Shown here piece after piece: positions 1 to 64,000 of a DNA stretch of 64,000 nucleotides. The notes under the pieces are model-generated. The model made no database searches, was not told the DNA's origin, and saw only the letters and a list, made by a program, of their open reading frames with translations. Each line of letters starts with the position of its first letter. The first letter of the stretch is position 1. Both the position numbers and the translations under genes were made by a program. Source of the stretch: Candidatus Poribacteria bacterium (GTDB lineage: Bacteria > Poribacteria > WGA-4E > WGA-3G); the NCBI GenBank assembly GCA_022824265.1, contig JAJEAG010000010.1:1-64000 (forward strand), given 5' to 3'.

Positions 1-164
1 TGCGGGTCATATTGCACGCTACAGACAAAGTTGTTGTTCGCAACGATGACTGATACTTGACTGCCTTATGCAGTTTCAAAATATGAAAAATACAAGGGTC
101 CGTCATCTTTCAGACTTGAAACAAGATTTTTCACTTTTCGGCGGTATGTGCCACAATCACTCTG

Positions 165-335
165 CCCCCGTTGTAAAGGGGTGGTTGAGACATCCGCAAG
201 GGTGCGGAAGTTACAACTCTCAACCAAGTGACTGGTAATAGTTTATCACAAACATAAGGAAAAGTCAAGGACTTTTTCAACAATATAGACGTTAGCCGTG
301 TCTACATCCCCGACCTAAAGGAACGGGGTTTTGAC
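165..335 (+). ncRNA. Pseudoknot-capable RNA-like segment with IS200/IS605-type right-end hairpin
   Basis: Four pairings are visible directly. CCCC at 166-169 pairs with GGGG at 178-181. The enclosed loop GTTGTAA (170-176) is perfectly complementary to TTACAAC (211-217). GGTTGAGA (183-190) pairs with TCTCAACC (218-225). TCCGCA (193-198) pairs with TGCGGA (203-208). The second and third pairings cross, which makes a pseudoknot. Downstream, CCCCG (308-312) pairs with CGGGG (324-328) around a small CCT/AGG stem, in the style of IS200/IS605 right ends. TnpB guide (omega) RNAs are known to sit at element right ends and to contain a pseudoknot. No tnpB is visible, so this is at best a remnant or the right end of an element lying mostly outside the window. 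It could instead be an unrelated structured leader. Confidence 0.35.
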
Positions 336-387
336 ACGGAACGTTTGATAACATTAATATTTATAGTAAAATTCGTAATTACTTGGA

Positions 388-498
388 CACTTTGGTAGGT
401 TCGGTTAGGATACCGAACCTGTGTAAAAAGTGCGGTTAGGAAACCTAACCTACCAAGGAGTGTGAACATATTTTTGGATTTCACTATAATTTCGCGGG
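388..498. repeat. Dispersed intergenic repeat, copy 1
   Basis: A segment bounded by GGTAGGTTCGGTT and its near-complement AACCTAACCTACC. It is followed by a tail (GGAGTGTGAAC, then a T-rich run and TTTCACTATA). The same order of elements recurs at about 22004-22112 with GGTAGGTTCGGTTT, CGGTTAGGAAACC, CTACCAGGGAGTGTG and TTTCACTATA. Both copies are intergenic. No transposase is linked to either, so a REP-like or MITE-like element is the best description. Confidence 0.6.
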
Positions 499-589
499 TA
501 CTCTGCCTATTGATTACCATAAATTGATGTGGCCAAGGATACCCGCGTCATACTTTACAATACATTCATAAAAAAGAGGGTATATCAAC

Positions 590-2386
590 GTGTATGCATG
601 GCATCAGGATAAAACTCACAGCAGTTGGGAAGGTGTTTTGGAGAGTTTAAAGCTTTTTGAAAACCAAGTACACGAAATAAAAAAGAAAAAAAAGAACTCT
701 CCCAAACAGGTTCAAACACCCACTTCTTTCTATCAACTCCATAATGATTTGATAGCTGAGACTGAAAAGGTGTTGAGTTCATCTGCTGCAGATATTTCTA
801 TTGATTCAATAAAGGATGTCTTGGATGAATCGTTTGTTGAAGCGATATGGCTATCTCTTGAACAGTATCCTGAAATCGTCCACCATCCAGATATTGAAAA
901 TCTTGATACGGCTGGATCTAAGATCTTTACCCTCTTTACTCCTGATGCACCATCTAAAGTTTCTGAAAGAGAATACCTAAAATCGAAACTAAAAAAACTA
1001 TTTCATCTGTCAGATGAAACGACAGAAAAATTGAATAGGAAACTATCTGTCAGGACTGCCCCACTTAAACATCGGCATAAAATAATGTTGAGTTTGCAGT
1101 CTCGCTTCAACCTAACGTTAGATAATCCTGAAATAGATGCTGATGTTCTCCATCTATTTCAACATCTATATCCTAGTGCTCCACTTGCTGTAGGTGAAGT
1201 TAAACTGATAAAAACTTGTTCAGCATTCTATTTCTGCTTGCCTTCTGAGTTAAAAGAAGTTTCAACCGACATACATACTCAACAAGAATCAGAGGGAACT
1301 GATGCTAATAAAGAACTTCATTACGAAAAAAAACTTGGATACGCACAATTTCTCCGAAAAATATGGCAGGTTGAACCGTTTGCAAATTTTCCAGTATTTG
1401 GCACTTTTAATGCGGAAGACCTTGATTTAACCTTCCGTGAGCAAATTGCACAAGATACAAAACTTACAGTCGATTTGGTAACAACAACCCTTACTCGTAT
1501 GGTTGGTTTCCTACCATTAGGAGAACTTGATAAATACCTAATACACGACACATGGGGACATCAGTGGCAAGAGAGTTTACTTGACTTTGAGGAACTATAT
1601 TCGGAATTATCGCTCTTTAATCGTCACTTATCCTTGTCAGAATCTGCATCTGCTTTAGGTGAAGAAAGTGAATTTGGAGATGCATTTCTCAAAACAGCAT
1701 CTGGTAAAATCCATCTTGATTCAGAGAAACTAACTGAATTTATTGACGCTGAACTCTATGAACGTTCCATCATATCCTTCACTCCGATTCTTGCGGAGAT
1801 GCTGGCGGATGTCGTAGAATATAAGTTTTTAAAACTTCATTCAGAAAAAGCACATCTTATGCCGAGTTCCTCGTTGCTGAAGGAATATCCAAGCAAACTT
1901 GATTTGACTCTTGAGGATCTTCGTAATTGTTTTGAACACGCATCTGAAGCATTTCAAACTTGGGTTGATTCTGATCGAGCAAAAAATAGGATACGTTCTC
2001 AAATCTGCGACAGACTCAACATACCAGATAAAGAATTCATGCATCAAGAATTAGATAATGCACTTGAAAAGGCTGTAGAGATATGTAAGCAACGGCTTGA
2101 TCGATTTTATCAACCCGAATGGTATTGGGTAAAAACATCTGATGACTGTTTGGAACTCAATGCATTCAGTTTTGCGGCACTTAACTTTCTCCGAATTCAT
2201 ACAAAGTTTCTTCAAACCTACGATTCACTCTCACAAATTGATATAGACTATAGTTTTAATGACGCACTTGTTTTGGCAATGGGAACATTTTTTGAAGTTG
2301 ATCCGCAAAGGAATATCTGGTTTCTTGACCAATTTCTAACTGAAGGTTTTCTTCCACGTTGGAGAAAGTTATCTGATGCACTTTGA
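590..2386 (+). CDS. Unrecognised 598-aa protein paired with an AAA+ ATPase
   Basis: I do not recognise this family. The protein is soluble by appearance, with no signal peptide or membrane segment, and mostly helical. It has a short lysine-rich stretch near residue 33 and an acidic, poorly conserved-looking patch near 235. One distinctive motif is HDTWGHQW at residues 319-326, in which two His and an Asp could bind a metal; this is inference. The GTG start at 590 is supported by GAGGG nine bases upstream. The AAA+ gene follows within about 40 bases, so the two are probably cotranscribed and may form a complex in which this protein is the substrate adaptor or effector of the ATPase. Confidence 0.75.
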   Translation: MYAWHQDKTHSSWEGVLESLKLFENQVHEIKKKKKNSPKQVQTPTSFYQLHNDLIAETEKVLSSSAADISIDSIKDVLDESFVEAIWLSLEQYPEIVHHPDIENLDTAGSKIFTLFTPDAPSKVSEREYLKSKLKKLFHLSDETTEKLNRKLSVRTAPLKHRHKIMLSLQSRFNLTLDNPEIDADVLHLFQHLYPSAPLAVGEVKLIKTCSAFYFCLPSELKEVSTDIHTQQESEGTDANKELHYEKKLGYAQFLRKIWQVEPFANFPVFGTFNAEDLDLTFREQIAQDTKLTVDLVTTTLTRMVGFLPLGELDKYLIHDTWGHQWQESLLDFEELYSELSLFNRHLSLSESASALGEESEFGDAFLKTASGKIHLDSEKLTEFIDAELYERSIISFTPILAEMLADVVEYKFLKLHSEKAHLMPSSSLLKEYPSKLDLTLEDLRNCFEHASEAFQTWVDSDRAKNRIRSQICDRLNIPDKEFMHQELDNALEKAVEICKQRLDRFYQPEWYWVKTSDDCLELNAFSFAALNFLRIHTKFLQTYDSLSQIDIDYSFNDALVLAMGTFFEVDPQRNIWFLDQFLTEGFLPRWRKLSDAL

Positions 2387-2428
2387 TGTTGGCAGATTCA
2401 CAACATCCAAAAAACGGAGGGTAAAACA

Positions 2429-4282
2429 ATAGCTATAAAAGACCCTACCTATAAATTCCGTACAGAAGCGGGAATGCTAATTAATTCTGGTACTTCGCGA
2501 AGTATTGTTCTTCACGGTAACATCCATGACCTATTTTTTGTTGAAGACGATGATGATGAGGATTATATTCCGATCGTTCCTTTCCTCACGCGAAGTTGGG
2601 ACATATCAGGCTTTATTCTAATAGTCTATGAATTGAACGGTCCACTTCGTTTCCTACGTGCTAACGACCGCGAAAAAGTGAAAAATGCCTTCAATACATG
2701 GAGAGGTGATACTGAACCTTCAAAAGGTAAAACAACCAGTTTATTCACGCTTGGTGATAGGTATGATGACTCACAGACTAAAACAGGCAAAACCGATGCA
2801 ACTTCTGACGGTATATTTGAAAAATATCTCAACGATGCAATTGGAAGTCCAACATTAGCACTTGAACTGCTGCGTCAATTCTGTCTGATTTCTCGTTCCA
2901 TCAGTCCTCTTGGAAAAAAGTTCCTAAAAGAAAAATTACTTATCATTATTGAAGCAACAGATATGTTGCTTCCTGAAGGGGAAATCCGTACTCTGAATTT
3001 AGCAGACAGACAACGGGTAAGTATAGTTCAGGATTGGATTTCTGATTCTGATTTCATGAAAGGCACAGATACTGTTGTCTTTATTGCAGAATCAAAAAGT
3101 CTGGTGAACTCACGGATCTCTCGCTTACCACAAGTCCTTGATGTAGAAATTCCTTCTCCGCAAGTAGAAGCACGAAGACATTTTATCTCATGGTTCAATA
3201 GAACTCAGAAACCTGCAAATAACGAGTTAAACCTTTGGGGCACACAGTCACAACTTGCAGTATTAACAGCAGGTTTATCCTTACAAGCATTGCGACAACT
3301 GCTCGTATCTGCATGTTATTCTGGTGAAAAACTGCAACCAGATATAGTGATAGAAAAAGTATCTGAGTTTATTCAAGCGCAATTAGGTGAAGATGTCGTT
3401 GAGTTTAAAAAACCTGCACACTCTCTGAAAGATATTGTTGGAAATCAGAAACTAATTGATTTCTTGAGAACACAGATTATTCCTCGCATCACCTCAACTG
3501 GTAAAGATTCTATCTCTGGATTGAGTGTCTGTGGTCCTATCGGAAGTGGAAAGACATTTATCTTTGAAGGTCTCGCTGGTGAACTGGATATTCCTGTTTT
3601 AGTTCTCAAAAATATACGCAGTATGTGGTTTGGGCAAACAGATGTCATCTTTGAACGTTTAAGACGTTTGCTAATGGCTCTCGTAAATGTACTAATCTTT
3701 GTAGATGAGGCAGATACACAGTTTGGTGATGTTGGAAGGGACGCGCATGCAACAGAACGTAGACTCACGGGGAAGATTCAGGCAATGATGTCCGATCCGC
3801 AATTACGCGGTCATATCACATGGTTGTTGATGACAGCACGTATTTACAACCTATCTCCAGACTTGCGTCGAGAGGGTAGGGTTGGAGACATCGTGATACC
3901 TGTCCTTGATCCGACTGGTGAAGACCGTAAAACTTTTCTACAGTGGACACTAAGAAACGTATACAGTGGCGAAATTCCGGAGGGAGAATTTGAGCTTCTT
4001 CTGGCGCATATTGAAGGGTATTCTGCAGCCAGCTTCGCATCTCTCCGTGCTGACCTTGAAGCTGCCAAGAACCGCAATGGTGAGTTATCCGTTGACGAAA
4101 TCATAGATGTAATTTCAGATAGAATTCTGCCAAACATCGGTCCAATTCGTAAGTATCAAACCTTGCAAGCCTACCTAAACTGCACGCGTAAGTCACTACT
4201 TCCAGGGGACTATTCCAATGAAATTCGTGATTCATGGCTGAAAGAGCTTGCGCAGCTTGAAGCCCTGGGGGTAAGAGGATAA
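2429..4282 (+). CDS. AAA+ ATPase with a degenerate first ATPase domain, probable ATA start
   Basis: Classical-type AAA+ ATPase of about 617 residues counted from the ATA at 2429. The second domain has Walker A GPIGSGKT (369-376), Walker B VLIFVDEAD (Asp426, Glu427), a sensor-1-like segment LLMTARI and an arginine-finger region LRREGRVGD. The first half resembles a degenerate ATPase fold: an HGNIHDLF segment near residue 30 where a P-loop would be, an LLIIIEATD strand near 170, and a VVFIAES strand. The first ATG is at 2474, but GGAGGG (2416-2421) is correctly spaced only for the in-frame ATA, and the 15 extra codons read naturally into the following sequence. It lies downstream of the unknown 598-aa gene and its partner function is unknown. 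Confidence 0.85.
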   Translation: MAIKDPTYKFRTEAGMLINSGTSRSIVLHGNIHDLFFVEDDDDEDYIPIVPFLTRSWDISGFILIVYELNGPLRFLRANDREKVKNAFNTWRGDTEPSKGKTTSLFTLGDRYDDSQTKTGKTDATSDGIFEKYLNDAIGSPTLALELLRQFCLISRSISPLGKKFLKEKLLIIIEATDMLLPEGEIRTLNLADRQRVSIVQDWISDSDFMKGTDTVVFIAESKSLVNSRISRLPQVLDVEIPSPQVEARRHFISWFNRTQKPANNELNLWGTQSQLAVLTAGLSLQALRQLLVSACYSGEKLQPDIVIEKVSEFIQAQLGEDVVEFKKPAHSLKDIVGNQKLIDFLRTQIIPRITSTGKDSISGLSVCGPIGSGKTFIFEGLAGELDIPVLVLKNIRSMWFGQTDVIFERLRRLLMALVNVLIFVDEADTQFGDVGRDAHATERRLTGKIQAMMSDPQLRGHITWLLMTARIYNLSPDLRREGRVGDIVIPVLDPTGEDRKTFLQWTLRNVYSGEIPEGEFELLLAHIEGYSAASFASLRADLEAAKNRNGELSVDEIIDVISDRILPNIGPIRKYQTLQAYLNCTRKSLLPGDYSNEIRDSWLKELAQLEALGVRG

Positions 4283-4435
4283 GCAGTCAATTTTTACCAT
4301 TTGCAGCCAAAACAAGACAATGGATATTTTGTTAAAATTTGCTATTTTTGGAGTATTTTCGCAAATGATCCGATGATATTTTGATTTTGTAATATAAAAC
4401 AATCAATTTTTGCATGTTAGCAGCAAGAATTGCAT

Positions 4436-5587
4436 TTACTGTGTGAGATCAATAACCTTCCCAGTTGCAGCAGAACGGTAACCAGCACAAATAATCTCAA
4501 CGGAATGTGCTGCAAATTCAGCGTTCATCTCACTTTCCACTTCATTTTCAATACAATCAATAAATGCACTAAATTCTCGTTGTCCATCATTCCCACTATT
4601 TACATCTATCCAATGTTGTTTTGGTGTCATCCCTATTTCTGATTGTGTGCTGCTCCACATTCCCATTGGATCAAGTGGATGGGGTGTCGGAGGTTCAAAT
4701 GCCGGTCCTGCAGCGAACACCTCAAGTCTGTTAGCAGAAGCATCAAAGGTCAAAGTTGCATCCGTGCCAATGAGATGTACTTTTCGCACACCACCTTGGG
4801 CATGACTTTTCCAACCGTAACGTCCTGCAGCAATCGTTGCAGTAATATCGTCTTCTAATGTAAGAACTAAAGCACCAAAATCTTCTACATCGCAACTGTG
4901 ATGTTCTTTGAAGAAGTAATTTGCTGTTCCGCCAAACACACGTTCTACACGTTTACTTGTAAGCCAGTTCACCATTGACACAGCATAAACACCGATGTCA
5001 AACATCTCAGGTTTCGCTTCGACAAAACTATACCTTGCTAATGTCGGTTTCTGTTTGCGTTTTTTCCCAACAGGGGCACTTCCCGGATGACCCTTTGCAA
5101 ACATCACATCACAGTGTATAGCCTTTAGTTCACCGATACCACCACTGTCTAATGCTTGTTTGACAGTCCGTGCCCACGAACTATTGATATTGCTAAACAT
5201 CTGTGTTCGCACACCACTGCTTTCAACAGCATCTACAATCTGTTGAGCATCTTCACCATTGAGTGCCATAGGTTTATCAAGATATACGTGCTTTCCAGCT
5301 TCAGCACACTTAGCACCGACACGTCCACGTCGTTCTACATCGGTACATAAACTTACAATATGTACATCATCACGTGCTAATGCCACATCAAGGTCAGATA
5401 TATATGGTAAATTCAACGATTTTGCAAGGGAACGTGCCAATGTGATTCGTTCCGTAGGAGCATCTAATTCATCAGCAAATCCGATGAGATTGCAACGTGG
5501 ATCATTGGCAAAAAGTGGGGCATAGTTTTCTTGATGCGTACGGTATCCACCGAGTAGTAGCACGCCATATTTTTTTTTATTTTCCAT
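4436..5587 (-). CDS. Gfo/Idh/MocA family NAD(P)-dependent oxidoreductase
   Basis: A 383-aa cytosolic oxidoreductase. The N-terminal Rossmann domain runs from residue 8 (GVLLLGGYRTH) to about 125 and contains YLDKPMA, the family's EKP-type motif with the catalytic Lys. The C-terminal domain has the FDIGVYAVSM helix where the family usually has a D-x-G-x-H type motif. It is expected to oxidise or reduce a sugar or cyclitol, but the substrate cannot be told. The ATG at 5587 has GGAGG in the overlapping end of the upstream gene, only two bases away, so translation is probably coupled with the 147-aa partner. Confidence 0.85.
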   Translation of the reverse strand: MENKKKYGVLLLGGYRTHQENYAPLFANDPRCNLIGFADELDAPTERITLARSLAKSLNLPYISDLDVALARDDVHIVSLCTDVERRGRVGAKCAEAGKHVYLDKPMALNGEDAQQIVDAVESSGVRTQMFSNINSSWARTVKQALDSGGIGELKAIHCDVMFAKGHPGSAPVGKKRKQKPTLARYSFVEAKPEMFDIGVYAVSMVNWLTSKRVERVFGGTANYFFKEHHSCDVEDFGALVLTLEDDITATIAAGRYGWKSHAQGGVRKVHLIGTDATLTFDASANRLEVFAAGPAFEPPTPHPLDPMGMWSSTQSEIGMTPKQHWIDVNSGNDGQREFSAFIDCIENEVESEMNAEFAAHSVEIICAGYRSAATGKVIDLTQ

Positions 5588-5589
5588 TT

Positions 5590-6033
5590 TTATCCCTCCA
5601 CCGAAATTGGTTGACCGGTAGAAAGTGCCTCAGCAAGGACATCTGAAAGTTCTCCAGACGATGTAAATTCAGGTGGAGTTCCACCCATATAATGTCTGCC
5701 AATTGGCGTTTCGTAATAAATAACACCCTTATTACCTACCAACATGAGATCAATCGCTGTTTCGGAATCAACCCGATTGACACTTAACACCGCCATCTGT
5801 CCACCATCATATTGCACCATGACCGTAATCTGAGTTGCATCCGCATCCCCTTGTGCATAAACACATTGTGGTTTAGATGGTATCCATCCATTTGAAAGGG
5901 ATACAATCTCAGCAGCAGGATGCAACAGGTTCATTGTTTCATTTACGATGTGTAGCACACACCGTAAAAACACAGGACTCCCAATTCTATCTTTTTCAAT
6001 AACGGAATCTACGGACTTTTTAATTAATTCCAT
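5590..6033 (-). CDS. Stand-alone Gfo/Idh/MocA C-terminal-domain-like protein
   Basis: A 147-aa protein with no Rossmann dinucleotide motif. Its sequence pattern, with LLHPAAEIVS, TVMVQYDGGQMAVLSV and LVGNKGVIYYE, is the kind of beta-sheet segment found in the C-terminal half of Gfo/Idh/MocA proteins. It precedes a full-length member of that family on the same strand with two bases between stop and start. It may be a regulatory or substrate-binding subunit of the enzyme, or what is left of a second oxidoreductase. The ATG at 6033 is supported by AAAGGA six bases upstream. The family call rests on pattern memory only. Confidence 0.6.
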   Translation of the reverse strand: MELIKKSVDSVIEKDRIGSPVFLRCVLHIVNETMNLLHPAAEIVSLSNGWIPSKPQCVYAQGDADATQITVMVQYDGGQMAVLSVNRVDSETAIDLMLVGNKGVIYYETPIGRHYMGGTPPEFTSSGELSDVLAEALSTGQPISVEG

Positions 6034-6174
6034 TTAATTTCCTTTCAAATTCTGTATCAGAATATGTTTGACGAATCTGCATCTATATGTTATATTCTAC
6101 ACAATTGTTTTGTCAGTAATTAGAACCAAATAATCTGAAATCCTATATTGAATCTACACTTGTGGAGGATAACT

Positions 6175-6540
6175 ATGCCAATAAAAACACTTCAAGAACT
6201 TCTCGCTGAGGCAAAAGCCAATGTCGGACATATTTCACCAGACGAACTCATGGAAGCAGGGGATTCTGTTATTTTATTAGATGTCCGTGACGAACCAGAC
6301 TACGATGAAGAACATTTACCGAATGCCGTTTCTCTCCCACGTGGATACATTGAACTTGATATTGATGAGACCGTCACAGATGAAAACACACATATTGTTA
6401 CCTATTGTGGTGGTGGAACACGTGCGACACTATCGGCACATACATTAAGAAATATGGGTTATGAAAATGTATCAGTTTTGACAGGCGGTTTTCGAGGTTG
6501 GAAAGCTGCTGAACTACCAACCGAAAAAGCTGATGATTAA
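6175..6540 (+). CDS. Single-domain rhodanese-like protein
   Basis: A 121-aa cytosolic rhodanese domain. It has VILLDVRDEPDYDEEHLPNA, the typical entry motif, and a catalytic loop CGGGTRA with Cys in the sulfur-accepting position. The family transfers sulfane sulfur through a persulfide on this Cys; acceptors vary and the partner here is unknown. The ATG at 6175 is chosen over an in-frame TTG at 6148 because GGAGG lies directly before it. It stands alone between a divergent oxidoreductase pair and a solute-binding protein. Confidence 0.85.
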   Translation: MPIKTLQELLAEAKANVGHISPDELMEAGDSVILLDVRDEPDYDEEHLPNAVSLPRGYIELDIDETVTDENTHIVTYCGGGTRATLSAHTLRNMGYENVSVLTGGFRGWKAAELPTEKADD

Positions 6541-6658
6541 TTCTCACAATAGCAAATTAGCATTAATTGGAGCACATGTCAATATTTGAATTCCTATGTC
6601 TTATGGATAATGCATTTCAGAAATGCAATCGTCCATTCATCATATAGAAGGAAAATTA

Positions 6659-7726
6659 ATGGAGAAAAGTATGAAACATTTTTCTGTTTTTAGTTTAGGT
6701 TTAAAGAAACATCAAATGTTATTCTTTATTATAGGAATTGCACTAATTGTTGGTTGTGATGGAGGAAAGGAACAGCTGAACGTCTTTACATGGTCAGGAT
6801 ATGTCAGTGATGATATTCGTAAGGGATTTGAAACAGAATACGGGGTGAATGTTATTGTTGACACATACGCTAACAACGAAGACCTACTCGCAAAACTTCA
6901 AGCAGGGGCAACAGGTTACGATATTATTATGCCATCTGACTATATGGTATCTATTATGATTAAGGAAAATCTGTTAGCGGAATTGAATCGTGATAATATA
7001 CCAAACCTGCAAAACATCAATTCCCTATTTCTTAATAAATACTTTGATCCTAATAATACCTATTCCGTTCCATATACCTTTGGCACCGCCGGTATTGCAT
7101 ACGATTCATCTGTAGTTAATCCCGCACCTGATAGTTGGTCTGTGTTTTGGGATGAAAAATATAAAAACCAATTCAGTATGCTTGATGACCAACGTGAAAC
7201 ACTCGGTGCCACGTTAAAATTACTTGGATATAGTCTCAATACAAATGATCCTGAGGAATTAGAACAGGCAAAGAATAAGTTAATTGCACAAAGACCGCTC
7301 GTAAAGCAGTATAAAAGTGAAGCGGAAGAACTTCTCATCGCAGGAGATGTTGCAATGGCACACTGCTGGAGTGGTGATGCCTTCCGTGCTGCTGATGTGC
7401 GTCCTTCCATCCGTTATGTTATCCCAAAAGAGGGATCAAGCCAATTTATAGATACTGTGTGTATTCCAAAATCCGCCCCACATAAGGACCTTGCTGAAAA
7501 GTTTATCAATTACCTATTGCGACCTGAAGTCAATGCTAAAATTACAGAGTTTACCAAATATGGCACATGTGTTCCTGATGCTAAGAATCACTTACCAAAG
7601 GAACTGCAAAAGCACGAATTCATCTATCCACCTGCCGAGATTATGGAGTCACTTGAATGGTTGATTGACCAAGGTGATTTTACAAAACAATATAGTCGTG
7701 CATGGGATGAAGTCAAAGCCAAATAA
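6659..7726 (+). CDS. Polyamine-type (PotD/PotF-like) substrate-binding lipoprotein
   Basis: A 355-aa extracytoplasmic solute-binding lipoprotein. A hydrophobic N-terminal helix ends in a lipobox (IALIVGC). The mature part begins LNVFTWSGYVSDDI and continues with KLQAGATGYDIIMPSDYM, typical of the spermidine/putrescine-binding group, followed by WSGDAFRAA and a C-terminal YSRAWDEVKA tail. It would deliver polyamines or related cations to an ABC transporter, but no permease or ATPase gene adjoins it, so it may serve a transporter encoded elsewhere. AAGGA six bases before the ATG at 6659 supports this start; an ATG at 6671 is also possible. Confidence 0.85.
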   Translation: MEKSMKHFSVFSLGLKKHQMLFFIIGIALIVGCDGGKEQLNVFTWSGYVSDDIRKGFETEYGVNVIVDTYANNEDLLAKLQAGATGYDIIMPSDYMVSIMIKENLLAELNRDNIPNLQNINSLFLNKYFDPNNTYSVPYTFGTAGIAYDSSVVNPAPDSWSVFWDEKYKNQFSMLDDQRETLGATLKLLGYSLNTNDPEELEQAKNKLIAQRPLVKQYKSEAEELLIAGDVAMAHCWSGDAFRAADVRPSIRYVIPKEGSSQFIDTVCIPKSAPHKDLAEKFINYLLRPEVNAKITEFTKYGTCVPDAKNHLPKELQKHEFIYPPAEIMESLEWLIDQGDFTKQYSRAWDEVKAK

Positions 7727-7877
7727 TGCAATATCAGATAACCTTGATTGCCAAACTAAATTGACTGTTGTATCTTCATCTATATTCATTCCCTTAATCA
7801 ACACCCAAAAAATTGACCACACATTTCTTTAAATTACACCATTTCGATTAACAAGGCATCATTTATCTGTTGATTTC

Positions 7878-7966
7878 CTGTAAGAGCGTCCGGGAGATCG
7901 CTCCTACAAGTGTCTTTGGTCGCTATTGATAGGTTTTGGTTGCGATTCGGAGATCGCTCCTACAAA
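7878..7966. repeat. GGAGATCGCTCCTACA-type intergenic repeat, two units
   Basis: Two units share GGAGATCGCTCCTACAA, ending near 7908 and 7966. Related units lie at 12737-12784, 13755-13882 and 28414-28476, some inverted, and all are in gaps between genes. Paired units can form hairpins (GTAGGAGCGATCTCC against GGAGATCGCTCCTAC). This is the behaviour of a REP-like or MITE-like family with no coding capacity. Confidence 0.65.
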
Positions 7967-8173
7967 TAAGTGTATCGTTATACCAATTCTAATAATTGTT
8001 ATCCCATTACTGGATTCAACCATTGTTGTTTTCTGACCACTGAAAACTGAAACATATATCAAATATATTGGATATATATTGTTATCAAAATCAATAACAC
8101 TACACAACCAAACGACCATCAAGTATAATATAACCCAACATTCAACACATAACGGACAAAATGGAGGAGCGCA

Positions 8174-8317
8174 ATGAAAATCAGCCAAATCCAAAAACGA
8201 AATCTTCAAATAAATTACATAATACTTCTGCAATGCGATGATAACATACCAAATACAAAAACCGAAAAAACGGATAAAAAAAACTTGCTTTTAGTTGTTT
8301 TTTTTAATTTCCCGTGA
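8174..8317 (+). CDS. Possible 47-aa small protein
   Basis: The ATG at 8174 is preceded at good spacing by GGAGGAG, and the frame stays open for 47 codons, ending inside the first arm of an A/T-rich inverted repeat. The peptide starts MKISQIQKRN, which echoes the start of the downstream membrane protein (MKIRQTL), and the DNA around both starts is alike. It has no recognisable domain. It could be a decayed 5' copy of the downstream gene rather than a functional gene. Confidence 0.2.
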   Translation: MKISQIQKRNLQINYIILLQCDDNIPNTKTEKTDKKNLLLVVFFNFP

Positions 8318-8411
8318 ATAAAAAAACAGACTTAAACCCTTATCACTACAGGGTTGAGGACACTTAGCCAAAAATATAAAAAAAACAACTAAAAAACAAC
8401 TAAAAACAACT
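8289..8411. repeat. 17-bp perfect inverted repeat with tandem ACAACT motif
   Basis: TTTTAGTTGTTTTTTTT at 8289-8305 is the exact complement of 8378-8394, with 72 bases between the arms. The second arm continues as a short tandem run with AAAACAACT at 8382, 8393 and 8403. A transcript through it could form a long A-U helix, or the arms could be ends of a small non-coding element. No flanking target duplication was identified. Confidence 0.55.
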
Positions 8412-8569
8412 AAATGAGGATTAAGTTATAAAATTTATTGCCATTTGAAACAGCCCAGAGGGGCGAAATGTGTATAAATTCTAACTTGTCTGGATGTTAG
8501 ACGTTTTCACAACATCCTACGAGAAGTTTCAAAACTGTCCAAACTATAGTATATTTTAGGAGGAATGTT

Positions 8570-10021
8570 ATGAAAATCAGACAAACTTTAGTCTTCATGT
8601 TTAAAAACCCTATCCCCATTTTCCTATACTTTATTCTCTGTTGGATACTGTTTTCTGCATTAGTTACAATATCAGATGATCCGTTTCAATATGGCACATT
8701 ACCAGAGGCTGCGAATGAAGTCAAAGAAGTAGGCAAAAATCTCCCTTGGTCATTATGGAAACTGTGTACAGCATTAACCATCATAATTGAGGAAATTGCA
8801 ACGGATATGTCGTATGAAGGTATTTGGTTTATGATTATTCCCGCGCTGTTTATAGGTTACCTTGAGGCGAGATGGTGTTTAAAAGGGATTGAGAAAAAGA
8901 GAAAAGAGTTGATGATTTTGCATAGTAACATAACTAAAGATTTTATTGAGGGTCAATCTGATGTAATGCAACATAATACTGAAAATGGTCAAGATACATC
9001 AATTCCTTGGGATAGTAGCGATACAGTTCAATCCAATTTCTATTTCATGAAGCAGCTTCTCTATCATTTCATATTCTGGATCGCTGTGTCTGCGATCCTT
9101 ACAATTGTCATGTATCTAACCGTTGGTAAAGGTGAATCTATACAACTTTTCATTAAGTATTTTGAAGGACTTTTGATACCATCTGCTGTTCTATCACTCC
9201 TATCAAGTTACCGTTCATCGCGAGGGTATGTAAAAGGGATTAATGCAAAACATAAGGAATGGACAGACTGGTATAACCGTCAAAAAGAGCTAATTGCTGC
9301 TGGAGATAATTTAGAAGAACTGCCTCTTTCTGTAAATTATATGCCTAATTCTAAATATAAGACTTTTATAGATACAGTTATTTTCATGTTACGAAATCCA
9401 AGTCACTTGCTCATTCATTTTGCAGTTTGGATAATTGCAGGTTTATTAATTCTGCTTGTTTCAATTGGAATATATGAAGGTTTATCTCCATTTCCAGCAA
9501 TAAATGATATTGTTTGGATTATACTTACATTTTGTTCTGTTCCTGCAGCAATCTTCTCTGTAATCGTCAATTATAGAGCCTCAAGAGGTATTCAAAAAGG
9601 AATGGAATTGGAACAGGATGAATGGAATAGATGGTATTCACAACAGACTGAAACACAGGAAGGAATACCTATTTCAGAAACAACTCAATCAGATTCGTAT
9701 CTAATGAATGCAAAAAAGACACTCATATCCTTGGCACGTAAACCACAACTGTTTCTGCTTCATTTAGTCTGTTGGATTACTGGTTTTGTTTTTGTCTACG
9801 GAATTACGAATTTAATAGTATTAGAAGCACTTCCTGATTTTGGTCAAATATTACTTGTTTTAATACTTGCATTCATCTCATCCTATCAAGAGATGAAAGG
9901 TATACATAATGGGAAAAATAATCAACGACAGACTTGGATAGATTGGTATCATCAACAACATCAGGATTCAGAAAAGGAATCTCAATTTTCTCAGAACCCA
10001 CCAATGTTGGAAGTCTATTAG
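8570..10021 (+). CDS. Membrane protein made of four repeated membrane/cytoplasmic units
   Basis: A 483-aa integral membrane protein. A unit of about 110-130 residues recurs four times. Each starts with a helix such as FKNPIPIFLYFILCW, FMKQLLYHFIFW, MLRNPSHLLIHFAVW or ARKPQLFLLHLVCW. Each then has a second membrane segment and closes with a basic amphipathic tail: RWCLKGIEKKRKEL, RGYVKGINAKHKEWTDWY, RGIQKGMELEQDEWNRWY or KGIHNGKNNQRQTWIDWY. Units 2-4 are the best conserved. I do not recognise the family. AGGAGG before the ATG at 8570 supports the start. It is monocistronic and followed by a good terminator. Confidence 0.8.
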   Translation: MKIRQTLVFMFKNPIPIFLYFILCWILFSALVTISDDPFQYGTLPEAANEVKEVGKNLPWSLWKLCTALTIIIEEIATDMSYEGIWFMIIPALFIGYLEARWCLKGIEKKRKELMILHSNITKDFIEGQSDVMQHNTENGQDTSIPWDSSDTVQSNFYFMKQLLYHFIFWIAVSAILTIVMYLTVGKGESIQLFIKYFEGLLIPSAVLSLLSSYRSSRGYVKGINAKHKEWTDWYNRQKELIAAGDNLEELPLSVNYMPNSKYKTFIDTVIFMLRNPSHLLIHFAVWIIAGLLILLVSIGIYEGLSPFPAINDIVWIILTFCSVPAAIFSVIVNYRASRGIQKGMELEQDEWNRWYSQQTETQEGIPISETTQSDSYLMNAKKTLISLARKPQLFLLHLVCWITGFVFVYGITNLIVLEALPDFGQILLVLILAFISSYQEMKGIHNGKNNQRQTWIDWYHQQHQDSEKESQFSQNPPMLEVY

Positions 10022-10065
10022 CAAACAGACTATTGACAGAAGTTTTCAACATTGTGTTTATATTA

Positions 10066-10096
10066 CGCATCAGATATTTTATCTGGTGCGTTTTTG
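10066..10096 (+). terminator. Rho-independent terminator after the four-repeat membrane protein
   Basis: CGCATCAGAT (10066-10075) pairs with ATCTGGTGCG (10081-10090), ten pairs with one G-U, around a five-base loop. A run of five T follows. Confidence 0.8.
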
Positions 10097-10228
10097 TGTT
10101 ACTTACCTGATGTCTTCCGATAAAATCATTGACTGCAAATGCAGAAACATATATGATATGAAGTATCACCTGAGTCAGAGCAAACATCAAAGACCACATT
10201 CGAATACGTATATTTGAAGGAGACACAA

Positions 10229-11626
10229 TTGAGTAGACCAAATATTCTTTTTATTATGTCAGACGACCACGCATCTCATGCGATGAGCTGCTACGGAAGT
10301 CGTATCAACGAAACACCACATCTTGACCGAATTGCAGATGGTGGGATGATTTTCCAAAACTGTTTCTGTGTCAACTCAATCTGCACACCCAGTCGTGCGA
10401 ACATATTGACTGGATTACATAGCCATCTCAACGGTGTAAAGACATTAAGCGATCCGCTTGATGGTCGAGAACGGAATGTTGCCAAAATGCTTCAGGCGGA
10501 CGGATACCAGACTGCTATGATAGGTAAATGGCATCTTGGACACGGTGGTAATGCTGATCCAACAGGATTTGATTATTGGAACGTGCTTCCCGGTCAAGGT
10601 GCGTATCATGATCCGGTCATGATTGAGGAAAGTGGCAGGACACAACATGAGGGTTATACAACAGATGTCATTACAGATTTTTCGTTGGATTGGCTGCAGA
10701 ATAGGGACAGAGATAAACCGTTTTTCCTGATGTGTCATCACAAAGCACCACATCGTCCTTGGGATTCAGACGAAAAACTCCATCACATGTATGCGGACGA
10801 AGATGTGCCTATGCCCGATAACTTCTTTGATGACTATGCTAATCGGTCGAATGCTGCAAAAAATGCCAAGATGCGTGTCTTCGGTCACATGAACGATAGA
10901 GATCTGAAAATAGAAAAATTCGGTCCTCCCCCTGAAGGTCTATCCGATGAAGAGTTGGCAAACTGGCAATATCAAAGGTACATCAAAGAATATTTGAGAT
11001 GTGTGGCATCAATTGATAACAATGTTGGTAGAATGCTTGATTATCTTGATGATGATGGTATCGCAGATGATACAATGGTGATTTACACTTCTGATCAAGG
11101 CTTTTTTTTAGGAGACCACGGTTGGTATGACAAGCGTTTTATGTATGAGGAATCGTTACGCATGCCCTTTATTGTTCGTTATCCACGGGCAATTGGTGCA
11201 GGAAGTTCTACACACGCGATGTCACTGAATATCGACTTTGCTGAAACATGGCTTGATTACGCAGGAATATCAATACCTGACGATATGCAGGGGACAAGTT
11301 TACGCCCAATTTTCGAGGGTGAAACACCGGACGATTGGCGAGAATCAATGTACTACCGTTACTGGATGCACCTTTCACATCACCATGTTCCCGCACACTA
11401 TGGTATACGGACTCACCGTTACAAACTCATCTATTATTATGGAGAAGCACTTGGAACATCTGGATCCGTTGGCCAACCGACAGAACCAGAATGGGAACTA
11501 TTTGATCTGGAAAAAGATCCGAATGAAATGTGTAGCGTCTATGATGATCCCGAATATGCTGATGTTGTCAAGGAATTGACTACTGAGTTGTATAAACTCA
11601 AAGAAGAAGCGATGGATGACGAGTAG
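10229..11626 (+). CDS. Type I sulfatase (CTPSR)
   Basis: A 465-aa arylsulfatase-family hydrolase that cleaves sulfate esters. It begins SRPNILFIMSDDHAS, with Asp12 and Asp13 as metal ligands. It carries the CTPSR signature, in which Cys52 is converted to formylglycine, then GKWHLG, and TSDQGFFLGDHGWYDKRFMYE with the remaining metal and sulfate ligands. The TTG at 10229 is chosen because AAGGAG ends six bases before it. No clear signal peptide is seen, so the location is uncertain. It is followed after 67 bases by a UxuA-like gene, possibly cotranscribed. No maturase gene is in the window. Confidence 0.92.
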   Translation: MSRPNILFIMSDDHASHAMSCYGSRINETPHLDRIADGGMIFQNCFCVNSICTPSRANILTGLHSHLNGVKTLSDPLDGRERNVAKMLQADGYQTAMIGKWHLGHGGNADPTGFDYWNVLPGQGAYHDPVMIEESGRTQHEGYTTDVITDFSLDWLQNRDRDKPFFLMCHHKAPHRPWDSDEKLHHMYADEDVPMPDNFFDDYANRSNAAKNAKMRVFGHMNDRDLKIEKFGPPPEGLSDEELANWQYQRYIKEYLRCVASIDNNVGRMLDYLDDDGIADDTMVIYTSDQGFFLGDHGWYDKRFMYEESLRMPFIVRYPRAIGAGSSTHAMSLNIDFAETWLDYAGISIPDDMQGTSLRPIFEGETPDDWRESMYYRYWMHLSHHHVPAHYGIRTHRYKLIYYYGEALGTSGSVGQPTEPEWELFDLEKDPNEMCSVYDDPEYADVVKELTTELYKLKEEAMDDE

Positions 11627-11693
11627 TCATTTAATAAACCTAACACATTGAGATAGATCCTTATAACGTTTATAATGAATATGGAGGCATAAT

Positions 11694-12710
11694 ATGGCAA
11701 ATAATCCACTGGATAATATAGCACCCGGTATGAAAGTAACAGCACAGATGTCCCCAGAACCCAGCGAGGCAGATCTTCAGTTTGCTAAACAGATGGATGT
11801 CGACTATGTTGTTCTCTGGACAAACGGTGCAAACGCCAATTACGACTACTTCATGAGTCGTCGTGAGATATTTGAGAACGCTGGATTGAAAATATATGGA
11901 TTTGGCAACAGCGATGTCCATAATCAAGATGCTATTGTGCTTAACTTAGAGAATCGTGATGCAAAAGTTGAGCAGTATAAACAATACATCCGTGATCTTG
12001 GTAGAGCGGGAATACCGTATACGACGTACGCACACATGGGTAATGGTATCTGGAGCACGGAACGTGAAACAACTCGTGGTGGTGCAAGTGCACGTGCTTT
12101 CAATCTTAAGACTGCAACAGAGGGACATTGGGGTGGTAATAAATACCCGATGCCACTCTCACACGGACGCGAGTATACTGAAGAAGAGATCTGGGATAAT
12201 TATACCTACTTCATTAAACAGGCTGCACCTGTTGCTGAGGAAGCAGGAGTGATGATCGGTATCCATCCTGACGATCCGCCTGCGGTGGACCTTGCAGGAA
12301 TTCCAAGGTGTATCTTTAGCAGCTTTGAGGGTTACAAACGTGCACTTGAAATTGCAGACAGTCCGAATGTTGGCATGTGTTTCTGTGTAGGCTGCTGGCT
12401 TGAGGGTGGAGATTTAATGGGTAAAGATGTCATTGAATCCATACGTTACTTTGGAGAACGTAATAAGATTTTTAAGGTGCATTTCCGCAATGTTGATAAA
12501 CCACTACCACATTTTGTTGAGACCTTCGTTGACAACGGATATCAAGATATGTATCACGTGGCAAAAGCACTCCGTGAAGTAGACTTCAATGGTGTTATGA
12601 TTCCTGACCATATTCCAAGCATGGCGGGTGACCATCGTGTTGGAACGGCGTATACAATCGCATACATGAATGCACTTGTCAAACGTGCAAATGAAGAAAC
12701 TGTAGCATAA
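11694..12710 (+). CDS. Mannonate dehydratase (UxuA)-like TIM-barrel protein
   Basis: A 338-aa TIM-barrel protein. The segment HFRNVDKPLPHFVETFVDNG followed by DMYHVAKALREVDFNGVMIPDH matches the C-terminal metal-binding region of UxuA, in which His and Asp residues bind the metal. GIHPDDPP and CFCVGCWLEGG are further UxuA-like strands. UxuA dehydrates D-mannonate to 2-keto-3-deoxygluconate in hexuronate breakdown; the true substrate here may be a related sugar acid. The ATG at 11694 has GGAGG six bases upstream. Its position after a sulfatase suggests a role in degrading sulfated or uronic-acid glycans. Confidence 0.75.
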   Translation: MANNPLDNIAPGMKVTAQMSPEPSEADLQFAKQMDVDYVVLWTNGANANYDYFMSRREIFENAGLKIYGFGNSDVHNQDAIVLNLENRDAKVEQYKQYIRDLGRAGIPYTTYAHMGNGIWSTERETTRGGASARAFNLKTATEGHWGGNKYPMPLSHGREYTEEEIWDNYTYFIKQAAPVAEEAGVMIGIHPDDPPAVDLAGIPRCIFSSFEGYKRALEIADSPNVGMCFCVGCWLEGGDLMGKDVIESIRYFGERNKIFKVHFRNVDKPLPHFVETFVDNGYQDMYHVAKALREVDFNGVMIPDHIPSMAGDHRVGTAYTIAYMNALVKRANEETVA

Positions 12711-12736
12711 GTCAGTTTCAAATCTATTCTTATATT

Positions 12737-12784
12737 CTGTGGGAGCGACCTCCCAGTCGCGCAACGGAGATCGTTCCTACATGA
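12737..12784. repeat. GGAGATCGTTCCTACA-type intergenic repeat
   Basis: This unit reads TGTGGGAGCGACCTCCCAGT and then GGAGATCGTTCCTACA. It is a hairpin-forming member of the family also found at 7878, 13755 and 28414. It lies between the convergent UxuA-like and trpA genes and could act as a transcription boundary. Confidence 0.6.
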
Positions 12785-12809
12785 ACTTGTACTGAGTTCA
12801 CGTTTAATC

Positions 12810-13619
12810 TTAGACCTTATCCATCTTTGTCCCGTTTGCCAATTCTGAAGCAAACTGCTTAACTGATGCAAGCATTTTGTCTTTGTCATCCAAGTGCTTT
12901 TCAGCGACATTGATGATTGCACTCGCTACGATTGCACCGTCAGCCACTTGTGCGACTTGGTTTGCTTGCTCAGGTGTTGAAACACCGAAACCTACACATA
13001 AAGGTTTGTCAGTGTGTTTCCGTAATTCTTCAACCATCGTTGCAACTTCCTCTGACAAGGTATGCCGCGCACCTGTTACGCCTGTTACCGAAACACAATA
13101 GATAAACCCGGTACTGACCGATGCAACCAATTTCATACGTTCAGGAGAACTTGTCGGTGCGACGAGGAAGATTGTAGCAAGGTTATACTGAGACGCTGCT
13201 TTGAGAAGTGGTTGCGCTTCTTCAGGTGGCAAGTCAGGGACAATCAATCCATCAACACCTACCTCTTGTGCTGCTTTACAAAATGCTTCTTCTCCCATAC
13301 GAAAGATTGGGTTATAGTAACTCATCAGCGCGATTGGTATATCTGAATGTTTGCGAAGATTTTTCACTATATCAAGAATCTGTACCAGTGAGATACGATG
13401 TTCAAGAGCGCGTTGACTTGCACGTTGAATTGTTGGACCATCTGCTATTGGGTCAGAGAAGGGGACACCGAGTTCAATAAGGTCTGCACCTGCTTCTTCA
13501 AAGGTGAGAAATAGTTCGGGGGTAAGTTCTGGGGTTGGGTCTCCAGCACAGACATAAGGCATAAATGCACATACACCTTGCTGTCGTAGTTCATTAAATT
13601 TTTTGTCTATACGATTCAT
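12810..13619 (-). CDS. trpA: Tryptophan synthase alpha subunit
   Basis: A 269-aa TIM barrel, the usual length for TrpA. It has LIELGVPFSDPIADGPTIQ, containing the catalytic Glu and Asp, and the phosphate-binding loops VSVTGVTGAR and GFGVSTPEQ. The alpha subunit splits indole-3-glycerol phosphate to indole and glyceraldehyde 3-phosphate and channels indole to TrpB. It stands alone here without trpB or other trp genes, so the pathway is dispersed in this genome. The start at 13619 gives the typical N-terminus MNRIDKKF. Confidence 0.96.
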   Translation of the reverse strand: MNRIDKKFNELRQQGVCAFMPYVCAGDPTPELTPELFLTFEEAGADLIELGVPFSDPIADGPTIQRASQRALEHRISLVQILDIVKNLRKHSDIPIALMSYYNPIFRMGEEAFCKAAQEVGVDGLIVPDLPPEEAQPLLKAASQYNLATIFLVAPTSSPERMKLVASVSTGFIYCVSVTGVTGARHTLSEEVATMVEELRKHTDKPLCVGFGVSTPEQANQVAQVADGAIVASAIINVAEKHLDDKDKMLASVKQFASELANGTKMDKV

Positions 13620-14029
13620 TGAATAATTATGTAATGGATTTCTGTTAGATTTTATATTGGTTCAATTATACATAGTAGGATTTGAATTGTCAAGCAGTTT
13701 TGATGTTGTGCAGAGGCATTCAGTTTTCGTTAATTCATAGAAATATGTTGTAAAGTCCCGACCATGAGGTCGCTTCTACAGAGGGTGTGGGTGAAGACGG
13801 ACGAGGAGACCTCGCCCTACGATGTTGTCTGAACCAAGGTTTTCAGGAGAAAAGGTCGCGATTCGGAGAGTGCTTTTACAAAGTAAGGCTTAATATTAAA
13901 AATAATAGAATTTGGAAAACTGAATGGCTCTGCAAAAAAGGGAATATATGGTATAATGATATTCTATTATTTTATATCATAGTTAATAAACACTGACTTG
14001 TAGCAGATGACTTAAATGGAGTGAAAACT
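13620..14029. other. 410-base divergent intergenic region
   Basis: This region lies between the start of trpA and the start of a lipoprotein gene on the opposite strand, so it must hold promoters for both. Its middle is occupied by GTCGCTTCTACA-type repeats at 13755-13882. The frame at 13787-13996 runs through them and is not credible. I see no clear attenuator for trpA. Confidence 0.5.
13755..13882. repeat. Cluster of three intergenic repeat units
   Basis: Three partial units are visible: GAGGTCGCTTCTACA, GAGACCTCGCCCTACGATG in the opposite sense, and GGTCGCGATTCGGAGAGTGC leading to TTTTACAAAG. They belong to the family at 7878, 12737 and 28414, but are more degenerate. Confidence 0.5.
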
Positions 14030-14557
14030 ATGCCACAATATCTTCGTATTGTCAAATTTATTTGCATGTGTGTTATTATTTCAGGTTGTCAATCAAAAGC
14101 ACTCCAGATGATAATTGAACCGCAGGAATGGGAAAACCTTTCTGTTGCAAAAGGGGCAACATGCACTGACGCAAAAATGATTGATGGAGATCTAAAAACA
14201 GTTGGATACGCGAAAGATGGTTGGATTCATTTAAGCCTACCTACGCGAAAAACAATTCATAAGATTGTTCTCAAAGGCACTAATATTACAGATGCCACAG
14301 TCTTTAAGAAAATTGAAGGAGACCAACGTTGGCCTGCAATACTTCAAATAAAAAACAACCGAAGTAACGTGATTCAGATGCGAAGGAGTTTTGTTACTCA
14401 AGCAATACGTATCTATGTAAGCGGAACTACAGAGGATGAACGAAAAACACCTTTAATTTCTTCTCGACAGGACCTTATTGTGCGACATAAAGGATTAGGA
14501 AAACCTTTTGTTCAAGAAATAGAAGTATACGGATTTATATCAAAGGAAAAAGAATGA
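14030..14557 (+). CDS. Lipoprotein with discoidin-like (F5/8 type C-like) domain
   Basis: A 175-aa predicted lipoprotein. The N-terminal helix ends in the lipobox IISGC (Cys20). The mature domain includes VAKGATCTDAKMIDGDLKT, then WIHLSLPTRKTIHKIVLKG and a C-terminal PFVQEIEVYG strand. That is the order of a galactose-binding, F5/8 type C-like beta-sandwich, which often binds glycans. The assignment comes from pattern, not from a search. The ATG at 14030 has GGAG eight bases upstream. Its stop overlaps the next start by four bases (ATGA), indicating translational coupling to the metallo-beta-lactamase-like/cupin protein. Confidence 0.6.
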   Translation: MPQYLRIVKFICMCVIISGCQSKALQMIIEPQEWENLSVAKGATCTDAKMIDGDLKTVGYAKDGWIHLSLPTRKTIHKIVLKGTNITDATVFKKIEGDQRWPAILQIKNNRSNVIQMRRSFVTQAIRIYVSGTTEDERKTPLISSRQDLIVRHKGLGKPFVQEIEVYGFISKEKE

Positions 14558-15615
14558 AACGACTGATTCATGAAAATTTATATAGTTGGTCAGTATTTAG
14601 TGAAGTAAGACAGATAGATTTTAATGGACATCTATGGGTTCGGGAGGAAGGAAATATCGCGATAGATCCAGTAGAAATGTGTGACTCTGACCGTGGGCAA
14701 TTAGAACAACTCGGTGGCGCGAAGTTAATTGTCATTACAAATCGCGACCATGAACGAGAAGCCGCTGCTTTTCAGGAATTGACTGGTGCGGATGTGATTG
14801 TGCATGAAGCAGATGCTGATTTAATGGATATAAAACCTTCACGAAAGATTAGTGATGGAGAAACTATTGTACCCGGATTACGAGCAATTCATCTATCTTA
14901 TGGTAAAAGTCCGGGAGAAATAGCACTCTATTTTAACCAGCAGCAAGCCATTCTGTTCGGAGACATAGTTGCAGGTGAACCTATGGGACGTTTAACACTC
15001 CTCGCAGATGATAAATTGGAAGACGCACCGAAAGCAGCAATGCAACTTCGTAAGGTGTTAGCAATGCGGTTCAACACTGTGCTTGTTGGAGATGGACATT
15101 CACTCTTTAGAGATGGACGACAAGAATTAGTAAATTGTCTACAGGCACGTGATGACATATATATCAACCGTATCAACATTGATGATATGGAATGGGTACA
15201 ACGGAAAGGTCCTACCACTTACAATTTTGAATATAAAGATATTGATCCGCTAATCGGTGCACAAAATATAGGATATTGCGTTTACCGATTACCACCAGGG
15301 AGTACGACTTTCCCAATGCACCTACACCATTTCGGTGAGGAGATGTGTTATGTGATGGAAGGAACTTGCACACTTAAAACACCGCGGGGTGATATTGAAG
15401 TGAGTGAAGGTGATTTTATTGCGTTTCCACCAGGTCCAGCAGGTACACATAAGTTCATCAACGAAAGTGATAATCCTGCAACCCTGTTGATACTTGGGAC
15501 TTATACTCCACATGATGTCAGTGAATATCCTGATTCCAATAAGGTTTTACCTTATGTTCTACAAAAAATATATCGTAAAGAACCGAGTCTTGAATATTTT
15601 GATGGTGAAGTGTAA
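14554..15615 (+). CDS. Degenerate metallo-beta-lactamase domain fused to a cupin
   Basis: A 353-aa cytosolic fusion. Residues about 10-205 follow the metallo-beta-lactamase fold order, but the HxHxDH motif is replaced by NRDHER. Only the later ILFGDIV and VLVGDGHSLF strands keep an Asp and a His, so hydrolase activity is doubtful. Residues about 240-335 are a cupin with PMHLHHFGEEMCYVMEG and GDFIAFPPGPAGTHKF, which supply the usual His, His, Glu and His metal ligands. The combination suggests a sugar-binding or isomerase-like sensor or enzyme; the substrate is unknown. It is translationally coupled to the upstream lipoprotein and convergent with a sulfatase. Confidence 0.75.
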   Translation: MKRLIHENLYSWSVFSEVRQIDFNGHLWVREEGNIAIDPVEMCDSDRGQLEQLGGAKLIVITNRDHEREAAAFQELTGADVIVHEADADLMDIKPSRKISDGETIVPGLRAIHLSYGKSPGEIALYFNQQQAILFGDIVAGEPMGRLTLLADDKLEDAPKAAMQLRKVLAMRFNTVLVGDGHSLFRDGRQELVNCLQARDDIYINRINIDDMEWVQRKGPTTYNFEYKDIDPLIGAQNIGYCVYRLPPGSTTFPMHLHHFGEEMCYVMEGTCTLKTPRGDIEVSEGDFIAFPPGPAGTHKFINESDNPATLLILGTYTPHDVSEYPDSNKVLPYVLQKIYRKEPSLEYFDGEV

Positions 15616-15627
15616 CGGTTAGTATTC

Positions 15628-16983
15628 TTAACCCTGTGACCTACGCATCTGTTGGTTTTCTTTTGCCGAAACATCTATTCGTTCTGGATCAAGTATTGTC
15701 CGCAGGTCGGTTTCCATTTCATTTCTTATTGCGGTATATTCAGGGTTTGAAGCCAAATCTATGTTTTCATTCGGGTCAATTTCTAAGTTGAACAGCTGCG
15801 GTTGACTTCCAACATAATGGCATAGTTTGTAATTGTCACGTTTGAGCATAAATCCTGCGTTAAGCATGCCTCTATCATGGTATTCTGAGAAGACTGCACG
15901 TGATGATTCGTTTTGTTGTTGGGAAATTTTCAACAGACTTTCTCCCGGTAAATCAGTAGGTTTTTCCATATCTGCAATGTCTAATAATGTTGGTAAGACA
16001 TCAACCAAAGAGACATTCTGTGTTATTCGTTTGTTCTCACAAATAGGCATACGTAATATCAAAGGCACTTTTACTGCAGATTCGTAGAAACACTGCTTTT
16101 GCCATATACCGTGACTGCCTGCCATCTCACCGTGATCACTTGTATATATGACGACAGTGTTCTCACTTAATGATGATGTCTCAATTGCATCTAAGATTCG
16201 TCCAATCTGTGCATCAAGAGTTGAGACAAGCGCGTAATACGATGCTAATGCACAACGAACGATTTCCTCTGGTGGGGGAATGTCGTTCCGCCATGCCCAA
16301 CGGTGGTGCTGAATGATTGGATGTTGAGATTCAAGTGGTTCGTTCCATGTATCTGGTAAGGTTAGGTTATCTGGGTCATACAATGAGTAGAATTCAGGTG
16401 GAGCAATCAGTGGAAAATGTGGATGCATAAACCCGCAGTATAGCAGGAAAGGTTTTTCGCTTGGAGAGGCGGCTTTTGTTTGAAGGAAGTCCACTGCCAA
16501 ATCCGCCACGTTTCGGTCATATCTTGTATGTTCGTGGTCTCCTGGACCGCATTCAGCGACGTGTGAATTGGAACCTCTTTGTTCGTCTGGTGTGCGCTTA
16601 GGTGGTCTTCCACTTGTGTTCCTCCAGCGAGGGAGATCGTCTAACAATCGCTCAGAAAAACCGAGAAGCCTGTCCTTTCCATTGAAATGTGTCCGACCAC
16701 ACAATACCATTTGATAACCCTTCTCTGTCAGATAATCTCCCCATGTTTTATGCTGTCTATCCAAAATTGCTCCCAAATCCCAAGCATCAATCTGATGAGG
16801 ATAACGCCCCGTTAGCATTGACAAGCGCGAAGGTGTGCAGATTGGATAATTACAATATGCATTATCAAAGGTATAACTGTTTTCAGATAAACGGTCAAGG
16901 TGAGGTGTCTGGACAACAGGATGTCCGTTGTGCCCCATCACAGTTCCTGTATGTTCATCAGAAAAGAGAAAGACGATATTCAT
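15628..16983 (-). CDS. Type I sulfatase (CTPSR)
   Basis: A 451-aa sulfatase. MNIVFLFSDEHTG supplies metal ligands, CTPSR contains Cys49 (formylglycine precursor), GRTHF follows, and TSDHGEMAGSHGIWQKQCFYE closes the active site. The ATG at 16983 gives a typical N-terminus. An in-frame ATG at 16995 directly abuts AAGGA and is less likely. There is no signal peptide, as in many sulfatases of this type. The first 13 codons are exactly duplicated inside the scrap at 18043-18079. It ends 12 bases from the convergent cupin gene. Confidence 0.9.
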   Translation of the reverse strand: MNIVFLFSDEHTGTVMGHNGHPVVQTPHLDRLSENSYTFDNAYCNYPICTPSRLSMLTGRYPHQIDAWDLGAILDRQHKTWGDYLTEKGYQMVLCGRTHFNGKDRLLGFSERLLDDLPRWRNTSGRPPKRTPDEQRGSNSHVAECGPGDHEHTRYDRNVADLAVDFLQTKAASPSEKPFLLYCGFMHPHFPLIAPPEFYSLYDPDNLTLPDTWNEPLESQHPIIQHHRWAWRNDIPPPEEIVRCALASYYALVSTLDAQIGRILDAIETSSLSENTVVIYTSDHGEMAGSHGIWQKQCFYESAVKVPLILRMPICENKRITQNVSLVDVLPTLLDIADMEKPTDLPGESLLKISQQQNESSRAVFSEYHDRGMLNAGFMLKRDNYKLCHYVGSQPQLFNLEIDPNENIDLASNPEYTAIRNEMETDLRTILDPERIDVSAKENQQMRRSQG

Positions 16984-17030
16984 CCGATGTACCATTCCTT
17001 TGTAGAATCAGCAATATATCGCGACACATT

Positions 17031-17714
17031 TCAACTTCCTTTCTTATTGCAGAACACCAATATGAACAAGTTATCTTCTATCTGTTCAACGCGTCTACAA
17101 ATTAGATGTTTCTCAATGATATACTTGGCAAAGGCGACTGTCCAAAAATAAGATGGATAGTAGAACATGCCTTGGTCAGGAATTGTACTATGTCCTGCTA
17201 CAGAACCGTTCAATGAATCATAGCGATCCAGAAAAGCTGTTTCACCCACTCTCTTGATAAATTCATCATGCATAAATACAACAAAGAGACCTTTATTTGA
17301 TAAAATCTGTTTTAACTGGACTGTTAAGTTCTCCATCGTTTCATACGATATCTCAACTATATTTGAAGGGAATAGTGCCAGATCGAATGAATCCTCTCTG
17401 TAAGGGAGAGCACTTAAATCTCCGATATTGAATTGACATTGACTTTTTCTCTTCTTCGCCACCTTTTTGGCATGGAGGATTGGAATTTCCGCGCAATCAA
17501 TACCAGTTGGAATAGCTCCCATGTCTTCCATGGCAAAGGTGCATCTTCCAGCATTACAACCTAAGTCTAACACACGCATGCCGGGTTGTATTAACTTGCT
17601 CAGATGTTTTGTGTATCTATCGATAGTAGATTTTGATTTTGAGTTATCTGGGTCAGTTGTCGGATGTACACCAATAGCGTTATACAATTTACGAATCGAA
17701 TCTATCGTTTTCAT
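17031..17714 (-). CDS. Class I SAM-dependent methyltransferase
   Basis: A 227-aa methyltransferase. Motif I is VLDLGCNAGRC, followed by an acidic residue after the second strand (GIDCAE), GDLSALPYREDSFDLAL as motifs II and III, and the LSNKGLFVVFMHDE strand. It resembles the UbiE/Methyltransf_11 group. The substrate is unknown. The gene lies 47 bases upstream of a sulfatase on the same strand and could be cotranscribed. AAAGGA eight bases before the ATG supports the start. Confidence 0.85.
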   Translation of the reverse strand: MKTIDSIRKLYNAIGVHPTTDPDNSKSKSTIDRYTKHLSKLIQPGMRVLDLGCNAGRCTFAMEDMGAIPTGIDCAEIPILHAKKVAKKRKSQCQFNIGDLSALPYREDSFDLALFPSNIVEISYETMENLTVQLKQILSNKGLFVVFMHDEFIKRVGETAFLDRYDSLNGSVAGHSTIPDQGMFYYPSYFWTVAFAKYIIEKHLICRRVEQIEDNLFILVFCNKKGS

Positions 17715-17878
17715 ATCCTGCTTTCCTTTTAGTCCGAGTTGTGTAGTTTACACCTATTCTGATTGTATGAAGTATTCCAATATTTGTAGTAAAATTCGTG
17801 GTCCGATCTCATGTAAAACAAATTCAATCCGGTATACATTACAAATCTGCTTAGGTCAGGATAAGCATTTTGTCACGG

Positions 17879-18082
17879 CTAAAACTGAAGTAGAATTATT
17901 GGTGGATCTTTTATCAGCTGATAGGTTTCCTCTGTTACAACTTCTGAGAAAAATGGATCGAAAAATGCATCTGTAGTTTCTAAAAATTCTGGTAGATTCA
18001 TACCCATATAATTGTTACACGCATCACCACTTTCATCTACAACCTGTATGTTCATCAGAAAAGAGAAAGACGATATTCACCA
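17879..18082 (-). pseudogene. Chimeric scrap: sulfatase 5' end joined to DUF309 3' end
   Basis: Two unrelated gene fragments are joined. Bases 18043-18079 are identical over 37 bases to 16946-16982, the first 13 codons of the neighbouring sulfatase. Bases 17911-18047 match 19941-20077, the 3' part of the DUF309 gene, with about nine differences in 137 bases. On the minus strand the sulfatase frame stops shortly after the junction. The DUF309 frame stays open to a TAG at 17879-17881, ending in a diverged but related tail (TEETYQLIKDPP). The junction sits on the short shared run CTGT/TTGT. It cannot encode either protein. Confidence 0.8.
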
Positions 18083-18110
18083 ATTCTTCTATGAATAATT
18101 TGGTTGTTGA

Positions 18111-19052
<942 letters not shown>

Positions 19053-19438
19053 GATATGTACCTCAAAACTAAATTCATGATTAATAATGAATACATGACC
19101 TAATGCATATTTCATGCCAATTATGGACAGCATAAAAAGGTATCTATTCTTGTAAAATGATGATTATACTGACTAAAAAGTGGACAGTATTGTTCAAATA
19201 ATGGACAAAAAAGACAATGAATAGTGTTAAATTTATGTTCATGCTAATGTCATTCGATTTTGCATTATTTATCGTATACTGGTAAGTGTATATATGATAT
19301 AATATCTTTAGGAATAAAAGACAATGATATTAGAACTGGTATCAATTTTGCTCTGTTATTCTTATATTTCTAACGCAACATATAAATCAACCAAAATGTA
19401 TTTTATGATAATTATCTATATTACTAAAAAGGTGAGAA
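19053..19438. promoter_or_regulatory. Divergent control region of two cytochrome-like lipoproteins
   Basis: This 386-base region separates two divergently transcribed paralogues. It is very AT-rich and must contain both promoters. TGGACA occurs three times in the same sense (19124, 19181 and 19202), the first two within TATGGACAGCAT and AGTGGACAGTAT. This spacing would suit a shared regulator, though chance is not excluded. Confidence 0.35.
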
Positions 19439-19870
19439 ATGAATATAATTTACAGAATAAACGGATTTGCAGCGTTAATACTTTTGTTTGGACTTATAAT
19501 CTTCGTTTCAGGATGTGGGAAAAGTGTTGACGAATACGCAGTTGAGTTAGGTCTGATGTTTACCGATTCTACAGTTGGCAATAGACCTGATCCATCTTTT
19601 AATGCCGATATTTCACCGATTTTGGCACAAAGATGTGCAGTTGCGGGGTGCCACGTCGAAAATGGACCTGATGATGTTGATTTAAGAACTTATGCTACAA
19701 TTCAAAAAGGTGGAGAACATGGTGCTTTACTAATTGCGGGTAATGCCAAGGAGAGCGAACTTGTAGAGGAAATTGTTAAAGGCAAAATGCCTCCAGACGG
19801 TCCTCCCTTAGAAGTCTCTGAAATTCAACTCATAATTGATTGGATCAATAACGGAGCAAAGGAAAATTAA
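19439..19870 (+). CDS. Single-domain CX4CH cytochrome-like lipoprotein
   Basis: A 143-aa lipoprotein with a long hydrophobic helix and lipobox IFVSGC. One domain follows, with FNADISPILAQ, CAVAGCH (CX4CH), a KGKMPPDGPP element with a candidate axial Met, and QLIIDWINNGA. It is a clear paralogue of each repeat in the divergent poly-Asp protein. The family is known from outer-membrane or periplasmic proteins of Planctomycetes and Bacteroidetes that combine such domains. GGTGAG precedes the ATG. Confidence 0.8.
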   Translation: MNIIYRINGFAALILLFGLIIFVSGCGKSVDEYAVELGLMFTDSTVGNRPDPSFNADISPILAQRCAVAGCHVENGPDDVDLRTYATIQKGGEHGALLIAGNAKESELVEEIVKGKMPPDGPPLEVSEIQLIIDWINNGAKEN

Positions 19871-19905
19871 CCCTTTATGTAACTCAAGATGTTACCCACA
19901 TAATT

Positions 19906-20478
19906 TTAACCTAACTGTAGCGTAATCAATGGTTGTACCGTTATCTGCAGATAGGTGTTCTCTGTTACAACTTCTGAGAAAAATGGATTGAAAAACGCAT
20001 CTGTAGTTTCTAAAAATTCTGGTAGATTCATACCCATATAATTGTTGCACGCATCACCACTTTCATCTACAACTTGTCGTAATTTATCGCGTCCAGCAGT
20101 AGAGAGAGTTCGCAATGGACGCAGCATTCGCATGTGATATTTGATTAGAGATGCTGATACCTGAATTAACCCTTGCAGAAAAAGGCGATAGGTATCTTCC
20201 GCTTGATGCCATAACCCTTCCCATGTTTCATGTGCTTCCCACCAGTAGGCAAGGTTGTAGAGATCAACACCGTATAAATACGCTTCGTTCTCCCTCCACA
20301 TCTCTGGTGGAAGTGGTGTATCGTCATGTTCTTCCTCAATGCCGTAACTGTGTCCGAGTGGATCACGGATAGGATGTGGTGTAACACCTGGCACATGACG
20401 GTACGGTGGAAACGGTATTTCTGGACAATACCGATGCCAATTTGGATCAAAAGGTTGGGGTTGTTTGTGGCTATCCAT
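19906..20478 (-). CDS. DUF309 family protein
   Basis: A 190-aa protein. Its core GVDLYNLAYWWEAHETWEGL followed by YRLFLQGLIQVSASLIKYHM is the DUF309 signature, a helical domain with His and Glu residues that may bind metal. Function is unknown in the family. The start at 20478 is preferred over an upstream in-frame TTG. It lies 18 bases downstream of ugd on the same strand, probably in one transcript. The 3' part of the gene is duplicated at 17911-18047. Confidence 0.85.
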   Translation of the reverse strand: MDSHKQPQPFDPNWHRYCPEIPFPPYRHVPGVTPHPIRDPLGHSYGIEEEHDDTPLPPEMWRENEAYLYGVDLYNLAYWWEAHETWEGLWHQAEDTYRLFLQGLIQVSASLIKYHMRMLRPLRTLSTAGRDKLRQVVDESGDACNNYMGMNLPEFLETTDAFFNPFFSEVVTENTYLQITVQPLITLQLG

Positions 20479-20496
20479 CAGCAATATTAACCTGAA

Positions 20497-21855
20497 TTAT
20501 CTACCAACACCTATGTAATGGAATCCGGCATCCATAGCATCTTGTGGGGAAAATACGTTGCGTCCATCAATGAGGATTGGTGTCTTCATCTGTTTAGCAA
20601 GTTTGCGTAAATCCATTCTATGATAAAGTTCCCATTCAGTAATAAGTAGAAGTGCATCTGCATTGTGAGAGACCGAGTAGACATCTTCACAATATTCAAT
20701 AGTGATTTCACTCAAAGCTTGCTGTGCATTAGGCATTGCAATTGGATCGTGTGCTCTGACATTTACACCTTCTGCAACAAGCTGACGTATAATATCAAGT
20801 GAAGGAGCTTCCCGAACATCGTCAGTATTTGGCTTAAAAGCAAGTCCAAGTATGCCAATTGTTTTTCCTTTGAGTGTTTTCAAAACATATCGTAATTTCT
20901 CTACAATTCGTTTGCGTTGTTCAAAGTTGACTGTACGCGCAGCTTCTGTAATTGGCATTTCGTACCCTGCTTGTGCTGCAACACCTAACAACGCAGCAGT
21001 ATCTTTTGGGTAACAACTTCCACCCCAACCAAGACCAGCACGTAGGAATCGGGGACCGATGCGCGAGTCAAGACCTATACCGCGTGCAACTTCTGTAACA
21101 TCTGCCCCAACATCTTCGCAGAGACCTGCGATTTCATTGATAAAACTAATCTTCAGTGCTAAGAATGTGTTTGCAGCGTATTTTATCATCTCCGCACTGT
21201 TCGGATCGGTTGTCATCATCGGAGGTAGATGGTATGCTGCAGGACGTGGTAAAAATGTTGGAGGGTCAAATGTCTGCTCCAATATTGGTTGATATAAATG
21301 TCGTAAAGCATCAAAAGCGTTGACATTGTTTGCACCAACCACGATTCTATCGGGATAGAATGCACCTTGCAATGCTAATCCTTCCTGTAGGAACTCTGGA
21401 TTAGAGGTCACTGATATATTACCTTGAATTCCACGCTCTTCAAAGACAGTATCAACGACTTGTGCGACTCGTTTATTCGTGCCAATGGGAACGGTTGATT
21501 TGATGACAAGGGTATAGTGTCTATTCGGATGACACACTTCAGCGATTTCTCTTGCAGCCTCCTCAACGTGACGTGTATCTGCCTCTCCGTTCTTTTTAGG
21601 CGGTGTGCCTACAGCAATCATAATGAGTTCTGCATCTGGAACGACTTCTGCAACGCTTGGTGTGAAACGGATTGTATGACATACTTCGTCAAGAAGAGAT
21701 TGAATTCCTGGTTCATGAATTGGACTTTTTCCTTCGTGCAATAGACTTAGTTTGTGTTTATCTTTATCCACAGCGGTTACGTCGTGGTTTAGGTATGAAA
21801 GTACAACTGCAGTCGTCAATCCTACGTATCCCGTTCCAATAATTGTAATCTTCAT
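20497..21855 (-). CDS. ugd: UDP-glucose 6-dehydrogenase
   Basis: A 452-aa NAD-dependent enzyme that oxidises UDP-glucose to UDP-glucuronate in two steps, for polysaccharide synthesis. It has MKITIIGTGYVGL as the dinucleotide-binding start, SNPEFLQEG, a catalytic Cys in GGSCYPKD, and GLAFKPNTDDVREAPS in the C-terminal domain. Domain order and length are standard. The ATG at 21855 has AGGGAG upstream and is preferred to an in-frame TTG at 21873. It is followed by the DUF309 gene. Confidence 0.95.
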   Translation of the reverse strand: MKITIIGTGYVGLTTAVVLSYLNHDVTAVDKDKHKLSLLHEGKSPIHEPGIQSLLDEVCHTIRFTPSVAEVVPDAELIMIAVGTPPKKNGEADTRHVEEAAREIAEVCHPNRHYTLVIKSTVPIGTNKRVAQVVDTVFEERGIQGNISVTSNPEFLQEGLALQGAFYPDRIVVGANNVNAFDALRHLYQPILEQTFDPPTFLPRPAAYHLPPMMTTDPNSAEMIKYAANTFLALKISFINEIAGLCEDVGADVTEVARGIGLDSRIGPRFLRAGLGWGGSCYPKDTAALLGVAAQAGYEMPITEAARTVNFEQRKRIVEKLRYVLKTLKGKTIGILGLAFKPNTDDVREAPSLDIIRQLVAEGVNVRAHDPIAMPNAQQALSEITIEYCEDVYSVSHNADALLLITEWELYHRMDLRKLAKQMKTPILIDGRNVFSPQDAMDAGFHYIGVGR

Positions 21856-22358
21856 GTTCTCCCTTAAGTGCAATACTTTCTTGGGTCAAATATGTGCATT
21901 GCTAATGTGAGTATGATATTGTATAAGTTGATAATCACATATAGATTATACCATATTTGTAATCATTCATGAAATTTATCTGAAATAATTTACATACTGG
22001 GGTAGGTTCGGTTTCCCAAGCGAACCGTTGTTTATTCAGTCTTATAAATGCGGTTAGGAAACCGCATCTACCAGGGAGTGTGCACTTATTTTTAGGTTTC
22101 ACTATATTTCACAAGTATGAATGATTCAAATATGTTTACAGCAACCTTGCAACATGTTCATAAGTCGTAACTACCTTCAATATGTTTGTTGTCAGAATCG
22201 CAGAATGCACAGAAGACACGAAAGCACACAGGAATGTCGTAGGTCGCTACGCTCGTTCAGATTTACGTACTTGAATACAGTTATATATGTCTGTTATACT
22301 CGTATAGTAGCTTCAGAGAATGATATGAAAGTATAAATGAAATAGAATGAGGAAGCCC
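21856..22358. other. 500-base divergent intergenic region with a repeat
   Basis: This region lies between the start of ugd and the start of a small membrane-protein gene. The left part is AT-rich and probably holds the ugd promoter. The second copy of the 388-498 repeat is at 22004-22112. The rest has no recognisable gene or site. Confidence 0.5.
22004..22112. repeat. Dispersed intergenic repeat, copy 2
   Basis: It shares with 388-498 the ordered blocks GGTAGGTTCGGTT, GCGGTTAGGAAACC, CTACCA-GGAGTGTG and TTTCACTATA. The middle differs, and each copy forms its own imperfect hairpins (here GGTTCGGTTTCC against GCGAACC, and GCGGTT against AACCGC). Confidence 0.6.
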
Positions 22359-22808
22359 ATGAATGGAATAGAAAAGGTTATTGCACATTTAGAATTGATT
22401 CAATCCAATATCAACCGCTATGGACTATATAGTTTTTTGGTAAAGATCGTGAGCATAGTATTTCTACTTTCAACTGAGGTGCTATTTTATTATTTTTGGG
22501 CTAGTATACAACCGATAGGGCTACATTTGATAGTAATGTCTACTGTGCAAATTCTCATAATTGTTGGATTTTGGGTGATGGATGCATACTATCTTCGGCA
22601 GGAACGTTTGTTTCGACACCATTATGATGCAATAAGACAACAAAGCGATACGGACTTAAATATGTATGTAAGCATACATAAGGATAAACCTAAGACAAAT
22701 TGGAGTTCAGTTGTTTTCTCATTCACGCTTGTTCTGTTTTATGCAATTGAAATTATTTTCGTCCTAATCAATACCTGTAGTTGGATATATGATATTATCT
22801 ATAATTGA
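22359..22808 (+). CDS. Small membrane protein with two hydrophobic hairpins
   Basis: A 149-aa protein with membrane segments at roughly 30-50, 55-75 and 115-140. The arrangement AHLELIQSNINRYGLYSFLVK, then FWVMDAYYLRQERLFRHHYD, then a C-terminal hydrophobic helix matches a widespread small-protein family I recall from many bacteria. In it the pattern HLE-x-IQ-x2-I-x-R and D-x-Y-x-L-x-QERLFR is conserved. I cannot name the family with certainty; the layout is reminiscent of SLATT-type membrane effectors (inference). GAGGA lies about five bases before the ATG at 22359. Confidence 0.7.
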   Translation: MNGIEKVIAHLELIQSNINRYGLYSFLVKIVSIVFLLSTEVLFYYFWASIQPIGLHLIVMSTVQILIIVGFWVMDAYYLRQERLFRHHYDAIRQQSDTDLNMYVSIHKDKPKTNWSSVVFSFTLVLFYAIEIIFVLINTCSWIYDIIYN

Positions 22809-22855
22809 TGTGTTCTATTAACAGAAAAAACGAATCGTTATACTTCAATTGAAGA

Positions 22856-24187
22856 TTAATCCTGAAAACCAGTTCTATCTGTATTCCCTCCATATTTCAG
22901 CGCGTAAATAAGCATGTTTGTCATGAACCTATAAACATCGGGGGAACGTCGTAAGCGTAACATTGTGCGGCTTTCAATTTCTGCGGTTTCCATCGCACAC
23001 ATATAATCTTTTCGATTGAACACAACTGCTAATCTATTATCAATAAATATACCCTTCTGATGTTTGAACCGCGTAGGCTGCGCGTTGTTTTCGTTTCCCC
23101 AGAACACGTCTCCACCAGTTGGTGGTTTCTCTAAATGGTAATGTATATTATAGATTTCATGATCATGTGGCAGGATTTCCAGAGGATACTCAGGAAAAAT
23201 CTGCTGCAATTCCTCTGCAACAGTATGTGCGAAGAGACCGTGAAAACCGCAGTCATCAAAAAAGAGCATACCACCTTCTTCAACGATATATTTTCGTAGC
23301 ATAGCATGTTCTTTGGGAGTGAATCTGCTTTGCAGTGGACCATCTCTCGCAAGACCGCGTCCTGCAGTAATATCTCTGTCATGTCCCGTCATAATAATGA
23401 GTGGTGCATCTAAAATCCTTCGATCCGACAAAGGCAATGCCCCACCAGCATAACTCATATCAAGTCTGATTGAAGTGTTTTTATCCATCCATTTCATAAG
23501 TGAAGGTATTGCGGTAGGATCTTGCCACCAATCAGAAAGAGAATGCTTCAATCGGATAATCCTGATATGACCACGCATATTATCAACTGTACCTTCCAAG
23601 ATTGCACCTAACTTTCCTTGAGGTAACATAACAGGATTCTCAAGTGTGGTATTAAGCTCATCTTTAAGGTTATAATCGGGTAATGTCGTTTCAAGTAACT
23701 CGGTGAAACCAGTATTAGTAGGATTGTTTGATTTTGGTCGAATATTCACTGCAGGAGAATCAATTTTGGATGTAGCAGTGGGTAGAATCGGCACAACCAC
23801 GGTTGAACGTTGCACAGTATCTTTAGTATTTTGGTCAGTTTTAACTTGGAGATTTGGAGCAGATAGGTTATCTGGTTTTAGTGCTTCCGATTCATATTTA
23901 GGTATATTTGAAGGACTATTTATAGTTGTATCAGTATTTGGTAATCGATTTATTGATGAGAGTTCAACTCGCAAGGGGTTGACTGTATGCTCCTTAGTGT
24001 GGAGCGACATTGCTCTATGTTTCTGTGTTGCAGTATCTCTTATTGTTCTTGATTTGACAAACCTCACATCTATAGCAACATCCTCTGATTTCCAAATGTG
24101 TTCAGTAAACAGCATACCAATGATTACAACAAGAATGAGATGAATTACAATAGAAAGTAATACAGCGTGTAAGCGTTTATCTTTCAT
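22856..24187 (-). CDS. DUF4159 protein with TonB-like N-terminal anchor
   Basis: A 443-aa protein. The N-terminus (LHAVLLSIVIHLILVVIIG) is a single membrane anchor like that of TonB-family proteins, followed by a long low-complexity Ser/Thr/Pro-rich linker to about residue 210. The C-terminal domain (APLIIMTGHDRD, LRKYIVEEGGMLFFDDCGFHG, EIYNIHYHL) is DUF4159, a domain of unknown function. It is the last gene of an operon after an ABC transporter and a DUF1854 protein. The start at 24187 avoids overlap with the upstream gene; no strong ribosome site is seen. Confidence 0.8.
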   Translation of the reverse strand: MKDKRLHAVLLSIVIHLILVVIIGMLFTEHIWKSEDVAIDVRFVKSRTIRDTATQKHRAMSLHTKEHTVNPLRVELSSINRLPNTDTTINSPSNIPKYESEALKPDNLSAPNLQVKTDQNTKDTVQRSTVVVPILPTATSKIDSPAVNIRPKSNNPTNTGFTELLETTLPDYNLKDELNTTLENPVMLPQGKLGAILEGTVDNMRGHIRIIRLKHSLSDWWQDPTAIPSLMKWMDKNTSIRLDMSYAGGALPLSDRRILDAPLIIMTGHDRDITAGRGLARDGPLQSRFTPKEHAMLRKYIVEEGGMLFFDDCGFHGLFAHTVAEELQQIFPEYPLEILPHDHEIYNIHYHLEKPPTGGDVFWGNENNAQPTRFKHQKGIFIDNRLAVVFNRKDYMCAMETAEIESRTMLRLRRSPDVYRFMTNMLIYALKYGGNTDRTGFQD

Positions 24188-24194
24188 TGATAGT

Positions 24195-24764
24195 TTATAG
24201 ATGCCGTTGAATTTGGTGGAAACTCTTAGCATCCAACTCCCGGTAATCTGGAATGTCGTAACGATTTCCCCTAACATCTGTTACAAAAAGACGTGCTGGG
24301 GGAACCTGTTTGATATTCTGGTTCAAACCACGTACCATGAATGTCACACGACCGCGCTCCGTTTGAACTTCCCATTCATGTATCCCAAATTGTTCTTTCA
24401 CACGAAATATCTTTTTTATTGTTGGTGTGAAATATCGCTTATCTAATTCATCATTTAATATTTTGAGACTTTCAGGTGCAAGGTCAGTCGGGTTTTTCAG
24501 TATTCCAATCTCAGTATCTTCATTCGCAGCGAGAGAAATATATTTATCAGGATTACTTAGTGGCATAAGCCTACGGACTATCACGCGGAGATGGCACACT
24601 TCATTGTTGATTTCAAGTCTTGCAGTACCTACAGGCGTACGTGTGAATGTAAGTTGTGATGCATCAAGATAACGGGGTATAAAATTACTGTTTTCAGGTG
24701 ATTCGGTGCTTTCTGATTGACTACCCGTAGGTATCTTATGTTCTTTTGAATTCTTCTTCTGCAT
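24195..24764 (-). CDS. DUF1854 protein, partner of the ABC transporter
   Basis: A 189-aa soluble protein. After a disordered N-terminal 40 residues it has LTFTRTPVGTARLEI, VIVRRLMPLSNPDKYISL, DELDKRYFTPTIKKI, the EWEVQTERG strand and LFVTDVRGNRYDIPD, in the order of the DUF1854 family. Members of this family commonly sit beside ABC exporters, as here, and their role is unknown. The start is two bases after the stop of the transporter gene, which implies translational coupling. Confidence 0.85.
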   Translation of the reverse strand: MQKKNSKEHKIPTGSQSESTESPENSNFIPRYLDASQLTFTRTPVGTARLEINNEVCHLRVIVRRLMPLSNPDKYISLAANEDTEIGILKNPTDLAPESLKILNDELDKRYFTPTIKKIFRVKEQFGIHEWEVQTERGRVTFMVRGLNQNIKQVPPARLFVTDVRGNRYDIPDYRELDAKSFHQIQRHL

Positions 24765-24766
24765 GA

Positions 24767-27088
24767 TTATCTCTCCACAATTTGAGCTTCGGCTCGAACG
24801 TTCGCTGCCTCGCGTTGTGTCTCAACGAGTTTGTAGTAGATACCTTTTTTCTCCATTAGTTCTTCGTGTGATCCGCATTCAACTCCTCTTCCCTTTTCAA
24901 TTACAAATAACCTGTCAGCATTTCTAAGTGTTGAAAGTCTATGTGCAATTGCAAAAGTTGTTCGGTTTTGCACCAACCTATCAATAGCCTGTTGGATTTT
25001 CTTTTCAGTCTCAACATCAACAGATGAGGTAGCTTCATCAAGAATAAGGATACGTGGGTTGTGTAGAATTGCGCGTGCGATTGAAATGCGCTGACGTTCA
25101 CCACCTGAAAGACTCCCACCTCTTTCGCCTACTTCAGCATCATAACCATCTGGGAATTTGATGATAAATTCATGAGCATTTGCTGCTTTGGCTGCGGTGA
25201 TAATATCCTCCATTGATGCATCAGGATTTGCATAAGCAATGTTTTCTGCAATTGTTCCACTGAAAAGGTATGGTTCCTGTAATACTACGCCAATTTGCCT
25301 ACGTAAATCCTTAAGGTTAATCTGCTTGATGTCTTCACCATCTATTTCCAAGTTCCCTGAATCTGGTGTATAAAATCGACATATAAGATTGATAAGTGTT
25401 GACTTTCCTGCCCCTGAGTGTCCAACGAGTCCTATCATCTCACCGGGTTTCACATGAAGACTAATGTCTCTAAGTACCGGTTTGTGTGAATCGTAGCCAA
25501 AGGTCATATTGTGAAACTTTACCTCACCAAGGATATTTGGCATTGCTTTTAGGTTTCCATCGTCATATTGTTCCGGTTGTGAATCTATCACTTCAAAGAG
25601 TCGTTCCGCTGCTGTCATTGAACGAGATGCCCAATTGATGAGTGGACTGATGTACCGCAATGGTCCGTAGAACATCGTGAGATATGCATTAAATGCGATC
25701 AAAGTTCCAAGTGTCATTGAGTCACCGAGAACATCAAGTCCACCTACATACCAGACTATGAGAGAACCTAAATTGACAGCCAACATAAGTGGTGGATAAT
25801 AGGTTGCCCAAATCATCTCTGCTTTAGTTTCATAGTCCCGTGTATCGACATTTGCTACGTCAAATCTGTTTACCTCACTGACTTGTTGTCCGAATGCGCG
25901 AACGACACGTATACCGGATACGGAATCATTGACAACATCAAAAAGTTTTGAACGTCGCCGCCATGCGCGGTGCCAGAGACTACGGACCTTTCTCCAAAAC
26001 CAACCTCCACCAACAACAATAACTGGAATTGGTATTAGGACGAAAAAGGCAAGTTGCCAGTCCATCATAAAGAGCAGAACACCAATCCCAAATATCACAA
26101 ACAACTCTCTACCAAGGAACGATAATCCCTCTAACATGAAGTCTTGTAACCTTTCGCTATCCTCAGTAATATGAGAAATGACGGTACCTGTTGTGCGTTT
26201 GTCAAAAAACCTGATAGAGAGATTATGCAGATGCTCGTAAACATGTTCACGTATATTTGCTGCGATTCTGAGAGTCAACCATGCACTCAATCGTGATTGC
26301 AGAACAATGAACAATGTACTGATTAGATGTGTTGCCAACAGCGCACCTGTCGCTATTGATAATGCAATTGCTGGGGGTTGTATGGCGCGGAAGATAGCAC
26401 CTAACCATGTTGTTTCTCCATCGGGTGCTTGGATGTTTGCTTCGTTTAGCAGCAAAATATCGTCAACAAGGATTCGAAAGAAATAGGGTGGAATCAGAGA
26501 AATCAATGTGCCTACGATGACAAAAAGAATAAAGATTATTGCCCGTCCCTTATAGGGTTTCATGTATGACACAATACGTAACATTACTTTGTGCTTTTTT
26601 GTACATGCAGGACAGGGAGAGTATTCATCTACCAGTGGCAGCCCACAGGTTTTACAGGAATGTTCCTCAATCTTATAGTCCCAAAGTGGTGGTTCATCTC
26701 GTTCACCATCACGGAATGCTATTTCATCTCCTATAAATCGTGCTACAAAACCAAATTTTGCTGCACAACCGTTTGAATATCTGATTAGGTCTACCGTGCC
26801 TTCTTGAGTTTCCAGTACAAGAAGACCTGCATCAACGACCATTTCAGCACGAATGCCAAAAACACTCTGATAGGGTATATAGTGAATTACTTCACCTTTA
26901 CCCGTTACGGTAAATATTGCTGCATCGGTTAAGACAAACCATTCTTCACCGAATGTTCCTGTTGAAATTATATCGCTTTTGACAGAGAATCGTATCTCGT
27001 TAAATTGGATATCCAGTGTATTTAATGTTTCTTCAATTGATTTGGGCAGTTCATCAAGCGTACCCGTTGGCGTGTCTGCGGTTGACAT
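24767..27088 (-). CDS. ABC exporter with N-terminal PH-like domain and zinc ribbon
   Basis: A 773-aa half-transporter. Residues 1-135 form an extra beta-rich domain. A CKTC...CPAC zinc ribbon follows at about 145-160, then six membrane helices (about 180-460), then the nucleotide-binding domain. The latter has Walker A GHSGAGKST, a Q-loop (VLQEPYLFSG), signature LSGGERQR, Walker B ILILDEAT and the switch His in AIAHRLST. It probably works as a homodimeric exporter. The substrate is unknown. It heads an operon with DUF1854 and DUF4159 genes. Confidence 0.93.
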   Translation of the reverse strand: MSTADTPTGTLDELPKSIEETLNTLDIQFNEIRFSVKSDIISTGTFGEEWFVLTDAAIFTVTGKGEVIHYIPYQSVFGIRAEMVVDAGLLVLETQEGTVDLIRYSNGCAAKFGFVARFIGDEIAFRDGERDEPPLWDYKIEEHSCKTCGLPLVDEYSPCPACTKKHKVMLRIVSYMKPYKGRAIIFILFVIVGTLISLIPPYFFRILVDDILLLNEANIQAPDGETTWLGAIFRAIQPPAIALSIATGALLATHLISTLFIVLQSRLSAWLTLRIAANIREHVYEHLHNLSIRFFDKRTTGTVISHITEDSERLQDFMLEGLSFLGRELFVIFGIGVLLFMMDWQLAFFVLIPIPVIVVGGGWFWRKVRSLWHRAWRRRSKLFDVVNDSVSGIRVVRAFGQQVSEVNRFDVANVDTRDYETKAEMIWATYYPPLMLAVNLGSLIVWYVGGLDVLGDSMTLGTLIAFNAYLTMFYGPLRYISPLINWASRSMTAAERLFEVIDSQPEQYDDGNLKAMPNILGEVKFHNMTFGYDSHKPVLRDISLHVKPGEMIGLVGHSGAGKSTLINLICRFYTPDSGNLEIDGEDIKQINLKDLRRQIGVVLQEPYLFSGTIAENIAYANPDASMEDIITAAKAANAHEFIIKFPDGYDAEVGERGGSLSGGERQRISIARAILHNPRILILDEATSSVDVETEKKIQQAIDRLVQNRTTFAIAHRLSTLRNADRLFVIEKGRGVECGSHEELMEKKGIYYKLVETQREAANVRAEAQIVER

Positions 27089-27151
27089 GTCTTCCTTCTA
27101 TAACATTACAATAGGCACGATTACAAACCGCGCACATGAAGATTTTAAGTT

Positions 27152-28270
27152 TCAAAGTTCAATCGTGTGTTTTTTTAATACTTCTTCGTTTAGTTCAATG
27201 CCGAGTCCAGGTTTTGTTGATGGAATGATGTATCCGTTTTCCCATTGGATTGGTTCCTTGAGAATATCCGCATGAAATCCATCCCACATGTGTATACCTT
27301 CCTGAATCAGGAAGTTTGGACTACAGGCATCTAATTGTATATTCGCTGCCCCACCAACAGGACCACCGTAAAGGTGTGGTGCGATTTGAGCATAGTGTGC
27401 TTCCCCCATAGATGCAATCTTTTTGGCTTCAAGGATACCACCTGTGATTGTTAAGTCCATCTGTAAAATAGAAGCAGCCTGTTGTTCAAGTAGGTCAGCA
27501 AATTCAAATTTTGTAAGTAAACGTTCACCTGTTGCTATAGGAATACTGGTTGATTGTGCTACGCGTGCCATCTCTTTTATATTTTCTGGCGGAATAGGTT
27601 CTTCAAACCAAAGTGGGTCGTATTGTTCCACACGTTTTGCAAAACGGATAGCACTGTTCGTATCGAATTGTCCATGTGTACCAATGAGAATATCACATCT
27701 ATCCCCGACTGCATCACGTATTCCACGTATGACGCTTTCCGCATAGTTGAGGGTTTCTAACCTATCTGCGGTGTCTGCTCTCACAGGGTCGAATTTGACA
27801 GCAGTGAACCCTTTTTCAACATAAGAAAGCGCGAGTTCTCCTGTTTTTTCTGGTGAATCTCCATGTCTCCAATGTAATAGATAGGAATATGCTCTCAATT
27901 TTTCATGAAACATCCCGCCCAAAAGATTGTAAATAGGTTGATTTACTGCTTTGCCGACGATATCCCAGCATGCCATTTCTATTGCACTCATAGCAGGGGT
28001 TACAAGCGGACCCGAGTGACGAACACAAGGTCCTTCATATAACGTAGACCATAACTTTTCAATGCGAAATGGGTCTGCCCCAATGAGATACCGTTCACCC
28101 CAATCCTTGATTAGTTCAATGACAACATGGTTTAGACGGGTATGATAGGTGCATTCACCTACACCCTCGATTCCCTCATCGGTTATCAGTTTTACAAAGA
28201 TCCATCGACTTCCGCCCCAATGTGGAGGAGGAACATCAACCATATAAGTTTTTACCTCAACTATTTTCAT
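27152..28270 (-). CDS. Mandelate racemase/muconate lactonizing-family sugar-acid dehydratase
   Basis: A 372-aa enolase-superfamily enzyme. The N-terminal capping domain starts MKIVEVKTYMVDVPP. The barrel shows AVKFDP (second strand), DILIGTHGQF, WFEEPIPPEN and ATGERL as the metal-ligand strands, and APHLYGGPVG with a likely catalytic His. The pattern is nearest to galactonate or mannonate-type dehydratases, which remove water from sugar acids by abstracting the alpha proton. The ATG at 28270 has GGGAG eight bases upstream and is preferred to an earlier in-frame ATG. Confidence 0.88.
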   Translation of the reverse strand: MKIVEVKTYMVDVPPPHWGGSRWIFVKLITDEGIEGVGECTYHTRLNHVVIELIKDWGERYLIGADPFRIEKLWSTLYEGPCVRHSGPLVTPAMSAIEMACWDIVGKAVNQPIYNLLGGMFHEKLRAYSYLLHWRHGDSPEKTGELALSYVEKGFTAVKFDPVRADTADRLETLNYAESVIRGIRDAVGDRCDILIGTHGQFDTNSAIRFAKRVEQYDPLWFEEPIPPENIKEMARVAQSTSIPIATGERLLTKFEFADLLEQQAASILQMDLTITGGILEAKKIASMGEAHYAQIAPHLYGGPVGGAANIQLDACSPNFLIQEGIHMWDGFHADILKEPIQWENGYIIPSTKPGLGIELNEEVLKKHTIEL

Positions 28271-31197
<2,927 letters not shown>

Positions 31198-31209
31198 GGT
31201 TAGTAATAT

Positions 31210-31262
31210 TGGAACATTAGGCATGTGGATATCCCTCGTTCCTAATGTTCCATTTCTTTTGC
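31210..31262 (+). terminator. Rho-independent terminator of katG
   Basis: TGGAACATTAGG (31210-31221) is the perfect complement of CCTAATGTTCCA (31241-31252), a 12-pair stem with a 19-base loop, followed by TTTCTTTT. Confidence 0.85.
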
Positions 31263-31323
31263 ATAGTCAAAGTAAGCAAAACTGAAACTATAACTGACAT
31301 ATACACTTACAAATAGGAAATAT

Positions 31324-32634
31324 ATGAAAAACGACAAAAAGACTATCTTTGGATGGTGTATGTATGATTTGGCAAATTCTGCATATATAACGACAGTAAG
31401 TGCCGCATTACTGCCTATTTATTTTAAAGAAGGTATTGTTGGTGAAGGTGGTATTGACATGTTTGGTATGTCAGTTTCCGCAACAGCGATGTGGGGTTTT
31501 ATGTTAGGGTTTGCTGCTTTGCTTGTTTTTCTTTTTGCACCGGTGCTTGGTTCAATTGCAGATTTCTCATCAGCGAAAAAGAAGTTTCTGTTAAGTTTTG
31601 CCTATTTTGGAAGTATGTTTGCCACATTACTCTTTTTTAGTAGACCGGGAGATGTTTGGTATGCGGTAGTGCTATATATCTGTACCCAAGTTTGTTTTGT
31701 TGGCGCAAATGTCTTCTACGATGCTTTTTTACCCCATATAGCTTCTGAAGATAAAATGGATTCTGTATCTGCTAAAGGATATGCGTATGGGTATGTCGGA
31801 GGATCAATTCAATTTGGCGTTGCACTTGCTTTGGTAGCTTTGCATGAGTCAATAGGGATTGAACAACAACTTGCTGTTCGTATTGGTATGGCAATGACTG
31901 GTATATGGTGGGCTGGATGGTCAATGTTTACAGTCAAATATCTTAAAGAGGTAAAAACAGATACACAGTTGCCGGAAAAGTATCAAAACACACCGAAAGT
32001 TTTTGCATATTTGTCCATTGGTATCAATCGAACTATCAATACGGCAAAAAAAGTAGGCAATTTCAAACAACTCACCATATTTGTGATCGCATATATGATA
32101 TATAACGATGGTGCCCATACTGTAACCAGTATGGCGGCAATATATGGTAAGGAAGAATTAGAACTTGGAACAACACATCTTATGGTTACGTTGCTACTTG
32201 TTCAAGTAGTTGCAATAGCAGGTGCCTTGATTTTTAGTAGAATTGCCAAAGGTATAGGTGCAAGACGTGCTGTGATGATTTCATTAGTTTTATGGAGTGG
32301 GGTTGTGATCTATGGTTACTTTATCCATTCAGCAATGGAATTCTTTGTCTTAGGAATGATTGTTGGTATTGTACTTGGAGGGACACAAGCACTCAGTCGG
32401 TCATTCTATGGTGCGATGATACCGGAAAGTGCAAGTGCTGAGTTTTACGGGTTCTATTCTGTTTTCAGTAAGTTTTCTGCTATCTGGGGTCCGTTTACTT
32501 TTGGATTGATTAAACAGATCACAGGGACAGCAAGACTTGCCATTATTTCATTAATGGTATTCTTTGTGGTTGGGTTAATACTATTGGCATTCGTCAATGA
32601 TGAGAAAGCGAAGGAAGAGAAGCTAAGGTATTGA
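31324..32634 (+). CDS. UMF1-family (Atg22-like) MFS transporter
   Basis: A 436-aa, twelve-helix membrane protein. The N-terminus GWCMYDLANSAYITTVSAAL and the following LPIYF are the hallmark of the UMF1 group of the major facilitator superfamily, related to yeast Atg22. Other family signs are LGSIADFSSAKKKFL and LGGTQALSRSFYGAMIPE. Substrates in bacteria are not established; Atg22 exports amino acids from the vacuole. It follows katG after a terminator and is probably transcribed by itself. Confidence 0.9.
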   Translation: MKNDKKTIFGWCMYDLANSAYITTVSAALLPIYFKEGIVGEGGIDMFGMSVSATAMWGFMLGFAALLVFLFAPVLGSIADFSSAKKKFLLSFAYFGSMFATLLFFSRPGDVWYAVVLYICTQVCFVGANVFYDAFLPHIASEDKMDSVSAKGYAYGYVGGSIQFGVALALVALHESIGIEQQLAVRIGMAMTGIWWAGWSMFTVKYLKEVKTDTQLPEKYQNTPKVFAYLSIGINRTINTAKKVGNFKQLTIFVIAYMIYNDGAHTVTSMAAIYGKEELELGTTHLMVTLLLVQVVAIAGALIFSRIAKGIGARRAVMISLVLWSGVVIYGYFIHSAMEFFVLGMIVGIVLGGTQALSRSFYGAMIPESASAEFYGFYSVFSKFSAIWGPFTFGLIKQITGTARLAIISLMVFFVVGLILLAFVNDEKAKEEKLRY

Positions 32635-32655
32635 AAATAGAATAACTTCTATTAA

Positions 32656-32680
32656 TGAAAAGGGTGGTAGTGCCACCCTT
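32656..32680 (-). terminator. Terminator of the tonB-like gene
   Basis: AAGGGTGG (32660-32667) and CCACCCTT (32673-32680) form a perfect eight-pair stem. On the minus strand it is followed by TTTTCATT, fitting termination of the gene ending at 32699. It also lies just after the convergent transporter gene. Confidence 0.65.
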
Positions 32681-32698
32681 AATGTATTGATCCAGGGA

Positions 32699-33700
32699 TT
32701 AATTAACCAATTCGAAGACAACTGGAAGTTCAAGTCGTATGCTATTTCCTGATTGTCCGTCGGGAAAAGGTGGATAGGGTTCAGCATTTTGGACTGCTGC
32801 GAGTGCGGCATTATCCAAGACACGTGATCCAGATGAAGTAGAAACTTTTGGATCCCGAATTGATCCATCCTTAAGAAGCGTAAAACGTATTGTTGTAGTA
32901 GAATCATCATCCAAAGTCCTAACATTTGGTGGAAAACGTTGTACCTCTTTAATCCGTTCACGGACTAATCTCAAAAATTCTGAGAAAGATTGCTTAGTTT
33001 CACCGAAGTCTGCAGCAGACAAACCGAGATCCTCAGTAGCACCAAAATCCATAGTAACTAAACTTGTCCCCGTATCCATTGTCGATGTTAACCCTGTTGA
33101 GGAAAATTTAGGCATTTCAAATTTGGGGACAGTTGAAACAATTTTTACCTGTCGGTTTTGTTCCATAATAGCTGCGCCTGCTCCCAAAGTTGATAGATGC
33201 ATTGAATCATCAGAAGGCAGGTCAGATATTGGCATTGTGAAGTCTGCGGGACCCAGGTTAATATTCGTCTTTGGAGCAATTGAATTACCTTTCGGCACGA
33301 GTACTTCAACCATTTTCGGTTTTGCAGGTTTCTGATTTGTACGTGGAGGGTTTGTGCGTTTCGTTTGCTGTGGCGGTTTTTCTACAACGACACTCTGTAT
33401 CTTGTCTTCATTCATCTGTAACACAGTCTTTTTTACAAACCAAACAGCAACAACAATTAGTGCTGCAGCATGAAGACCAATAGCAAAACCAAATGCCAAC
33501 TTTCTGGCTTTTGCTTTCCACTTGTTAGATGCCTGACGATTCTCACGTTGTGCATCTGCAACAGTGATTGATACTTCGGATACCATCCGTTTTGCAACGT
33601 TTGGTGCTTTTGTCCCTGTACCCTTCGCCATTGCTAATTTTTTTCTCAGACGTTTTCTCTTTTGTTTTCCGAAAGCGTTATTAGAGAGAGCGTAACTCAT
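32699..33700 (-). CDS. TonB-family energy transducer
   Basis: A 333-aa protein. A basic cytoplasmic N-terminus precedes one membrane helix (about residues 70-90, FGFAIGLHAAALIVVAVWFV). A proline/lysine-rich periplasmic linker follows, and then a C-terminal TonB domain (about 235-333) with RERIKEVQRFPP, IRFTLLKDGSIRDPKVSTSSG, LDNAALAAVQNAEPYPPFP and RLELPVVFEL. It couples the inner-membrane proton motive force to outer-membrane receptors. It lies downstream of a TonB-dependent receptor on the same strand. No exbB/exbD genes are in the window. Confidence 0.9.
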   Translation of the reverse strand: MSYALSNNAFGKQKRKRLRKKLAMAKGTGTKAPNVAKRMVSEVSITVADAQRENRQASNKWKAKARKLAFGFAIGLHAAALIVVAVWFVKKTVLQMNEDKIQSVVVEKPPQQTKRTNPPRTNQKPAKPKMVEVLVPKGNSIAPKTNINLGPADFTMPISDLPSDDSMHLSTLGAGAAIMEQNRQVKIVSTVPKFEMPKFSSTGLTSTMDTGTSLVTMDFGATEDLGLSAADFGETKQSFSEFLRLVRERIKEVQRFPPNVRTLDDDSTTTIRFTLLKDGSIRDPKVSTSSGSRVLDNAALAAVQNAEPYPPFPDGQSGNSIRLELPVVFELVN

Positions 33701-33833
33701 TCAGTTTAGTCCTCCTGACTTTAGTAGGCATGCGGATATTGCATGCCAAATTATGAATAATCTGGATTAGTTCGAATTTCAAAATAAATATAAAATCTCA
33801 TGTCAGTGTAATACCAATTATGTTATTTTGTAA

Positions 33834-34361
33834 TTATCCATCATCGTAACTGAGTATTTTGTAACGATTATTTTTTACAACAACTGAACCCAAAATGGTA
33901 AAATCACGTTTTTCTCCAATTTGGTTCTGTAACGTCAAAACAGTTCCACGTAAAAGATGGAATCCATTGAAAGATTCTGTAGGTTTATCAAATCTTATAC
34001 TCACATAACTGAGGTTATGTCCACCCAATTGATCAATCGATCTTTTCATACCGACATTGCATATTTTATTCAGATTTGACCAAGAGAAATCAGCAGTAAA
34101 ATTGCTTTTTGGAAATGCCGGATATATCCAAGAAAGATACTCTTCTCGCTGAATTCGCAATTCGTTTAACTTTGTAATATCTTTCCGATTTAAAGCGTCA
34201 ACGACTGCCAGACCAATTTGGTCTAGCGAGTCGAGACTGTTCTCCCATACTTGACGCTGACACCCTTGCAAACCATAACTAAACAGTAAAACTGCAATCG
34301 CTATGTTTGTGAGGTTGCACCAAGCAGAGATTGTAGTACTACAAAGTTTAATTCCGTGCAC
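33834..34361 (-). CDS. Unrecognised lipoprotein of the TonB locus
   Basis: A 175-aa predicted lipoprotein with a hydrophobic segment ending LFSYGLQGC. The mature part has no domain I recognise. It has a helical first half (DQIGLAVVDALNRKDITKL) and a beta-rich second half ending VVVKNNRYKILSYDDG, a layout seen in NTF2-like or DUF4878-like small lipoproteins, but I cannot assign it. The GTG start at 34361 overlaps the end of the beta-helix gene by 14 bases, so the two are translationally coupled. Confidence 0.6.
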   Translation of the reverse strand: MHGIKLCSTTISAWCNLTNIAIAVLLFSYGLQGCQRQVWENSLDSLDQIGLAVVDALNRKDITKLNELRIQREEYLSWIYPAFPKSNFTADFSWSNLNKICNVGMKRSIDQLGGHNLSYVSIRFDKPTESFNGFHLLRGTVLTLQNQIGEKRDFTILGSVVVKNNRYKILSYDDG

Positions 34362-35706
34362 TTGTTGTCCAACCCTTTGTCCAATCGTTGGATGCGCTTA
34401 CACCACCAATAAAATTAACAGCATCAAAGAAACCGTCTGCGGGTGGAGAGGCTGGGTTCATAGAAGCTGCACCAGCACCTGATGTGAAATCCGGGTTATC
34501 CTTGTTGAACGGATCTGCGAGATTTGGGTCATTTTCTTTGTTTCCAAGAGCTTTTGCCCATGCTGCTTCATCAAAACCGTCATCATCTTTTTCATCACCG
34601 AAGTTTCCAGCACCGTTGGAGAAGAAAATGCTGTTTTTCACGATTAAACCGCCATCATCGGCTTGTTTGTGTGAGGATTCATTGTTGACATCAAGTCCAA
34701 CTTTGTTAAAACCAACAACGATGAAGTTTGCATACATTCCAGCAGCACCTTCACGTATCAGCATACCGTTATCACTTTCAGGTCCGTCAGGATCACCGAC
34801 GAGTGTAACATTAAAGATTGTTGGTGCAGAGCGAGGTGTTGCCTCATTATTCTTGCTACTGTTATCATTTTCAAAACCGTTATCAGCGTCATCACCATAA
34901 TGCTGTGCAACCCAGAATTGACCTTTTCCTGTCCAACCATCAGTCCAGTCAAAAGAATCGTCTCGGGCACCAGTTACCAGTGCATATTTAAGATTGACGG
35001 TTCCTCCAAACATTTCAATACCGTCATCTTGATTCATGTGTACTTGAACATGTTCAACAACCGTCCCGGATCCGACACCTTGGAATGCGATACCGTTCAA
35101 TTCGTTGTCCGGACTAAATTCGATTCCAGCATATTCGACGCGTATATAACGAAGGACACCACTGCTATCAGTTGGGATATCACCACCGTATGCCCCTGTG
35201 TCGCCTTCACCAAAGGTAATACCTTGATTTGTGGGTGCTCTTCCATTGATAATCAGACCACCCCACTGTCCACGTGCACGTTGTCCAATTTCAGCGTCAC
35301 TTGTCATTACGATAGGTGCATCTGCTGTACCGTCTGCCATAAGTTTCCCACCTTGGGAAACGATCAATGTACCGTTTGTTGCATTTTCACCATACAGCGT
35401 AACACCGGGTTCAATTGTAAGTGTTACACCGTCTTTGACAAACACAGCATCACGTAACAGATAATCGTAGTCAACAGAAAGTGTTCTATCTTCTAAAATG
35501 TCACCTGACAAGACAACCACTTCGCGTCCATCAACGGTGATAGTTTCCTCAACAATCACATCTGGTTCTCGTTCATCTTCATCACCTTCACCACATCCAA
35601 CAATAAATAGTGATAAGCTGACTGTGAATATGACTATTAATTGATATAACCATCCATAATTTCCTTTTTTCCAAACGGATCCAAGGGTTGACACAATATT
35701 TGACAT
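34348..35706 (-). CDS. Right-handed beta-helix lipoprotein beside a TonB-dependent receptor
   Basis: A 452-aa predicted lipoprotein with lipobox LFIVGC, then an acidic linker (GEGDEDEREPD). The rest is rich in parallel-helix rungs such as GVTLTIEPGVTLYGENA, GTLIVSQGGKLMADGTADAP, YIRVEYAG and GSGTVVEHVQVHMNQDDGIE. Similar proteins accompany TonB receptors in Bacteroidetes and Proteobacteria and may bind or degrade the ligand at the cell surface. It lies 218 bases downstream of the receptor. AAGGAG is 13 bases from the ATG, which is long. Confidence 0.8.
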   Translation of the reverse strand: MSNIVSTLGSVWKKGNYGWLYQLIVIFTVSLSLFIVGCGEGDEDEREPDVIVEETITVDGREVVVLSGDILEDRTLSVDYDYLLRDAVFVKDGVTLTIEPGVTLYGENATNGTLIVSQGGKLMADGTADAPIVMTSDAEIGQRARGQWGGLIINGRAPTNQGITFGEGDTGAYGGDIPTDSSGVLRYIRVEYAGIEFSPDNELNGIAFQGVGSGTVVEHVQVHMNQDDGIEMFGGTVNLKYALVTGARDDSFDWTDGWTGKGQFWVAQHYGDDADNGFENDNSSKNNEATPRSAPTIFNVTLVGDPDGPESDNGMLIREGAAGMYANFIVVGFNKVGLDVNNESSHKQADDGGLIVKNSIFFSNGAGNFGDEKDDDGFDEAAWAKALGNKENDPNLADPFNKDNPDFTSGAGAASMNPASPPADGFFDAVNFIGGVSASNDWTKGWTTSARN

Positions 35707-35924
35707 TAGTTGTTCTAAGCTCCTTTATTTTGTTTATCCCACTACTATATTGAGTAGGTGCTTCTGTATTCGACCAAACAATTTGATGAATTTATTTTGG
35801 TCGCTGTTGTAAATTTCTATCACGTTAAATTTACTAAACAATTGTTACGAAAAACTGACTATGATTTGACTTTTTATTGAATCAAAGATATTTCGCTTAT
35901 TAGACATTCGGTTTATGTTGCTTA

Positions 35925-38825
35925 TTATAGGTTATAGCTAATCCCAAACGAGAAGGATCTTCCGATTTTATATTTAACAGATGTTGAACCTCCTTGTTTG
36001 AATTCGACAGGACGGTCAAGTAGGTTTTTAGCAGAGACACTAAATTTATATGTATCTGCTACTGTACGACTAAAACTCATATCTAACTCCCCACGTGGCT
36101 GTTCATACACATCAGGGGCACCGTGGTTACCTACATCAGAGAGTCTTCGACCATATATATTGTATGCAACCGAACTTGAAATACTCCAGTTCGGTTCTTC
36201 ATATCCCACAGAAACATTAATAATATAGGGACATTGTCCTTGTAAGGGGCGTTCTGTAGAGGTTTGAATACCTACATCCTTAGGCAGTTCAACTCTTGAT
36301 GAAATAAACGCGGCATTTGTATTTATTGAGAAAGCTTTTAACATCGGGGTGAGGACACCTAAATTCTGTCTTGCTTCAAGTTCTATTCCGTAATTGTGTG
36401 CTCCTTCAGCGTTGGCATAGGTTATGCGAACTTCTGCATTCGGTTCAATAATCTGTTCTATAGGTTTATGGAATCTCTTATAGAACGCACTTACAGCAAC
36501 TACACCACCGCCAGTTGTATCTGGAAAAACTTCCCAACGGAAATCGTAATTATCAATTAATGTACGTTCCAGCTTTGTATTTCCAAGAATAGTTCTACCT
36601 CCGACAAAATCGGTGAACTCAAATGGAGCAAGTTCTCTTAAGTCTGGACGTGTAACTGTGCGTGATGCAGCGAGACGTAGGTTCATTCTGTCTGTCAACC
36701 GATAGGTAAGGTTTAGTCCGGGAAGTCCATCTGAGGTATTTAAATTTGCCTTATGACCTTCCAAAACAACGGTAGAGAATGGATCAAAAGCGGTGAGAAC
36801 TTGGTCAGAATACTCCCATCGTAGACCGGACATCACTTGCCATTTTCTACTGAGTGGAATGTCAAGCATCATATATCCTGAGTAGACGCGATGGTCAGCG
36901 TTGTAATTATCTGATCTTCTTGTAGATTCACGTAACTCAAATACGCGTGGCGCGATGTTATCTGTTTGAAATAGCGTTTCAGGTGGTGACGACAGGTCAA
37001 CCACTGCATCTACATTATCTGAGGGTTGGAATCTGAATCTACGCACATCAAATGCACGGGATCTATCTCGGACGAGTCCACCGAATTTGATGAACCCAGT
37101 TTTTCTCATTGGTATAGTCCAATCAGTCCGTGCGTTGTAATCATGATCTTCAAGTTCAAAAAAGAATCTACTGCCACTTTGTGAAGAATCTCGGAAAATG
37201 TAATCACCTTTTCCATTATCCTCATAAATAGTTTCCCGTGTGTCGGGTTCATCGCGTGCTGCGCGAGAATATGTGAGTCGCCATTCCATAGACAGATCAG
37301 ATTGATCTGGTTGTGCTATCCCTGTATCCGCTGCCTCTGCGATTGCTTGTTCAACGGACTCAGTATGTTCATCCATAGAACCGTTATTTAATTCAGGTTC
37401 TCCAAAATTGAAGCCGTGTGTTCCAGCTAATTGTCCCGAAAAGAGTTGTCGCTCAACAAACATAAGTCTGGAACTTCGATATATAGTATTTCTATCTGCA
37501 TTATCACCTTCCCAAGTTCTGGTTTGATCTTCTGCGGCATGAGTTGTAAGTGTCCGTAAGCTGAGAAGATGGTCAGGAGAAAATCGTAGACTTGTACTTA
37601 TAACACTTCCCCAATCAACTTCGTGTCCACTCTGTTCTATTATGTAATCAGTGACTGGGGATAACTTCTCATTTAATCCGATTCGGAAGTCTCTACGTTC
37701 CTGTGTACTATAACTGTGGCTATTACCGTAGGAGATTACACCTAAATAACCGAATTGTTTACCAAATACGGTATTGCTATTCCCGAAACTGAATTTATAA
37801 CCTTGGTTTACAGGAACAGCCTTCCTTTCAGGAGACCACACATTAGAAAAAGAACGACCAAACTGCTGAATTTCATCTTGTGTGAATCCGGTTGTGGTAA
37901 AACGTCCCTGTTCACGTATAGGAATTTCGTCAGCCTTTTCCTCAATCAGTTCTGGTAGTTTTCTCGATCCATCATCAAATCCTAAAAAGTCAAGATTTCC
38001 ACCAGGATATGTTAATCCGTCAGTACCTGTTGCCTGTGTATTAAAACCTGTTGATAAAGAAAGCGACATCGTCAATGCTTCAGGAAAGTCTTTTGTGAAT
38101 ACCTGCACTGACCCTCCAGCAAAACCACCCGGTTGGTCAGGAGAAAATGTCTTGACGGTTTGAAGGCTTGCCAGCAGACTTGCTGGGAAAATGTCCATCG
38201 GAACCACCCGACGATTCGGTTCTGGACTCGGAATCTCAACATTGTTGAGAAGCGTATTACTATAACGTTCACCTAACCCACGAACAAAAACATATTTTCC
38301 ACCTACTATACTAACACCTGTTACACGTCTAATTGCTTGAGCAGCGGAGGAGTCAGGAAGACGACTGATCTCTTCAGTACTGATGCTATCCTCAATGCGG
38401 GAACTCCGCATCCGTTTTTCAAGAAGACCGCGTTCGCCAGATTGGCTTAATCGCACTTTCATATTAATTGGAGCTAACTTCACAACTTGTGGTTCAAGTG
38501 TTACCTGTAGGGGTTCTGATAGACCATCGACGTTGACTTTAATATCGGAAAGTACAAAAGTGTTGTAAAATGGTGCAGACACATGTAGAGTATACGTTCC
38601 AACTGGTAATTCTAAAGAAAAAGTCCCAGTTTCATCGGTCTTTACCTTTGTTTTTGTGTCTACAACTTTTATAGTAACATCTGTAAGTGGTGTTTCTGTA
38701 TCGTTATCTACTACTGTACCTATAAATTTGATTGCCTGTTGTGTATCTTGTGCTGTTACACCTGCCGTTATGATAAATCCGAAACACAACATAAACAATG
38801 AGAGCCCAATGCAAAGACGTTTCAT
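35925..38825 (-). CDS. TonB-dependent outer-membrane receptor
   Basis: A 966-aa receptor. A signal peptide ending around ITAGVTAQ is followed by a carboxypeptidase-regulatory-like beta domain (GTVVDNDTETPLTDVTIKVV). The plug has AQAIRRVTGVSIVGGKYVFVRGLGERYSNT, and the barrel ends in a C-terminal aromatic strand (GRSFSFGISYNL). It imports a ligand, possibly an oligosaccharide or metal chelate, using TonB energy; the ligand is not predictable. AGAGGT before the ATG at 38825 supports the start. A beta-helix lipoprotein, a small lipoprotein and a TonB gene follow on the same strand. Confidence 0.92.
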   Translation of the reverse strand: MKRLCIGLSLFMLCFGFIITAGVTAQDTQQAIKFIGTVVDNDTETPLTDVTIKVVDTKTKVKTDETGTFSLELPVGTYTLHVSAPFYNTFVLSDIKVNVDGLSEPLQVTLEPQVVKLAPINMKVRLSQSGERGLLEKRMRSSRIEDSISTEEISRLPDSSAAQAIRRVTGVSIVGGKYVFVRGLGERYSNTLLNNVEIPSPEPNRRVVPMDIFPASLLASLQTVKTFSPDQPGGFAGGSVQVFTKDFPEALTMSLSLSTGFNTQATGTDGLTYPGGNLDFLGFDDGSRKLPELIEEKADEIPIREQGRFTTTGFTQDEIQQFGRSFSNVWSPERKAVPVNQGYKFSFGNSNTVFGKQFGYLGVISYGNSHSYSTQERRDFRIGLNEKLSPVTDYIIEQSGHEVDWGSVISTSLRFSPDHLLSLRTLTTHAAEDQTRTWEGDNADRNTIYRSSRLMFVERQLFSGQLAGTHGFNFGEPELNNGSMDEHTESVEQAIAEAADTGIAQPDQSDLSMEWRLTYSRAARDEPDTRETIYEDNGKGDYIFRDSSQSGSRFFFELEDHDYNARTDWTIPMRKTGFIKFGGLVRDRSRAFDVRRFRFQPSDNVDAVVDLSSPPETLFQTDNIAPRVFELRESTRRSDNYNADHRVYSGYMMLDIPLSRKWQVMSGLRWEYSDQVLTAFDPFSTVVLEGHKANLNTSDGLPGLNLTYRLTDRMNLRLAASRTVTRPDLRELAPFEFTDFVGGRTILGNTKLERTLIDNYDFRWEVFPDTTGGGVVAVSAFYKRFHKPIEQIIEPNAEVRITYANAEGAHNYGIELEARQNLGVLTPMLKAFSINTNAAFISSRVELPKDVGIQTSTERPLQGQCPYIINVSVGYEEPNWSISSSVAYNIYGRRLSDVGNHGAPDVYEQPRGELDMSFSRTVADTYKFSVSAKNLLDRPVEFKQGGSTSVKYKIGRSFSFGISYNL

Positions 38826-39080
38826 GCTACCTCTCTTCAAACACATTATTTAAGATAATTCCTGTTATTCTTAAAGCAACTTCTAATGGCAATTAGAATT
38901 TTAACTTGAGAATGAAACAAAATTGTGATATTTTCTTGGCAAATGCATGAAAAATCTTATTGTTCAAATCTAATTCAAAAGCATCTTAAATCCTATCTTC
39001 TGCAATGCTAAATCTATCCAACTTGAATATAATTTATGATGACACACTAAGTAACACAAAACTGTTAAAACAGAGGATTC

Positions 39081-39656
39081 ATGATTAAGGAACTATTACG
39101 AAAAAGCACTCACATCGCAGGATTAATAATTCCCATAATTTACATTTTTATCAATAAAGATGTTATGTTATCAATCGTAGCAGTATTTGCAGGTATTGCA
39201 TTGGTTGTGGAATTGCTGAAATGGATTTATCGTCCATTCCGTGCACTTTTCTTTCGTTTTCTCAAACCACTTCTGCGTAGCCATGAACGTAAGGGGGCGA
39301 TTACTGGAGCAACCTATTTCATTTTCAGTGTATTGTTATGTATTTATATCTTTGAGAAGAATGTAGCAATCGTCTGTATTTTCTTTATGATTTTAGGGGA
39401 TACTGCTGCAGCGTTGGTTGGTACTCGGTGGGGACGGATAAAACTTATCGGTAAAAAGAGTCTTGAAGGGAGTGCTGCATGTTTTCTAACTTGTGTTGTG
39501 ATAGCACTCTTCTGGTTAAATCCAATTATAGGTTTAACTGGTGCTTTTGTAGCGACGGTTGTTGAACTACTACCTCTTAAGATTGATGACAACTTTACTG
39601 TACCACTCATTTCTGGAACTGTCATGCAGTTAATGATAAAATATCTTGTGTTTTAG
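39081..39656 (+). CDS. Dolichol/phytol-kinase-like CTP-transferase family membrane protein
   Basis: A 191-aa multi-spanning membrane protein. It starts with RKSTHIAGLIIP, the typical entry of the dolichol kinase/phytol kinase/diacylglycerol kinase DGK1 family. It also has FMILGDTAAALVGTRWGRIK and GKKSLEGSAACF, the nucleotide-binding signature, and a conserved P-LISGT end. Members use CTP to phosphorylate polyprenols or lipids. The substrate here is unknown. It is followed after 120 bases by a TrmJ-like gene. Confidence 0.85.
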   Translation: MIKELLRKSTHIAGLIIPIIYIFINKDVMLSIVAVFAGIALVVELLKWIYRPFRALFFRFLKPLLRSHERKGAITGATYFIFSVLLCIYIFEKNVAIVCIFFMILGDTAAALVGTRWGRIKLIGKKSLEGSAACFLTCVVIALFWLNPIIGLTGAFVATVVELLPLKIDDNFTVPLISGTVMQLMIKYLVF

Positions 39657-39776
39657 ATTGTGTGTAATTGTCTTAAGGTCTATATCACTTGTGCTGTAAA
39701 AGGATTACTAATATTTGACAGGAAAAAGACAACTCACTTGACATTTTGTTGAATTTCAATTACCATTAAAATTGTA

Positions 39777-40601
39777 ATGTTAACTGAATCTAAAAAAACA
39801 CCAAATCAAGCTGCAGAGAGTTTCCGAGCAATCCCCGTATCCACCCCTAAAAACCTTACTAACATAAGGATTATTCTCTTTGAACCTCGTGAACCTGGAA
39901 ACATTGGGTCTGTTGCAAGAGTTGTAAAAGGAATGGGTTTATCCCAACTTTACCTCGTCAATCCGGTTCCGTTTCAAAATGAGGATGCTGCCTTTCGGAT
40001 GGCACATGGTGCAAGAGATATTCTAAAGAACTGCAATGTTATCCCAGAACTAAAAGATGCGCTGAATGGTATAAAATACCTTGTCGGAACAACCCATCGT
40101 AGACGTGATGCACGTTTACCCGCTCCTGTTACTGCTCGTGAAGCAGCAAATACAATCGCGTCAGTATCACAAGATCAGTCTGTGGCACTTCTTTTTGGAC
40201 GCGAAGACTTCGGTTTATCTACCGATCAGTTGAGTCTATGTCAGTTGACTGCAAGTGTGCCTATGGCAACAAAAAATCCATCGCTTAATTTAGCACAGGC
40301 AGTGCAGATATTCGCGTATGAGGTATTTATTGCGAGTTTAGATGAACATTCTCCTGATGATATCGACTATGCTGATGTCAATTCTTTAGAGGAGTTTTAT
40401 GTGAGAGTTGTGCGTCTATTAGATAAGGTTGGTGTGATCCCGTATAATCAGGATTGGGAGACGTATTTGAAATCTTTACGTCGTGTCTTTTCACGTGCAC
40501 CTCTTGAGGAACGTGACATTGCAACGCTTGATATGATCTTCTCTACAGCATATCGGCATATAGTACGGTTGGAAGAAAAGATAGAATTGGCAGAAAAGTA
40601 A
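39777..40601 (+). CDS. TrmJ-like SPOUT RNA methyltransferase
   Basis: A 274-aa member of the SpoU/TrmH superfamily, TrmJ group. It has IILFEPREPGNIGSVARVVKGMG (motif 1 with the catalytic-region Asn), LLFGREDFGLSTDQL (motif 2) and ASVPMATKNPSLNLAQAVQI (motif 3, knot). A helical C-terminal extension follows. TrmJ 2'-O-methylates position 32 of some tRNAs. The ATG at 39777 has no strong ribosome-binding site. Confidence 0.9.
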   Translation: MLTESKKTPNQAAESFRAIPVSTPKNLTNIRIILFEPREPGNIGSVARVVKGMGLSQLYLVNPVPFQNEDAAFRMAHGARDILKNCNVIPELKDALNGIKYLVGTTHRRRDARLPAPVTAREAANTIASVSQDQSVALLFGREDFGLSTDQLSLCQLTASVPMATKNPSLNLAQAVQIFAYEVFIASLDEHSPDDIDYADVNSLEEFYVRVVRLLDKVGVIPYNQDWETYLKSLRRVFSRAPLEERDIATLDMIFSTAYRHIVRLEEKIELAEK

Positions 40602-40647
40602 CAAGCAGATTCAGTAGGTTTTAGACTGCAACGTTATTGAGGAAAAC

Positions 40648-42246
40648 ATGAAGACATTTGGCACTCACGGTCCCGTGAATCCTGAAGATCATTACGTTGT
40701 CTCACGCAGTGAGGAACTTGCTGATTTCATCAACCGTGTCAAGCAGGGACGATATATTGTAATATTTGCACCACGACAGACAGGGAAAACGACATTTTTT
40801 CAATGGGCTCTTGATGCACTCACAGCTGCGTCTACAGAAACCTACTTCCCGGTTGAACTAAATTTTCAGATTTATGAAGACTATAGTGCGTCCGATTTTT
40901 ATGCCTCACTTTGTAAAAGGATTTTCGAGCAGATTAGACGCGTTTTTCAAAAACGCGATATGGTCTTTTCTGAAGATTTAACCCAATTCTTAGAGAACAC
41001 AAAGATAACTGATCAGGTTACAATGCTGGAATTCTTTCAACGTTTCGGTGCATTTCTTGGAGATGAGAAATTAGTTCTCATCATTGACGAATTTGATGGC
41101 ATTCCTCGTGATGCCGTGAACGGTTTCCTGAATGCACTCCGCACTATCTATGTTCAACGTTCTATGCGTGAATGTCCCTACAGTATCGGTATTGTAGGGG
41201 TTAAGAGCATAACACAACTTAATCTTAACCGCTCAATTTCACCGTTCAATATCCAGGACGAGTTCACTTTGCCGAACTTCACATTTGAACAGGTGTGTGA
41301 GTTACTTGCACAGTATACGGATGAGGTAGGTCAACCCTTCATGCCTGAGGTTATTGAGAATATACACAGACAGACTGCTGGACAACCTTTCCTTGTCAAC
41401 AGATTCGCACAGATTCTCACGGAAGAGATGAATATTCCCAAAACAGAGACAATTACGATGTCGCACTTTTCACAAGCACACATAGAAATCAGTGAAGAAG
41501 ATAACGCGAACCTAACACATCTGATGACCAATATCCGTAGAGACCCGCGCTATAAAAACATTCTGATGCAAATCGTTTCTTATGAAAGGGGTATACGTTT
41601 CAATCCACGCAGAGAAATTATTAGTGAACTTGCTACACTTGGTGTTATCGGAAAAGCACTGGATGGAATGTGTCAAATTGTCAATCCAATTTACCAGTAT
41701 TGCATCCTGCATGCGTTCAAACCTGAGATGAATGGACTTGAGCAGGACTATCTTCCAGAAGACACCGATTTTCTGGACTACCTCACACCGTCAGGACAGA
41801 TTAATATGGAATTGCTTCTTGATAACTTCCAAAATTTCATTGCACGCGTCGGGTTTCGGATACTTCAAGTACCTGAGACACCGAAAGAATATATCGGACA
41901 AGACCTCCTCTACGCCTATCTTGACCAGTTTGTCAGTATAATTCGTGGTGCGATGTTCCTTGAAGCACAGACGGGACGTGGTAGAATGGACATGATTATC
42001 TTTCACAACGGACATAAGTATATCGTTGAAACAAAGATTTGGGAGGGGAAATTTCGCTATGATGCAGGTAAGAAACAACTATCCGCATATCTCAATTTGG
42101 AACGTGTGTCTGAAGGATATTATGTCGTTTTCGATCATCGTGCAGAACCTGAACCACGTTTAGAAACAGAAATCATAGATGAGGTGACTATCCGATGCTA
42201 TGTCATTCCTGTGGTACAGGAAATGCCTTCTCAAATGACTTCATAA
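40648..42246 (+). CDS. AAA-like ATPase fused to a PD-(D/E)XK nuclease-like domain
   Basis: A 532-aa protein. The N-terminal STAND/AAA_14-like P-loop domain has PRQTGKTTFFQ (Walker A, about 42-52) and LVLIIDEFDGI (Walker B, near 142), then winged-helix-like sequence. The C-terminal segment has GRGRMDMII, KYIVETKIW and KKQLSAYL, the D...ExK...Q order of PD-(D/E)XK nucleases. Members of this family are multi-copy in some genomes and are often annotated as AAA-ATPase-like. A role in mobile-DNA control or restriction is possible. It precedes the broken GmrSD-like gene. Confidence 0.85.
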   Translation: MKTFGTHGPVNPEDHYVVSRSEELADFINRVKQGRYIVIFAPRQTGKTTFFQWALDALTAASTETYFPVELNFQIYEDYSASDFYASLCKRIFEQIRRVFQKRDMVFSEDLTQFLENTKITDQVTMLEFFQRFGAFLGDEKLVLIIDEFDGIPRDAVNGFLNALRTIYVQRSMRECPYSIGIVGVKSITQLNLNRSISPFNIQDEFTLPNFTFEQVCELLAQYTDEVGQPFMPEVIENIHRQTAGQPFLVNRFAQILTEEMNIPKTETITMSHFSQAHIEISEEDNANLTHLMTNIRRDPRYKNILMQIVSYERGIRFNPRREIISELATLGVIGKALDGMCQIVNPIYQYCILHAFKPEMNGLEQDYLPEDTDFLDYLTPSGQINMELLLDNFQNFIARVGFRILQVPETPKEYIGQDLLYAYLDQFVSIIRGAMFLEAQTGRGRMDMIIFHNGHKYIVETKIWEGKFRYDAGKKQLSAYLNLERVSEGYYVVFDHRAEPEPRLETEIIDEVTIRCYVIPVVQEMPSQMTS

Positions 42247-42372
42247 TCTTCTCTACGACATATTGTGCGATTGGAGAAGGAGTTGGAAGATTCCGCTTGA
42301 AATATTAGGATAGGTAAGATATTATATAACATAGTTTTTCAGTAAGATAATAGAGTAAAGGAGATTTTGCCT

Positions 42373-44746
42373 ATGAGAATTGATGCTAACGCTAGAACAA
42401 TTCTTCAACTGCTATCAAACACTAAATATGAATTAGATTATTACCAGCGCGAGTACAGCTGGCAGTCTCAACACGTATCTGAGTTAATTAACGACCTTAC
42501 CAATAGTTTCTTAGATAGTTACAAAGATGGACATGAACGAACTCAGGTACCCAGTTACGGTCATTACTTCCTTGGTTCAATTATTATTAGTAATTACTAT
42601 TATTAGTAATTACGATGGGAAAAAGTACATAGTTGACGGACAACAGAGGTTAACGACGTTAACGCTTCTTCTTATCAGACTCTACCATCTTCTTGAAGAC
42701 GAAACACAAAAAAGACGAGTCGAGCCTTTGATACATTCCCTAAGTGGTGGAAAAGAAAGTTTCAATCTAGATGTTCATGATTGGTTGTCCGTTATGAATT
42801 TCCTCTACCCAAAGGAGAAACAAGAGAAGGAATCTTTTGATAATAGCAATGAACTAGAATCTGTTGTTAATATTGTTTCACGCTACAACGATATTAAGGA
42901 TAATTTTGAATTTCATGGACAAAGTTTATTGTACTTCGTTGACTGGTTACTTGAAAATGTATACTTGGTGGAAATTGTTGCCTATAATACGAGAGATGCT
43001 TACGCGATATTTGAAACTGTGAATGATCGCGGTTTATCACTCACTCCGTCCGACATGCTCAGAGGATATGTATTATCGAAAAGCGAAGATTTTGAATTTA
43101 GAGACAAGATTAGTGAGGTATGGCGTGATGCTACCCAAACTCTAAGAAGTATAGGCAAAAATGAGGAATCAGAGGCAATCAAAGCTTGGTTGCGCAGTCA
43201 GTACGCCCAGAATGTTACCGATTTTGACGAAATTGGATCCGAATTTCACCGTTGGGTCCGCGATCAGGAACAGGCAATTGGACTTAAGACAAGTGACAAC
43301 TTCGCAAATTTTATTGTATATAACTTTGATTTTTATAGCGGATGGTATTATCGTTTACGACAAGCTGCAAGGTCGTTAAAACCTAGACTTGAATGTGTAT
43401 TCTATAACGCTCAGAACAATTTTACACTCCAATATCCGATACTTTTATCTCCATTATGTGTAGGAAACACGGAAGAGGAGATTCTTCAGAAGATCCAAAT
43501 CGTATCAACATATTTAGATATATTAATCCATAGACGGATTTGGAATAACCAAGATATTTCACAGAGAACCATGGCTGATCAGATTTTTCCACTTATTCCT
43601 TCAATTCGTGCTAAGAAAGTAGATCAATTGAGAGATATATTATACAAGCGAATTCATGCTGAAACAAAACCTTTTAGTGAAAACAACATTTTTGGATTGC
43701 ATGGTGGAAACCGCCGCAAGATATTTCTGATTCTTGCTCGTATGACAGACTTCCTAGAAGTTCAATCTGATCAATCTACACGTTATATGGAATACATGAG
43801 AACGGGAAAAAATCGTTATGAGATTGAACACATTTGGACAGCACATCCTGATCCTAAGTTTCTTGAAATGAATTCTATCAATGAATCAGATTTTTTTATA
43901 TACAGGAACCGCATCGGAGGACTACTCCTCCTACCAAAAAGTGACAATGCCAGTATTGGGGATGATCCTTATAGAAAGAAACTTAATGTATATGCTGGAC
44001 AGAATCTGCTTGCCCAAAGTTTACATGAAGTAGCCTACCTAAATAAACCTGGATTCCGTAGATTCCGTGAAACAAGTGGTTTGAATTTTAAGAAGCACGA
44101 CAATTTTAATAAGAAAGATCTTGAGGAACGACATCAACTTTACCTTAAGCTTGCCGAGAAGATATGGAATCCGGATAGGTTGAAAACAGATAGTAACACA
44201 GAACTTGTTAATGTAGGTAAACCAAAAAGTTCACCTGCAAATGAAGATAATGATTTGGAATCTCTTGATCCAGAAAATGATTGTACATCTTATGAGGTTG
44301 AAGAAATATCAACACAAAAAGCAATAAGGGACAAAATTCGAAAGTTCTATATTGCAAAAGCTCCTGAAAAAGTAGATGATTTTCACAGACAGTTTGAAGA
44401 ATTTTATGTTGCAAAATTTTCAACCAAAGTAGAAGATTTTTGTAAACGCATTGAAGAATTATTAAATTTGATTGAAGAAGAATTGGATGAACTTACTCCC
44501 AACTTGCAACAACTCTATTTTGCTTTTAATATTGGTAACAGACGTGCTTTTGGAGTTCATATAGATTGTTCTCCTCCAAAATTTGTTATCTGGGTAAACC
44601 AAGAAGATGCTAATCAGTTAAAAAACCAACCCGTGTTCAATGCTTATTATCCGATAAGGCGATGCCTCATTTTTAAGAATGAGGCATCAATAGAAGCACT
44701 TCGCCCTATCCTCAAATCCGTTTATACGAAATTGCGAAAAAAATAA
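42373..44746 (+). pseudogene. DUF262-DUF1524 (GmrSD-like) gene interrupted by a 16-bp tandem duplication
   Basis: The N-terminal part (from the ATG at 42373, AAAGGAG upstream) has YELDYYQREYSW of DUF262 and stops at a TAG at 42604. The downstream frame continues with YIVDGQQRLTTLTLL, the DUF262 nucleotide-binding motif, then RYEIEHIWTAHPDP and NRIGGLLLLP of the DUF1524 HNH-type domain, and an extra C-terminal domain. A perfect duplication (42582-42597 and 42598-42613) causes the shift. Removing one copy restores a single 785-residue frame reading SIIISNYDGKKYIVDGQQR. GmrSD proteins are type IV restriction enzymes that cut modified phage DNA. It may be an inactive or phase-off allele. Confidence 0.88.
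42582..42613. repeat. Perfect 16-bp tandem duplication inside the DUF262 gene
   Basis: TATTATTAGTAATTAC occurs twice without a gap (42582-42597, 42598-42613). Sixteen is not a multiple of three, so the extra copy shifts the reading frame by one and creates the stop at 42604. Confidence 0.97.
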
Positions 44747-44779
44747 AATATCCAACGTAATCTTATTACAACCCCTAAA

Positions 44780-47700
44780 ATGCGACATATAAAACCTATC
44801 GTTTGGCTTATTTTTATATTATCTGGTGCGAGTGCACTCATCTATGAAGTGATATGGATGCGGCAACTTACACTTGTCTTTGGCAGTACTGTATTTGCGA
44901 CAAGTACGGTGTTGACGGCATTCATGGCAGGACTTGCCCTCGGTAGTTTCTACTTTGGTAGGAAGATTGATGAGGGTAAAATGTCACCATTGAAACTCTA
45001 TGCACTCCTTGAGGTAGGCATCGGTGGGTTTTGCATCATTTGGCCCCTACTACTAAGCGTCCTCACAGCCCTATATGTTCTCATCAACCGACATATTACA
45101 TCAGACTTCTATCTTCTTTCACTTATCCGCTTTATTCTCACTTTTGGAATTTTGCTTATTCCCTCAACATTGATGGGTGGGACGTTACCTGTATTAACAC
45201 GATTTTTTGTCAAACGGTTAGAACAACTTGGTACTAACATAGGTATTCTATATGCCTTGAATACATTTGGTGCGGTTATCGGGACAGTTGCAGCAGGATT
45301 TTTCTTGATACAGGCGTTAGGTGTTCAATGGTCCCTCCGTGTAGCAATTGTAATAAATCTCGGTGTGGCGTTGGTGGCATGGGTATTAGCAAGACATGCA
45401 GAAAGAATAGAGTCAGATGAAGGAGAAGCTGAGATTGAACAGGAGGATATAGAATCGGAAGAACAACAGACAGAAGTGCCTTTACTTGCATCTGAGGAAG
45501 TTAGCATACAGGAACGCCACTTTGTTTTGTGGGCAATAGGTATATCTGGTTTCTGTGCATTGGCGTATGAGGTACTGTGGACACGTATTCTCGTATTTTT
45601 TCTTGGCAGCACGACTTATGCATTTGCAACAATGCTGGCTGCCTTTCTATTCGGAATTGCATTGGGTAGTATGGTTTTTGCTCGGTGGGTTGATCGTATA
45701 AAACAACCTATTATTACCTTTGGGTTGGCACAACTTGGTATAGGTTTATTTGCACTTATACTTATGCCTGCATTTGAGCAGCTATATGGGATGACATACG
45801 CGCTTCAGTCTACCTTTGGTGCGAGTAGATTCTGGACATTCTTTTCAAGTTTCCTTGTAATGAGTGTTCCGACATTCCTGATGGGGGCAAGTTTTCCTCT
45901 GGTGACAAAGATATATACAGGCAACGCACGACAACTTGGTAGAAGCATTGGCAATGTATATGCAGTCAATACTGTTGGGAGTATATTAGGGGCATTTTGT
46001 GCAGGATTTGTTCTGATACCACTTTTGAACATTCGTCCGAGCATTGTGTTAACAGTAGTATTGAATACCGGTATTGGGTGTCTTCTTGTCCTAAGAGGAT
46101 GGCAATCAAAAGTTGATATTGAAAGTGAAACGGCAGGTAGCGGAACGAAGGGATTATTGCAAGGTATAGGTATCGGAGTGCCTATTATTACTGTTGGATT
46201 AGCGATTGTCGTATTATTCACATTAAATCAACCGCTGTTTATAAAAAGCACTATTTATAAAACACAGAGACCGGGTGATGATGTTGTTGATTATAAGGAA
46301 GAGGTAGATGCGACGGTAACAACATTAAAAGACGATGAGGGTGTCTATCGTCTCTATGTAGATGCGAATCAAGCAGCAGATGCATCACGTTGGGATTCTC
46401 CATCACACCGTGTCATTGCACATCTTCCGTTGTTGCTACATCCGAATCCGGAACGTGCACTTGTTGTCGGTTTTGGAATGGGGCTTACCTCTTATTCCAT
46501 TACACAACACGGTGTCAAAGTTGATGCTATTGAATTATCCAAAGGTGTTATTTCTGCTGCACAGAAACATTTTACACACATCAACGGCAATGTATTCGAT
46601 AATCGACTTTTTAACTATAAGGTAAATGATGGACGAAATCATATTTTGATGACGCAAACAAAATATGATATGATTTCAACGGGTATTATCCACCCACTTG
46701 TGAGTGCAGGAAGTTCCAATATATATACGGAAGACTTTTACAAGTTATGTAGAAGAATCTTGACTGAGGATGGTGTGATGTGTCAGTGGGTTCCGCTGCA
46801 TCGGTTACCAGAGTCTCACTATAAGATGATTGTACGGACTTTTATTTCTGTTTTTCCAGAAACCACATTATGGTATAAATATACACCCGATTTTGTGATA
46901 TTAATTGGCACTCAAAATCCACTTACAATTAATTATAAAGACTTTATTGCCCGAAGTAAGAAACCGAGTATCCGTGAAGGACTCGCTGCAGATGACCTTG
47001 ATGGTATGTCTCTATTAGATTCATTTATGATGGGACCGAAAGCAGTAAAAGAGTATGCAGGTGTTGGACCGATTCACACGGATGACCGTCCTCGGTTAGA
47101 ATTTTTCAAGGCTGAGGATTTAACAAGTTCTACTGCAGATAATATTAAGGGAATGAAAATATATCGTCAACATGTGAGACCACCATTTCTTAGAAACTAC
47201 GGTGCTACATTTGATGAAAGGAAGGCAGTACAGAATAAATTGGATACCTATTTTAGAGCCACACAGAAGTTGATTGATGGACAGATTGCTTATGCGAATG
47301 CACAGACCGAACTTTCGATGGGAAAAGTTACTGACTTTAAAAACCAACTTGAAACAGCAAGCGTGTTAATGACTGAGGCGATAAGAATAAATCCAGAGGA
47401 CGAAACGCTTCGATATAATTACGGAGTTGTCAGTGGTATAATCCGTGAAGATGATCTTGAACAACTGCGACGTATTGAACAGCAGGTAAAACTTACTTTG
47501 CAGCAAAACCCAGATGATATCCAAGGATACCTACAGTTGGCAGTAGTATATGAAGGGATTGCAAGAGAGTATGAGAGAAGGGGTAATAATGCATTAGCAG
47601 CAAAAGAACTTGCAAAGGCTTCTACAGAACTTGAGAAATTACTTCAGCGCGATCCAAGTAGAATAGATGTTTTTGTCATCCTTGGACCAATATACCAACG

Positions 47701-48052
47701 TCAAAACCTATACAGAGAAGCACTGCGAACCTATGAACGGCTTGAACAGTTAGATCCTGACTTACCCGCTCTAATTTTCGCGACTATGGGAGAACTACAT
47801 TTGACACTGGAAAATGTTGATGAAGCAAAAAGATATGCACAAAAGGGTTTAGATACAGATAATAATTCTTGGCGTTCACACCATGTTCTTGGAAGAGTGT
47901 ATAATGCAATGAATCAACCCAATAAACTTCTTGAACATTATACTAATGCTATAAACATATTAGATGATGAAATACCTAATTCAGCAGATCCAAGTAATTT
48001 GCTTAGTTATAGAGAAGAAATACAAAATGAACTTGATCAGATAAAAAAATAG
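44780..48052 (+). CDS. Giant fusion: duplicated membrane domain, spermidine-synthase-like domain and TPRs
   Basis: A 1090-aa protein. Two homologous membrane halves begin near residues 5 (SGASALIYEVIWMRQLTLVF) and 255 (SGFCALAYEVLWTRILVFFL). Each has a GLALGSFYFGR or GIALGSMVFAR turn, as in major-facilitator-like polyamine synthase fusions. An acidic loop lies between the halves. Residues about 535-720 are a spermidine-synthase-like methyltransferase fold (ERALVVGFGMGLTSYSI, VDAIELSKGVI, LFNYKVNDGRNHI). From about 865 to the end are TPR-like helices. Classical aminopropyl-transfer residues are not obvious. The role is unknown, possibly surface modification. It is followed closely by aspS. Confidence 0.85.
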   Translation: MRHIKPIVWLIFILSGASALIYEVIWMRQLTLVFGSTVFATSTVLTAFMAGLALGSFYFGRKIDEGKMSPLKLYALLEVGIGGFCIIWPLLLSVLTALYVLINRHITSDFYLLSLIRFILTFGILLIPSTLMGGTLPVLTRFFVKRLEQLGTNIGILYALNTFGAVIGTVAAGFFLIQALGVQWSLRVAIVINLGVALVAWVLARHAERIESDEGEAEIEQEDIESEEQQTEVPLLASEEVSIQERHFVLWAIGISGFCALAYEVLWTRILVFFLGSTTYAFATMLAAFLFGIALGSMVFARWVDRIKQPIITFGLAQLGIGLFALILMPAFEQLYGMTYALQSTFGASRFWTFFSSFLVMSVPTFLMGASFPLVTKIYTGNARQLGRSIGNVYAVNTVGSILGAFCAGFVLIPLLNIRPSIVLTVVLNTGIGCLLVLRGWQSKVDIESETAGSGTKGLLQGIGIGVPIITVGLAIVVLFTLNQPLFIKSTIYKTQRPGDDVVDYKEEVDATVTTLKDDEGVYRLYVDANQAADASRWDSPSHRVIAHLPLLLHPNPERALVVGFGMGLTSYSITQHGVKVDAIELSKGVISAAQKHFTHINGNVFDNRLFNYKVNDGRNHILMTQTKYDMISTGIIHPLVSAGSSNIYTEDFYKLCRRILTEDGVMCQWVPLHRLPESHYKMIVRTFISVFPETTLWYKYTPDFVILIGTQNPLTINYKDFIARSKKPSIREGLAADDLDGMSLLDSFMMGPKAVKEYAGVGPIHTDDRPRLEFFKAEDLTSSTADNIKGMKIYRQHVRPPFLRNYGATFDERKAVQNKLDTYFRATQKLIDGQIAYANAQTELSMGKVTDFKNQLETASVLMTEAIRINPEDETLRYNYGVVSGIIREDDLEQLRRIEQQVKLTLQQNPDDIQGYLQLAVVYEGIAREYERRGNNALAAKELAKASTELEKLLQRDPSRIDVFVILGPIYQRQNLYREALRTYERLEQLDPDLPALIFATMGELHLTLENVDEAKRYAQKGLDTDNNSWRSHHVLGRVYNAMNQPNKLLEHYTNAINILDDEIPNSADPSNLLSYREEIQNELDQIKK

Positions 48053-48071
48053 GAGGAAAACCTAAACCATT

Positions 48072-50084
48072 ATGTCTCAAGAACCTTCATTAAAACGAAC
48101 TCATTATTGTGGCGACTTACGTTTAAGTGATGCTGGTAAAACTGTCCAACTCAACGGTTGGGTTAGACGACGTCGCGATCATGGTGGTGTGATTTTCGTT
48201 GATTTACGTGATAGAAAAGGAATAACGCAGGTTGTCTTTGATCCGCAAATTGATGAGAAAGCACACGCGCTTGCGGACTCGGTTAGAAGTGAGTTTGTCC
48301 TAAACGTTAGTGGCATTGTCCGTGAACGTGCCCCGGGTGAACTACTTTTCAAAGCAGATTCGTCATATCAAAATGAACTTACCAAGAACACATCGCTTTC
48401 TTCTGAATTTCGTTCCCTTTTTTCTGATTTAGATACCAAATACACACTTTCAGATGATACAAAAATAAGCGTTCGTGAAAATGACAAACGATGGCTTCTC
48501 ACCGATATAGAAAATAATCGTACGTATGATATTGTCAATGAAGAAGACAGTCTCAATTTCTATCAAGGTACTGTGAATCCAGAACTGGATACGGGTGAAA
48601 TTGAATTGGCAGTTCATTCCCTTAACATACTGAATACTGCTAAAACCCCGCCATTTCCTGTTGAAGATGATATTGAAGTTGCAGAAGATACACGTATGCG
48701 TTATAGGTTCATTGATTTGCGCCGACCTGAGATGCAGAAAACACTTGAGATGCGTCATAAAGCGACACATGCAGCGCGAAACTATATGAATGAGCAAGGT
48801 TTTCTTGAAATTGAGACTCCTATCTTGATGAATAGCACACCTGAAGGTGCACGTGATGTTCTCGTCCCGAGTCGTTACTATCCGGGTAAGTTTTATGCAT
48901 TGCCTCAATCTCCGCAGCAGTTCAAGCAGATACTCATGATGAGTGGGGTTGACCGTTATTTTCAGATTGCACGTTGTTTTCGCGATGAAGATACCCGTGC
49001 CGATAGACAACTTGAATTCACTCAAATTGATATTGAGATGTCTTTTGCAGGTGTTGATGATGTGCTGGAAGTCACCGAAGGTTTGATGAAGCGGATATTT
49101 GAGGATGCAGGGAACATTCCTGTTGAAACACCTTTTCTCCGTCTACCATATTACGAATCAATGGCACGGTTTGGCAATGATAAACCTGATACAAGGTTTG
49201 GTATGGAACTAACAGATCTTTCTGATGTAATGGCAGATTGCGATTTTCAAGTATTCACACGAGCAATTTCATCAGGTGGACAGGTGAAAGGTATTGCTGC
49301 TCCGGGTGGTGCAGATTTTTCAAGAAAAGATATTGATGATTTGACTTCGTTTGTTGCAACTTACCGTGCAAAGGGATTAGCCTGGGTTAAGATTACATCA
49401 GATGGTTTCTCATCGGGTATTGTCAAGTTTTTCAAACCTGAGCAACTTGAAACAGCACAAGAACGTATGGGTGCGAAAGAAGGCGACATCATGTTCTTCG
49501 TTGCAGATCGTCCGAAGGTGGTTGCGGATGCACTTGGAAATTTACGTCTACATCTTGGACGAAAAATGAACTTGATTGATGAAAATCAGTATAACTTCCT
49601 GTGGATTGTGGATTATCCACTATTTGAGTGGAACGAAGATGAGAACCGGTATGAGCCTTTTCATCATCTGTTTACTGGTGCAACTGATGAGACTCTGCCT
49701 TTATTAGATTCTGATCCTGGTAAGATTCAGAGTCAACATTATGATCTGGTATGCAACGGTTCTGAAATATGTAGTGGTAGTGTGAGAATACATCAATGGG
49801 ATATTCAACAGAAGATATTTGATATTTTGAAAATCAAACCTGAAGAGGTAGAAAGCAGATTTGGATATTTCATAGATGCTTTGGAATATGGTACACCACC
49901 GCATGCTGGGATTGCCCCTGGTCTTGACCGAATTGTGATGTTAATGCGGAATGAAGAAAACATACGCGAGGTGATTGCATTTCCGAAATCCCAGCAGGGA
50001 ATGTGCTTACTGACGCATGCACCATCTAATGTGTCTGAGGAACAATTGGAAGAGTTGTCAATACGTGTTGATGTTGATGAATGA
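48072..50084 (+). CDS. aspS: Aspartyl-tRNA synthetase with an unusual insertion
   Basis: A 670-aa class II synthetase that charges tRNA(Asp). It has an OB-fold (GWVRRRRDHGGVIFVDLRD), motif 1 region FLEIETPILM, motif 2 FRDEDTRADRQLEFTQID and motif 3 GIAPGLDRIVML, plus the bacterial GAD insertion. Bacterial AspRS is usually near 590 residues. The excess is a block at about 91-165, between RERAPGE and GTVNPELDTGEIEL. His in RDHGG is a residue linked to non-discriminating AspRS in published work on Pseudomonas, so it may also charge tRNA(Asn) (inference). AGGAGG is 15 bases before the ATG, unusually far. Confidence 0.95.
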   Translation: MSQEPSLKRTHYCGDLRLSDAGKTVQLNGWVRRRRDHGGVIFVDLRDRKGITQVVFDPQIDEKAHALADSVRSEFVLNVSGIVRERAPGELLFKADSSYQNELTKNTSLSSEFRSLFSDLDTKYTLSDDTKISVRENDKRWLLTDIENNRTYDIVNEEDSLNFYQGTVNPELDTGEIELAVHSLNILNTAKTPPFPVEDDIEVAEDTRMRYRFIDLRRPEMQKTLEMRHKATHAARNYMNEQGFLEIETPILMNSTPEGARDVLVPSRYYPGKFYALPQSPQQFKQILMMSGVDRYFQIARCFRDEDTRADRQLEFTQIDIEMSFAGVDDVLEVTEGLMKRIFEDAGNIPVETPFLRLPYYESMARFGNDKPDTRFGMELTDLSDVMADCDFQVFTRAISSGGQVKGIAAPGGADFSRKDIDDLTSFVATYRAKGLAWVKITSDGFSSGIVKFFKPEQLETAQERMGAKEGDIMFFVADRPKVVADALGNLRLHLGRKMNLIDENQYNFLWIVDYPLFEWNEDENRYEPFHHLFTGATDETLPLLDSDPGKIQSQHYDLVCNGSEICSGSVRIHQWDIQQKIFDILKIKPEEVESRFGYFIDALEYGTPPHAGIAPGLDRIVMLMRNEENIREVIAFPKSQQGMCLLTHAPSNVSEEQLEELSIRVDVDE

Positions 50085-50138
50085 GAAAAGTAATAATATA
50101 ATGATGGTTAAAAAAACACAACTATAAGGAAATAAAAT

Positions 50139-51731
50139 ATGAACAATAACGGACATTCAGAAAGCAATTTTGGACTTCTCATTGGCATAGTCGTCGCGAT
50201 TGTCGTTGGTGCTATTGTCGGAGGTTTCGCGCCAGGGTTTGCTGTACATACGGAAGTATTAGGTGACATATTCTTAACCTTACTAAAGATGGTGGTAGTG
50301 CCTCTTGTCATATTCTCAATGGTTGTTGGAATCACAAACCTTGGTGATATCCGTAACCTCGGTTCCATAGGTGGACGCACAGTTCTGTATTATATGGCAA
50401 CGACTGCGATCTCTGTAATCATTGGGATGATTCTTGTTAACATCATTGCCCCAGGAAAAGGGATTGAGTTATCTAAAGAAGGTGACAAATATCCTCAACT
50501 TTCATATACATTGAGCGGCGAGAATAATCTGGTTGTAACATTACCGGAAGAGCAAATAAAGGAAGATTATTCCAATAAATTTGTAATCACACTTGTTGAC
50601 CAGAATTTGGTGGGTGAAATCCAATCAATTGAAAACAATCAAGTAACTGTAGCAAATTGGCAAGACTTGTCTGGGGAAATTGATTACATCATCACAGAAA
50701 GTGGCAAGACTTTGATGATCGCAGAAAACCAATTTACCGATCTAAAAGTAGCAGATGCAGGAACTGGTATTGAAATCGCATTGCCCAAAGTTTCCGAGGT
50801 AAAAGGGAAAGAAGATCGTACGATGGGACAGACTATTATGGAAGTTTTCTTGGGTAACCAGGAAACTGGAAAACAGGGTATGATTCCATCAAACATCTTT
50901 AAAGCGATGGCGAATATGGATATCCTTCCGCTTATCTTTTTCTCACTAATTATTGGTGCTGCATTGTCAGTAATCGGTGAGGTAGGCAAACCTGCAATTG
51001 CTATCTTTAACGCATTTAATGAAGCTGTGATGCAGATTGTAAACTGGATCATGCTCCTTGCTCCTGTCGGTATTTTTGGGTTAATCGCAGGAAGAATAGG
51101 TGAGGCAGGAGGTTTCGCTGAATTCTTACCAGAATTAGCAGCTGTCGGCAAATACAGTATGACGGTAATAATTGCCCTCGGATTCCACGGTCTCGTTGTA
51201 CTACCAACATTACTATTCTTCTTAGGAAAACGGAATCCGATAGGATACGCACAAGGAATGGGAACAGCTCTACTAAATGCTTTTTCTACAGCAAGTTCAA
51301 GTGCTACACTTCCGTTAACTATGGAAAATGTTGAGGAACAAAACGGGATATCTAACCGCACTGCAAGTTTCGTATTGCCGTTAGGGGCTACCATAAATAT
51401 GGATGGTACAGCACTTTATGAAGCAGTCGCTGTTATGTTCATTGCCCAAGTGTATGGAATAACAATGGGTCCCGCAGAGCAACTCATTATTGTCCTGACT
51501 GCGACACTCGCTGCAATAGGTGCTGCGGGGATACCTGAAGCAGGTCTGGTTACGATGGTTATTGTGTTGAAAGCAGTTGGTCTGCCGATCGAAGGTGTTG
51601 CATTGATCCTATCAATTGACTGGCTTCTTGATAGATTCCGCACAACTGTCAATGTTTGGGGTGATAGCGTTGGTGCAGGTATCATTGAAACTTATGAATC
51701 TGCTGATACTGCAGAAGTCGCTGCAACCTAA
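50139..51731 (+). CDS. Dicarboxylate/amino acid:cation symporter (DAACS) with loop insertion
   Basis: A 530-aa GltP/DctA-type secondary transporter. It starts with early helices (LGDIFLTLLKMVVVPLVIFS) and has the serine-rich hairpin AFSTASSSATLP, the NMDGTALYEAVA motif and the C-terminal hairpin GAAGIPEAGLVTM. Typical members have about 420-440 residues. The extra length is mainly residues 111-222, between helix 3 and helix 4, which is extracellular in the known structure. AAGGA precedes the ATG. The ion (Na+ or H+) and substrate cannot be decided. Confidence 0.92.
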   Translation: MNNNGHSESNFGLLIGIVVAIVVGAIVGGFAPGFAVHTEVLGDIFLTLLKMVVVPLVIFSMVVGITNLGDIRNLGSIGGRTVLYYMATTAISVIIGMILVNIIAPGKGIELSKEGDKYPQLSYTLSGENNLVVTLPEEQIKEDYSNKFVITLVDQNLVGEIQSIENNQVTVANWQDLSGEIDYIITESGKTLMIAENQFTDLKVADAGTGIEIALPKVSEVKGKEDRTMGQTIMEVFLGNQETGKQGMIPSNIFKAMANMDILPLIFFSLIIGAALSVIGEVGKPAIAIFNAFNEAVMQIVNWIMLLAPVGIFGLIAGRIGEAGGFAEFLPELAAVGKYSMTVIIALGFHGLVVLPTLLFFLGKRNPIGYAQGMGTALLNAFSTASSSATLPLTMENVEEQNGISNRTASFVLPLGATINMDGTALYEAVAVMFIAQVYGITMGPAEQLIIVLTATLAAIGAAGIPEAGLVTMVIVLKAVGLPIEGVALILSIDWLLDRFRTTVNVWGDSVGAGIIETYESADTAEVAAT

Positions 51732-51847
51732 ATATCGCTTTTCAGTCATCCACTCTATTGCAAATAAGTTCTTCCTTGTAGCGTGTATTTTGAAATAATA
51801 TCTATCAAAATGCACCTACATGGGAGATAACATCGTTACATAATCGT

Positions 51848-54184
51848 ATGAATAATAAAGACGAAACCACTCAACGACCCTCCGGACTTTCCGGAGAGTC
51901 TGCACTTGCTATTATAAGTGTGACTCTTGCTGCCCTCTGGATTGCATTTGCGTATTACAATAGCGGACGAACCGATGTAGATAACAATCAGATACTGTTA
52001 TTACATCCGCTTGTGCCAATTGCTTTGATAATACTGCTCATCCGAATATACCGATGGGTCGGCATAAAGTTTGTCGTTCACCTTGAGGTTATAATGATCG
52101 GTCTCTGGCTTTTTGTCAGGATGTTAGGTGTCTTTATGCCTTTTATCCTCGGTTTCGGATTTGCCTACCTATTAAGGTTTCTATGGCGTGCTCTACCATT
52201 CAAGAGATATTATCAACGTGTGATTGCAACTGTACTAATAGTTCTTGTCTGTAGTGGTGTGCTTGTTGTAACGAGCATTGCAGTTGGTAGACAAGTTGGA
52301 CAGATGACAGCGGGATTACAGAAGTTTTTCCACGAATCAATACTACCCTTAATTGGTGGTGACGAAATAATTGCGTTCACTGTTGACGCATCTGGAGATA
52401 ATGAGTTATTTTTCCTTGCTACTAATCACGGTATGTACTATTTAGAAGAAGATAGTGATGCAGAACAAGATGAAGAAAAAATGAAAAGGAAGGGAATTAC
52501 TAATGGAGAACTTCTTGGAAAGCAAATTCAACACATCTCAGTTGGAAAAGAATTAATCTTCGCTGTGGCAGAAAATGGACTTTATCAATGCAATAAGCCA
52601 GTAGTAGTTATAGACAAAGAAACAAAGGAGCCTAAAGTTGAACTACCTGAGGATTTTGAATGGAAAAGAATAAAGACAAGGTTTTTTGACAACCAAACAA
52701 TTCAGGCAATTAACGCACCGTCTTGGGATCCAACCTTAATTTATGTTGGAACAAATAAAGGTCTCTATGAAAGTAAAGATGAATGGCAAGAATGGACAAA
52801 AATAAAATTGGATGAAGTTGGAGATAGGAATATTGTCAGCATCAGTACAATTGAGAGATTTGACAAGAATCGTTTAAATAGACATATTTATGTAGCGAGT
52901 AAAATTACGAGAGAACAGTGGAATGAATTGCAGCAAGCCCAACAATCAAACTCAAAGGTTAGAGGTTTTCTTGATAATTTACAGAATGGAAACACAGGAC
53001 AATTGTCAACAACGGAGAATGGAGAACAGGTTAATTCTGATATTGAGGAAAAGAAGAATGAAATAGTAACGCAAGTACATAGTTTACGATTGACTCCTAT
53101 TGGAGAGTGGCAAAGTCTCAATCCAAAAGATGATTCTATTCCAGACATACAAGTATTGATAGTCACTGACAAAAATACGTATGAAGTTAGCACGCAACTA
53201 TTTGCAGGCACATCAAATGGAGCATTTTATAAGACATCTATAGAGACAGGTAAGTGGGAACCTATTCCAGATTCAACTCGACTTCCGCTATCTGTCAATC
53301 ACTTTGTTTCAGTAAATTCTGGCTCATATGCGGGGGATAATAGTATTATCCATCACCATCCAAAAGAAACATCAACGTGGAATACGTTTATATTTCAGAA
53401 GGAAGGCTTAGTACGATACATTGATGACCCATTTGTAAAACAGTTTCAGGAATATGTGACAGAGAAAATACCTGGATGGACACAAAGTGGTGGTGCGCTG
53501 GTTAGATGGTTGTCTGGGTTAGCGGGATCAATTGCCTTTCAGTTCGGTGGATTTATTGCAACAATATCACTTGCTTTTATTGTATTTGTTTATGCGAGTC
53601 AGGGTTTCAATAAATATAAACGTAGTTTCATAAACTTAGTGCCAGAAAGCCATCGTGATACTGCTTTGGCATATCTGCGAGAGATTGATAGGAATATGCA
53701 TCAGTTTCTTAAAGGACAGTTCATAGTAATTCTTATTATTACAATTCTCTCCTGTATTGTCTACCATATTGTTGGAGTGCCATTTGCACTTCTCGTAGGT
53801 ATCTTAGCAGGACTCTGTAATGCCATACCGACTTTCGGACCATTCATAGGCGGTGGATTTGCATTTATTGCTATGTTAATGGGTCTCGCTGCGGGAGAAT
53901 TTACCAACACACTTGAATTTCTCATTCGTTGTGCATTTGTTTTAGGTGCTATCTTCGGTATTCAAGCAATAGACAACTCACTAATTTCACCGAAAGTTAT
54001 GAGTGAGGCTGTTGATGTTGACCCATTACTGATAATGTTTGCCGTCATAGTCGGGGCATCTATTCTCGGATTCTGGGGTGTGTTACTTGCTATTCCAATT
54101 ATTGTTGTGATTAAATCTATAATTACTGTATCACAAGCTGCTGAAAATGGTGAGGACTCATTACCTGTACAGGAGCAAAACTAA
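51848..54184 (+). CDS. AI-2E (PerM) family transporter carrying a beta-propeller-like insertion
   Basis: A 778-aa membrane protein. The N-terminal helices and the C-terminal half (FGGFIATISLAFIVFVYASQ, LKGQFIVILIITILSCIVY, LCNAIPTFGPFIGGGFA, DNSLISPKVMSEAVDVDPL) are AI-2E family. Members usually have 340-400 residues. Residues about 171-525 are an insertion with repeating strand motifs: NELFFLATNHGMYYLEE, KELIFAVAENGLYQC, TLIYVGTNKGLYES and TQLFAGTSNGAFYKT. These resemble blades of a sensor-type beta-propeller. The insertion should be extracytoplasmic. The stop overlaps the der start by one base (TAATG). Confidence 0.88.
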   Translation: MNNKDETTQRPSGLSGESALAIISVTLAALWIAFAYYNSGRTDVDNNQILLLHPLVPIALIILLIRIYRWVGIKFVVHLEVIMIGLWLFVRMLGVFMPFILGFGFAYLLRFLWRALPFKRYYQRVIATVLIVLVCSGVLVVTSIAVGRQVGQMTAGLQKFFHESILPLIGGDEIIAFTVDASGDNELFFLATNHGMYYLEEDSDAEQDEEKMKRKGITNGELLGKQIQHISVGKELIFAVAENGLYQCNKPVVVIDKETKEPKVELPEDFEWKRIKTRFFDNQTIQAINAPSWDPTLIYVGTNKGLYESKDEWQEWTKIKLDEVGDRNIVSISTIERFDKNRLNRHIYVASKITREQWNELQQAQQSNSKVRGFLDNLQNGNTGQLSTTENGEQVNSDIEEKKNEIVTQVHSLRLTPIGEWQSLNPKDDSIPDIQVLIVTDKNTYEVSTQLFAGTSNGAFYKTSIETGKWEPIPDSTRLPLSVNHFVSVNSGSYAGDNSIIHHHPKETSTWNTFIFQKEGLVRYIDDPFVKQFQEYVTEKIPGWTQSGGALVRWLSGLAGSIAFQFGGFIATISLAFIVFVYASQGFNKYKRSFINLVPESHRDTALAYLREIDRNMHQFLKGQFIVILIITILSCIVYHIVGVPFALLVGILAGLCNAIPTFGPFIGGGFAFIAMLMGLAAGEFTNTLEFLIRCAFVLGAIFGIQAIDNSLISPKVMSEAVDVDPLLIMFAVIVGASILGFWGVLLAIPIIVVIKSIITVSQAAENGEDSLPVQEQN

Positions 54185-55530
54185 TGTCTGAACAACTTCC
54201 AATTGTAGCCATTGTCGGCAGACCCAATGTGGGAAAATCATCTCTCTTTAATCGCATTACAGCAGATGCACGACTAAGTGCAGAACATCCTAAAAAGTTT
54301 GCTGTGGTCAACGATACCCCCGGGGTTACTCGTGATAGAAACTATGCAAATGTAAAGTGGATTGATACTCCATTTACGATTGTAGACACCGGTGGGATGG
54401 ATGTTGATCCTGATGATCCACTCATTGATAACGTGCAACTTCAGGTTGACGAAGCATTATCCGAGGCAACACTCATACTTTTTGTTGTTGATGTACGATC
54501 CGGTGTTATGCCCCATGACCTTATTGTTGCGGACAAACTCCGTTCATCGGGTAAACCACTCATTTTAGTAGCTAATAAGGCTGATAGTGTCAACCTTGAG
54601 ATGGACACTGCAGAATTTTATTCGCTTGGTTTGTCTGAACCTGTTTTGATTTCCTGCGTACAAAACATTGGTATTAGTCACCTACTTGACCAAGTGATAG
54701 AAAGACTTCCTGAGGTAAAAGATACATCGGAAGATGCTTCATCACCTATCAAAATATCTATTGTTGGTCGTCCTAACGTTGGAAAATCCTCACTTCTGAA
54801 TTCGCTTCTCGGTGAAGAGCGTATGATCGTCGATAACCGTCCCGGCACAACACGGGATGCTGTCAACATCCGATTTGAATATCAAAATATACCTTTTGAA
54901 CTTGTTGACACTGCTGGTATGCGGCGAAAATCCTCTATCAAAGATGAATTAGAAACCGCAACTGTGAGAAGTGCAATCCAAAGTATCCGTCAAAGTGATA
55001 TTGCAGCGTTGATCTTGGACGTAACACAAGAAGTAGCACAACAAGACAAAACAATTGCGAGTTTTATTGCACGGAATGGAAAGGCATCTGTACTGGTCTT
55101 AAATAAGTGGGATCTTGTTGATAAGGATAATGAAACACATGCTGAATATATGGAACAGATAACAGCACAAGTTCCACAACTTGATTATGTGCCTCGAATC
55201 TTTGTCTCAGCCCTAACTGGACAGCGTGTCTCAAAAATTCTTGATGTTTCCCTTGAGGTATACCGTGAGTATTGCACTCGCATTCCAACGCCAGAATTGA
55301 ATGAATTGCTATTGGAATTGCGTACAACACATCCACCACCGCGTGTCAGAGGCACACGTCCTGCCCTGAAATATATCACGCAAGTAGAAACGCGACCGCC
55401 AACTTTTCTTATTTTTGGTAGGAATACACACAGAATTCGTCCTCCGTATACAGCATACTTGGTAAATAATCTCCGTAGTGAATTCGGTTTTCATGGCACA
55501 CCAATTCGCATATTTTATCGGAGAAATTAA
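54184..55530 (+). CDS. der: Ribosome-assembly GTPase Der (EngA)
   Basis: A 448-aa protein with two tandem GTPase domains and a KH-like C-terminus. Domain 1 has GRPNVGKSS, DTPGVTRD, DTGGM and NKAD. Domain 2 has GRPNVGKSS again, DNRPGTTRDAV, DTAGMRRK and NKWD. Der is essential for 50S subunit assembly in bacteria. The length is standard. Its ATG overlaps the stop of the AI-2E family gene, indicating coupled translation. Confidence 0.97.
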   Translation: MSEQLPIVAIVGRPNVGKSSLFNRITADARLSAEHPKKFAVVNDTPGVTRDRNYANVKWIDTPFTIVDTGGMDVDPDDPLIDNVQLQVDEALSEATLILFVVDVRSGVMPHDLIVADKLRSSGKPLILVANKADSVNLEMDTAEFYSLGLSEPVLISCVQNIGISHLLDQVIERLPEVKDTSEDASSPIKISIVGRPNVGKSSLLNSLLGEERMIVDNRPGTTRDAVNIRFEYQNIPFELVDTAGMRRKSSIKDELETATVRSAIQSIRQSDIAALILDVTQEVAQQDKTIASFIARNGKASVLVLNKWDLVDKDNETHAEYMEQITAQVPQLDYVPRIFVSALTGQRVSKILDVSLEVYREYCTRIPTPELNELLLELRTTHPPPRVRGTRPALKYITQVETRPPTFLIFGRNTHRIRPPYTAYLVNNLRSEFGFHGTPIRIFYRRN

Positions 55531-55614
55531 GTGAATGTTTCCACATAACATTGTGTTTGTATCTGTAACACTCAACTGCAATCATTACCAAACACATAAC
55601 AGATGAGGCAATTC

Positions 55615-56589
55615 ATGACAGCCCCAAAGATATTTATTACTCGTCCAATTCCTGATCCTGTTCTCGTTCAAATACAAGCTGAATGTGATGTTGACATGTG
55701 GCACACCAGTGCCATTCTGCCACCAATCGCAGAAAAGATTCCACCACTTGATGGATTGATGACTTACGGACATGAACCTGTCACTGCTGAGATGTTTGAT
55801 ACTTCACCCAATCTTAAGGTTGTGTCAGTAGTAGGCGTTGGATACGATCATGTGGATGAAGATGCCGCCAGAGAACGTGGTATTGCACTTGGACATACAC
55901 CCGGAGTGCTTAGTGATACCACTGCTGATATGACATGGGCACTTCTACTTGCTGCTGCACGGAATATCGTCCCAGCGTATAACCACGTACAAGTTGAAAA
56001 GCAATGGCACTACTATGATCCAAATATCCTATGGGGTTATGATGTGCATCACGCTACGATTGGGATTGTTGGAATGGGTCGGATCGGATATGCAGTCGCG
56101 AAACGCGCAGTGGCATTTGATATGAACGTGCTTTATTACAAACGAAATCGTAGACTCGATTGGGAAGAGGAACTTGGAATTGAATATGCAGAACTTGAAC
56201 ATATCCTCAAAGTTTCGGACTTTGTAACCCTCCATGTTCCTTTGACTGATGAGACAACACACATGATCAGTAAAGCAGAATTTGAATTAATGAAACCCAC
56301 TGCAATTCTTGTTAACATTGCCAGAGGTCCTGTTGTTGATCACGATGCGCTGTATGAAGCACTCAAGGATGGACAGATTGCTGGTGCTGCACTTGACGTA
56401 ACCGAACCTGAACCGATCAACGCAGATCATCCACTTCTTGATTTAGATAACCTGCTGATTGCACCACATCTGGGTAGTGCGACAATTCAAACGCGTATGA
56501 AAATGGCGACAATGGCTATGGAGAATTTGTTTGCTGGGTTGAAGGGGGAACGGTTGCCTTATGGTGTTGTGCAGCCACCTGAATTATAA
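55615..56589 (+). CDS. D-isomer-specific 2-hydroxyacid dehydrogenase
   Basis: A 324-aa NAD(P)-dependent dehydrogenase, probably of the glyoxylate/hydroxypyruvate reductase kind. It has VSVVGVGYDHVD, the dinucleotide loop GIVGMGRIGYAVAKRA, NIARGPVVDHDAL with the catalytic Arg, a Glu in DVTEPEPI, and HLGSAT with the catalytic His. TGAGG before the ATG at 55615 supports this start over one four codons earlier. It is followed after 31 bases by the ATPase/PIN-like pair. Confidence 0.93.
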   Translation: MTAPKIFITRPIPDPVLVQIQAECDVDMWHTSAILPPIAEKIPPLDGLMTYGHEPVTAEMFDTSPNLKVVSVVGVGYDHVDEDAARERGIALGHTPGVLSDTTADMTWALLLAAARNIVPAYNHVQVEKQWHYYDPNILWGYDVHHATIGIVGMGRIGYAVAKRAVAFDMNVLYYKRNRRLDWEEELGIEYAELEHILKVSDFVTLHVPLTDETTHMISKAEFELMKPTAILVNIARGPVVDHDALYEALKDGQIAGAALDVTEPEPINADHPLLDLDNLLIAPHLGSATIQTRMKMATMAMENLFAGLKGERLPYGVVQPPEL

Positions 56590-56620
56590 ATCCTTCTTAG
56601 ATTAGTGGAGTTTGACTGAC

Positions 56621-57940
56621 ATGTTGGAAAAGAATATAACAGGCATCACCAAGATAGTAGTTAAGGGATTCAAATCAATTGCGGAAGAGTGCGAAATTGA
56701 AATCCGTCCGTTGACAATCCTTGCTGGTGCAAACAGTTCTGGAAAATCAAGTATCATGCAGCCGTTGTTAATGCTTAAGCAGACATTAGAGGCACCGTAT
56801 GATCCTGGACCGTTATTGATTGACGGACCTAACGTGCAATTTACTGAGATTTCGCAATTTTTGTCCAGGTTAAACTACAAGAAAAGTACAGACCGTTTTA
56901 AAATTGGAATTGGCACAAGTATATCAAACTTTCCTCATTTAGTGGAAATAACTTTCATGAAAGGTGCGGACGGAATTGAGATTGTTGAAATGACAAGTGA
57001 AGGAAGAACAGAAGATGACTCATCGGTGTTTCCTGAACATCTTACCTTATTTCCTGAGATGACACCTGAAGCAATCAAAGCACTAACGGATCAATATATG
57101 ATTTTCAGGATTGCGAATATTAATGGGGTAAAACGTTCACGGTGTTTTTTACGTTTAGCATCCCAAGGAGATTTTAATCCCTTAAACCTTGATACTACTG
57201 TTAAACTTATCAGCGATCCCGAGTCCGATATTCTTCGAACTATCCATCTTCCAGGATTACGCGACACTCCTGAACACATATACGTACAGTCAAGTACAGG
57301 CACTCGTTACCCAGGAACGTTCGAAGATTATGCAGCAAGTGTTATTCATGAATGGCAAGAAACGGAGGATGAAAGTCTAAATTCGGTTACAAATGCACTA
57401 CGTACACTTGAATTGACAGGAAAAGTTGCTACTAAAAAAATCGGTGATGTTGGTATTGAAGTGCAAGTTAGTCGACTTCCACACTTTAGAAGTGATAAAA
57501 CAGATATGGTCAACATCACCGATGTTGGATTAGGTTTATCTCAGGTCCTTCCCGTATTAGTTGCACTTATTGCAGCAGAACCGGGACAGTTGGTCTATAT
57601 TGAACAGCCAGAGCTGCACCTCCATCCAAATGCACAAGTAAAATTGGCACAAGTATTAGCAGATGCGGCAAAACGTGGTGTGCGTGTCGTGACGGAAACA
57701 CACAGTTCACTATTACTTTTGGGGATTCAAACACTTGTTGCAGAGGGAAATCTATCACCAGAATTGGTGAAACTTCACTGGTTTTCACGTAATGAAGAAG
57801 GAATTACCGAAGTTGACAGCGTTGATTTAGATGAAGTGGGAAGATATGGTGAGTGGTCAATAGATTTTGATGATGTTAGTCTCAATGCACAGAGTCGTTA
57901 TATAAAGGCATCTCGATCGCGTTTCATTGAAGGGACATAA
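56621..57940 (+). CDS. OLD-like AAA ATPase (AAA_15/AAA_21 type)
   Basis: A 439-aa ABC/SMC-class ATPase without an attached nuclease domain. IVVKGFKSIAEECEIEI leads to Walker A GANSSGKSS (about 33-41). A middle coiled or variable region follows, then the signature TDVGLGLSQVLPVL, Walker B LVYIEQPELHLHP and the H-loop VVTETHSSLLL. Proteins of this type power defence modules such as PARIS and OLD/Gabija, each paired with or fused to an effector. The next gene starts six bases downstream and encodes a PIN-like protein. GGAG lies ten bases before the ATG chosen. Confidence 0.88.
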   Translation: MLEKNITGITKIVVKGFKSIAEECEIEIRPLTILAGANSSGKSSIMQPLLMLKQTLEAPYDPGPLLIDGPNVQFTEISQFLSRLNYKKSTDRFKIGIGTSISNFPHLVEITFMKGADGIEIVEMTSEGRTEDDSSVFPEHLTLFPEMTPEAIKALTDQYMIFRIANINGVKRSRCFLRLASQGDFNPLNLDTTVKLISDPESDILRTIHLPGLRDTPEHIYVQSSTGTRYPGTFEDYAASVIHEWQETEDESLNSVTNALRTLELTGKVATKKIGDVGIEVQVSRLPHFRSDKTDMVNITDVGLGLSQVLPVLVALIAAEPGQLVYIEQPELHLHPNAQVKLAQVLADAAKRGVRVVTETHSSLLLLGIQTLVAEGNLSPELVKLHWFSRNEEGITEVDSVDLDEVGRYGEWSIDFDDVSLNAQSRYIKASRSRFIEGT

Positions 57941-57946
57941 TATAAT

Positions 57947-58495
57947 ATGCGTTCAAAGGATATGAAACAAATCGTGGTGAATGCCTCTGTCGCAAAAGCT
58001 GCAGGAGGAAAAGATGCTACTGCGTCTGTATCAATCAATTGCACTGAATTTCTTGAAACCTTTCGTGACAATACACCTAATCATTTAGTGATGACGTTAG
58101 AGTTGTCTGAGGAATGGGATGAACACCAATCAAATTTTGCGGCTGCATGGTTAGCAAACATGATTGCCACAAGGAGATTCCATTATATCGTTTCTCTACA
58201 AAATGGAACTTTGTATGATGAAATTATAATAATAGCAAACCAAGAAAAAGACGTTACTGCGATGTTAAAAGATCTACACCTTCTTCAAGCTGCATTAGAA
58301 ACAGACAAGACTGTTATTTCACTTGATGAAACCGTTCGGACACTTTTTGCACAAGCCTCAGAGAAAGTCGGTGAGATACGCAAAATCATCTGGGTAAATC
58401 CTGAAAAGACCGAGGAAGAACAACCGATTACTTGGTTAAAAAATGGCGCGCCACCTGAAACACATCGTCAACTTGTTAACTATCTTACACAATAG
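57947..58495 (+). CDS. PIN-like protein paired with the OLD-like ATPase
   Basis: A 182-aa soluble protein. The start IVVNASVAKAAG mimics the first strand of PIN nucleases but with Asn12 in place of the usual Asp. ELSEEWDEH (51-60) offers an acidic residue, LKDLHLLQAALETDK contains Asp109, and VISLDETV contains Asp127, matching the spacing of the later PIN acidic residues. It could be a ribonuclease effector or an inactive derivative. I recall similar proteins next to such ATPases in other genomes, but cannot cite a named family. It follows the ATPase by six bases and ends four bases from a convergent gene. Confidence 0.65.
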   Translation: MRSKDMKQIVVNASVAKAAGGKDATASVSINCTEFLETFRDNTPNHLVMTLELSEEWDEHQSNFAAAWLANMIATRRFHYIVSLQNGTLYDEIIIIANQEKDVTAMLKDLHLLQAALETDKTVISLDETVRTLFAQASEKVGEIRKIIWVNPEKTEEEQPITWLKNGAPPETHRQLVNYLTQ

Positions 58496-58499
58496 TTCA

Positions 58500-59372
58500 T
58501 TATCCCCGCCAAAATGTATCAATGCTGGTATATCCGTGTGTATATTTATGAAGGTGCGAGGGTAAGTCTGCTAAGAATTGTTTGCCTACATCTGGAATCT
58601 CCCACGGAATATCTATGTGATGGTCTCTACGATGGAAACCGATCGCACACGATAACCGAATCTCGTCAATCTGGTTTGGGAATGCACCGTGATATGTCCG
58701 ATGCGCGAATACAATCATATCGCCAGGATTCGTAAATAGCGGAACACAACCAGGTATATCAAAGCCTGCGTAAGCCTTTGCTTCTCCACCTTCTTTGTAA
58801 AATGAACGTTTATCTGCGGTTAGGTTGAATCCCTCTGGACCCTCCCAGTTTTCGACGTGTGAATCTTCAATCACACATAATCCACCGTGTTCAGGACGCG
58901 ATCCAGTGATGTAAAACCATTTACCTGAGGGCCACATACCCCTGTTCAGCACGTCCCCAGAATTTTTCGGAGCATCCTGTGAAAATCCACACCAATCCGT
59001 ATGCCATGCAACTGGATGTGAACCCGGCATGCGAATAATCGCAGCAGATCTGTGAACAGTCAATTCATCTGACCCAATAAGGTGTTGATGGATTTTCATA
59101 AATGGTTCATATTCAAGAAGTTCCCACGCGCCTGCTCCGGATTCTATCCAAGCATGTCGCGTGCGACTTTGTCCTTGTTCCAATTCTCTGTTTGGGTCAG
59201 TTCCATCAAATACTGCTTGTTTCAGACTATCAACGATGTCTGGTGGTAAGACATCTTTGATAATTGCAAAACCGTGTGTTTCCAAACAATCAGACATCTG
59301 TTCTAATTGATCTGTTTCGAACTCGTAAGTGTAACTGAGTTTTGGCTTTTGAATCTGTAAATAGTGTTCCAT
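58500..59372 (-). CDS. Phytanoyl-CoA dioxygenase (PhyH) family protein
   Basis: A 290-aa non-haem Fe(II)/2-oxoglutarate dioxygenase-like protein. HTDWCGF gives the HxD metal motif. HRTYHGAFPN supplies the distal His, and RLSCAIGFHRRD gives the Arg for 2-oxoglutarate. Family members hydroxylate lipids or small molecules. The substrate is unknown. The N-terminal KPKLSYTYEFETDQLEQM segment is typical of bacterial PhyH proteins. It is divergent from a second PhyH protein at 59572. Confidence 0.88.
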   Translation of the reverse strand: MEHYLQIQKPKLSYTYEFETDQLEQMSDCLETHGFAIIKDVLPPDIVDSLKQAVFDGTDPNRELEQGQSRTRHAWIESGAGAWELLEYEPFMKIHQHLIGSDELTVHRSAAIIRMPGSHPVAWHTDWCGFSQDAPKNSGDVLNRGMWPSGKWFYITGSRPEHGGLCVIEDSHVENWEGPEGFNLTADKRSFYKEGGEAKAYAGFDIPGCVPLFTNPGDMIVFAHRTYHGAFPNQIDEIRLSCAIGFHRRDHHIDIPWEIPDVGKQFLADLPSHLHKYTHGYTSIDTFWRG

Positions 59373-59571
59373 TGTGAATATCCGTATAGTATTTATGTGA
59401 AATTCTATTGTACGGACATTATCATGTCAACGGAATTTATTGTTGTTATCCTATTGCACAAATTGTAGACTTTTGTTAAAATGCTAATTCAAAATCATAA
59501 CATTAAGCATCGGAAGTGGAAGAACTAATACAGTCTATTCCATAAAACACAATAATTATCGGAGGAAAAGA

Positions 59572-60474
59572 ATGGCTGAAACCGTATTTGTAGGAGATCA
59601 TGAAGTTACATTTCCAGGACCACATCTCGGTGTGCTACGGGATTGCAATGATGTGCTGGATTCCGCAGAAGGATTGCATCAACAGATAGCTGAGGATGGG
59701 TATTTGCTTGCGCGCGGTCTAATTGACAAAGATAAGGTGGTGGCTGCACGACGCGCTATCCTTGAATATGCTGAGGGAAATGGAAAAGATGAGGTATTTA
59801 AACCCGGAACTGAAATGATGGATGCCATTGCTGGACCGGGTAGTCCGGGACGAACAATGGGTGCACCTGATGTTACACATCATCCTGATGTGTTGTCAGT
59901 TTTGGAAGGTGATGAACTCTTTACCTTCTTCCGAAACTTCTTTGGTGGAGAGACCCGAACTTTTGATTATAAATGGTTACGTTTCGTGCGACCTGATGGG
60001 TGGTCTGGTCCACATTTTGATTTTGTCTATATGGGTAGAGGCTCCAAGCAGCTGCATACTTGCTGGATACCTTTTGGGGATGTACCTGCGACTATGGGAA
60101 CACTTACTGTTCTTGTCGGTTCACACAAATTAGATAGTTTTGCACCAGTGCGTAATACCTATGGAAAAACAGATGTAGATAAAGACGGTACCCCAGGACA
60201 TTTCGGACGCGATCCTATGGAAATCAGTGAAAAATACGGTGGAGAATGGCAGACAGCAGACTTTGAGATGGGTGATATTATCGTATTCACAATGCACACG
60301 ATGCACACATCTACCAAGAATCTATCGGACAGGTGGCGCATCAGTTGTGACATCCGCTTCCAACCAGCAGAACATCCAATTGATGAGCGGTGGGTTGGGA
60401 AGAACCCTATTTCGCACACTGGAGGTCAGAAGATTTCGTTTGAGGAAGCAAAGAAACAGTGGGGATTGGAATAG
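59572..60474 (+). CDS. Phytanoyl-CoA dioxygenase (PhyH) family protein
   Basis: A 300-aa Fe(II)/2-oxoglutarate dioxygenase-like protein. It has an EDGYLLARGLIDKDKVVAAR entry region, HFDFVYMG (HxD metal motif), FTMHTMHTSTKN with the distal His and RWRISCDIRFQP with the 2-oxoglutarate Arg. It is only distantly similar to the divergent neighbour at 58500. GGAGG precedes the ATG. The substrate is unknown. Confidence 0.88.
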   Translation: MAETVFVGDHEVTFPGPHLGVLRDCNDVLDSAEGLHQQIAEDGYLLARGLIDKDKVVAARRAILEYAEGNGKDEVFKPGTEMMDAIAGPGSPGRTMGAPDVTHHPDVLSVLEGDELFTFFRNFFGGETRTFDYKWLRFVRPDGWSGPHFDFVYMGRGSKQLHTCWIPFGDVPATMGTLTVLVGSHKLDSFAPVRNTYGKTDVDKDGTPGHFGRDPMEISEKYGGEWQTADFEMGDIIVFTMHTMHTSTKNLSDRWRISCDIRFQPAEHPIDERWVGKNPISHTGGQKISFEEAKKQWGLE

Positions 60475-60797
60475 AAGATCAATGATGATGTGGAAACAAA
60501 TTACATAGGTAATGCCAATTCTAATATATAAACCACATTTTGAGGCATTAATGCTAAACTTAATGTAAGAGGCGCAATGAATTGCGCGACTACGAACGCG
60601 TTTTCTCCTTAAATTGACGCTAATGGGTGTTGCTTTTCTCGCTTCGACCTACAGACTGTATGTGAGCATGCGGGCGAGGAAACCTCGCACATACGTAATG
60701 TAAGAGGCGCAATGAATTGCGCGACTACGAACGCGTTTTTGTAAATGAGAAGTTATATTTTAGAGATGGTATAATATGGATTTTATGCAGACAGACA
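60475..60797. other. 320-base convergent intergenic region with a direct repeat
   Basis: This region lies between the ends of two convergent genes. It is dominated by a 44-bp direct repeat (60561-60604 and 60696-60739), between which lies a fragment with CGAGGAAACCTCG, itself a perfect palindromic hairpin. No gene is seen. Confidence 0.6.
60561..60739. repeat. Two exact 44-bp direct repeats containing a palindrome
   Basis: Bases 60561-60604 and 60696-60739 are identical. Each contains GCGCAATGAATTGCGC, a perfect inverted repeat of seven bases around GA. The 91 bases between the copies include CGAGG-AAA-CCTCG. The sequence is GC-richer than its surroundings and resembles an intergenic hairpin repeat rather than a CRISPR. 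Confidence 0.9.
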
Positions 60798-61973
60798 TCA
60801 TTTGAACAGTGCGCGACGAATTTGTCGTAACGCTTGCCTAATGCGATCTTCATTTTCCACAAGCGCGATGCGTATATATCCCTCTCCGTTGTGTCCAAAC
60901 CCTGCACCCGGTGAGACACAAACCTCCGCTTCATTTAGGAGTTTCATTGAAAATTCTAATGAGTTTAGGTGTTGCCATGCCTCAGGAATTGGTGCCCAAA
61001 CAAACATTGAGGCTTGTGGTTTTGACACCTTCCACCCGATACGGTTCAAGCCATCAACAAGGACATCGCGACGACTTCTGTACACATCCGCGTTCTCTGT
61101 GACGACATCTTCCGGTGTGCGGAGTGCCATGATTGCAGCAACTTGAATAGGTGCAAATATGCCGTAATCGTAATATCCTTTTATACGAGCAAGTGCCTCG
61201 ATAATGTCGCGGTTACCTGCAGCAAATCCGCATCGCCAACCAGCCATATTATATGATTTTGAGAGGGATATGAATTCAACCCCAACATCCTTTGCCCCTT
61301 TTGCCTGCAGAAAGCTCGGAGTTTCATATCCATCAAAAACAATATCCGCATACGCTAAATCGTGAATAACGATCATATCCTGTTGTTTAGCAAATGCGAC
61401 TACCTCCTCAAAAAAATCTAACTCAACCACTGCCCCGGTGGGATTGTGTGGAAAACTCAATATCAAAACTTTTGGTCTGGGCCAAATATCCCGTGTAATC
61501 TCTGCAAGTGAGGGGACAAAGTCATTTTCCTCACTTAGTGGAATGCTAACCACACTTCCACCTGCAAGGACTACACTATACATGTGGATAGGAAACGTAG
61601 GGTTTGGCACCATTGCTAAGTCACCCTCGTCAATCAAGGCTAAAGCGAGATGTCCAAGTCCTTCTTTAGTTCCAATGACAGCAATAGCTTCCTCATTAGG
61701 ATCAATGTCTACACCAAATCTTCGTTCATAGTGCCAACTGACTTCTCTGCGAAAATTGTAAATGCCGCGCGAAGCAGAATAACGGTGATTTCGTAGTTCT
61801 TGTGCGGCTTCTGTCAGTTTATCTATAATGGGTTGTGGAGTCGGTTGATTTGGATTCCCCATTCCCAAATCAATAATATCAATTCCTTGTTGCCGACGTT
61901 CGTGCGTCAGCTGCTTCAGTTTTCCAAACATGTATGGTGGAAGCCGATTGATGCGTTTTGAAAATATATTCAT
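60798..61973 (-). CDS. Class I/II PLP-dependent aminotransferase (AlaC-like)
   Basis: A 391-aa fold-type I aminotransferase. It has DLGMGNPNQPTP, HNPTG (176-180), the PLP-stabilising Asp205 and Tyr208 in HDLAYADI, and the Schiff-base Lys239 in SLSKSYNMAGWR. The sequence is closest to the AlaC or LL-diaminopimelate aminotransferase-like group, so alanine/pyruvate or diaminopimelate transamination is likely. It is separated from the downstream repeat region and probably transcribed alone. Confidence 0.92.
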   Translation of the reverse strand: MNIFSKRINRLPPYMFGKLKQLTHERRQQGIDIIDLGMGNPNQPTPQPIIDKLTEAAQELRNHRYSASRGIYNFRREVSWHYERRFGVDIDPNEEAIAVIGTKEGLGHLALALIDEGDLAMVPNPTFPIHMYSVVLAGGSVVSIPLSEENDFVPSLAEITRDIWPRPKVLILSFPHNPTGAVVELDFFEEVVAFAKQQDMIVIHDLAYADIVFDGYETPSFLQAKGAKDVGVEFISLSKSYNMAGWRCGFAAGNRDIIEALARIKGYYDYGIFAPIQVAAIMALRTPEDVVTENADVYRSRRDVLVDGLNRIGWKVSKPQASMFVWAPIPEAWQHLNSLEFSMKLLNEAEVCVSPGAGFGHNGEGYIRIALVENEDRIRQALRQIRRALFK

Positions 61974-62032
61974 CTTCAGTATCCTAATATATTTGATCTG
62001 TGTTCATTGATTTATATTCTAATGTTTTATTT

Positions 62033-63451
62033 TTAATTTTGCCAAAAATCTTGTAAACGGTTACCCCAATTTGTGATAGTATTTTGTGGTCCTTTATGGA
62101 CGATCTTCTGTCTATTAAGTTGACTTTCCTGTTTTAGAAGTTTATCTCTACAAGTATCAATAACTTCCTGATAATTTGGTTCATAAGCGAGATTTACATT
62201 CTCGCCCGGATCATTTTGTTTGTCAAACAACTGGACAAGACCGAGTTGTTTTTCATCTGGTCCAGGTGGTATAAAGTCCTCTGTCGTTTTTGGTATATAT
62301 TCTGTAACGTATTTATGTTGGTCAGTTATAATTGCACGCCCCCAATAATTGCTTTCAATGTATGCATGCTCGCGCCAATTTATATCTTTTCCTTCTACTA
62401 ATGGACGGAGACTCATGCCTTGAGATCCTTCGGGTGTCTCAATATTGGCGTAATCGCAAACAGTTGGTAATAGATCTACACCAGAGACAAAATGTGTGTT
62501 GTCAAATCGTTCTTTCTCTATTGAAATCCCTTCTCCTAAACAGGATACGATGAACGGCACTCGTACACTCTCTTCATATAACGCGAATTTCTGAAACAAC
62601 TGGTGGCTTCCGCACGCTTCACCGTGGTCAGCACTAAAGATGATTAACGTATTATCATTGAAAGAGGTTTGTTGCAGTAGAGAAAGCACTCTACCGATTT
62701 CCGCGTCAACTTTTTCAATGAATCTGTAATAGTTCCATCTAAAGTATCGCCAATGGAGTTCATCCCACTCCCGAACTGCTTTTAGGATGCGCGAATGAAT
62801 AAGTGCGTCATCAACTCGTCTGCAAACCCTATTAAGGACCGTTTCTCTTATATCATAGTCAAAGTTTTCAGGTAACGGAGGTAATTCGTTTTCCGATAGA
62901 ATCCCTTGTTCTACAGGGTTTGGAATCCTTTTCTCCTCATGGTTATGTAAATACTCACATACATCATGTGGATCAATATATCCAATTTGCAGATAAAACG
63001 GTTCCTTTTCATCATAATTCGTCAGGAAGTCTGCAACAGCATGTGTTGAGGCTGAATCGTAATATGCTGCCCCACCTGCACCGATATTGTCATTACCGTA
63101 ATATAGCACTTCAAAACTTTCACGGACATCTCTACCTGGGACATGCCATTTTCCGCAATGGAAGGATCTATAACCACCCTTCTTAAGCACTTGACCTATA
63201 TCAGGTATATCGGGATGCAGCTGTCCACCGTTAAAAGGCACGCCTGTCTCAGAAGTGTATAATCCTGTTGCCCAACTTGATCGAGCTGCAGCACACACCG
63301 GATCAGTACAGTATGATTTTGTGAACGAAACCCCGTTTTGATGGATCAGGTCAATATTCGGTGTATGGAGATACGGATTTCCATACGCAGAAATTGCATC
63401 CCAAGAATGTTGGTCAGTGTTTATAAAGAGAATATTGGGACGTTGGTTCAT
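62033..63451 (-). CDS. Type I sulfatase with CAAAR active-site variant
   Basis: A 472-aa sulfatase. It has RPNILFINTDQHSW with metal-ligand Asp13, then PVCAAARSS, in which Cys53 would become formylglycine and Ala replaces the usual Pro of CxPxR. GKWHVPG and FSADHGEACGSHQLFQKFALYEE follow. CxAxR is tolerated in characterised sulfatases. Compared with the other two sulfatases in the window it is clearly divergent. It starts six bases after the stop of an upstream gene running in from the right edge, so the two form an operon. Confidence 0.9.
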   Translation of the reverse strand: MNQRPNILFINTDQHSWDAISAYGNPYLHTPNIDLIHQNGVSFTKSYCTDPVCAAARSSWATGLYTSETGVPFNGGQLHPDIPDIGQVLKKGGYRSFHCGKWHVPGRDVRESFEVLYYGNDNIGAGGAAYYDSASTHAVADFLTNYDEKEPFYLQIGYIDPHDVCEYLHNHEEKRIPNPVEQGILSENELPPLPENFDYDIRETVLNRVCRRVDDALIHSRILKAVREWDELHWRYFRWNYYRFIEKVDAEIGRVLSLLQQTSFNDNTLIIFSADHGEACGSHQLFQKFALYEESVRVPFIVSCLGEGISIEKERFDNTHFVSGVDLLPTVCDYANIETPEGSQGMSLRPLVEGKDINWREHAYIESNYWGRAIITDQHKYVTEYIPKTTEDFIPPGPDEKQLGLVQLFDKQNDPGENVNLAYEPNYQEVIDTCRDKLLKQESQLNRQKIVHKGPQNTITNWGNRLQDFWQN

Positions 63452-63457
63452 TAGGTG

Positions 63458-64000
63458 TCACCCCATTTTCTCTTTCAACACCAATGTCTCAAAGACAGAG
63501 GAGAAAATAACTGTGTTTCCGTATGTGTCAATCCACCAGTATGATGGTAATGAACCTGTGCCATATAGAAAATAACCAACAAGTGAAATCGGGGATTCTA
63601 TTGTATCAAGATAACCTATTCTACATTTCGGTCTGAGTTGTTCAAGGTCATCAAGTATTGCAATGTCGACAGAATCTACTTTCTCCTTATTGCTTTCTAC
63701 GAGAGCTGGAAACACATCAAATAGTGCCCAATTGCATGTAATAGGTAGAGAATTATCAATCTTCCCAGCAGTTATATCAGTGTTATTGATACGAAGTTGA
63801 ATTTCAGGGATTGAGGTAAGATAACCATCCCACGATAATTTGGAATATATATCGGTACAACTATTGTGTACCTCTACATTCCAATTTTCATGTAATGGAC
63901 GATAAATCTCATCACGACAACTAAAGCGGTACCGTAAATTTTCACCGTTCGTATTATTTATGTAACGAACATTATATTTCCAAAGGTCACCGTTTTCTTG
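63458..64000 (-). CDS. Partial gene, C-terminal 181 residues, unrecognised
   Basis: The frame is open to the right edge of the window, so only the 3' end is present. The visible protein reads as beta-rich and soluble, with NGDLWKYNVRYINNTNGENL, CRDEIYRPLHENWNVEVHNS and GKIDNSLPITCNWALFDVFP. I do not recognise it. It could be a carbohydrate-related or sulfatase-associated protein, since it is followed after six bases by a sulfatase. Confidence 0.75.
   Translation of the reverse strand, partial: QENGDLWKYNVRYINNTNGENLRYRFSCRDEIYRPLHENWNVEVHNSCTDIYSKLSWDGYLTSIPEIQLRINNTDITAGKIDNSLPITCNWALFDVFPALVESNKEKVDSVDIAILDDLEQLRPKCRIGYLDTIESPISLVGYFLYGTGSLPSYWWIDTYGNTVIFSSVFETLVLKEKMG

What the first reader, a model, noticed from the sequence alone, without database searches (positions are those of the whole stretch)
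17879..18082. Chimeric DNA scrap from two neighbours, joined at microhomology
A 37-base exact copy of the sulfatase 5' end (16946-16982) is joined at CTGT to a 3' piece of a DUF309 gene (like 19941-20077). The DUF309 tail keeps its own diverged but open end, so it may be the remains of a paralogue rather than a simple copy. This records a local rearrangement that also flanks the cytochrome-like gene.
Basis: seen in the sequence. Interest (0 to 1): 0.55.

Follow-up and report, generated by a model that had tools for sequence, protein, structure and literature searches.

The report
Seam between two stacked gene-slot alleles
A 200-base scrap of DNA in an uncultivated bacterium (Poribacteria) is most likely the fossil seam left where two alternative versions of the same stretch of chromosome were joined end to end; it probably codes for nothing, but it shows how neighbouring genes can be added and reordered.

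Summary
At 17879-18080 the last 165 nt of the DUF309 gene (88% identical to 19913-20077) are fused to the first 38 nt of the sulfatase gene (37 exact, 16946-16982). A sister Poribacteria assembly (G009, JAJDWI010000062.1) carries the same fusion within 411 nt at 99% identity, so misassembly is very unlikely.

The 18 held genomes of the genus show what it is. Between DUF309 and the sulfatase lies a variable gene slot. Some relatives hold cytochrome-like genes there (allele A), one a methyltransferase (allele B), some both, one neither. The window holds A followed by B. The scrap is their seam: the sulfatase piece is A's right end, just behind the cytochrome gene; the DUF309 piece is B's left end, before the methyltransferase. 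In the sister's sequence the joint is an exact 5-nt microhomology (CCTGT).

Best reading: a microhomology joint at one end and homologous recombination in the sulfatase at the other stacked two alleles. Tandem duplication followed by replacement or loss remains possible. The roughly 3-kb composite differs by 1.4% between the two species, its flanks by 7.5%, so it was exchanged after they parted. The scrap shows no sign of function. An ordinary process, unusually legible.

The parts
18043..18080 (-). Orphan 5' end of the sulfatase gene, 38 nt from its start codon (GTG here, ATG in G009)
   Evidence: 37 of 37 nt to 16946-16982; start codon difference at 18080
18043..18047 (.). Joint, CCTGT: exact 5-nt overlap with the G009 DUF309 gene, 4 of 5 with the DUF309 gene of this genome
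17879..18047 (-). Orphan 3' end of a DUF309 gene with its own stop codon (17879-17881)
   Evidence: 88% over 17883-18047 to 19913-20077; front 118/123, tail 24/41
17715..17878 (-). Spacer from the DUF309 piece to the methyltransferase, like the DUF309-MT spacer of relatives
   Evidence: shuffle p 0.0025-0.0715 in five comparisons; control 0.26-0.85
17031..17714 (-). Methyltransferase gene (MT), cargo of allele B
   Evidence: Pfam Methyltransf_31, _25, _11 above cut-off; high-scoring match in 9 of 18 genus genomes
15628..16995 (-). Sulfatase gene (SULF), right anchor of the slot; the likely start is the ATG at 16981-16983
   Evidence: Pfam Sulfatase
18111..19133 (-). CYT2: two PSCyt1 (Planctomycete cytochrome C) stretches and a poly-aspartate C-terminus; cargo of allele A
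19439..19870 (+). CYT1: one PSCyt1 stretch; opposite orientation to that in relatives; cargo of allele A
19906..20484 (-). Intact DUF309 gene, left anchor of the slot; its last 41 nt differ from the orphan piece
16934..19956 (.). Stretch of low divergence between G000 and G009 (composite island); outer limits are approximate
   Evidence: 41 of 2845 nt differ, poly-Asp tract left out, against 320 of 4287 in flanks

Best explanation
The scrap is the seam, without function of its own, between two stacked alleles of one accessory-gene slot. The slot lies between the DUF309 gene and the sulfatase gene. Allele A is DUF309-CYT1-CYT2-sulfatase; allele B is DUF309-MT-sulfatase. A chromosome with allele A received allele-B DNA. 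On one side that DNA recombined homologously in the sulfatase 5' end. On the other side its DUF309 end was joined at a microhomology (CCTGT) to the resident sulfatase, about 13 codons inside it. The incoming copy gave the sulfatase a new intact 5' end; the old 5' end and the DUF309 3' piece stayed as fossils. This works like homology-facilitated illegitimate recombination, or like single-crossover uptake of a small circle closed at the same microhomology. Later the whole roughly 3-kb composite was exchanged between the two sister species, or reached both from a third, by homologous recombination in DUF309 and the sulfatase. Shown: the fusion; the alternative slot contents in relatives; spacers on both sides of MT that match relatives; the drop in divergence. 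Inferred: which allele was resident, the route of the DNA, the enzymes and the order of events.
For: Slot contents vary: seven contents in the 11 of 18 genus genomes with both anchors on one contig. The spacer behind the DUF309 piece resembles relatives' DUF309-MT spacers (p 0.0025-0.0715, five comparisons) while the sequence behind the intact gene does not (0.26-0.85). The MT-sulfatase spacer matches G014 and G017 (p 0.0002 each). The sulfatase piece starts 30 nt behind CYT2, as the sulfatase does in G002, G004, G005 (31-33 nt). The nearest relatives by the concatenated tree, G002 and G011, have CYT2 or its poly-Asp end directly before the sulfatase, which favours A as resident. DUF309 gene and piece are mosaic: front alike, tail different. 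G017 shows another sulfatase 5' stub (21 nt) behind MT.
Against: The DUF309 front is nearly identical in gene and piece (118/123 in G000, 121/123 in G009), which a donor of another lineage would not give without a close donor or later gene conversion; it suits a recent duplication. The 5-nt overlap is exact only with the G009 gene; most relatives read CAAG at that place, so it could be secondary, by conversion from the scrap. The CYT2-to-stub spacer match is weak: only G005 gives p 0.019 of six comparisons, and one of the two valid controls reaches 0.010. The MT-sulfatase spacer does not match G013 (p 0.70) or G006 (0.23), and one comparison with an MT-CYT spacer (G005) gives 0.05. No genome of this clade with plain allele B was found. 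The lacB tree places G011 elsewhere.
Confidence: 0.55

Rival explanations
1. Tandem duplication first: a stretch from inside DUF309 to inside the sulfatase was duplicated, the seam being the new junction; afterwards one cargo was lost or replaced in each copy.
For: The order sulfatase 5' then DUF309 3' is exactly the junction a tandem duplication makes. The fronts of gene and piece are nearly identical. A possible ancestor order, MT then CYT, exists in G003, G004, G005. In G017 a sulfatase stub and the sulfatase could have allowed a clean loss of CYT between them. The MT part diverged less than the CYT part (5/937 versus 31/1680, p 0.005), as if it had arrived separately.
Against: Tails of gene and piece differ at 17 of 41 nt, so at least one replacement from another allele is needed as well. 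G002 and G011, the nearest relatives in the concatenated tree, show CYT2 before the sulfatase; G002 has no close MT homologue, nor does the incomplete G011 assembly.
Confidence: 0.27
2. One replicative event with two template switches: from the resident DUF309 front into allele-A DNA by homology, then from the sulfatase start back to DUF309 by microhomology.
For: Gives in one step two like fronts, two different tails and the microhomology joint.
Against: It makes B the resident allele, whereas G002 and G011 have the A-type neighbour of the sulfatase. No independent sign of the process.
Confidence: 0.12
3. Remains of a DUF309 paralogue.
For: The tail differs strongly from the intact gene and the frame is open in G000.
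Against: In the 15 genus genomes with a match each has one DUF309 gene of this type, apart from the pieces in G000 and G009. The front is too alike. In G009 the frame has a stop.
Confidence: 0.03
4. Assembly chimera.
For: The own assembly is a draft of 100 contigs, and contigs of G011 and G006 end near poly-Asp tracts.
Against: The same seam is in G009 with its own point differences and a different poly-Asp tract.
Confidence: 0.02

Closest known systems
[quoted passage not shown] passages seen)
   Same: Same two flanking genes with changing contents; a tract of low divergence whose limits fall inside the flanking genes; no integrase among the seven window proteins scanned.
   Different: Here two contents are stacked with a readable seam, and one joint is not homologous.
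Homology-facilitated illegitimate recombination (HFIR; passages of PMC6382021; the original papers were seen only as citations there)
   Same: One homologous side and one joint at a short overlap (5 nt; 3-10 bp segments are described).
   Different: Known from transformation experiments; here inferred from a natural sequence, with a duplication. Natural competence of Poribacteria was not examined.
Tandem duplication-random loss, known from mitochondrial gene orders (listing, e.g. PMC5745709, start of abstract only)
   Same: Repeated gene ends, non-coding remnants and a changed gene order.
   Different: Tails and spacers point to two alleles rather than two equal copies.

Membership tests
Recombination-driven gene hotspot | Variable contents between the same flanking genes in related genomes | tested here: met
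   Seven contents in 11 of 18 genus genomes with both anchors on one contig
Recombination-driven gene hotspot | No integrase or other mobile-element gene in the slot | tested here: inconclusive
   None among the seven window proteins scanned with Pfam; slots of relatives were not scanned
Recombination-driven gene hotspot | Homologous recombination at the flanking genes | tested here: met
   Divergence 41/2845 inside against 320/4287 outside, p 1e-34, limits in DUF309 and sulfatase; one pair of genomes only
HFIR | Joint at a short microhomology | tested here: met
   CCTGT, 5 of 5 with the G009 gene, 4 of 5 with the G000 gene
HFIR | Homologous anchor on the other side | tested here: inconclusive
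   Sulfatase 5' end present twice, 37 of 37 nt; that a crossover took place there is inferred
HFIR | RecA-dependent, during natural transformation | not testable with these tools
   Needs experiments
Tandem duplication-random loss | Junction of duplicate ends in the expected order | tested here: met
   Sulfatase 5' followed by DUF309 3'
Tandem duplication-random loss | Both copies alike apart from decay | tested here: not met
   DUF309 tail 24/41 against front 118/123, p 3e-8; a later replacement could explain it

The most novel reading that the evidence does not exclude
The conserved 5' end of this sulfatase is a repeated landing point: unrelated cargoes are stacked in front of it without an integrase, each time rebuilding the gene start and leaving a short 5' stub (38 nt here, 21 nt in G017 in the opposite cargo order). 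Such stubs would then be a general mark by which integrase-free gene stacking can be counted.
Probability: 0.15. Interest if true: 0.5.

Novelty: new member of a known kind. Interest (0 to 1): 0.28.

Why it matters
It is a case where a rearrangement can be read at base level in uncultivated bacteria: both remnants still point to the allele they came from, and the seam, the exchanged tract and the alternative contents are all visible. It illustrates how a gene slot can gain cargoes and change gene order with what looks like housekeeping recombination. It does not change any general view.

Tried and rejected
Pure duplication-random loss was my first model (note); the tails and the MT-sulfatase spacer made it second choice. 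A functional small gene was considered: the DUF309 frame of the piece is open here but has a TAG in G009, and the sulfatase frame ends after 15 codons (read), so no product is kept. A chance match was excluded by the E-values.

Faulty rows: the spacer extraction misread G013 and G017 (2103 and 475 nt); four rows are void, and the MT-sulfatase test was repeated. The script also gave CYT2-sulfatase spacers of 125, 9 and 5 nt for G003, G007 and G017; the last may be misread. The shuffles keep base composition only. In one search the G009 piece entered the small front tree one base short at its start; I draw nothing from that tree. G006 and G014 have MT and DUF309 on different contigs, so their order is unknown; G006 contig C86 carries a threonine-aldolase-like frame (name by recall) behind CYT2 and may be chimeric. 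Papers: four searches; none of the listed titles concerns this locus, but only open-licence papers are held.

Full report
What is there. Window 17879-18080 holds two gene ends on the minus strand: the first 38 nt of the sulfatase gene (37 exact) and, after a CCTGT joint, the last 165 nt of the DUF309 gene at 88%. A search of the own assembly with 17879-18110 found, besides itself, only the two source genes.

Not an artefact. Sister genome G009 (JAJDWI010000062.1) has the same 411 nt at 99%, with its own point differences and its own poly-Asp tract.

The slot. Of 18 genus genomes, own included, 15 gave a DUF309 match, 14 the sulfatase at E <= 1e-140 and 9 a high-scoring methyltransferase (16 of 18 had some match at E <= 0.001, the rest being weak). 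In 11 of 18, DUF309 and sulfatase lie on one contig; one of these, G007, has an internally shortened sulfatase and is not among the 14. Contents: CYT1(inverted)-CYT2-seam-MT in G000 and G009; CYT1-CYT2 in G002, G007, G010; CYT2 in G012; MT in G013; MT-CYT2 in G003 and G004; MT-CYT1-CYT2-CYT2 in G005; none of these genes in G016. Of the other seven, G006, G014 and G017 are split over contigs, G011 and G015 lack one anchor in what was found, G001 and G008 both.

Surroundings of the pieces. The DUF309 piece is followed by a spacer that resembles the DUF309-MT spacer of relatives (shuffle p 0.015, 0.0105, 0.0715, 0.0115, 0.0025 for G013, G005, G004, G003, G017); the sequence behind the intact gene gives 0.26-0.85. 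The piece keeps the TTTTAG or CTTTAG ending seen in relatives with MT next to DUF309, and in several without it, while the intact gene ends otherwise. The sulfatase piece begins 30 nt behind CYT2, as the sulfatase does in G002, G004 and G005 (31-33 nt); its spacer alone is no proof (one of six comparisons at p 0.019, one valid control at 0.010). The MT-sulfatase spacer matches G014 and G017 (p 0.0002 each), not G013 (0.70) or G006 (0.23); comparisons with MT-CYT spacers gave 0.23, 0.10 and 0.05. So both neighbourhoods occur as alternatives in the genus, and the window carries one after the other.

Mosaic. Intact gene and piece agree at 118 of 123 nt and then 24 of 41 in G000, at 121 of 123 and 24 of 41 in G009 (p 3e-8 and 3e-10). 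The front was shared recently or kept alike by conversion; the tail goes with the cargo. The pieces are closer to the G009 gene (122 and 121 of 123) than to the G000 gene (118 and 117), which hints that the composite arose nearer to G009.

Exchange. From the DUF309 tail to the first codons of the sulfatase G000 and G009 differ at 41 of 2845 nt (poly-Asp tract left out); the flanks UGDH, DUF309 body and front, sulfatase body and lacB differ at 320 of 4287 (p 1e-34). No difference lies between 16934 and 17297 nor between 19823 and 19956. The composite was exchanged after the species parted, or came to both from a third.

Second case. In G017 MT is followed by the usual spacer and the first 21 nt of a sulfatase (20 of 21 to its own sulfatase, counted by eye), then a CYT-type upstream stretch; CYT2-sulfatase stand on another contig. 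That would be a stack in the opposite order, again with a sulfatase 5' stub. At the end of a G006 contig a poly-Asp-like run precedes the spacer and MT, which may be another A-then-B order.

Mechanism. The product equals one joint at a short overlap plus one homologous crossover in the sulfatase (HFIR, passages of PMC6382021), or a circle closed at CCTGT and taken up by a single crossover. Tandem duplication with later replacement or loss gives the same seam and cannot be excluded; the lower divergence of the MT part (5/937 against 31/1680, p 0.005) would suit a stepwise history. In the MT tree the two genomes group with G013 (support 0.974) on a long branch, which does not suggest a distant donor. 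Hotspots without mobile elements that change by recombination at flanking genes are known (PMC5635113, passages).

Noticed in passing
window 18111-18266: CYT2 ends in a run of about 51 residues, 50 Asp and 1 His, coded by 17 copies of a 9-nt repeat; G009 has a longer, more His-rich version and relatives have similar tails.
   Followed up: partly
window 19439-19870: CYT1 is inverted relative to CYT1 of relatives with the same neighbours.
   Followed up: no
L075:440-490 (G017): Independent 21-nt sulfatase 5' stub behind MT, joined to a CYT-type upstream stretch.
   Followed up: partly
window 19191; L036:7366, 7387; L037:7376; L039:6641: A motif like GTCCATTTTTTGAACA lies upstream of cytochrome genes in several genomes, sometimes repeated; perhaps regulatory.
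   Followed up: no
L079:3038-3644 (G007): The sulfatase is internally shortened: only residues 5-156 and 395-452 match.
   Followed up: no
window 15628-16945: Outside its first 37 nt the sulfatase differs by 10% between G000 and G009, most in the stretch 337-437 nt from its start (81% identity), more than the neighbours UGDH and lacB.
   Followed up: no
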